Assembly: GCA_947176755.1 (NCBI GenBank)
Contig: CAMWRW010000018.1
Location: 1-32,430 of the forward strand
Direction of reading: 5' to 3'
DNA from: an uncultured Porphyromonadaceae bacterium
GTDB taxonomy: Bacteria; Bacteroidota; Bacteroidia; Bacteroidales; Muribaculaceae
Length of the DNA stretch: 32,430 nucleotides
The notes under the pieces were generated by a model. The model was given only the letters and a program-made list of their open reading frames with translations, was not told the DNA's origin and did not search any database. The position numbers were made by a program, and so were the translations under genes. This document shows positions 1 to 32,430 of this stretch, piece by piece. Numbering within the stretch: the stretch's first letter is position 1; every line of letters begins with the position of its first letter.

Positions 1-54
1 CCCCCCCCCCCCGCCCCCCCCGCCGCGCGCCCCCCCGCCCGCCCGGGGGACACC
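1..54. other. C-rich low-complexity contig end
   Basis: The first ~50 bases are almost only C and G, starting with twelve C in a row. This is unlike the mixed composition of the rest of the window. In the ispH frame it would read as a proline/alanine string, which does not occur in IspH, and recognisable IspH sequence begins just after it. It is most simply a base-calling or assembly artefact at a contig end, not biology. Confidence 0.75.
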
Positions 55-834
55 GTACATACTGCAGCGGCGGTTGAGCGTCTTCGACTCCGAGGACTGC
101 GGACTATCACCCACGATGATCTCGAGGGGTTGCGCGGGGGCAGAGTGCTTCTCCGAGCACACGGAGAGCCGCCGAGCACTTATGAGACCCTGCGGAGGAA
201 TCGCACAACCATTATCGATGCGACGTGTCCCGTCGTGCTGAGGTTGCAACAGCGAATCAAACAGGCATATTCGGATGCACGTCGGAAAGTCGAGAAAGGG
301 GAACTCCCAATGATGCCCCTAATCCTGATATACGGGAAGGAGGGGCACGCCGAGGTCAACGGACTTGTGGGCCAGACAGAGGGGGAGGCAATCGTTGTGC
401 AGCACGCCGACGACCTTAACGACCTTGACCTTGACCGCGACATTCTTCTCTATTCCCAGACAACGAAGAGTATCGAGGGCTTCCGGGAACTTGTTGAAGA
501 AATCAAGCGCCGTAAAAAGGTTGGCACATTCGAATATTTCGACACGATATGCCGACAGGTTGCAACCCGGTCGGAGAAAATCCGGGAATTCGCCCGAAAT
601 CACGACACGGTGATATTCGTAACGGGAGCGAAAAGCAGCAACGGGCGTGTTCTTCTTGAAGAATGCCGCAAGGTCAATCCGCGGACTTACGCCGTGACTG
701 AAAGTTCGGAAGTGGATCAGGCGTGGCTCTCCGGGAGCCGCACAATCGGCATCTGCGGCGCCACTTCCACCCCGGCGTGGCTGATGGAAGAAGTTGCGAG
801 AAAAGCCAAACAGATTGCTGAAAGAAATGATTGA
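55..834 (+). CDS. ispH: 4-hydroxy-3-methylbut-2-enyl diphosphate reductase, 5' truncated
   Basis: IspH is the last enzyme of the MEP isoprenoid pathway. It is a cytosolic [4Fe-4S] enzyme that reduces HMBPP to IPP and DMAPP. Homology starts around base 55 without a start codon, so an N-terminal part (about 50 residues, with the first cluster cysteine of the FCxGVxRA motif) is missing. Seen here are the RAHGEPP substrate-binding motif, the second cluster cysteine in DATCPVV, the third in DTICRQVATRS, and the SSN segment of the diphosphate pocket (GAKSSNGR). The frame is open to base 1, but codons before ~55 are the C-rich artefact. An internal ATG or GTG start would cut off conserved sequence and is not credible. 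The stop overlaps the start of tadA by 8 bp, so the two are probably translationally coupled. Confidence 0.93.
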   Translation, partial: VHTAAAVERLRLRGLRTITHDDLEGLRGGRVLLRAHGEPPSTYETLRRNRTTIIDATCPVVLRLQQRIKQAYSDARRKVEKGELPMMPLILIYGKEGHAEVNGLVGQTEGEAIVVQHADDLNDLDLDRDILLYSQTTKSIEGFRELVEEIKRRKKVGTFEYFDTICRQVATRSEKIREFARNHDTVIFVTGAKSSNGRVLLEECRKVNPRTYAVTESSEVDQAWLSGSRTIGICGATSTPAWLMEEVARKAKQIAERND

Positions 835-1297
835 TAAAAAGGATAAACAGCAGATTGAAGACGAGCGCTATATGCGGATCGCCCTCGAAGAAGCCAAGGC
901 CGCTTCTAAAGAGGGAGAAATTCCAATCGGCGCCGTTATCGTGTCGCACGGCAGGATAATAGGCCGAGGCCACAATATGACGGAGGCTCTTACAGATGTC
1001 ACGGCCCACGCCGAGATGCTTGCCATAACGGCGGCAGCCAATAATCTGGGAGGGAAATATCTTCCGGATTGCACTCTTTATGTGACTATCGAGCCTTGCC
1101 CGATGTGCGCCGGCGCAATAGGATGGAGTCAGATTGGACGTCTCGTATATGGCGCACCGGATGAAAAAAGAGGATGCTTCAACCATTTCTCCCCGACCCG
1201 CACACCGCTGCATCCCAAAACTATCGTAAAGCAGGGCGTTCTGGAAGATGAATGTCGGGAAATCATGCAGTCGTTTTTTCGCAAATTGAGACGTTGA
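827..1297 (+). CDS. tadA: tRNA-specific adenosine deaminase TadA
   Basis: This is a zinc-dependent deaminase that converts A34 to inosine in tRNA-Arg(ACG), a cytosolic and usually essential step. With the ATG at 827 it has 156 residues, normal for TadA. The zinc site and proton shuttle are visible as HAE (His61, Glu63) and PCPMC (Cys91, Cys94). GAVIV near residue 36 and the C-terminal FFRKLR helix fit the family. The frame also has an ATG at 794, but that adds 11 residues lying inside ispH and is less likely. The chosen start overlaps the ispH stop by 8 bp. I assign TadA rather than a guanine or cytosine deaminase because of size, motif spacing and the C-terminal helix. Confidence 0.92.
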   Translation: MIDKKDKQQIEDERYMRIALEEAKAASKEGEIPIGAVIVSHGRIIGRGHNMTEALTDVTAHAEMLAITAAANNLGGKYLPDCTLYVTIEPCPMCAGAIGWSQIGRLVYGAPDEKRGCFNHFSPTRTPLHPKTIVKQGVLEDECREIMQSFFRKLRR

Positions 1298-1511
1298 GGA
1301 CACTGTTTTTTAACAATTGAAAGTCAAAAAACCTGCGATAATAAAGGGATAAGCATAATTTTAACACTTTTTAAATATGTTAATTAATATATGAATTAAA
1401 AAAAATATAATTTTGGACGAAAATTAACAGCCCCATTGTTATACACCATCGAACTAAGCTGACAAAAGGCCACCTGACCAATCGAAACGGGGCATACATT
1501 CTAAGGAGAGT
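1298..1511 (+). promoter_or_regulatory. AT-rich intergenic region with -7 box upstream of ADP-ribosylglycohydrolase
   Basis: This 214-bp gap is strongly AT-rich. A consensus Bacteroidota -7 box, TAATTTTG, lies at 1408-1415. No good TTTG -33 box is found about 20 bp upstream, so the promoter is only half supported. A transcript would carry a leader of about 90 nt. AAGGAG at 1503-1508 sits a few bases before the ATG at 1512 and is an unusually good Shine-Dalgarno sequence for this phylum. Confidence 0.5.
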
Positions 1512-2459
1512 ATGAACAAACAGAGTAAAATCCGAGGAGCGCTCTATGGCACGGCACTCGGAGACGCATTGGGATTAGGCGCGGAGTTCATGACCCGCCA
1601 CGAAGTTAAATATTATTATCCCGATGGTCTTCGCCATTTCGACCAGATAATCCGTGATGCCCACCGCTCACAATTCAAGCATGGGGAATGGACTAACGAT
1701 ACAGAGATCCTGCTCCGCCTGATTGAATGTGTGATTGCCAACAAAGGATTCGACCTGCTGGCCCTCGTCGGCAGCATGCGCGACTGGATTGAGGCCGAAC
1801 CTCAGGACCTTGCCCCTGTGATCAGAAAAATCATGAATAATCCTGAATGGATTGACAATCCAATCTCGGTGTCCCACAAGACGTGGAAAAACTCCGGGGT
1901 AAAGGAAGCGTCGAACGAGGCATTCCTGAGGGGGATTGTGACGGGAATAACTTCCCCAAGACGCGACTTGATTCGGAACACACGTGAACTTGTGCAGTGC
2001 ACGCACGACGACACACGTTGCATCGCGTCAACCACAATGCTGGCATTAGCGGCGCACAACATTTTCCACCACGATCGGGTTCCGACCTATGAGGAACTGT
2101 ATGAGGTTTGCGAGGTGATAGATTCCCGGACTCTGCCATACCTTGAGATGGCCTCCAAGGGAGACATCAAAGATTTCGAACTTGATGATGAGGACACTCA
2201 GCTTTATACACGCAAGACAATGGCGGCCGCTCTCTGGAGCCTATGGCATACTGACAATGCGGAGGATGCTATATACAAGGTGATAGATATGGCCGGAGAT
2301 GCCGATACAAACGCAGCGGCGGCCGGCGCGTTGGCCGGATTGCGTTACGGTTTTGAAGCCCTGCCCAACGAAAAGGATCTTATCATCCGCAAGGATTATC
2401 TTGACGATATATCCATTCGCCTCCATGAATTCTTAGAAGAGGCCTTTCCGGCCAAATAA
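1512..2459 (+). CDS. ADP-ribosylglycohydrolase (DraG/ARH family)
   Basis: The 315-residue protein belongs to the ADP-ribosylglycohydrolase family, which removes ADP-ribose from proteins or small molecules using two Mg ions. Signatures are GTALGDALG at residues 13-21, the first metal motif as GEWTNDTE (58-65), THDDTR (164-169), and the second metal motif GDADTN (262-267) followed by an AAAAGALAG helix. The first motif is usually TDD; here it is T61-N62-D63, so one expected carboxylate ligand is an amide. The second motif keeps D263, D265 and T266. No signal peptide is visible, so it is likely cytosolic. menA starts 2 nt after its stop, so they are co-transcribed, but a functional link is not evident. 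No DraT-like ADP-ribosyltransferase is nearby. The substrate cannot be told from sequence. Confidence 0.88.
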   Translation: MNKQSKIRGALYGTALGDALGLGAEFMTRHEVKYYYPDGLRHFDQIIRDAHRSQFKHGEWTNDTEILLRLIECVIANKGFDLLALVGSMRDWIEAEPQDLAPVIRKIMNNPEWIDNPISVSHKTWKNSGVKEASNEAFLRGIVTGITSPRRDLIRNTRELVQCTHDDTRCIASTTMLALAAHNIFHHDRVPTYEELYEVCEVIDSRTLPYLEMASKGDIKDFELDDEDTQLYTRKTMAAALWSLWHTDNAEDAIYKVIDMAGDADTNAAAAGALAGLRYGFEALPNEKDLIIRKDYLDDISIRLHEFLEEAFPAK

Positions 2460-2461
2460 AG

Positions 2462-3349
2462 ATGGGGAAGGTTAAAAGCTGGATTGAAGCCATGCGACTC
2501 CGGACGCTGCCGGTGTCGGTGGCCGGGGTTATTGCCGGAACCGGTGTGGCCGGAGCCTACGAAAGATTTGAATGGCTGCCCGCCACGATATGCCTGCTGT
2601 TTGCGGTAATGGCGCAGATAGTTTCGAATTTCGCCAATGAATATTTCGATTTCCGCAACGGTCTTGATAAGAAAGGCCGTGAAGGATTCCGGCGGGGTGT
2701 GACCGAGGGGGATATCACCCCGAAGGCAATGGGCCGGGCAACGTTCGGGCTGCTTGCCCTGACATGTCTGACCGGATGCACTCTTATAATCTGGGGAGGA
2801 TGGCAACTGATTCCGGTCGGAATTCTGATAGCCCTCTTTGCCTTAGGCTATTCCACAGGACCTTATCCATTGTCGCATCATGGACTGGGAGATCTGGCGG
2901 TCGTGATCTTTTTCGGCCTTGTGCCGGTCTTTTTCACCGCCTACGTTCAGGTTCAGTCGACGGCAATCTGGCCTTTGGCAACGGCAATCGGCGTGGCCGT
3001 GGGGTTGATGGCAGCCAATGTGTTGATCGTTAACAACTACAGGGATTATGACGACGACCGGGAAGTCGGGAAACGGACTACGGTCGTGATTTTCGGACGC
3101 AAGGCCATGAGCACCGTCTATCTAATCAACGGCTTTATTGCAGCCGCGATCACCGTTATCGCCACGTTTCATCTCATCAAGGATATTTACCAGATTGGAG
3201 CCCTTTTCTATGTCAACGAAAATTTCCGACTCTGGCAAGAAATAAAGGAAAGCAAGGGAGCGGCGCTCAACCCGCTGCTCGGGAAAACAGCGATGGTGCT
3301 CCTGGTGTTCTCCGCATGGATCGCATTCACGTTGTTCATAAAATGTTAA
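2462..3349 (+). CDS. menA: 1,4-dihydroxy-2-naphthoate polyprenyltransferase
   Basis: MenA is an integral membrane UbiA-superfamily prenyltransferase that attaches the polyprenyl tail to DHNA in menaquinone synthesis. It has 295 residues and eight to nine hydrophobic segments. The first Asp-rich motif is NEYFDFRNGLD (59-69). The second is NNYRDYDDDREVGKRT, followed by VIFGR. The PLSHHGLGDL stretch resembles the MenA-specific loop rather than UbiA or heme O synthase. The start is 2 nt after the preceding stop. A 40-residue loop before the last membrane helix (IYQIGALFYVNENF onward) is longer than in many MenA proteins. Other men genes are not in the window. Confidence 0.88.
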   Translation: MGKVKSWIEAMRLRTLPVSVAGVIAGTGVAGAYERFEWLPATICLLFAVMAQIVSNFANEYFDFRNGLDKKGREGFRRGVTEGDITPKAMGRATFGLLALTCLTGCTLIIWGGWQLIPVGILIALFALGYSTGPYPLSHHGLGDLAVVIFFGLVPVFFTAYVQVQSTAIWPLATAIGVAVGLMAANVLIVNNYRDYDDDREVGKRTTVVIFGRKAMSTVYLINGFIAAAITVIATFHLIKDIYQIGALFYVNENFRLWQEIKESKGAALNPLLGKTAMVLLVFSAWIAFTLFIKC

Positions 3350-3384
3350 TAAGATAAAATACAGCTTAACACCTTATCCGTTAA

Positions 3385-3423
3385 CCCGCCCTGCGGAGCC
3401 TGCAAAGGTCTCCACGGAGCGGG
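3385..3423 (+). terminator. Hairpin between menA and dnaB
   Basis: An imperfect 14-bp stem (3385-3398 with 3410-3423, two mismatches and one G-T pair, 11-nt loop) lies just after menA and 7 bp before the dnaB -33 box. No T run follows, so it may slow transcription or protect the menA mRNA end rather than act as a classic terminator. Confidence 0.35.
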
Positions 3424-3429
3424 CGAAAC

Positions 3430-3460
3430 TTGTCTGACCGAAAGAAAATCAGTAAATTTG
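3430..3460 (+). promoter_or_regulatory. dnaB promoter (Bacteroidota housekeeping sigma type)
   Basis: TTG at 3430-3432 and TAAATTTG at 3453-3460 are separated by 20 bp, matching the Bacteroidota TTTG-N19-21-TAnnTTTG consensus. Transcription would start near 3466, giving a leader of only about 20 nt before the dnaB ATG. Confidence 0.75.
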
Positions 3461-3485
3461 CGCAGCCTAACAAAAATGATAACAA

Positions 3486-5051
3486 ATGGATTCAAGCAAA
3501 AACACACGTCGTCCCCAATTTGAACCAATTCCGAAGAGTCAGACCGGCAAACTCCCGCCCCGCGACACGGAACTTGAAGAAGTTGTGCTTGGCGCGCTGA
3601 TGCTTGAGAAGGATGCCTATATGAATGTGGCCGATATATTGACACCGGACGCATTCTACGACCCTGTTAACGCAAAAATCTACGAGGCGATCTCGACGCT
3701 GGGACTCAATCAGCGTCCGATCGACATGATGACCGTGACCGAACAACTCCGCAAGAACGGCACTCTCGAAGAGGTAGGCGGCGCCGTCCATGTAACGGAG
3801 CTGACCGCGAGAGTATATTCGGCAGCGAATGTGGAATATCACGCGAAAATCGTCTCGCAGAAGCATCTTGCGCGACGCCTCATTTCTTTCGCCACGAAAA
3901 TCGAAGCCGAAGCATTCGACGAGAGCAACGATGTTGACGATCTGCTCCAGGAGGCGGAAGGACAGCTGTTCGACATCTCGCAGACCCATCTAAAACGTGA
4001 GGTGACACAGATAGACCCGGTTCTTAACCTTGCAATCGAACAGATTCAGACGGCCGCCAATACACAGACCGGTCTGTCGGGACTTCAGACCGGTTACAGG
4101 GACCTCGATCGGATGACTTCGGGATGGCAAAATTCCGACCTTATCATTATTGCGGCTCGCCCGGCAATGGGAAAAACGGCATTCGTGCTGTCGATGGCCA
4201 AGAATATGGCAATTGACTATAACATCCCTGTTGCGATCTTCACTCTCGAGATGGCCAACGTGCAACTTGTGAAGCGACTTCTGAGTAATATCGCGGATCT
4301 GGAGGGCGAGAAGATAAAGAGCGGCCAACTTAGTCCGGAGGAGTGGGACAGGCTTAACACTCGGTCACGAGCGGCCTATAGCGCCCCGCTCTACCTTGAC
4401 GAAACCGCCGGACTTTCAATCACAGAGCTGCGGACCAAGGCGCGCCGTCTCGTGAGAGAACGCGGAGTCCGTCTAATCATGATCGACTACCTTCAGCTCA
4501 TGAATGCCACCGGACTAAAACTCGGAAGCCGAGAACAGGAGGTGTCGACAATTTCACGCTCGCTCAAGGCTCTTGCCAAAGAACTCGATATTCCAATTAT
4601 CGCGCTTTCACAGCTTAACCGAAGCACGGAAACCCGCGAGGATAAAAGACCGGTCTTGTCCGACCTCCGCGAGTCGGGAGCAATCGAGCAGGATGCAGAT
4701 ATCGTCTGCTTCATACATCGCGAGGAATATTACACGAAAAGTTCTGAAGACAAGGAGGGAAATGACATCCGAGGCAAGGCTGAGCTTATAGTGGCCAAGC
4801 ATCGTAGCGGAGGCGTCGGCAGCGTTCCTCTGCGTTTTGTCGGGAAATATGCACGATTCGAGAACTGGGGGGAGGGTTATGAAATGATTCAAAGCGCTGT
4901 TGAAAACGTCGGGACTCAACGCAGGGAGTCAAGGATGAACACAGACTCATCGCCGGCTATGCCTCCTACGGGCTTCTCATTCCCCGGAGCCCCGTCAAAC
5001 AATATGCCCGACCTTATGCCGGATCCGGGGGACTCCGACGTACCATTTTAA
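3486..5051 (+). CDS. dnaB: Replicative DNA helicase DnaB
   Basis: DnaB is the hexameric 5'-3' helicase that drives the replication fork. The 521-residue protein has an N-terminal DnaB domain (about 25-130), a linker helix, and a RecA-like ATPase domain. Walker A is ARPAMGKT (224-231), Walker B is LIMIDYLQL around D334, and DnaB motifs LSQLNRSTE, LRESGAIEQDAD and VAKHRSGGVG follow. The length is slightly above the E. coli protein because of a Pro/Ser-rich C-terminal tail after the ATPase core. The start follows directly from the short leader of the promoter at 3430-3460. No intein is present. The next gene starts 12 nt downstream, so they may share a transcript. Confidence 0.97.
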   Translation: MDSSKNTRRPQFEPIPKSQTGKLPPRDTELEEVVLGALMLEKDAYMNVADILTPDAFYDPVNAKIYEAISTLGLNQRPIDMMTVTEQLRKNGTLEEVGGAVHVTELTARVYSAANVEYHAKIVSQKHLARRLISFATKIEAEAFDESNDVDDLLQEAEGQLFDISQTHLKREVTQIDPVLNLAIEQIQTAANTQTGLSGLQTGYRDLDRMTSGWQNSDLIIIAARPAMGKTAFVLSMAKNMAIDYNIPVAIFTLEMANVQLVKRLLSNIADLEGEKIKSGQLSPEEWDRLNTRSRAAYSAPLYLDETAGLSITELRTKARRLVRERGVRLIMIDYLQLMNATGLKLGSREQEVSTISRSLKALAKELDIPIIALSQLNRSTETREDKRPVLSDLRESGAIEQDADIVCFIHREEYYTKSSEDKEGNDIRGKAELIVAKHRSGGVGSVPLRFVGKYARFENWGEGYEMIQSAVENVGTQRRESRMNTDSSPAMPPTGFSFPGAPSNNMPDLMPDPGDSDVPF

Positions 5052-5063
5052 GCATACGATAAG

Positions 5064-6743
5064 ATGATAAATATAAAATCACTGAAGCCTGTTTACGGAC
5101 TCACTCTTACCTTCGGACTGCTCGCGCTCCCGATGGTCGGAGCAGACCTTTTGGTCTGGGAGGAGAGTTTTTCGGCCGGGACCTCCCGGCATATCACGGG
5201 GGTTGACACGATCGCAGGCAAAAGCTCATGGGAACTCTTCGGAGATGCCGGATTGGGCGATGGGATAAAAAGTCATGACGGCGACAACGGCTTTATCGTC
5301 ATGACCGGGGAGAGAGAAGGAGTCAGCTCGCGGATTCTGACTGATACTATTGACCTGCGGAACACAAGCAACCCATTTCTTAAATTTCATGTCTACAATC
5401 TTCCGAACCCCGATCAAAAGGAAGCAGACCAAAACATCGTCTGGATCTATGCCGACTCCGGAAATGGATTTGAAGATTTAACCGGATGGACCGTCGAGGA
5501 ATTGTGTGACACGACAATCGGATGGGCAACCGGCATGCTTAATCTGTCGGACTTCTGCGGAGAAAAAATCCGCCTGGCAATTGAATGCGAATCCGTGAAT
5601 CGCCGCATGACGATAATCGACAACATATCTATTGAGGATTATGTGGAATCGAATCCGGAGAGCTTCAAAATCAGTTTGCCGGGAGTTTCCGACATTAAAA
5701 TTTCGGGAGAAGGAAAAGACGTGAAACTTAGCTGGCTTCCACCCAAGGCACTTCCGGACACAAGCACGAGAGTAACTGAGAGTTTCGAAGCTGTTTTCCC
5801 TGAGGAGGGTTTTGCCCAAGGATACGATGGCTGGGGCTTTATCGATCTCGACGGGGGACATATCGGAGGAATCTGCGAGACCGAACTTCCGGGAATTGAA
5901 TACGGTTCGCGCCAGAGTTTCTGGGTAATGGACACATCTCATGACAATCTTGCTCACCCCAGTTATCAAGCCCATAACGGAGAGCGTTATCTCAGCCAGA
6001 TGTATGCGATGGGCCACTGCAACGAATCTCAGATAGTCTGCGACGACTGGGCGATCTCACCCCTTCTGTCGGAGGAAGCTCAGACCATATCTCTGTTCGC
6101 CCGCAGTTATGGCGAAAAAGAGAAAGAGAAGTTCAAAGTGATGTATTCCTTGACCGATGCAACCCCGGAATCATTTATTGAAGCGGGAGCGGAGAATGAA
6201 GTACCCTCGGAATGGACAGAATTTTCTTTTGATATTCCGGAAGGAGCGCGCTATTTTGCAATCCGGTGCGTGTCCGACCGCGGATTTATGCTTCACATCG
6301 ACGACATAAGTTATTCTGCAGCGAACGCAAGAAATGTAAAATTTCTCGGTTACAATTTCTATCGCGGTGGCGAACTCCGGAACGATTTCCCTATTACGGA
6401 AGAATTCGTTCGGCTTCCGGACTTCTCCCTCTCAGACAAAGGGATTCCACTCGCAGTGACCGCCGTTTATTCGCACGGAGAATCGAATCCGGAAGTGTTG
6501 ATTCCGGATAACGATATCTTCACGGGACTAAACGGAGTTGAGTCGGATGACAACGTTACAATTGAAGGAGAAATCGGAGTTATTCGATTCAATACAGAGA
6601 AAGAAACAAGAGCGAAAATCTACTCAACGGACGGCGTATTAAAATTTTCGGGATCAGTAAATGGAGTGTCCGAGCTTTCTGTGTCGCCAGGCATTTATGT
6701 TGTTACGGCGGGGGGAAAAAGAATAAAAGTGCGGGTAAGATAA
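5064..6743 (+). CDS. Secreted choice-of-anchor J protein with Por-type C-terminal tail
   Basis: The 559-residue protein starts with a signal peptide (hydrophobic stretch about 13-24, cleavage near VGA). Two jelly-roll choice-of-anchor J (cleaved-adhesin-like) regions are recognisable. The first covers about residues 30-190 and the second about 230-425, the latter with the typical CDDWAISP strand and an IDDISY end. A short linking segment follows, and the last ~70 residues resemble the T9SS Por secretion tail (AKIYSTDG, then SPGIYVVTAGGK and a basic end). Such proteins are surface or outer-membrane-associated in Bacteroidota, and the ligand is unknown. The gene sits 12 nt after dnaB with no obvious promoter of its own. 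Functional coupling to replication is not implied. Confidence 0.75.
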   Translation: MINIKSLKPVYGLTLTFGLLALPMVGADLLVWEESFSAGTSRHITGVDTIAGKSSWELFGDAGLGDGIKSHDGDNGFIVMTGEREGVSSRILTDTIDLRNTSNPFLKFHVYNLPNPDQKEADQNIVWIYADSGNGFEDLTGWTVEELCDTTIGWATGMLNLSDFCGEKIRLAIECESVNRRMTIIDNISIEDYVESNPESFKISLPGVSDIKISGEGKDVKLSWLPPKALPDTSTRVTESFEAVFPEEGFAQGYDGWGFIDLDGGHIGGICETELPGIEYGSRQSFWVMDTSHDNLAHPSYQAHNGERYLSQMYAMGHCNESQIVCDDWAISPLLSEEAQTISLFARSYGEKEKEKFKVMYSLTDATPESFIEAGAENEVPSEWTEFSFDIPEGARYFAIRCVSDRGFMLHIDDISYSAANARNVKFLGYNFYRGGELRNDFPITEEFVRLPDFSLSDKGIPLAVTAVYSHGESNPEVLIPDNDIFTGLNGVESDDNVTIEGEIGVIRFNTEKETRAKIYSTDGVLKFSGSVNGVSELSVSPGIYVVTAGGKRIKVRVR

Positions 6744-6822
6744 GGTTTTTTTCAATAAAAGTGAACATATCCACGACGGCGAATGTTAAGATAACAAAAG
6801 GAAACAAATTTTACACAAGGTT

Positions 6823-7023
6823 ATGGAAAACAGAAATGAACATCTTCCCAATCAGGAAGCAGAGGGTCTGAGAGCCCATAGCAAGAAACATGAAAATAAC
6901 AGCACCAAGAAGAGCAACAAGCTCTGGCTTTGGTTAGGCGTACTCGTATTGGTGTTTATCCTCCTTTGGTGGATATTCGGTATCGGCACAGTTGAAGATC
7001 TCTCCGGAGTAAGCAACGGTTAA
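6823..7023 (+). CDS. Small single-pass membrane protein, unknown function
   Basis: The 66-residue protein has a polar, Asn/Lys/Glu-rich N-terminus (1-31), one strongly hydrophobic Trp-rich segment at about 33-54 (beginning LWLWLGVLVL), and a short acidic-to-polar tail. It has no cysteine and no lipobox. The ATG follows an ACAAGG sequence. The gene stands between the anchor-J gene and fluC and ends before a good terminator, so it is probably its own transcription unit. I do not recognise the family. The clean reading frame, start context and terminator support it as a real gene. Confidence 0.6.
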   Translation: MENRNEHLPNQEAEGLRAHSKKHENNSTKKSNKLWLWLGVLVLVFILLWWIFGIGTVEDLSGVSNG

Positions 7024-7102
7024 GGCCCAAGATCCAAAGACATCACCGGCCATTCAAGGTCCTCAAAAAGGGCGAATACAAATTAATTGGACCGGGAAAA
7101 CG

Positions 7103-7131
7103 ACATCGGGCTATCATGCCCGATGTTTTTT
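7103..7131 (+). terminator. Rho-independent terminator after the 66-aa gene
   Basis: An eight-base stem (CATCGGGC 7104-7111 with GCCCGATG 7118-7125), extended by an A-T pair, has a 6-nt loop and is followed by six T. It separates the small membrane protein from fluC and shows that an ATG at 7116 in the fluC frame is not the start. Confidence 0.85.
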
Positions 7132-7184
7132 ATGACTTCACTTTAGAGCATAGAATCTATCTAAACTATATAAAACACACACTT

Positions 7185-7556
7185 ATGATTAAAATGATGC
7201 TAATCGCCGGAGCAGGCGGATTTATCGGTACATGCGGTCGCTTTCTGGTTGGAAAATGGAGCGCAGGAATGTGGCACGGAGCATTTCCGATGGGAACTTT
7301 CCTTGTAAATATTATCGGATGTTTTATAATCGGTCTTTTCTTCGGATTGCTGGAGAAGGCACATGTAATGACTTCAACCGAAAATGTCCTTCTCATCACC
7401 GGTTTCTGCGGAGGATTCACGACTTTCTCATCATTTGCAGATGATATGTGGGTTCTTGGAAGCAAGGGAGACTGGGTCACGTTCGGATTATATCTCGGTT
7501 TGAGCGTCGTTATCGGTATCGGTCTTGTATGGGCCGGCAGAGCTCTAATCAGATAA
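7185..7556 (+). CDS. fluC: Fluoride-specific ion channel FluC (CrcB)
   Basis: FluC is a small inner-membrane channel that exports fluoride as a dual-topology dimer. From the ATG at 7185 it has 123 residues with four membrane helices. Conserved parts are GGFIGTCGRF (11-20, with the family Arg), GTFLVNIIGCFIIG with its pore Asn42, and GFCGGFTTFSSF (73-84), the central sodium-binding and Phe-box region. The reading frame is open further upstream to an ATG at 7116, but that lies inside the preceding terminator. Starts at 7194 or 7197 are also possible. No fluoride riboswitch is recognisable in the upstream 160 bp. It is a single copy here, as expected for the homodimeric type. Confidence 0.93.
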   Translation: MIKMMLIAGAGGFIGTCGRFLVGKWSAGMWHGAFPMGTFLVNIIGCFIIGLFFGLLEKAHVMTSTENVLLITGFCGGFTTFSSFADDMWVLGSKGDWVTFGLYLGLSVVIGIGLVWAGRALIR

Positions 7557-7595
7557 GATCGGATTAAATTTTCTCAGCATACAGAGACATAAATC

Positions 7596-7628
7596 GAGGG
7601 TGTGACGGTCAGATACCATCACACCCTC
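7596..7628. terminator. Bidirectional hairpin between convergent fluC and radC
   Basis: A 14-bp stem with one mismatch (7596-7609 with 7615-7628) and a 5-nt loop sits between the two converging genes. Neither side has a strong T tract, so termination strength is uncertain. Confidence 0.55.
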
Positions 7629-7692
7629 TCTCAGTGTTCAACAGGGTAATGTTGATTAGAGGATCCGCCTGACTACTCCCGGCGGCCCGGAG

Positions 7693-8388
7693 TTATGACA
7701 ATCTTCCTCGGTCGTGATAGGAATAGAAACCGTCGGAAGTGATAATAAGATGGTCGAGAAAACGGAGATCCATAAGTTTACACGCATCACGCAACTTAAA
7801 CGTAATCGCATCATCAGGCCCGGAAGGAATAAGATTCCCGGAAGGATGATTGTGACAAAGAACTATCCCCTCAGCACCACTGCTTAAAGCCTGTCGGATA
7901 ATCTTTTTGAGATCGAAAACCGTGGCGGTAGCTCCTCCACTGCTCGCACAAAATTTACCGACCACCTGGTTAGCGCGATTCAGATTCAGCACCCATATCT
8001 CCTCGTGGGGAAGGTTTCCGTTGATCGGGCGCATATACTCAAAGATGGTCTGCGGGGAGCTTATAACCACTCTCTCCCCTATTCTTTCGCGGCTATATCT
8101 GCGGACTAATTCCATTACCGCCATGATCTGAAGAGCCTTTGCAGGGCCGATGGCAGGATATTCCAACAATTCTTCAAACGACCTGCGCTCAAGGTTGAGC
8201 AATTTATGGTCGTTGGCTTCCATTATGGTGCGAGTGATCTGCGTGATAGGCATTCCCGGCTTACCGATTCCAAGAAGGATAGCGAGCAGTTCGGAATTTG
8301 CAAGGGAGCCGATGCCATACTTCATCGCTTTTTCACGGGGCTGATCGTCCTCATGCATATCTTTGACTGTCAGTGCGATGTCGCTCAT
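7693..8388 (-). CDS. radC: RadC family JAB/MPN-domain protein
   Basis: The 231-residue protein has an N-terminal helix-hairpin-helix UPF0758 part (PAIGPAKA at 78-85) and a C-terminal RadC/JAB metalloprotease-like domain. The metal site reads CHNHPSG (His179, His181) with Asp192 downstream. The biochemical role is unsettled; the old link to recombinational repair is weak. The start overlaps the stop of the upstream glycosyltransferase by 4 bp (ATGA), so it is the last gene of the efp-glycosyltransferase-radC operon. Full length and intact motifs suggest a functional chromosomal copy rather than a mobile-element RadC. Confidence 0.92.
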   Translation of the reverse strand: MSDIALTVKDMHEDDQPREKAMKYGIGSLANSELLAILLGIGKPGMPITQITRTIMEANDHKLLNLERRSFEELLEYPAIGPAKALQIMAVMELVRRYSRERIGERVVISSPQTIFEYMRPINGNLPHEEIWVLNLNRANQVVGKFCASSGGATATVFDLKKIIRQALSSGAEGIVLCHNHPSGNLIPSGPDDAITFKLRDACKLMDLRFLDHLIITSDGFYSYHDRGRLS

Positions 8389-9431
8389 AAGCCTTCGTTT
8401 TTCCCTTTCCGGATTTCAAGTTCCTCCTTTTCGTTGCGTCCTCGTCGGAGAAGAATCTTGTTGAACCAAGCCTTCAGGAATCCCGTGCCGTAACCGACAA
8501 GCTGAATCATCGACGCAACAATGGCCCGGCAAGCAATACCAAAACTTCGGGTCGATATGAGCGCTCCGATAAACAGCGCGAGAATATATACCGCAAGGGG
8601 AATGAGCAACCAGGTCCAAAAGAAGCTGCCGATTATGAGCAAGGTGGCTCCGACCGTAAAGAGAGCAGGAAGCCAATGGACAAGCTTCATCGAGCCGGGA
8701 TAGAGGAGTTCGAGCGTGATGCGAGACATTCCGAACACATGGACCTGCTTCCAGAATTTCTTCCAATCGACGCGGCGCTTGTGATAGACTGAGACATCAG
8801 GATATAAGGCGATACGAAAACCTGCGAGTCGGATTCGCGTGCTCATATCTATGTCCTCGCTGAACATTTCACGAAATCCTCCGACCTTGTCGTAAACCTC
8901 TCTGGAGAACCCCATATTGAAAGTTCTCGGAGTGAATTTTTCCATAGAAACCTTCCCGCCGCGAATTCCTCCCGTTGTGAGAAAAGAAGTCATCGAATAA
9001 TTGATTGCCTTCTGGACAGGGGAAAAGGATTCGTGTGCCGCATCAGGTCCTCCGAAGCAATCCGCCGGATTAGCGGCGAGGGCCTTTCTCAATTTTGCGA
9101 CATAGTCAGGGGGCAAAATGACATCAGAGTCGATGAAAACAAGATAGTCTCCATCGGCTCTGACAATACCATAATTGCGGGCTATGCTGCGCCCTTCGTT
9201 CTCCTTACGGAAATATTTCAGACGGAGGTCGGGATGACCGTCGACGGCAAGCGAACCGTCGGGGAGGCTGCGAGCCTCGAAGGAGGGAATTGTGGAGCCA
9301 TCCTCAACAAAAACAGCTTCAAAGCCTTTGTCGGTCTGGGCTTCCATGCTCCTAACGAGATCGGCCACCTCATCAGGCCGGTTATAAACCGGGATGATAA
9401 ATGAAAAAAGAATCTCGCGAGCCTCCATCAT
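8385..9431 (-). CDS. Family 2 glycosyltransferase with C-terminal membrane helices
   Basis: The 348-residue protein has a GT-A fold: FIIPVYNRPDEV at 11-22, EDGS at 43-46, and the nucleotide/metal motif FIDSDV (DSD at 101-103). An SEDIDMSTR acceptor-side motif lies near residue 205. About residues 250-330 contain three or so hydrophobic helices, so it is anchored in the inner membrane facing the cytosol. The tail is Lys/Arg/Glu-rich. Acceptor and sugar are unknown, and no other polysaccharide genes are adjacent. It starts 10 nt after efp (ATG at 9431 or the next codon) and overlaps radC by 4 bp. Confidence 0.88.
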   Translation of the reverse strand: MMEAREILFSFIIPVYNRPDEVADLVRSMEAQTDKGFEAVFVEDGSTIPSFEARSLPDGSLAVDGHPDLRLKYFRKENEGRSIARNYGIVRADGDYLVFIDSDVILPPDYVAKLRKALAANPADCFGGPDAAHESFSPVQKAINYSMTSFLTTGGIRGGKVSMEKFTPRTFNMGFSREVYDKVGGFREMFSEDIDMSTRIRLAGFRIALYPDVSVYHKRRVDWKKFWKQVHVFGMSRITLELLYPGSMKLVHWLPALFTVGATLLIIGSFFWTWLLIPLAVYILALFIGALISTRSFGIACRAIVASMIQLVGYGTGFLKAWFNKILLRRGRNEKEELEIRKGKNEGL

Positions 9432-9441
9432 GAAAGAATGA

Positions 9442-10005
9442 TCAGGCCTTTACACGGCCAACGTAAGAACCGTCGCGGGTATCAACCTCGATAAGTTCAC
9501 CTTCGTTGATGAAGAGGGGCACTTTTACAGTTGCGCCTGTCTCAACCGTGGCGGGCTTGAGAGTGTTGGTTGCGGTGTCACCTTTAAGTCCGGGTTCGGT
9601 GTAGGTGATTTTGAGGACGGTCTTCATCGGCATCTCGGCGTAGAGGACGGTGTTGGTTGAAGCGTCGGAAACGACTTCAACAGTGTCACCCTCTTTCATG
9701 TAAGCGGAACCGGTCACGAGATCCTTGCTGATAGGAATCTGCTCGAAAGTTTCGTTGTTCATGAAGATATCGTCTTCGCCGTCAGCATAAAGATACTGAT
9801 AGGGGCGACGCTCCACGCGCACATCCTCGAGTTTTTCGCCGATGTTGAAGCGACGTTCGATCACACGGCCGTCGACAACATCCTTAAGTTTCGTACGCAT
9901 GAAAGTGTTTCCCTTACCGGGCTTAACATGGAGGAACTCCACGCAGAAATAGAGACGGCCATCGAGGCGGATGCAGGAGCCGTTCTTGATGTCTTGAGCG
10001 TTCAT
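9442..10005 (-). CDS. efp: Elongation factor P
   Basis: EF-P binds between the ribosomal P and E sites and relieves stalling at polyproline. From the ATG at 10005 it has 187 residues, the normal length, with the usual KOW-like N-terminal domain and two OB domains. The loop that carries the post-translational modification in many bacteria reads VKPGKGNTF, with lysine 31 at the tip. No EpmA/EpmB, EarP or YmfI-like modifying gene is in the window. The open frame runs upstream to 10143, but the extra residues are not EF-P-like and cover the promoter. An adjacent ATG at 10008 is the alternative start. First gene of the efp-GT2-radC operon. Confidence 0.95.
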
Positions 10006-10082
10006 CATTGCTTTATAATCTTTTTTGATTTCAATCTTAGGTAGGCGGCCGAGCGGGAAGCAGCCCGGACGCGAAACATTTG

Positions 10083-10090
10083 CAAAATTA
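10083..10090 (-). promoter_or_regulatory. Likely -7 box of efp
   Basis: On the minus strand TAATTTTG matches the Bacteroidota -7 consensus, about 78 bp before the efp start. The -33 position has only TTTC-like sequence. The inverted-repeat element begins 54 bp further upstream. Confidence 0.5.
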
Positions 10091-10145
10091 GCAAAAAAAA
10101 CGGAAACGAGAATAATATGCCGCAGGAAACACCAACATTTCAATG

Positions 10146-10181
10146 TAAGGCTCCATCCACTAAAATTTCTTTATGCCCGGG
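10146..10181 (+). repeat. Left terminal inverted repeat
   Basis: 36 bases matching the reverse complement of 10643-10678 at 35 of 36 positions. The inner end is a CCCGGG palindrome. Confidence 0.9.
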
Positions 10182-10448
10182 TCGCAGATGTGCCTCGGAT
10201 ATCGCTTTGCAGATTCAGGAGCATAGCGGGCTATGTGATTGAATTCAATTGAAAATCGACGAGTTTCCTTTAAGATAAACAATGACGAGTCAAAAGCGAT
10301 AGACGAGGTGCAGCTGCGAGACCTTAGGAAACGAACTTTTTATACTGATAGAGGGGTAAATACTCTTACTGCTTAACTATCAAATTACGGGCTGGTGATG
10401 CTAACCGTTAATATTTTTAAGAGGTTGTGGTCTAAGAAGAAAAGAGAA

Positions 10449-10482
10449 TAAAAAAGGGTATGCAGTCCGGAATTGCACGCCC
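10449..10482 (-). terminator. Minus-strand terminator inside the inverted-repeat element
   Basis: A 9-bp stem (10456-10464 with 10474-10482, one mismatch, one G-T pair, 9-nt loop) is followed on the minus strand by six T. It would end a transcript coming from the right half of the element. No protein-coding frame is apparent there. Confidence 0.6.
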
Positions 10483-10642
10483 TATGTCATTATGACCGCA
10501 TTCCCAAAATAGAAGTTCCAAATTATAAAATTACCTTTTGTCCTGCGTCTTTTTGGGTCTTTTCTTCCTTCTTTTCAGTCACAGCCGAAAGGCTGCTCCT
10601 TCAAAGATGAAAGAAGAAAGAAAATACCCTAAAAATCCGCCG

Positions 10643-10678
10643 CCCGGGCATTAAGAAATTTTAGTGGATGGAGCCTTA
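10643..10678 (-). repeat. Right terminal inverted repeat
   Basis: Reverse complement of 10146-10181 with one mismatch. It ends 22 bp before the rpmH -33 box. Confidence 0.9.
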
Positions 10679-10700
10679 ATCAATATGAAATAAAGCAATA

Positions 10701-10732
10701 TTTGGAGAAATGGAAAAAATATAGTAATTTTG
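10701..10732 (+). promoter_or_regulatory. rpmH promoter
   Basis: TTTG at 10701-10704 and TAATTTTG at 10725-10732 with exactly 20 bp between them, a perfect Bacteroidota promoter. Transcription would begin near 10739, giving a leader of about 60 nt. Confidence 0.85.
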
Positions 10733-10798
10733 CAGCCGAATGCCGAAACGCGTTATGGGCATTCAAGAAAATTTGCAAATTAAATAGATCTATAAACA

Positions 10799-10954
10799 AT
10801 GAAAAGAACATTCCAGCCCTCGAACCGTCGCCGAGTAAACAAGCACGGATTCCGCGAGAGAATGGCCACGAAAGATGGCCGCAAGGTCCTTTCCCGCCGC
10901 CGTGCCAAAGGTCGCGCATCACTTACCGTTTCCGATCACATCGCCGGCAAGTAA
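10799..10954 (+). CDS. rpmH: 50S ribosomal protein L34
   Basis: L34 is the small basic protein of the large ribosomal subunit. The 51-residue product begins [20 protein letters not shown] and continues [19 protein letters not shown], which is diagnostic. It has its own strong promoter at 10701-10732 and a terminator at 10986-11017. efp diverges from it on the other side of the inverted-repeat element. The usual rnpA neighbour is absent, as is common in Bacteroidota. Longer overlapping frames at 10702-11055 (plus) and 10680-10922 (minus) are shadows. Confidence 0.97.
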
Positions 10955-10985
10955 TGACCGTCCGGGGGATTACCCTACAAACAAG

Positions 10986-11017
10986 AAGCTCCGCATTCCG
11001 CGGAGCTTTTCTTTTTT
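10986..11017 (+). terminator. Rho-independent terminator of rpmH
   Basis: A perfect 8-bp stem (AGCTCCGC 10987-10994 with GCGGAGCT 11000-11007, 5-nt loop), extended by an A-T pair, is followed by TTTCTTTTTT. Confidence 0.9.
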
Positions 11018-11051
11018 ACCCCATTAAGATTCCAAATGAGGGTCCAAATAA

Positions 11052-12263
11052 CTAAGGATCTCGAAGTCTGAGGGCAATAGAGTCGGCTTCGGGAGAAGCG
11101 AGCGTTTCCTCGGGTTCTTCCTTTTGTTGACGGGGCAATGCGTAGAGATATTTATGAATAAGAATCTTCCTGACAGCGTCATCAAGACGTTCGGAGTCTA
11201 TGCGTCCTTCCTCGATGGCAGACTTTACCGCGTTAATTCCGGCGTAGGTGTCGGCCGGGGCCACAATCATGTCTGCACCGGCTTTAAGAGCCATTTCAGG
11301 CCCGTAACCTTCCGCCCCCTCCATATTGAGGGCATCTGTCAACACGAGCCCGTCGAATCCGAGGTCGTTGCGGAGAAGATCGGTGATGACCGTTCCGGAG
11401 ACAGCGGCCGGAAGCATATCGGGATCAATTGACGGCACTGCAAGGTGGCCCACCATGATTCCGGGAAGCCTCTGTTCGATCCACGACCGGAAGGGCCGGA
11501 GATCGATCGTGTCGAGCGCGACGAGACTGCGCGAAATGATTCCCTTCGTGCGGTGGGAGTCTGTGGAAACCGATCCGTGTCCGGGGAAATGTTTGGCAAC
11601 GGTCAGGACATTTCCGGCGGCAACTCCGCGTCCGTAGGCGATTGCGAGCCGCGACACTCTTTCGGGATCCATTCCGAAAGAACGGCTACCGATAAAACCT
11701 CCCTCGGAATCAACATCAATGACGGGGCCGAGAACCATATTTATCCCCACTTCACGACACTCGCGCGCCAGCTCCATTCCATATTCATACATCAGGTCCT
11801 CCCCCACTTCTTTAGATATCATCCCATTAGCCGGGAATCGAGGGGCATCGGCAAGACGCATCGCAAGTCCCCATTCCGCATCTATTGAAACGAAGGGCGC
11901 GATATGCGAAAAGGCAGCCAGGGAGTCGGCTATAGCCGAGGCTCCGCTGCTGCTGCCTTTAAGAAGTACGATTCCGCCTATGCCCGTCTCCGCATACTTT
12001 TTCAGACGGGAAATCGTATAGGAGTCCGCATCGGCATAAAGGGCCGGAAGGAATAACTGTGCGCATTTGCTTTCCAGCGACATCGAGCCGAGCACAGAAT
12101 CGGCCCACAGTCGCGCATCATAGGTGAGATCCGTGTCCAGACGGCTCAAAACACTTTCCGGATTTTCCGTTGTCTCTCCTTTCCCTCCGATCTGTTGTCG
12201 ACATCCGGAGAGAAGCGCGACCATGAGCGTCGCGGAAAGGAGAAACAATCGATGAAATCTCAT
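11052..12263 (-). CDS. Glycoside hydrolase family 3 lipoprotein, NagZ-like beta-N-acetylhexosaminidase
   Basis: The 403-residue protein has a lipoprotein signal peptide with lipobox LLSGC (Cys21), so it is anchored in the envelope rather than cytosolic like E. coli NagZ. The GH3 barrel covers about residues 50-375. Motifs are KHFPGHG (224-230), DSH (235-237, the Asp-His acid/base pair typical of NagZ-type enzymes), and TDALNM with Asp310 as the likely nucleophile. It ends with a Glu/Pro-rich tail. The expected role is removing GlcNAc from muropeptides or other glycans. Substrate is inferred from the family. Larger Bacteroidota relatives carry an extra serine-hydrolase domain, absent here. It overlaps the upstream nucleotidase gene by 4 bp. 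Confidence 0.87.
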   Translation of the reverse strand: MRFHRLFLLSATLMVALLSGCRQQIGGKGETTENPESVLSRLDTDLTYDARLWADSVLGSMSLESKCAQLFLPALYADADSYTISRLKKYAETGIGGIVLLKGSSSGASAIADSLAAFSHIAPFVSIDAEWGLAMRLADAPRFPANGMISKEVGEDLMYEYGMELARECREVGINMVLGPVIDVDSEGGFIGSRSFGMDPERVSRLAIAYGRGVAAGNVLTVAKHFPGHGSVSTDSHRTKGIISRSLVALDTIDLRPFRSWIEQRLPGIMVGHLAVPSIDPDMLPAAVSGTVITDLLRNDLGFDGLVLTDALNMEGAEGYGPEMALKAGADMIVAPADTYAGINAVKSAIEEGRIDSERLDDAVRKILIHKYLYALPRQQKEEPEETLASPEADSIALRLRDP

Positions 12264-13816
12264 TGCCTGGCCGTTACGAATCGTGGACGCGGATCTGCAT
12301 TGATATCCAATCCTAACCGCTCGAGAGATTCAACGTAGTCAATCATCCGCCGGGAGAGTTCCTTGTTATCCCGCCATAATACCGTATGGTTGGCAAGAGG
12401 AATCATATCGTCGTTTCCTTCGGCGACATAGTCAATCGTAGAAATCACATAGCGCTTGTCGGGATCAATCGGCGTCCCGTCAATCAAGAATTCCGAAGGC
12501 TCCCCGTCGGGGGAAGATACAACAAGAATCTCGCGGCTGACACCCTCGCCACCCTTTCGGGCCACTATTCTCAGAGTTTCAATAAGGTCCCGGCCACTCA
12601 CTTGAATAAGAATCAAACGGTTGGCAAAGGGGAATGTGTTGAGCACGAGTCCTTCCGTGACAGCTCCTTCGGGCATAGCCTGGCGTATTCCCCCGACATT
12701 TATCAGACCGAGATCCACTTGAGGGAAACCGGCGTCGAAAGCCTGAAGGCTATCGGCAACCTGACGGCCGAACCATGCCGCATAGTCGCCGGCCCAGTTC
12801 GGGTAGAGGCCCGTGCGCTCGTCATTTGGCATTGCAACCCGACTGTGCGCTATAACCCTGGAATTGACAGAATCCACCGATGCGCGGTAGGGTTTGAGAA
12901 ATTCAACCATTTTCTTGTCGAACTTATCGGCGGAAAATCTGTCGGTGACGGGAATGAGCTTGTATTCCGGAATATCATTTCCGGGAGCATCATCAATTTT
13001 GATATATCCGAGGTTACGCCCGTATTTACCGGTCTGAGTCACCAACACGGGTTTCCCATTCCGGTTGGGAATGAAATGGGGATTCACATCGGGTCGCGAG
13101 GGATCGACAACAGTGTGACTATGTCCTCCAATGATGATATCTATATCCTCAGTTGCGCGAGCAAGATCGACATCGTTTGTCCGCCCTCCGTCAGAGGTGT
13201 AACCGATATGAGTCACGGCAACTACGAGGTCGCAGCCTTTGGCGCGAAGCTCCTTAGCGGCTGCATTAGCCGTCGTTATAATATCGGAGAATTCCATACC
13301 CTTATAATGGGAGGAGGCAATGAGACTCTCGGGATTGACATTTAATCCAATGAATCCCACTTTTTTTCCTCCGATTTTGCGAATTGTGTAGGGTTTGAAG
13401 AGGCCTTTGGCCTTAGTCTGCGAAAAATCATAGTTTGCCGACAGACGCTCTGCCTTTACATCCTTCCAATGGGATGCCATTTCTTCGAGACCATTGTCGA
13501 ACTCGTGATTGCCGAGAATCCTTATGTCATAGTCCATCATGTTGAACAGAGGATATTCGACATCGCCTCCGAAATATTTAAAGTAGAGCGATCCCTGAAC
13601 CATATCTCCGGCATCAACAAGGAGCACATTTTTCTCTGCGTTGCGGACCGAATCTATGATTGCTTTTCTCTGAAGGATTCCGCCGACTCCATTCTTATCG
13701 GGATCGATATTTGAATGGGTATCATTAGTGTGGAGAATAACAATGCTCTCCGCCAAGAGCGGGGTAACAACCACCGTCGCGGCGAAGAGCATCGCAGAAA
13801 ATATTTTCTTAACCAT
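12260..13816 (-). CDS. 5'-nucleotidase / UshA-type metallophosphatase, exported
   Basis: From the ATG at 13816 it has 518 residues and a Sec signal peptide (KKIFSAMLFAATVVVTPLLA). The N-terminal metallophosphatase domain shows HTNDTHSN, DAGDMVQG, GNHEFDNG, VTHIGY and GGHSHT, all metal-binding motifs. The C-terminal 5'-nucleotidase domain shows NVGGIRQ and PFANRLILIQVSG. It likely dephosphorylates nucleotides in the periplasm. Many Bacteroides split the two domains into adjacent genes; here both are in one chain. A TTG at 13828 would add four residues but overlaps the end of gpmI, so I prefer the ATG. It lies 8 nt after gpmI and overlaps the GH3 gene by 4 bp. Confidence 0.9.
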   Translation of the reverse strand: MVKKIFSAMLFAATVVVTPLLAESIVILHTNDTHSNIDPDKNGVGGILQRKAIIDSVRNAEKNVLLVDAGDMVQGSLYFKYFGGDVEYPLFNMMDYDIRILGNHEFDNGLEEMASHWKDVKAERLSANYDFSQTKAKGLFKPYTIRKIGGKKVGFIGLNVNPESLIASSHYKGMEFSDIITTANAAAKELRAKGCDLVVAVTHIGYTSDGGRTNDVDLARATEDIDIIIGGHSHTVVDPSRPDVNPHFIPNRNGKPVLVTQTGKYGRNLGYIKIDDAPGNDIPEYKLIPVTDRFSADKFDKKMVEFLKPYRASVDSVNSRVIAHSRVAMPNDERTGLYPNWAGDYAAWFGRQVADSLQAFDAGFPQVDLGLINVGGIRQAMPEGAVTEGLVLNTFPFANRLILIQVSGRDLIETLRIVARKGGEGVSREILVVSSPDGEPSEFLIDGTPIDPDKRYVISTIDYVAEGNDDMIPLANHTVLWRDNKELSRRMIDYVESLERLGLDINADPRPRFVTARQ

Positions 13817-13824
13817 AGTTGGTA

Positions 13825-15336
13825 TCAATAGCTAATCAAGACATTGCCTGTCATGTCGGCGGGGCGCTCCATCTCCATGAGCTTCAAGATCGAAGGAGCG
13901 ACGTCTGCGAGGCGTCCGTCGACGAGTTTTGCTTCGGGATGAGAGCCGATATAAATGAAAGGCACAGGATTGAGGGAATGAGCCGTGTTGGGCGTTCCAT
14001 CTTCATTGATAGCATGGTCGGCGTTACCATGGTCGGCGATTATGATAGTTTCGTAACCATGGGCCTTAGCAGCCTCAACAACCTTTTCGACACATGTGTC
14101 GAGCGTTGCGATTGCTTTCTGGATTGCGGGATAGACCCCGGTGTGGCCGACCATATCTCCGTTAGCGAAGTTAACCACGATGAAGTCAAACTTTTCTTCG
14201 TCAATGGCAGCCACGAGTTTATCGGTCACTTCGGGAGCTGACATTTCAGGTTTGAGGTCATAAGTTGCAACTTTCGGAGAGGGCACAAGGATACGCTCCT
14301 CGCCGTCGAAGGGTTGCTCGCGGCCGCCGTTGAAGAAGAACGTAACGTGAGCATATTTCTCTGTTTCGGCGATATGAAGCTGTTTTTTCCCTTTTGACGA
14401 GAGATATTCCGCAAGCGTGTCGGACACATCGTTTTTGGTGAAGATCACATGGACTCCCTTGAAGGAATCATCGTAAGGAGTCATGCAGTAATACTGCAAA
14501 CCCGGGATGGGCTTCATGCCGTCTTCTTCATGCTGAGTGAGGACGGTGGTGAGTTCTTTAGCTCGGTCGTTTCGATAGTTGAAGAAAATGACGACGTGTC
14601 CCTCGCCAATCCGGCCGTCGACCGTATCGTTTACAATGGGCTTGATGAATTCATCGGTGACACCTTCTTCGTATGATTCTTCGACTGCTTTCACCATGTT
14701 GTCGCTCTTGCGTCCTTTGCCGTCGACGAGAAGATCGTAGGCCTCCTTCAGGCGTTCCCAGCGTTTGTCGCGGTCCATTGCGTAATAACGGCCGATTACG
14801 GAAGCGATCTTGCCTGCGCTTTTTTCGCAGTGTTCCTCAATTTCACGAAGGAATCCGGCTCCGGAGCGGGGATCCGTATCGCGGCCGTCCATGAAGCAGT
14901 GGAGATAAACGCGGTCGAGTTCATAAGCCTTGGCCGTGTCGCAGAGGGCATAGAGATGACCGAGAGAGGAATGGACACCTCCTGCGGAAGCGAGGCCCAT
15001 GAAATGGATGGGCACATTGTGTTCCTTAGCGTAACTGAAGGCGCTCTTGATTTCAGGATTCTCCATAAAAGAACCGTCGGCAATCGCACGGTTAATTTTC
15101 ACGAGGTCCTGATAAACGACACGTCCGGCGCCGATGTTAAGGTGGCCAACTTCGGAGTTACCCATCTGACCATCGGGAAGACCAACATTTTCGCCGCTCG
15201 CCTGCAGTTTAGAATGGGGATAATTGGCCACGAGGGAGTCCATGTAAGGAGTCGGAGTGTTGAAGATGGCATCATCTTTCTTATGATCGCCGATTCCGTA
15301 TCCGTCAAGGATTATTAACAGAGCTTTTTTTGACAT
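13825..15336 (-). CDS. gpmI: 2,3-bisphosphoglycerate-independent phosphoglycerate mutase
   Basis: GpmI interconverts 3- and 2-phosphoglycerate in glycolysis and gluconeogenesis with two Mn ions and a phosphoserine intermediate. It has 503 residues, normal for the family. The N-terminal metal motif is LDGYG (Asp11), the phosphoserine lies in MGNSEVGH (Ser61), FMDGRDTDP and RYYAMDRD bind substrate, and [10 protein letters not shown] is the C-terminal metal motif. It is the first gene of the gpmI-nucleotidase-GH3 operon. The upstream 70 bp hold no convincing -7/-33 pair; a TTTG on the minus strand has the wrong spacing to the nearest TAATTT. Confidence 0.96.
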
Positions 15337-15406
15337 AATATAATAGAATGAAATTAATCTAACTTATTAACACAAAAGCGGGGGATTGTTACCCTCGTCA
15401 AATGTT

Positions 15407-15448
15407 AAAAAAAACACAAGTCCGGACTTCAACAGAAGGCCGGACTTG
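15407..15448 (-). terminator. Rho-independent terminator of rplS
   Basis: A perfect 9-bp stem (15417-15425 with 15440-15448) is followed on the minus strand by TG and eight T. Two further hairpins lie between it and the rplS stop: 15465-15472 with 15480-15487 (8 bp), and 15491-15496 with 15499-15504. Confidence 0.85.
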
Positions 15449-15506
15449 ATATTGGCTTGCAGAGCGCGGAGGAAGCAGACCTCCGCGAATCAGGCCACGG
15501 CCTGAA

Positions 15507-15869
15507 TCATTTCTCTTTCTTAACGAAGCGCTCTTTGATACGAGCCTTCTTGCCGGTGAGGTTGCGCAGATAGTAAAGTTTTGCACGGCGAACCTTACCG
15601 AGTTTGTTGGTCGTGATCGACTCGATGAAGGGAGACTCCATCGGGAAGATACGCTCAACACCGATACCGTCGGAGATTTTGCGGACAGTGAAACGTTTCT
15701 TGTTGCCATGGCCGGCGATCTTGATGACTACGCCACGGAACTGCTGGATACGTTCCTTGTTACCCTCTTTGATACGATAAGCGACCGTGATTGTATCACC
15801 GGGGCCGAATTCGTCACATTTTTTAGCGGGAGTAGCAAAAGCCTCCTCTGCAATCTTAATTAAATCCAT
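15507..15869 (-). CDS. rplS: 50S ribosomal protein L19
   Basis: L19 sits at the subunit interface. The 120-residue protein begins [11 protein letters not shown] and contains [43 protein letters not shown] and [11 protein letters not shown], all standard for L19. It is transcribed alone from a likely promoter at 15964-15971 and ends in a three-hairpin 3' region. rimM, trmD and rpsP, its partners in Proteobacteria, are not here. Confidence 0.97.
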
Positions 15870-15963
15870 TTTTGTCTTGACGTTTTAAATGTTTGCAATT
15901 TAATAAGCTTCCCCTGGGCTCGGCATGAGCGCAGTATCTTACCAGAGATTGCGAAAGCGGAGG

Positions 15964-15971
15964 CAAAGTTA
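15964..15971 (-). promoter_or_regulatory. Likely -7 box of rplS
   Basis: TAACTTTG on the minus strand fits TAnnTTTG, about 95 bp before the rplS start. The -33 position lacks TTTG. A weaker plus-strand match for folP, TAATTTCG, lies at 16004-16011. Confidence 0.5.
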
Positions 15972-16061
15972 GTCATTTTTTTTCATTTAAGCAAAAAATG
16001 TTGTAATTTCGCGTGAATCCTGCCGGCCTGATTCCGGCGGCGACCGACACGATAAAAAAAG

Positions 16062-17057
16062 ATGGAGAGAGAAACAAACATCATCGACAGGAACGAAGGG
16101 AGGCGATTAATTCAAGAGGCGACCTATCGCCAAGTCGGGAATCTACGGAAGACGCAATCATTTGACGCGGAACTGATAATCCGAGGGAAACTGTATGATT
16201 TCAGCGTTGGACGAGTAATGGGGATTCTGAACGCGACGCCCGACAGTTTCTATTCCTCGTCACGTTGTCAGGATGCAGCCGAGGCCTGCCGACGCGCCGG
16301 AGCGATGCTTGAGGCCGGGGCCGATATTCTCGACATCGGGGGCTGTTCGACGCGACCGGGAGCTTCGCTCCCCTCGGCCGAGGAGGAAATCGAGCGTCTG
16401 CGACCCGTGCTCGAAGCTATCCGTGAAAAGTATCCCGATGCTGTCATTTCGGTCGATACGTTCAGGAGCAAAGTTGCCCGGGAATGCGCAGAACGCTGGC
16501 AAGTCGATATAATCAATGACATTTCCGGAGGGCTTTTCGACCCGGAGATGGCTCCGACAGTTGCCGAGACCGGTTGCGGCTATGTGTTGATGCACACGCG
16601 CGGTCTGCCCGACGACATGGCCACCCGGACTGATTACGCGGATGGAGTCGTTGCAGGCGTGCTCCGCGAAACAGCATTCCGTGTCGATGAATTCCGGCAG
16701 GCCGGCGTCTGCAATATAATTATCGATCCCGGTTTCGGGTTTGCAAAGACAATAGAGCAGAATTACGAACTTCTTGACCGGCTTGACGCATTCAAAATTT
16801 TTGACGCTCCGATTCTCGCCGGGGTGTCTCGAAAATCAATGATATGGCGGCCGCTGGGAATATCTCCCGAAGAAGCTCTTCCCGGCACGACAGCTCTCGG
16901 AATGGCATCTCTAATGAAAGGGGCTTCGATTCTGCGCGTGCATGATGTGGAAGCGGCGATCCAGACAGTGAAGGTGTTCAGGCTTCTTCAAGCCTCCACT
17001 GAACGACAGGAAAATGTAATTGACATAATCTCTCGCGAGGACTTCGCCGAAAGGTGA
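16062..17057 (+). CDS. folP: Dihydropteroate synthase
   Basis: FolP joins pterin pyrophosphate and p-aminobenzoate in folate synthesis and is the sulfonamide target. The 331-residue protein is a TIM barrel with MGILNATPDSF (53-63), GGCSTRPGA (93-101, the loop near the sulfonamide site), DTFRSKVA, DISGG, DPGFGFAKT, GVSRKSMI and LRVHDV. It has a ~45-residue N-terminal extension before the barrel and a ~20-residue acidic tail, making it about 50 residues longer than E. coli FolP. cdaA follows 42 nt downstream, a common Bacteroidota pair. A 5-bp hairpin at 16022-16038 lies in the leader. Confidence 0.95.
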   Translation: MERETNIIDRNEGRRLIQEATYRQVGNLRKTQSFDAELIIRGKLYDFSVGRVMGILNATPDSFYSSSRCQDAAEACRRAGAMLEAGADILDIGGCSTRPGASLPSAEEEIERLRPVLEAIREKYPDAVISVDTFRSKVARECAERWQVDIINDISGGLFDPEMAPTVAETGCGYVLMHTRGLPDDMATRTDYADGVVAGVLRETAFRVDEFRQAGVCNIIIDPGFGFAKTIEQNYELLDRLDAFKIFDAPILAGVSRKSMIWRPLGISPEEALPGTTALGMASLMKGASILRVHDVEAAIQTVKVFRLLQASTERQENVIDIISREDFAER

Positions 17058-17099
17058 AAACAGCAATTAACAGACTCTAAATTAAGACGCGATTAGGCC

Positions 17100-17867
17100 A
17101 TGATGATATCGTTTGGCATAAAGGATGTGATCGACATCCTATTGGTTGCCCTCCTGCTCTTTTATGTTTATCGATTGATGCGCAACAGCGGCTCGCTGTC
17201 GCTATTCTTCGGCGTGCTTGCCTTTATCGCCGTGTGGGTGCTTGCATACGAAATTTTCGATATGCGTCTTACCGGTTCGATTCTCGACAAGTTCATGAGC
17301 ATCGGACTAATAGTGCTCGTGATTCTGTTTCAGGACCAGATAAAACGGTTCCTTATAGAGATTGGTGCTCAGGGGAGACTGCGGCAATTCAAGAAACTGT
17401 TTCGTCATCAAAACACGTCGGACAGTGACCATGCCGAGATTATGAATGTGGTCTACGCCTGCATGTCGATGTCAAAATCAAAGACGGGCGCGCTAATCGT
17501 GTTCCAGCGCAAAGTTCCGTTGACTGATTTTGAAAAAACGGGCGATATAATAGATGCCAACATCAATGTGCGATTGATTGAAAATATCTTTTTCAAGAAC
17601 TCGCCTCTTCATGACGGAGCGATGATCATAGCTGGCCACAGGATAGTTTCGGCGGGGTGTATTCTGCCGGTGAGCCATGACATGAATATACCCAAAAATC
17701 TGGGGTTGCGCCATAGAGCCGCCCTTGGAATGAGTCAGGAAACGGACGCTATATGTGTGATTGTAAGTGAGGAAACGGGAGGAATCTCTGTGGCGCGAGA
17801 CGGCTCGCTGGAAGTTAAGGTCAGCGGTCTGGATTTGGAAAGAATTCTTTCAGAAGCGCTTAAATAA
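17100..17867 (+). CDS. cdaA: Diadenylate cyclase CdaA
   Basis: CdaA makes c-di-AMP from two ATP. This nucleotide controls osmolyte transport and envelope homeostasis. The 255-residue protein has three N-terminal membrane helices (about 10-25, 34-50, 64-78), a short coiled region, and a DAC domain with the catalytic HDGA (DGA at 172-174) and RHR (204-206) motifs. ATG codons at 17100 and 17103 are equally possible starts. The usual Firmicutes partners cdaR and glmM are absent; in Bacteroidota cdaA commonly follows folP, as here. It converges on porQ with a 3-nt gap and no visible terminator. Confidence 0.95.
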   Translation: MMISFGIKDVIDILLVALLLFYVYRLMRNSGSLSLFFGVLAFIAVWVLAYEIFDMRLTGSILDKFMSIGLIVLVILFQDQIKRFLIEIGAQGRLRQFKKLFRHQNTSDSDHAEIMNVVYACMSMSKSKTGALIVFQRKVPLTDFEKTGDIIDANINVRLIENIFFKNSPLHDGAMIIAGHRIVSAGCILPVSHDMNIPKNLGLRHRAALGMSQETDAICVIVSEETGGISVARDGSLEVKVSGLDLERILSEALK

Positions 17868-17870
17868 TTC

Positions 17871-18884
17871 CTACATCAACTCCCCTATCGAGCATTCGAG
17901 GTTGACCATAAGAGTGGAGCCGGATTTGCAAGGCATCGCGTAAGCGGCGCCAAATGAGAAACCTCTGACCTTGAAACCAAGTCCGGCGGAAAATCCGGAA
18001 AGGATATTTCGGTTAAAGGAAGCCATATCCGTCCGGGTCTTGTAATTGTAGGCCAGATCAACATAGAATCTTTCGGAGGGCTGATATTCCAGACCGAAGA
18101 TAAGATGGCGGAATAGATTGGAGAAAAAGCCTGATTTGGGTTCGACTTTTATCTCCGAGGATGTGTTATACTCATAATAAGGAATGCGCCAACGGGTAAG
18201 ATTATTGGCAGTAATCGAGATATAGAGGGGGGAATTTCCGAGCGCCTGCATATAACCGAGCTGAATATCGAAGGGAACCCTGTTATATGCGTCGGCGAAG
18301 CGTTTCACTTGACCTCCCATATTTTTAAGCACCACGGAAAAGGAGAGGTCGTGTTCCTCATCATAATAGTTGACCCCGAGGTCGGCAGCCAAAGCGGCCG
18401 CCGAATATTGTTCGTAACTGCTGTAAGCGAATTTAAGATTCACCCCTCCCCGCCATCTGTCGGTGATGTCGCGGGAATAACTTCCTTCCACAACGATGTC
18501 AGTCGGAGTGAACGAACCTATCGATGTGCCGAACTCATCGAAGCCATCAATGGAGCCATAGTTGAGATATCTGAGTCCGATTGCCCATGCGCTATGGTCG
18601 CCGATTCCCATTCCATATCTGACCCCTGCAAAATTCCCGGACCCGAGATAGAGCATATATGTCGCGGCCACTTGTTTTTCAAGCTCGGGGCCTATGAGAG
18701 CGGGATTCTGGTCGGCAAGGGTCACATCGTCATCAATTACACAAATATTGTTGCCTCCCAATCCGTAGACATGAGACGAAGACGTGATGTCAAGGAAAGA
18801 ATAGGCCGACGATGATTGGGCTGCCCCCGAAAGCGGAAGCAGGGAAATCGTTGCCAAAACAGGAAGGATAGCCGAAATCTTCAT
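17871..18884 (-). CDS. porQ: Type IX secretion system protein PorQ
   Basis: The 337-residue protein has a signal peptide (hydrophobic 5-18, cleavage near GAAQ) and is predicted to be an outer-membrane beta-barrel of the PorV/PorQ type. The N-terminal part reads YSFLDITSSSHVYGLGG, then ADQNPALIG, matching PorQ family proteins (alternating strands rich in Gly and Tyr). In Porphyromonas PorQ works with PorU, PorV and PorZ in the attachment complex that processes T9SS cargo. No other por genes are in this window. A minus-strand TTTG with a weak -7 (TAAATCTT) lies upstream. PorV is an alternative, but size and opening motif favour PorQ. Confidence 0.8.
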   Translation of the reverse strand: MKISAILPVLATISLLPLSGAAQSSSAYSFLDITSSSHVYGLGGNNICVIDDDVTLADQNPALIGPELEKQVAATYMLYLGSGNFAGVRYGMGIGDHSAWAIGLRYLNYGSIDGFDEFGTSIGSFTPTDIVVEGSYSRDITDRWRGGVNLKFAYSSYEQYSAAALAADLGVNYYDEEHDLSFSVVLKNMGGQVKRFADAYNRVPFDIQLGYMQALGNSPLYISITANNLTRWRIPYYEYNTSSEIKVEPKSGFFSNLFRHLIFGLEYQPSERFYVDLAYNYKTRTDMASFNRNILSGFSAGLGFKVRGFSFGAAYAMPCKSGSTLMVNLECSIGELM

Positions 18885-19027
18885 TTATTATTTAACGAAG
18901 ATTTACGACGGATATTTTAGCAGAGTCAAACGTAAACGGGGAAGTAAATGGTCAGGAAACGGCTCCGGCGGGGATAAATCAGGAAGTGAGCAACAACATT
19001 TCTTAACTTACTTTAAACCTCGTGAGG

Positions 19028-19058
19028 TTGCAACTTATGGCATTAAGTCTTAAATTTG
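19028..19058 (+). promoter_or_regulatory. Promoter of the TonB-domain gene
   Basis: TTG at 19028-19030 and TAAATTTG at 19051-19058 are 20 bp apart, a strong match. The predicted start near 19065 rules out the upstream ATG at 19022 in the frame. Confidence 0.8.
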
Positions 19059-19075
19059 CAAACAACAAAACAACA

Positions 19076-19564
19076 ATGACATTTCCACGTAATCGAAATA
19101 TGAATCTAATACGACCCCTCAGGAAGATACTGAACTTCCACGGGGCAATGATAATCCTCCTCATAGGACTCTTCGCTCAAGGGGCGAAAGGCCAGACCTA
19201 CAAAGTGAACGTCGGGAGCGCGACTCCCGGCTGCGTCAGCTACATTGAAGTTTATGAATATGATTATGTATCCGAGAAGCCCTCTTTTCCGGGCGGAGAC
19301 TGCGAGATGATGGCCTTCATCAATTCGACACGCCGCTATCCTGCGGAAGCCTATTCTCGCGGAATAGAAGGCCGGGTCACATGTTCGTTCGTGGTGAACG
19401 TTGACGGCTCCATAAGCCACATATCCATACTTCGCGGAGTCGAGACATCTCTCAACAAGGAGGCCATGCGTGTTATTGCCTCGATGCCCAGCTGGACGCC
19501 GGGACGTCACGAGGGAAAGGCCGTGGCTACACGCGTGATAAGGTCTGTGCCGTTCAGAAAATGA
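19076..19564 (+). CDS. Exported protein with TonB C-terminal domain
   Basis: From the ATG at 19076 it has 162 residues; the ATG at 19100 (154 residues) is also possible. The N-terminus is basic, followed by a hydrophobic stretch (AMIILLIGLFAQGAKG) that looks like a signal peptide with cleavage near AKGQ. The C-terminal ~85 residues match the TonB C-terminal fold (RRYPAEAYSRGIEGRV, VDGSISHISILRG, EAMRVIASMPSWTPGRHEGK). There is no long Pro-rich linker, so it may not reach across the periplasm like classical TonB. With the promoter at 19028-19058 the leader is very short (about 11 nt). No ExbB/ExbD or TonB-dependent receptor is adjacent. Confidence 0.8.
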   Translation: MTFPRNRNMNLIRPLRKILNFHGAMIILLIGLFAQGAKGQTYKVNVGSATPGCVSYIEVYEYDYVSEKPSFPGGDCEMMAFINSTRRYPAEAYSRGIEGRVTCSFVVNVDGSISHISILRGVETSLNKEAMRVIASMPSWTPGRHEGKAVATRVIRSVPFRK

Positions 19565-19689
19565 TTTCTTGTCTGCATCCCCATTCCAGTCTGACTGCGG
19601 AGAATAAGAAGAAATCAGCGCCCGACGTAATATTCAAATGAATCAAAAGGAATAAGAATAGTATAGTATAGTTTTGATTTTTAGCATTG

Positions 19690-19722
19690 ACGGAGAGGAA
19701 GTCGCGAGACAAACCTCTCCGT
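19690..19722. other. 9-bp hairpin in the intergenic region
   Basis: ACGGAGAGG at 19690-19698 pairs with CCTCTCCGT at 19714-19722 with a 15-nt loop. It stands directly beside a stronger hairpin at 19731-19766, both between convergent genes. Confidence 0.6.
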
Positions 19723-19730
19723 TTACATTT

Positions 19731-19766
19731 GGAAGGGGCGCTTCCCGAATAGAAAGCGCCCCTTCC
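19731..19766. terminator. Strong GC-rich hairpin between convergent genes
   Basis: A perfect 13-bp stem (19731-19743 with 19754-19766) with a 10-nt loop lies between the TonB-domain gene and the winged-helix gene. T tracts are weak on both sides, so it is a probable shared terminator rather than a canonical one. Confidence 0.6.
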
Positions 19767-19782
19767 GAAAATCTTAAGAGAG

Positions 19783-19989
19783 TTATACCAAAGAGACAAC
19801 GAGGTCTTCATCATTCATGGCAAGAGCAATCTTGCCTTCGCGGCCAAGCCAACCAAGAGCTGCCATCAGCTCGTCTTTCTTGAGCTTAGTGGCTTTCTTC
19901 AATCCCTTAAGTCCAAGCATGCGGGTATCCGAAGTTTCAAGGCATTTATACACCTCTCCGGCCCATGTTCCAATAGATTCAATGTTCAT
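19783..19989 (-). CDS. Small winged helix-turn-helix protein
   Basis: The 68-residue protein resembles the small Bacteroidota winged-helix family once called DUF2582 (MNIESIGTWAGEVYKCL at the start, then LKGLKKATKLKKDELMAALGWLGREGKI). That central section forms the helix-turn-helix and wing. It is probably a cytosolic DNA-binding or regulatory protein with unknown targets. It has its own well-matched promoter and a leader of about 30 nt. It is only a single domain, without sensor or ligand domain. Confidence 0.85.
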   Translation of the reverse strand: MNIESIGTWAGEVYKCLETSDTRMLGLKGLKKATKLKKDELMAALGWLGREGKIALAMNDEDLVVSLV

Positions 19990-20026
19990 TTTACTCTATT
20001 TTTAATAATTAATTGATTATCGAGTG

Positions 20027-20058
20027 CAAAGTTCTTAAAAATTCAACAATTAACCAAA
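20027..20058 (-). promoter_or_regulatory. Promoter of the small winged-helix gene
   Basis: On the minus strand TTTG (20055-20058) and GAACTTTG (20027-20034) are exactly 20 bp apart. The -7 box differs from consensus only in its first base. Confidence 0.7.
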
Positions 20059-20316
20059 TGGAAAGTTGTTTTTTCACAAGAAATTTGCCAGTTTGAGCAT
20101 ATTATCATGTAAAATTCGCCAAAATGAGAAGCTGTCGTTAATCGCGGATTTCCAATCGGCTTCCATACAATTTGGAGAATAATAAACGGCATCATTCATC
20201 ACGAGAATCTCCCGCCGTTTCATAAATATAACAATTAATGTTGTAAATTTGTTAGAAATTTAGAATATGCTCTATTCTGCAAATCTGCAAAAAGAGAGCA
20301 AACCATAAGTAAAATA
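20059..20316. promoter_or_regulatory. Intergenic region between diverging winged-helix gene and rsgA
   Basis: Within the 327-bp gap, a consensus rsgA -7 box TAAATTTG lies at 20244-20251 with a poor -33 (TTTC, 22-bp spacing). Upstream of it are two interleaved complementary pairs, GGAGA (20174) with TCTCC (20208) and AAACGGC (20184) with GCCGTTT (20214). No small ORF with a good start context is visible in the remainder. Confidence 0.5.
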
Positions 20317-21288
20317 ATGTCACAAAAGAAAAATTTCAACGCTGCGGAGAGTCGGCAGGGGGTAGTTGTCCGCAACACCGGCAGCTCATATATTGTGAGG
20401 ACCACAGAAGGAGAGGAAGTTCCATGCCGAGTGAAAGGGAATTTCAGAATCCGAGGAATCCGCACGACCAACCCGGTTGCCGTAGGCGATATCGTGACTG
20501 TAAAGAAGTCTGCGGATGACGCAGATTATATCACAGCCGTCGAGCCGAGGCGCAATTACATTATTCGACGTGCATCCAACCTATCCAAGGAATCTCACAT
20601 CCTGGCATCAAATCTTGACAGGGCGGCACTCGTTATTGCGCTCCGCGATCCGTTGACCCCGACCACGTTTATCGACCGGTTTCTTGCCACTGCCGAGGCC
20701 TACAATGTGCCAGCAATGATCATCATCAACAAAATAGACATCTACGATGAGGATGAGATGGAGTTGGCCGACGCCATGACATATCTCTATACCTCGATAG
20801 GTTATGAAGTCAGACTCGTTTCGGCCCACACCGGAGCGGGTATAGAGGAGCTTCGAGAGGAAATGCGCGGGAAGACAACGTTGTTGGCAGGCAATTCGGG
20901 AGTCGGGAAATCATCTTTGATAAACGCTCTTGTTCCCGGAGCGAACCTCCGCACAGGCGAGATCTCCGATATTCATCACACCGGGACACACACGACAACT
21001 TTCTCGGAAATGGTGGCACTTCCCGGAGGAGGAGACATCATTGACATTCCCGGGGTAAAAGGATTCGGCACTATTGATTTTGAGCCGTCAGAAGTATCCC
21101 ACTATTTTCCGGAGATTTTCGAGATAGGCCGAGAATGCCGCTACAGTGACTGCAAGCATACGGGGGAACCCGGATGTGCGGTAGTTCCCGCCGTGGAAGA
21201 CCATCGCATAGCCGAAAGCCGCTATGCATCCTATCTCTCTATTCTCGACGAGTTGGCGGAGGAATCGAAATATCGCAAACCCTTCTGA
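20317..21288 (+). CDS. rsgA: Ribosome small subunit-dependent GTPase RsgA
   Basis: RsgA checks late maturation of the 30S subunit and releases RbfA. The 323-residue protein has an N-terminal OB-fold (about 12-75), a circularly permuted GTPase domain with G4 NKID (138-141) before G1 GNSGVGKS (192-199) and G3 DIPG (243-246), and a C-terminal zinc finger with Cys274, Cys279, His281 and Cys287. This G4-G1-G3 order is diagnostic. The leader from the -7 box at 20244 is about 60 nt. It ends before a small hairpin with a T run at 21326-21343. Confidence 0.96.
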   Translation: MSQKKNFNAAESRQGVVVRNTGSSYIVRTTEGEEVPCRVKGNFRIRGIRTTNPVAVGDIVTVKKSADDADYITAVEPRRNYIIRRASNLSKESHILASNLDRAALVIALRDPLTPTTFIDRFLATAEAYNVPAMIIINKIDIYDEDEMELADAMTYLYTSIGYEVRLVSAHTGAGIEELREEMRGKTTLLAGNSGVGKSSLINALVPGANLRTGEISDIHHTGTHTTTFSEMVALPGGGDIIDIPGVKGFGTIDFEPSEVSHYFPEIFEIGRECRYSDCKHTGEPGCAVVPAVEDHRIAESRYASYLSILDELAEESKYRKPF

Positions 21289-21325
21289 GGAATCATATTC
21301 AGACCATAGAAATCATTTTGCCAAT

Positions 21326-21343
21326 AACTTTCGCAAGTTTTTT
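21326..21343 (+). terminator. Small terminator of rsgA
   Basis: A short AACTT-TCGC-AAGTT hairpin is followed by four more T. The stem is weak, but position and T run suit termination of rsgA. Confidence 0.5.
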
Positions 21344-21362
21344 ATCAGCTTCACCGGATGAT

Positions 21363-21410
21363 AAAAAAATTACAAGGCTGCAATGCATTAGTCACGCATT
21401 GCAGCCTTGT
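21363..21410 (-). terminator. Rho-independent terminator of typA
   Basis: A perfect 14-bp stem (21373-21386 with 21396-21409, 9-nt loop) is followed on the minus strand by a T-rich run (AATTTTTTT). It sits 13 bp after the typA stop. Confidence 0.9.
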
Positions 21411-21422
21411 TGTCGGTTATAA

Positions 21423-23222
21423 TCAGGATCGGTTGGCTCGCTTTCGTTCGTTCTCATCAAGGATGATTTTACGAATACGAATGTGATTCGGAGTGACCTC
21501 GACATATTCATCTTCCTTGATATATTCGAGAGCTTCTTCGAGCGAGAAAACAACCGGGGGGACAATTCTGGCCTTGTCGTCGGCACCGGAAGCACGCATA
21601 TTAGTCAGCTTTTTGGACTTTGTGACATTGACAACAATGTCGTTATCCTTGGCGTTCTCCCCTACTACCTGTCCGGCGTAGACCTCCTCTTGCGGGAAAA
21701 TGAAGAAGCGGCCTCTATCCTGCAGTTTGTCGATAGCGTACGCGTAAGCGGTGCCGGCCTCAAGGGCGATAAGCGAACCGTTTGTGCGTCGTTCAATATC
21801 CCCTTTCCAGGGCTGATATTCAAGGAATCGGTGAGCCATGATGGCTTCTCCGGCCGTGGCAGTCAGGATATTGTTGCGAAGCCCGATTATGCCACGCGAC
21901 GGGATTTGGAATTCGATGTCGACACGATCATTGCGAGTTTCCATTGAAAGAATCTCACCCTTTCGACGCGTCACGAGGTCGATCACCTTGGAGGAATATT
22001 CTTCCGGCACATTAATCGTCAGAGATTCAACAGGCTCACATTTCCGTCCATCAATCTCCTTGATAATCACCTGGGGCTGACCGACCTGAAGTTCGTATCC
22101 TTCGCGGCGCATCGTCTCGATAAGGATTGAGAGATGAAGCACACCTCGGCCAAAAACCCGCCAGACATCCTCACGATCGCCTTTCTCAACACGCAGGGCG
22201 AGATTCCGGTCGAGTTCGCGGTCAAGACGTTCCTGAATATGGCGGGAGGTGACAAACTTTCCATCTTTGCCAAAGAAAGGAGAATCGTTGATTGTGAAGG
22301 TCATCGACATGGTCGGTTCGTCAATTGCAATTCGAGGAAGAGCTTCGGGCTCATTGTAAAGAGTGACTGTGTCGCCGATTTCAAAGTTCTCAAGTCCGAC
22401 AAGGGCACAGATATCACCGCTTTCCACTTTATCGGTCCGTTTGCGACCCATACCCTCGAATGTATGAAGCTCCTTGATTTTCTGACGCGTCACGGTTCCG
22501 TCCTTTTTACAGAGACCGACCTCCATACCTTCGCGGATCGTGCCGCGATGAACGCGTCCGACAGCGATTCGTCCGACATAATTGGAGTAGTCGAGACTTG
22601 TTACAAGCATCTGAGGATTTCCCTCGATTTGTTTGGGAGCGGGAATATATTCGATGATTGCGTCAAGGAGCGCCGTAATATCTGAAGAGGGCTCTTTCCA
22701 ATCGCGGGCCATCCAGTTCTGCTTTGCCGACCCATAGATTGTCGGGAAATCGAGCTGGTCTTCAGTGGCATCGAGATTGAACATCAAATCAAACACCATC
22801 TCGTTGACTTCATCCGGCCGACAGTTGGGTTTGTCGACCTTGTTGATCACTACCACGGGCTTCAACCCCATAGCAATCGCTTTCTGGAGAACGAATCGAG
22901 TCTGAGGCATCGGGCCTTCAAAGGCGTCAACGAGGAGCAGACATCCATCGGCCATATTGAGAACGCGTTCCACTTCGCCACCGAAGTCGGCGTGTCCCGG
23001 AGTGTCGATAATATTGATTTTAGTCCCCTTATAGTTGATGGAGACATTCTTGGAAAGAATCGTGATCCCGCGTTCTCTTTCAAGGTCGTTATTATCAAGA
23101 ATGAGTTCTCCTGCATTCTGGTTCTCCCGGAAGAGATGGCCGGCAAGCAGCATCTTGTCGACGAGTGTGGTCTTTCCATGGTCGACGTGCGCAATGATCG
23201 CGATATTTCTGATGTCCTGCAT
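21423..23222 (-). CDS. typA: Translational GTPase TypA (BipA)
   Basis: TypA/BipA is an EF-G-like GTPase that assists 50S assembly and growth under stress. The 599-residue protein has the G1 motif AHVDHGKTT (11-19), ERGITI in switch I, the G3 DTPGHADF and the G4 NKVDKP, followed by domain 2, EF-G-like domains III and V (with [16 protein letters not shown] and a TATAGEAIM stretch) and the BipA-specific C-terminal domain ending in basic residues. LepA/EF-4 is excluded by length and the C-terminal domain. It has its own strong promoter and terminator. Confidence 0.97.
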
Positions 23223-23244
23223 AAAAGATTGAATTTTACGGCTG

Positions 23245-23276
23245 CAAAATTACTAAATTATGTTGTATAACACAAA
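23245..23276 (-). promoter_or_regulatory. typA promoter
   Basis: On the minus strand TTTG (23273-23276) and TAATTTTG (23245-23252) are exactly 20 bp apart. The -7 box and the following bases, TAATTTTGCAGCCG, are identical to those at rpmH. Confidence 0.85.
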
Positions 23277-23282
23277 TTCCAT

Positions 23283-23642
23283 TCATCGGTCGTTTTCGTC
23301 CGATCGGGAGGTCGTCTGCACATTCTCATCACGCGGAGAGCGTTGGCGGAATGACGGAGTTTTCTTTCCTTTACTTTTACCGGCGGATTTTTTACGACCG
23401 GTTCCTTCAGATTTGTTGACTTCCTTCCGTTTCGTTTTTCGTTTCTTGCTCCGGGAGGTGCTGTCGGCTTTCTGAGCTGACTTCAGTTTAGTGGAATCCA
23501 CTGCAATCACCCGAATTTCGACAGGATCGCCCTCGGGAGGTGAAACGAACTTGAAAAGGAAGCCAAGCAGGGCAACGATGATGCTGATAACGATCAGCAC
23601 CACCGCACCTCGGCGTTCGTCAGGTCCATATCCGGAGGACAT
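23283..23642 (-). CDS. Small basic single-pass membrane protein, unknown, in the tam operon
   Basis: The 119-residue protein has one hydrophobic helix (about 13-31), a Pro/acidic joint (SPPEGDP), a beta-like VEIRVIAVD segment, and a disordered, very Lys/Arg/Ser-rich tail from about residue 60. It has no lipobox and no cysteine. It starts 2 nt after the tamL stop and is thus third in the tamB-tamL operon. The typA promoter lies just past its end. I do not recognise a family. The basic tail could bind nucleic acid, lipid or peptidoglycan, which is a guess. Confidence 0.65.
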   Translation of the reverse strand: MSSGYGPDERRGAVVLIVISIIVALLGFLFKFVSPPEGDPVEIRVIAVDSTKLKSAQKADSTSRSKKRKTKRKEVNKSEGTGRKKSAGKSKGKKTPSFRQRSPRDENVQTTSRSDENDR

Positions 23643-23644
23643 TT

Positions 23645-25996
23645 TCAGAAGGGATAACCGATAGCAAGGTGAAAGGCGAATGCACTGCGCGGCAGGACAT
23701 TGAAATATCCGGGCCTACCGGTGGAATATGGAGCGTGCAGACCGTAACCGAGGTCGCCACGAATCACCATCATTCCAATATCGACACGCAGTCCGACTCC
23801 TGTCCCCAGTGCGACATCCCTCCAGAAGTCCTTTGCCGTCAGCAACCCTCCGGGACGGAGATCATCCTTTTTCAGAAGCCATATATTTCCGGCGTCGACA
23901 AATAAGGCACCGTGAAGAATGCTGACTATCGGGAAGCGATACTCGCAGTTGGCCTCCAACTTGAAGCTACCTGTCTGATCAAAATAACCGTTAGCAGCGG
24001 CGCGGGGGGGACGATACGAACCGGGCCCGAGCGAGCGGACCGTAAAGGCCCGGATGGAGTTGGCTCCTCCGATGTAGAACTGTTCGGCATACGGGACCTC
24101 GGATGAATTTCCGTAGGCGTGCTCGGCGCCTACCAACAACCGGGAGACAAGCCATTGATCGCGTCCGGCTAACAATCGGCGTGAATAGACAACCTGGGCC
24201 TGGGCTTTCACAAATTGCGAGAATGGAATGCCGAATATCGTCTTTTTCCCTTTGACTCCGAAAAGACGCCACAATCCCCAGAAAACATTTCCACCCTCCA
24301 TCAGGTTAAGCGTAAAGTTAACTCCGTTGTTGTGGGCTCTTTCGAACCATCGGCTATAGTTGTAAGAATAGCTCATGGCCGGAATGAACTGGCTTTCAAA
24401 ACTGAGGGCCACCGCAGGATTCTGAGCCATAACGGAATCAAAATCATGCGTAGTGGAGAGAAGTTTTGCATAAGTCAGCTTGAATGGAGTGAACTGATTT
24501 GTAACTCTGCGGGAATAATTCCACTCATACGAGATTCCGGTGCTGAACTCTGCCATCTTGAAGAATGCCGGTCGATTTAGGAGGTCGGCGCCAAGATTGA
24601 TCGTTGTCCAGTTGAGTTCGGAGTTTGTCCGTCTGACAAATTTAGGCGCGAGCAATCTGGGGAAGGCGAGCGAACCCTGCAATCCGAACTCATAACTGTT
24701 CATGAGGTTGGAATGTCCCGTACCGGTCTGCCACTCGTAGCTTCCCGTGAGTTTAATCGAGAGGCGTTCGGCGCCTCCAAAGAGGTTATTGTGGGTCAAA
24801 CCGAGAGTGAGCCCCGGGCCGAGATATGAGTTGGATTTCGACGTTACGTTAGCCTCGACGGATGCTTCCATCGAGCGCTGGAACTGACATGTTATGTAGA
24901 GGTCAAGGGTCGGATTGACCGAAGAGGTGTCGGCGGGGACAGCCTGCAACTGTATATTTCCGAATATTCCGAGGCGCGCGAGACGTTCCTGAGTGCGGTC
25001 CATGTCGCGGACGGAAAATAGTTTTCCTTCGCGGAACGTGATTGCCGAGGTGATCATGTTTGGCCGGAGGCGGGCAGGCCGCATGACGATAAGATCTCCT
25101 TTCCGGGTGTCGATTGTGTCCGGCGTGCCGGGATTATTCGTACTTCTCCGAAGGATGTAAGTCGTGATGTTGCCGGTCCGGAACTGACGACGCGCGATCT
25201 CGGGCATATTATCCGCCAAAACGAGCTTCAGCGCCACACACTGGGGAGTTATCAGCGTATCAGCCAGAAATTCTATATAATCAGGCTTGAAATAATAGTA
25301 GCCGCGGTTTCGCATTGCGTTGGCAATCTTGATCCTGACATCAGCAAGGGAGTCAATGCAGAACCGCTCTCCTTTTACAAGATAGGAGCTTTTTCTTGCA
25401 ACGGAATCAATAAAACGACTCTCCGAAGATTTGCCATTAAGATATATGATGCTGTCAATCAAATATGGGTCTGCAACGTCGATATCATAGATCACATTCG
25501 CAATCTTGGGATTCTTTTTCGGCTGAAGTTTGAAAGAGGCTTTTGACCGGAAAAACCCGTTGTTGTCAAGAATCGTTTCAATAGCCTTCACACGCGATTC
25601 AGGCCGGACATCACTGATAAGCACCGGCGTTGAAATCATCTGATTTGCAAACCAACGGATAAGACCTTTTGCAGAATCTCCCTTCGCATTATAGACCCAT
25701 AAGCCTAAGGGAAATGGAAACCGGCGATAAGGCTGGATGAAGGGAATTGCATTGTTAGGTTTGACATCGACTGACTTGATTATCTCAGACTCCACGTCTG
25801 AAGGGATTTTTTCTCCTTCCGAGGAATAGAATTTGAAATAGGAACCGTTGTAAAGGGTCTCCCCGGGACCAAGACGTTTGGTTGTTGAACATCCGCCGAG
25901 AAGGAGCGCTCCGACAAGAAGAACGAGCAATGAAGCAAGACTTCTGATGCTGATGTCGCGATTGCGACCATATATATAAGGAAGCTTAATTCTCAT
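23645..25996 (-). CDS. TamL, lipoprotein TamA/BamA-family outer membrane protein
   Basis: The 783-residue protein has a lipoprotein signal with lipobox LLGGC (Cys36) after a 20-residue basic leader, POTRA-like repeats in about residues 70-400, and a C-terminal 16-strand Omp85 barrel. The barrel shows YIGGANSIRAF and the FVDAGN strand, and ends in aromatic residues. Bacteroidota Omp85 proteins with a lipid anchor and a TamB partner are called TamL. They are thought to insert or organise outer-membrane components together with TamB. The start codon overlaps the stop of tamB by 4 bp, so the pair is translationally coupled. BamA is excluded because BamA has a Sec signal without lipobox and different neighbours. 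Confidence 0.88.
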   Translation of the reverse strand: MRIKLPYIYGRNRDISIRSLASLLVLLVGALLLGGCSTTKRLGPGETLYNGSYFKFYSSEGEKIPSDVESEIIKSVDVKPNNAIPFIQPYRRFPFPLGLWVYNAKGDSAKGLIRWFANQMISTPVLISDVRPESRVKAIETILDNNGFFRSKASFKLQPKKNPKIANVIYDIDVADPYLIDSIIYLNGKSSESRFIDSVARKSSYLVKGERFCIDSLADVRIKIANAMRNRGYYYFKPDYIEFLADTLITPQCVALKLVLADNMPEIARRQFRTGNITTYILRRSTNNPGTPDTIDTRKGDLIVMRPARLRPNMITSAITFREGKLFSVRDMDRTQERLARLGIFGNIQLQAVPADTSSVNPTLDLYITCQFQRSMEASVEANVTSKSNSYLGPGLTLGLTHNNLFGGAERLSIKLTGSYEWQTGTGHSNLMNSYEFGLQGSLAFPRLLAPKFVRRTNSELNWTTINLGADLLNRPAFFKMAEFSTGISYEWNYSRRVTNQFTPFKLTYAKLLSTTHDFDSVMAQNPAVALSFESQFIPAMSYSYNYSRWFERAHNNGVNFTLNLMEGGNVFWGLWRLFGVKGKKTIFGIPFSQFVKAQAQVVYSRRLLAGRDQWLVSRLLVGAEHAYGNSSEVPYAEQFYIGGANSIRAFTVRSLGPGSYRPPRAAANGYFDQTGSFKLEANCEYRFPIVSILHGALFVDAGNIWLLKKDDLRPGGLLTAKDFWRDVALGTGVGLRVDIGMMVIRGDLGYGLHAPYSTGRPGYFNVLPRSAFAFHLAIGYPF

Positions 25997-28900
25997 TTCT
26001 TTTCGTTGACTTCTTTCTCGTTTTTGTTGATTTCTTCAAGAATTTCCTTGATGCTGTCGGGGACTTGAACAGACTTCGTGGAGTCGCTTTCAGTGAGCGC
26101 ACTGACAAGTTTTTTCCTTTTTCGTCGGCCGAAATGGAAAAGGTTGGCGAGATTGCTTAATGAACGACGCATCACAAAGGCCACACCCATTTCCGTGATT
26201 TCCCCTTCGAGGATACTTTCGTAACCGACATGTCGGAAGAGGCGCACACTCATGTTGAGAGTCTGAGTCTGTTTCAGAATATACTCGAGAGAAACGTCGC
26301 TCACAAGGTTATTCGCCAGATTTGCATCGGGGGAAGCATCCGTGCTGTAATTTCCACCGACAAGAATTTTAAACCGGTTGTTGAAGAGGGATTTCGACAA
26401 CTGATAGGAATAGCTTGTCTGTGTCGCGGAATTTCCGTCTACGGTCCGGCTATACTGGTCGATTCCGAACGACAGATCAACGCCGCGTACATTCTGAGCG
26501 AGCCATGAATTCAGCTGGCTTTCCAACAGAGAATACAGGACGTTACCACTGAGGTCGGTATTGGCTTTCGTTCCCGAGGCGGAATACTGATTGTAGAGCA
26601 GAAGATTCATCGCCTGAGTCTGTCGCTGGTCGGCGCTCATGGTCTGGAGCTCATTCTGAATCGTGAGGTCGTCGGGTGAAGAGAGGTCGAAGCCCATATT
26701 GAGCCGTTCGAGCGTATTCGAAAGTTGGAGAGTGATAAGGAAGTTTACCAGACGGGAATTTCCATTATCATTCACATTTGCCTTCATTTCGTCGTAGGCA
26801 GTGATGTCAAGAATGGGATCCATCAGTTCGCCGGTCCACTTGACATTGCTTGCCGGATTGAATGAGAACATCCTCTCCCCGATTACAGGAATCGAATAGC
26901 GCACATATCCGTCTCCGAGCGTGAGCGTGCCGTTAAGAGTCATATCTCCCATATAATTCTGGAAGTAACGAAGATTGGCCGTCGGGTTGACGATGAGCTT
27001 GTCGGTGCCGTTGGTTGAAAGCATGACAGTGGCCTGCGTACCGGGAGAGATTGTCAGTCCGGCCGTGATACGCATATTCAGTGAGGATTCCACAATTGAG
27101 TCACTCTTTGCAACCTGCGAAGAATCGTTGAAATTGACAAATTTCACAATATCCTGTTCCTGCGACTTGAGTTCTGAAGGAGCCATATTGAGCCTGTAGG
27201 TAGCATCGGTCGTGCCAAGCAGATTGACATTGCCATCAATATTGAGACGTTTCATGGGTCCTTTCACAGTTGCCCCAAGCGTAAGGAATATTTTGCCATA
27301 CAGGTCTCCACGCGAACGCTTGTCGGTGTTCAGGAGCTGGAAGTTGGTGGCGTTAAGTCCGAGATCGAAAAGGATGTTGCTGAAGCTGCGGGCATTGACA
27401 GTGCCGTTAAGCGTCAAGGGATTATCGTTGGCGCCACGGATATTGAAATTATCGAAAGTCACCACGTTGTCTTCCACGGCCACCGGAGAGTGTTCAAGGG
27501 AAAGGGATGAAGCCATTATAGGCAGCTCCACCTTGACGGAATCGAAAGCAAGGTGTCCGTTGAGCAAAGGCTCGGTGAAAGATCCGGTCATCCGCATCCG
27601 GCCGTTGAGCCACCCCGAAAGATTGACATTATCACCAAGGAATGGATTTGCTATATTCAGAGGAAACCGGGTGAGGTTAAGTCCGATACTATCGGCCTTA
27701 AGAGCTCCCTCGTGTGGGGAGAGACTGGCAACAAGTCCGACCGCCTTTTCTCCATTAACAAGCAGACGGGCCTTGAGATCGGAGGAACCGTTCAAACCGT
27801 AACCGGCATCAAAATCAAGGTCAAGGTCGCCGACTTGCATCTTGTCGTAAGTGAGCCGATGGATTCCGAGGGTTCCGCGTCCGTCAAGCCGTGAATCCGA
27901 ATAATTGATATTCATATCCGCATTAATCGAGGCAGTCAACGGAGGGGCTGCTATCGCCATTTGCAGGAAGTCCTCGATATGGAGATTGTCGATCTTGAGA
28001 TGAAGTTCATCTTGTCCGAACTCGCCCGGTTCTGTTTTTGCCAAGATACTACTTTGCGCACTCTTTGCCAAGAGATTTGCGTTGATCGCCAGTGTCGAGA
28101 GATTGCAGTCAAGATAGTTGTCGGCATTGAACGTCCAGGGGAGATAAGCGATTGTAGCCTTTAGCGGAGTGAAGTGGACAGACACCACGCTGTCGAGCAT
28201 GGAGGCGGTAAGACCGATACGGTAGCCCATTTCGCCCTTTATATTGTGTTGAGTCAGGAACGCACCGATACGATTCTTTCCCAGATATCCGTTTACAGAG
28301 ACCTCGGCAAATTCGTCGAGCGTGCCGGGGCGATTGCCAAGATGTGCTTTATAATCAAGAAGTTTTCCGCGACTCTTCAGGTTTAGATTGATTGTGTCAA
28401 GTTGGAGTGAGCCGCTGGCAAACTGAAGCAGGTCAACCCTTCCTGTGAGAAGAGAATCGTGAGCCAGATTAACCGAAACCGTATCAAGGGAAATGCCCGT
28501 TGGGCCAAGCACCTGGGAGAGGAGTCCCCTGCCTGAAGCATTGATATCAAGGTTAAATGGGGGAAGGACACTTGATAGCGTATCGACATTCAGATTGCGG
28601 TCCTTAATTTGAGCAGTAAGGATATCAGATGCGGAAGTAAAGGAGGAGATGATTTTTTCAAGACCGGCCTCCGACTTGAAGTCGAGTTTGGTCAGGAGCG
28701 ATTCAACGTTAAGCGCAGTGTTGAAAGGATCTGTCTTGACATGGGCTGTGACTCCGGCGGGGAGATGAATGAATTGGTCGGGGAGATTCCAGTCAAGACG
28801 TTCAACCGCCAAATCAACATCATAGGTCCATTTGCCGGGACTTGCCGTGCCGGCGAGGCGAATGTCGCCGCTGCCCTGACATAGGGAATCAGACAGACCA

Positions 28901-30921
28901 AGTTTCTGAAGGTTGAGGTCGCGCAGACGGGCAACGAGATCGAACGTATAATCATCGGGGAGGATTCGGCCCGTTCCGTCCACATCAAGATCAAGCCCGG
29001 GATTGGGAGAGGAAGCGAATAGAGTCAGAAGTCCGTCACGGTCGAGCGATATATCAGCATGGATGTCGCGTAAGGGCACATTATTGTATTCAATAGCGGA
29101 AAGAACGACCCTTGCATCCGTGACCGCCCTCCCCGAGAGAGGATTGAATCCGGCTCCGTTAGCCACAACGCTTCCTGAAACATGGCCAATTCCGACCGAA
29201 GGGAGGAATTGACCCACGTTGATATTCTTCATCGAAAGATCAGCCTGATAAGTTTCAGGGGTGAGGGCCACTTTCCCGACAGCCGCAAGGTCGCCGGCCG
29301 TTGAGGTCAGATTGAAATCAGCGCCGTAAGCCATTCCTTTCGCGTCGGCTTTTCCTTTGATGTTGAAGGCCGGAATCTTTATTTCAGATTGACCCATGAA
29401 TCGCTCCGCTACAGAGGGATCGCTTAATGTGCCATCGAAGTCTAAATGTCCGGCCAGCTTCTTGACATCAAGCAAATTAGAAGCCTCTCCCTTAGCCTTT
29501 AAGGCCACGACTTCGCGAATTGAGGCGTCGAGGCGCTGAATGGCGAGGCGGGCCAGCGTTCCGGCAGCCTTAATATCGAAGTCGAGCGGATTCCTACCCG
29601 GCACCATCGAAGTATAGCTCTTAAGGTCGGGCATGAACGCATCAATATCGGGGAGTCCGACCCTACCTTTCGCATCGACGTTCATTTCAGGGGACGCACC
29701 GCCCGACATCATTGCGAACGGAATTTCAGCTGTCGCGGCAAGGCGGGTATATGGAGTGGACAAAGAGAAGTTTTCGAGGCCTAATCCAATGGAGTCAATC
29801 GTGACAAGACCCGATCCGCGTTCGATTGCAAGGCCACATCTCTCGCGCGCTTTCATCCTCGTCAGGGGCAGCCTGACCGTGCTGGATTCGTTATAGAAAT
29901 CTTTAAGGCCCAGTCCGTCGACGTATACTTCAATATAGTTGGCATCGAATCCCGGAAGAGGTTTGGCTCCTACAATTCCGTAATGGGCCATCACTCTGTC
30001 CAGGGATATGCTATCTCCTTTTATCACCATCGGGGGGCCGGACGAGGGTTCGGAAGGAGGTGCCGGATGAGCTGCCACCCATTCCGGAGTGGGCGCCAGA
30101 TAAGTAAAAGAGCCGTCAGCGATAGCCGCACGTTTCCATTGCACGAGATTTTTCCCCAAATCAACCTTCGCATGACTGATTTCGACAGTCTTCATATTGA
30201 CATCCATAGTGTCGATCGTGGGAAGCATCGACATCGCGAACGTGAAATTGTTGAGTTTCAAATCGCGGGCCTCAATCACCATGGGGGTTGACGATGATGC
30301 CGTGTCGACCGTATCCTTCTTCTGCTTCCAGACATCCATAAACAAGCTCAATCGACCGTCGGAGATATTAGCTTTGTTCAGAAGGATATGCATATCACGC
30401 AGGTTGATCGCACTCTTATCATCGACATCAAGTTTGCCGGCATCCACAGTCAGAATCATCGAGGAATCGGGAGAAACCATTCTGTAATATCCGTCAAGGA
30501 GGGATAGTTTCTCGATGTCGAGGTCGAGTTTAAGCAAAGGAAGCAGCTTCACGTCGGCGAGTACTTCCCCTGCACGAACCATCGTATCTCCGGAAGCCTC
30601 CAACACCGACACTTTTTCAAGAGAAATATCAAAAGGGAACCGGAGACGAAACTTGCCGATATTAATCTTCATACCCGTGGATTTAGCCACATAATCAGAA
30701 GCAAATTTCACGGCAAAATCCTGCACCGGAGGCAGATATAACAAAACGGGAAGCAAAAGGATGAACAGAAAGATCCATCCGACCGTCTTAAGCAAACGTC
30801 TGAGCCAGGTAGTTTTAATCCAGTGGTGCTTCGGGGCTCGATCGGTCTTTATATTGTTTTCCTTCTTATCGTCCGGATTATTTTCGACGACGGATGAGGA
30901 AGGAACTTTATCATTATTCAT
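25993..30921 (-). CDS. tamB: TamB, AsmA-like envelope-spanning protein
   Basis: The 1642-residue protein has a disordered polar N-terminus (1-32), one signal-anchor helix (about 44-63), then a very long run of beta-strand-rich AsmA-like repeats. It ends with the DUF490/TamB C-terminal domain (about 1250-1580, with repeated Gly-Ser-Asp-Asn strands) and a basic-acidic tail rich in Lys and Glu. Members of this superfamily form hydrophobic grooves that bridge the inner and outer membrane and are implicated in phospholipid transport or outer-membrane protein assembly. tamL follows with a 4-bp overlap. A consensus -7 box on the minus strand, TAATTTTG (30961-30968), is the probable operon promoter. 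Which cargo it carries here is not known. Confidence 0.9.
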   Translation of the reverse strand: MNNDKVPSSSVVENNPDDKKENNIKTDRAPKHHWIKTTWLRRLLKTVGWIFLFILLLPVLLYLPPVQDFAVKFASDYVAKSTGMKINIGKFRLRFPFDISLEKVSVLEASGDTMVRAGEVLADVKLLPLLKLDLDIEKLSLLDGYYRMVSPDSSMILTVDAGKLDVDDKSAINLRDMHILLNKANISDGRLSLFMDVWKQKKDTVDTASSSTPMVIEARDLKLNNFTFAMSMLPTIDTMDVNMKTVEISHAKVDLGKNLVQWKRAAIADGSFTYLAPTPEWVAAHPAPPSEPSSGPPMVIKGDSISLDRVMAHYGIVGAKPLPGFDANYIEVYVDGLGLKDFYNESSTVRLPLTRMKARERCGLAIERGSGLVTIDSIGLGLENFSLSTPYTRLAATAEIPFAMMSGGASPEMNVDAKGRVGLPDIDAFMPDLKSYTSMVPGRNPLDFDIKAAGTLARLAIQRLDASIREVVALKAKGEASNLLDVKKLAGHLDFDGTLSDPSVAERFMGQSEIKIPAFNIKGKADAKGMAYGADFNLTSTAGDLAAVGKVALTPETYQADLSMKNINVGQFLPSVGIGHVSGSVVANGAGFNPLSGRAVTDARVVLSAIEYNNVPLRDIHADISLDRDGLLTLFASSPNPGLDLDVDGTGRILPDDYTFDLVARLRDLNLQKLGLSDSLCQGSGDIRLAGTASPGKWTYDVDLAVERLDWNLPDQFIHLPAGVTAHVKTDPFNTALNVESLLTKLDFKSEAGLEKIISSFTSASDILTAQIKDRNLNVDTLSSVLPPFNLDINASGRGLLSQVLGPTGISLDTVSVNLAHDSLLTGRVDLLQFASGSLQLDTINLNLKSRGKLLDYKAHLGNRPGTLDEFAEVSVNGYLGKNRIGAFLTQHNIKGEMGYRIGLTASMLDSVVSVHFTPLKATIAYLPWTFNADNYLDCNLSTLAINANLLAKSAQSSILAKTEPGEFGQDELHLKIDNLHIEDFLQMAIAAPPLTASINADMNINYSDSRLDGRGTLGIHRLTYDKMQVGDLDLDFDAGYGLNGSSDLKARLLVNGEKAVGLVASLSPHEGALKADSIGLNLTRFPLNIANPFLGDNVNLSGWLNGRMRMTGSFTEPLLNGHLAFDSVKVELPIMASSLSLEHSPVAVEDNVVTFDNFNIRGANDNPLTLNGTVNARSFSNILFDLGLNATNFQLLNTDKRSRGDLYGKIFLTLGATVKGPMKRLNIDGNVNLLGTTDATYRLNMAPSELKSQEQDIVKFVNFNDSSQVAKSDSIVESSLNMRITAGLTISPGTQATVMLSTNGTDKLIVNPTANLRYFQNYMGDMTLNGTLTLGDGYVRYSIPVIGERMFSFNPASNVKWTGELMDPILDITAYDEMKANVNDNGNSRLVNFLITLQLSNTLERLNMGFDLSSPDDLTIQNELQTMSADQRQTQAMNLLLYNQYSASGTKANTDLSGNVLYSLLESQLNSWLAQNVRGVDLSFGIDQYSRTVDGNSATQTSYSYQLSKSLFNNRFKILVGGNYSTDASPDANLANNLVSDVSLEYILKQTQTLNMSVRLFRHVGYESILEGEITEMGVAFVMRRSLSNLANLFHFGRRKRKKLVSALTESDSTKSVQVPDSIKEILEEINKNEKEVNEKK

Positions 30922-30960
30922 TATCAGGAGGAAAAGTATATCGTAAACTCAATACAAAGA

Positions 30961-30968
30961 CAAAATTA
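30961..30968 (-). promoter_or_regulatory. Likely -7 box of the tam operon
   Basis: TAATTTTG on the minus strand, about 40 bp before the tamB start. The -33 position has TTTA, not TTTG. Confidence 0.5.
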
Positions 30969-31032
30969 ACTATTTTTTAGAGAGTAGAGAAATAAAAGAG
31001 CGATAAAATAAGGGAAGCAAAAAAAGGAAGCT

Positions 31033-31066
31033 AAAAAAGGAGGTTATCCAAAATGGATAACCTCCT
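31033..31066 (-). terminator. Rho-independent terminator of rplU-rpmA
   Basis: A perfect 12-bp stem (31038-31049 with 31055-31066, 5-nt loop) is followed on the minus strand by six T. Confidence 0.93.
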
Positions 31067-31099
31067 GATAAGTTTAATCTCGGCAGGAGCCGGGAAGGC

Positions 31100-31363
31100 T
31101 TAGTTAGCCTGATGGGGCTGAACGTTGATGAACTTACGACCTTCCTTGCCGGTGGTGAACACCACAATTCCGTCAATAAGGGCGAAGAGAGTATGGTCTT
31201 TACCCATTCCTACGTTGAGGCCGGGATGATGAACCGTACCACGCTGACGCTTGATGATGTTGCCTGCCTTGCATTTCGCACCACCAAAAATCTTCACACC
31301 AAGTCGTTTGCTTTCTGATTCGCGGCCGTTCTTCGAACTACCGACACCTTTCTTATGTGCCAT
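31100..31363 (-). CDS. rpmA: 50S ribosomal protein L27
   Basis: L27 reaches the peptidyl-transferase centre with its N-terminus. The 87-residue protein begins [16 protein letters not shown], then [17 protein letters not shown] and [18 protein letters not shown], all diagnostic. No cleavable N-terminal leader of the Firmicutes type is present. It lies 13 bp after rplU in the classic rplU-rpmA pair. Confidence 0.98.
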
Positions 31364-31376
31364 GTTTCTTTTCGGT

Positions 31377-31700
31377 TTATGCGGTTACTATTTTTTTGAT
31401 CATCACTTTAGTGAACTGCTGACGGTGACCGTTAAGGCGGCGATAGCCTTTGCGACGTTTTTTCTTGAATACGATCACTTTGTCACCCTTTACAAGGGGT
31501 TCGAGCACTTCACATTCTACTTTTGCGCCGTCAACCGTGGGAACTCCTACAGTCACGTTGCCGTCGGCGTCAAGAAGAAGCACTTTGTCAAAGCTTACTT
31601 GCTCGCCGGCCTTTACCTCGTTGCCGAGATGATGAACATACAGATACTTGCCTTCTTCAGCCTTGAACTGCTGTCCTTTGATTTCTACAATTGCAAACAT
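31377..31700 (-). CDS. rplU: 50S ribosomal protein L21
   Basis: L21 binds 23S rRNA early in assembly. From the ATG at 31700 it has 107 residues ([12 protein letters not shown] at the start, then [33 protein letters not shown], and [10 protein letters not shown] near the end). The frame is open 87 bases further upstream, but that part is not L21-like and lies in the leader. It is transcribed from a perfect promoter at 31818-31849, leaving a 5' leader of about 110 nt. Confidence 0.97.
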
Positions 31701-31817
31701 TTTGTTGCTTGAAATTTTAATTAATACTACCGCAAGGTGGTTCTTCCGACCGAAAGGAGCGCGTCCTTCACCTGCCATCCGACACACTTAATCAGACCTC
31801 CACGGCTTTTGCGACTG

Positions 31818-31849
31818 CAAAATTAGTGATTCCATTTGGATTTTCCAAA
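31818..31849 (-). promoter_or_regulatory. rplU-rpmA promoter
   Basis: On the minus strand TTTG (31846-31849) and TAATTTTG (31818-31825) with exactly 20 bp between. The -33 box is half of a palindrome shared with the rpsO promoter. Confidence 0.88.
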
Positions 31850-31866
31850 TATTATAAGTAATTTTG
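31835..31866 (+). promoter_or_regulatory. rpsO promoter
   Basis: TTTG (31835-31838) and TAATTTTG (31859-31866) with exactly 20 bp between. It overlaps the rplU promoter on the opposite strand; the two -33 boxes are only 7 bp apart. Confidence 0.88.
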
Positions 31867-31983
31867 CACCGCTTTTCGCGGAAAAGTCCCTCCTGAGAGA
31901 GCAGTGAGATCAGGCTTTTGGTAGAAAAGCACCAACAATTTTACTAACCGATCGCACTCCGCGGTCAAAAATCAACTCTCAAA

Positions 31984-32259
31984 ATGCATCTTTCACCCGA
32001 AGAAAAGAAGAAAATTTTCGAAACTTACGGCACAGGCCCCGGCGACACCGGCAGCCCCGAAAGCCAGATCGCACTTTTCTCTGTTCGTATCAAGCACCTC
32101 ACTGAGCATCTTAAGTCGAACAAGAAAGACTATACCACCGCTCGCGCCCTCAAAGCTCTTGTTGGTCAGCGTCGCAGCCTTCTTGACTATCTTATCCGCA
32201 AGGATATCAATCGCTACCGTGCGATTATCGCCAAGAAAGAACTCGGTATCCGTAAGTAA
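31984..32259 (+). CDS. rpsO: 30S ribosomal protein S15
   Basis: S15 is a primary 16S rRNA binder. The 91-residue protein has the core GTGPGDTGSPESQIALFS, the KDYTTARALKALVGQRRSLLDYL helix region and a C-terminal RYRAIIAKKELGIRK. The leader of about 110 nt contains pairable segments (31892-31896 with 31910-31914, and 31914-31919 with 31925-31930), a possible site for S15 autoregulation, which in other bacteria acts through leader RNA. pnp, the common downstream neighbour, is not present; a terminator follows at once. Confidence 0.97.
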   Translation: MHLSPEEKKKIFETYGTGPGDTGSPESQIALFSVRIKHLTEHLKSNKKDYTTARALKALVGQRRSLLDYLIRKDINRYRAIIAKKELGIRK

Positions 32260-32282
32260 TCTCTTTCTTAGAAAAGATTTGA

Positions 32283-32313
32283 AAAGCAGCCTCCGGGCTG
32301 CTTTCTTTTTTTT
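32283..32313 (+). terminator. Rho-independent terminator of rpsO
   Basis: A 9-bp stem (32283-32291 with 32296-32304, 4-nt loop) is followed by C and eight T. Confidence 0.92.
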
Positions 32314-32336
32314 ATCAGCACACCATGCAGATATGC

Positions 32337-32372
32337 AAAAAAAATTAGAGGTCTGCCATTTGACAAACCTCT
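32337..32372 (-). terminator. Terminator after the tRNA-Asn gene
   Basis: A 6-bp stem (32347-32352 with 32367-32372) with further inner pairing is followed on the minus strand by AA and eight or so T. It begins 5 bp after the tRNA 3' end. Confidence 0.7.
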
Positions 32373-32377
32373 TGATG

Positions 32378-32430
32378 CGCTTCAGGATGGGCTTGAACCA
32401 ACGACCCCCTGATTAACAGTCAGGTGCTCT
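32378..32430 (-). tRNA. tRNA-Asn (GTT), 5' part outside the window
   Basis: On the minus strand the anticodon arm is CCTGA-CTGTTAA-TCAGG (32408-32424) with anticodon GTT at 32417-32415. The variable loop GGGTC, the T arm GTTGG-TTCAAGC-CCATC (32386-32402) and the acceptor 3' strand CTGAAGC with a G discriminator at 32378 follow. CCA is not encoded. The T stem has one U-U mismatch. The D arm and 5' acceptor strand are cut by the window end. Confidence 0.85.

Follow-up and report, generated by a model that had tools for sequence, protein, structure and literature searches.

The non-coding unit that separates efp from rpmH in the DNA analysed here (the window, a stretch of 32,430 nucleotides from an uncultured Porphyromonadaceae bacterium) is almost certainly a MITE. 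Sequence comparison makes a narrower identification likely as well: a non-autonomous, internally deleted member of the IS5 family whose ends form strand-specific hairpin arms, a statement that does not extend to any guard role of those arms. The MITE itself is of a known kind; what appears to be new is a variant with strand-specific arms. The two arms are the unusual part of the unit, and they do not figure in the sequence-only reading, an earlier description of the same DNA made without database searches.

The element occupies 10146..10678 (533 bp, no strand assigned). TNA triplets form its outermost bases: TAA on the left (10146..10148, + strand) and an unlike TTA on the right (10676..10678, + strand). 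The terminal inverted repeats, at 10146..10189 on the + strand (tip GGCTCCATCCAC, starting at 10149) and 10635..10678 on the − strand, are 44 nt long and 91% complementary (self match E 2e-10), as expected from the long repeats that the sequence-only reading described. That reading had set the bounds at 10145..10679 with 35/36 bases matched; these positions give 34/36, and since 35/36 is reached, counted by eye, from 10146/10678, the earlier bounds each lie one base too far out. A left hairpin arm lies at 10182..10319 (+ strand) and a right hairpin arm at 10548..10640 (− strand), both in the inward reading. The left arm carries an apex of the form GGAG-stem-TGATTGA at 10218..10242 (+ strand), 69 bases from the tip, and the right arm carries the apex GGAGCAGCCTTTCGGCTGTGACTGA at 10575..10599 (− strand), 76 bases from the tip. 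The intervening core (10320..10547, no strand assigned) is a non-coding remnant of the interior of an IS; parts of it match the non-coding stretches that flank the transposase remnant of copy L066, in genome G013. The unit contains no ORF of at least 80 aa, in line with the earlier judgement that nothing inside it was convincingly coding. A segment of about 48 bp (CAATTGAAAATCGACGAGTTTCC...GACGAGTCAA) lies in the 3' half of the left hairpin (10246..10294, + strand); it also occurs within or next to the hairpin arms of several other MITE copies (L306-L315), at more than one position, and is possibly a nested repeat or a putative binding site.

The unit lies upstream of both efp and rpmH, whose transcription leads away from it. 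A match to rpmH was obtained in 101/111 genomes of the genus, and 30 loci were returned for measurement of the gap; efp adjoins rpmH in 24/30 of them and was not located in the other 6. The gap is 794 bp in the window and 187-359 bp in all measured relatives (23/23), too short to hold the unit, so that these relatives lack it; the window gap less the 533 bp of the element is 261 bp. At the junction no alignment was obtained with the nearest empty locus, that of G002 (one genome per species was compared). The promoter-like bases of rpmH next to the unit are also present in G002, consistent with the earlier claim that the insertion left this promoter intact. The location between the two promoters and the strong folding of the unit (z = −10 for the whole unit as ssDNA, against 100 shuffles) would suit a conserved regulatory RNA or a leader of efp or rpmH. 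The probability of such an RNA is close to nil given the 23/23 relatives in which the unit is missing, the unrelated sites of its fetched copies and an Rfam scan of the window stretch in which no match reached the gathering score. Rfam scans of 8 loci and of 15 loci also gave nothing fitting, and among the 15 the cut-off was reached by a tRNA only.

Matches to the unit were found in 26/61 genomes: 25/37 of the genus, its own included, and 1/24 outside it. The sequence-only reading had proposed a search for the unit in this genome and in related Bacteroidales genomes, and had named a fixed location and form in all relatives, with no other copies and no empty sites, as the mark against a MITE; that pattern was not observed. 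Homology among the fetched copies ends at the tips to within a few bases, and the sites are unrelated. The MITE form that had been proposed is thus borne out by copies that end at the tips, by the relatives without the unit and by IS copies with the same ends. The own genome holds a hairpin-armed IS relic (contig 9), a 318-bp MITE (contig 45), an 89-bp tip-to-tip fragment (contig 12) and single tips (contigs 5 and 40). Searches with the unit in phages and plasmids, and with the exact tip pattern in viral contigs, returned no match.

The flanks of these copies indicate a 3-bp target duplication, TNA, for the element family. Agreement between flanking triplets was seen in 25 of 51 paired copies, against a shuffle mean of 18.9 (p 0.026, uncorrected and drawn from 30 length/offset combinations), and no other duplication length or offset was convincing among the same pairs. 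After removal of 4 wrong pairings, TNA was found on both sides in 38 copies of all lengths, the N agreeing in 25 (T/A table p 0.14, not significant). The N agrees in 17 of the 21 standard-length MITEs or full-length IS (Fisher p 0.012) and in 8 of the other 17, odd-length copies, the division by length having been chosen post hoc, after inspection of the data. The odd-length copies, that of the window included, look like recombinants. The window triplets, TAA and TTA, are unequal, so this copy has no intact duplication; as duplications decay, this is compatible with the family, and the mismatch is taken as later recombination or mutation that does not exclude membership.

Outward from each tip of the window unit follow the TNA triplet, one unmatched base and TCAAT. 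The sequence-only reading had seen TCAAT as flanking the unit on both sides, which it does, and this suggested the MITE of an IS that duplicates 5 bp; TCAAT is not the target duplication, however, because the TNA triplet and the unlike base stand between it and the tip. A 5-bp repeat at this offset occurs in 1/51 paired copies, the window copy itself (shuffle mean 0.10), and the family duplicates TNA, which leaves a 5-bp-duplicating parent highly improbable.

The ends had also been described as those of no recognisable IS, a view that does not hold: the type of transposase and the TNA duplication identify an IS5-family end. Six loci (L052, L057, L058, L062, L065 and L066) carry transposase remnants between the same arms as the window unit. 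Three remnant pieces were scanned: one scores above the Pfam cut-off of DUF4096, one above that of DDE_Tnp_1, and the third matches DDE_Tnp_1 below the cut-off. Open frames of 263 aa are present in relatives of about 1.27 kb, in G116 and G114, between related TIRs of 49 and 38 bp, respectively. The G116 protein scores 152.8 against NCBIfam IS5 (cut-off 110) and also exceeds the cut-offs of Pfam PF01609 and PF13340. The check suggested earlier, for IS elements that share the ends, thus yields copies with decayed transposase, alongside open-frame relatives with related TIRs. Over the N-terminal 88 aa these open-frame relatives share 51-57% identity with a remnant that lies between window-type ends, and the exact parent element was therefore not found; no intact transposase partner was found in the own genome, where the matches carry stops. 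The unit shares its TIRs with IS5 elements, has a partner transposase of IS5 type, lacks coding capacity and has copies at non-homologous sites, which together place it among the IS5-family MITEs.

Members of the IS1031 group typically duplicate TNA. The IS1031-like group of the IS5 family and its MITEs resemble the present elements in the DUF4096 + DDE_Tnp_1 transposase, the match to NCBIfam IS5, the TNA duplication and the non-coding deletion derivative; the hairpin arms, and open-frame copies of 1.26-1.29 kb with 38-49 bp TIRs, set the present elements apart. For ISCaa8, a member of this group from a Bacteroidetes symbiont, the part of the source consulted gives 893 bp and an IR of 18 of 22 (PMC3196728). 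BrickBuilt and MITE464/PgRS of Porphyromonas gingivalis are, in the portions of PMC4596501 consulted, Bacteroidales MITEs with IS5-type TIRs; BrickBuilt is said there to have no BLASTn match outside its species, and long stem-loops are predicted from its 23-nt tandem repeats. The likeness of BrickBuilt to the present unit lies in these three traits (a Bacteroidales MITE, IS5-type TIRs and long stem-loops); it differs in the tandem repeats that build its stem-loops and in the stated lack of matches outside its species, and the same portions describe neither an apex motif nor a test of strand (PMC4596501).

When 25 transposase pieces were placed in a tree, all six with an apex at their locus fell within one 9-row group (87/85 support), whose remaining three rows are either decayed or truncated where a contig stops. 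Opposite this group, none of the 16 rows has an apex between its ends, and none of 7 loci taken outside the genus has one (0/7). Only the shape of this tree is relied on, its hand-assigned labels having put L275, which has an apex and a 36-bp TIR, among the short ones. Apex-free IS5 relatives mostly have clean TIRs of 16-23 bp; some are longer and imperfect, and one has a 33-bp TIR at 97%, so TIR length alone cannot separate the two groups.

Both ends of the element are, on the evidence of alignment and predicted folding, long covarying hairpins constrained on the inward-read strand. Folded as RNA, the left window arm reaches −54.6 kcal/mol inward (z −4.5) and −38.2 on the opposite strand (z −2.3), and the right window arm −46.3 kcal/mol inward (z −4.1) and −37.7 on the opposite strand (z −4.0); relative to shuffles the contrast between strands is clear in the left arm and hardly present in the right. 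Pairing holds in 95.7% of 2468 cells across 24 aligned MITEs, compared with 40-46% when slid. Changes on both sides of a pair occur in 55/103 consensus pairs against 18.2 shuffled, a count for which the structure was derived from the same alignment and the shuffles ignore relatedness; within the long helices they affect 15/24 pairs of the left arm and 16/27 of the right. When arms were cut by tip distance, the inward strand was the stabler in 13/13 clusters as RNA and in 12/13 as DNA. Some loci in the covariation and strand-energy tests had been fetched by the apex pattern, which can favour the inward strand; this applies to 3/13 cluster representatives of the strand-energy test. Mismatches in 37 hairpin representatives, read inward, are G.T in 95 cases against A.C in 12, and G.A in 233 against C.T in 5; the apex used for picking contributes one G.T and two G.A per representative. 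The hairpins in this mismatch analysis were chosen by apex and inner-stem pairing, their outer stems being unselected, so that conservation of the apex among them proves nothing. The inward bias in mismatches and the better inward folding together suggest that a single strand, either RNA or ssDNA, is seen by selection.

A strict apex (GGAG-stem-TGACTGA type) was found in 53/88 arms of 44 elements, in 50 of the 53 at 68-71 bases from the tip. Among the remaining 35/88 arms, a variant apex that still pairs occupies this position in 14, the stem is weaker or misplaced in 3, and the search used found no apex in 18. The near-fixed distance, the mirror placement of the arms and the preference of DNA parameters, too, for the inward strand would all suit arms that act as DNA, in which one strand (the non-transferred 5' strand at each end) is extruded or exposed as a hairpin during transposition and bound by the transposase or a host factor. 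This is a close rival to a role as RNA, though itself somewhat doubtful. The mean strand energy gap obtained with RNA parameters is roughly three times that obtained with DNA parameters (−14.9 and −4.8 kcal/mol), although the two scales differ, and two adjacent G.U pairs in the left arm are conserved in 20/24 aligned elements, a feature that suits RNA better than DNA. The existence of apex-free IS5 relatives likewise speaks against arms that act as DNA.

An arrangement that folds well from both sides would lend itself to an RNA guard, a role for the arms that is conceivable and still short of probable. An IS5-family DDE transposase duplicating TNA probably moved the MITE in trans into the site upstream of efp and rpmH. 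The window copy, of odd length and with unequal TNA, would have arisen by recombination between copies and would now be immobile. A polymerase arriving from either flank would transcribe first an arm in its well-folding sense, and the arms would fold as RNA on any transcript entering the element from either side. The hairpin in the nascent RNA could then pause or block the entering transcription, or shield the ends; blocked entry would keep outside promoters from acting on the transposase gene and would leave the ends free of transcription. A terminator scan of the unit returned none, and with efp and rpmH transcribed away from it, nothing indicates that the unit is transcribed here. A scan for sigma-70-like promoters gave four matches against 1.7 expected, one of them inside the unit (10249-10276). 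The promoter motif of Bacteroidales type (TTTG, 17-23 nt, TANNTTTG) is absent from the unit and from five other elements, and its −7 half alone is present in L091, L092 and L064.

IS10 and IS200 guard against outside transcription, in that a folded transcript entering the element limits it, and their guard structures sit in the transposase leader; a structured 5' tnpA RNA has reportedly been seen in IS200. The hairpin of the present family differs in standing at both ends and in being kept in transposase-free MITEs. A whole-element transcript predicted to fold is described for QMITE2, with general statements that MITE transcripts fold, and the consulted portion of that source describes neither a covariation nor a strand test (PMC10969869); here, in contrast, each arm folds alone and one strand is constrained. 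In the part of the literature searched, with most subscription papers outside its scope, no description was found of strand-specific hairpin arms or of a direction-blind RNA gate at transposon ends.

The apex is not confined to elements with the window-type tip. The same layout occurs with the tips GACCTC, GACCCC, GAGCTTGTTTAA (G345), GAAGCTGTTTAAA (G062) and GAGCGCGTTCC (own contig 9). The apex pattern, with palindromy not required, has matches in 71/111 genomes of the genus and in 47/295 across the order, the order-wide matches being mostly single and, by eye, non-palindromic. A palindromic apex recurs in G345, of the same family, and in G225, G318, G218, G387, G315 and G255, of other families, topping standalone hairpins. 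For one standalone from G225, about 134 bp long, 8 matched pieces occur in its own genome (itself counted), and 4/8 genomes searched have matches. At the few loci read, the standalone hairpins occur in both orientations with respect to nearby open frames, an argument against gene leaders. Exact matches to the extended apex in named genomes comprise 31 stretches; their labels are Muribaculaceae, Porphyromonadaceae, Bacteroidales or Bacteroides, and two come from a MAG labelled Lachnospiraceae. The standalone hairpin had no match in plasmids and phages, and two apex patterns had none in viral contigs. Separately, at locus L228 (G318, contig 40) the standalone hairpin is repeated in tandem every 127 bp, with three units in the stretch read.

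That hairpins with the same apex are dispersed, and tandemly repeated, in other families could mean that a REP-like hairpin moved by a Y1 (RAYT) transposase was captured by chance within IS5 ends. Such an origin is very unlikely: a Y1 match was absent in 5/12 hairpin-bearing genomes searched (some of the five being incomplete assemblies), the own genome and G006 among them; 15 Y1 loci yielded one loose pattern match, not palindromic by eye, and 14 none; and the IS forms are accounted for by the IS5 transposase and TNA. The link to Y1 was rejected on these searches.

The occurrence of the hairpin in IS5 elements of several end types and in standalone elements of other Bacteroidales families hints, as a rather speculative extension of the RNA reading, at a portable strand-specific RNA module that would become a direction-blind gate when placed at both ends of a transposon. 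Recognition by RNA polymerase or by a host RNA-binding factor might then explain why the tandem G.A apex is kept. The usual understanding of DDE transposons rests on ends made of duplex DNA; hairpins that covary, are strand-asymmetric and stand at a near-fixed tip distance, kept without a transposase, would imply that selection sees a single folded strand, and RNA devices in the ends of transposons and MITEs thereby become testable. The apex hairpin could serve to mark a group of gut Muribaculaceae repeats that, in the loci scanned, matched no Rfam family.

Four copies of 58 bp (L085, L086, L088 and L089), at four places in G009, consist of two tips around 24 asymmetric bases and are perhaps the smallest mobile form; their flanking triplets disagree. 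The existence of such tips-only copies suggests that the hairpins may not be needed for movement. In L046 (1004-1098) and L088 (1390-1420) the 15-bp tip stands in two or three tandem repeats at one end, as if copied by slippage. In L166 (3566-3904) one hairpin side is a nearly perfect palindrome where its sister MITEs, by eye, have mismatches, as if corrected by template switching.
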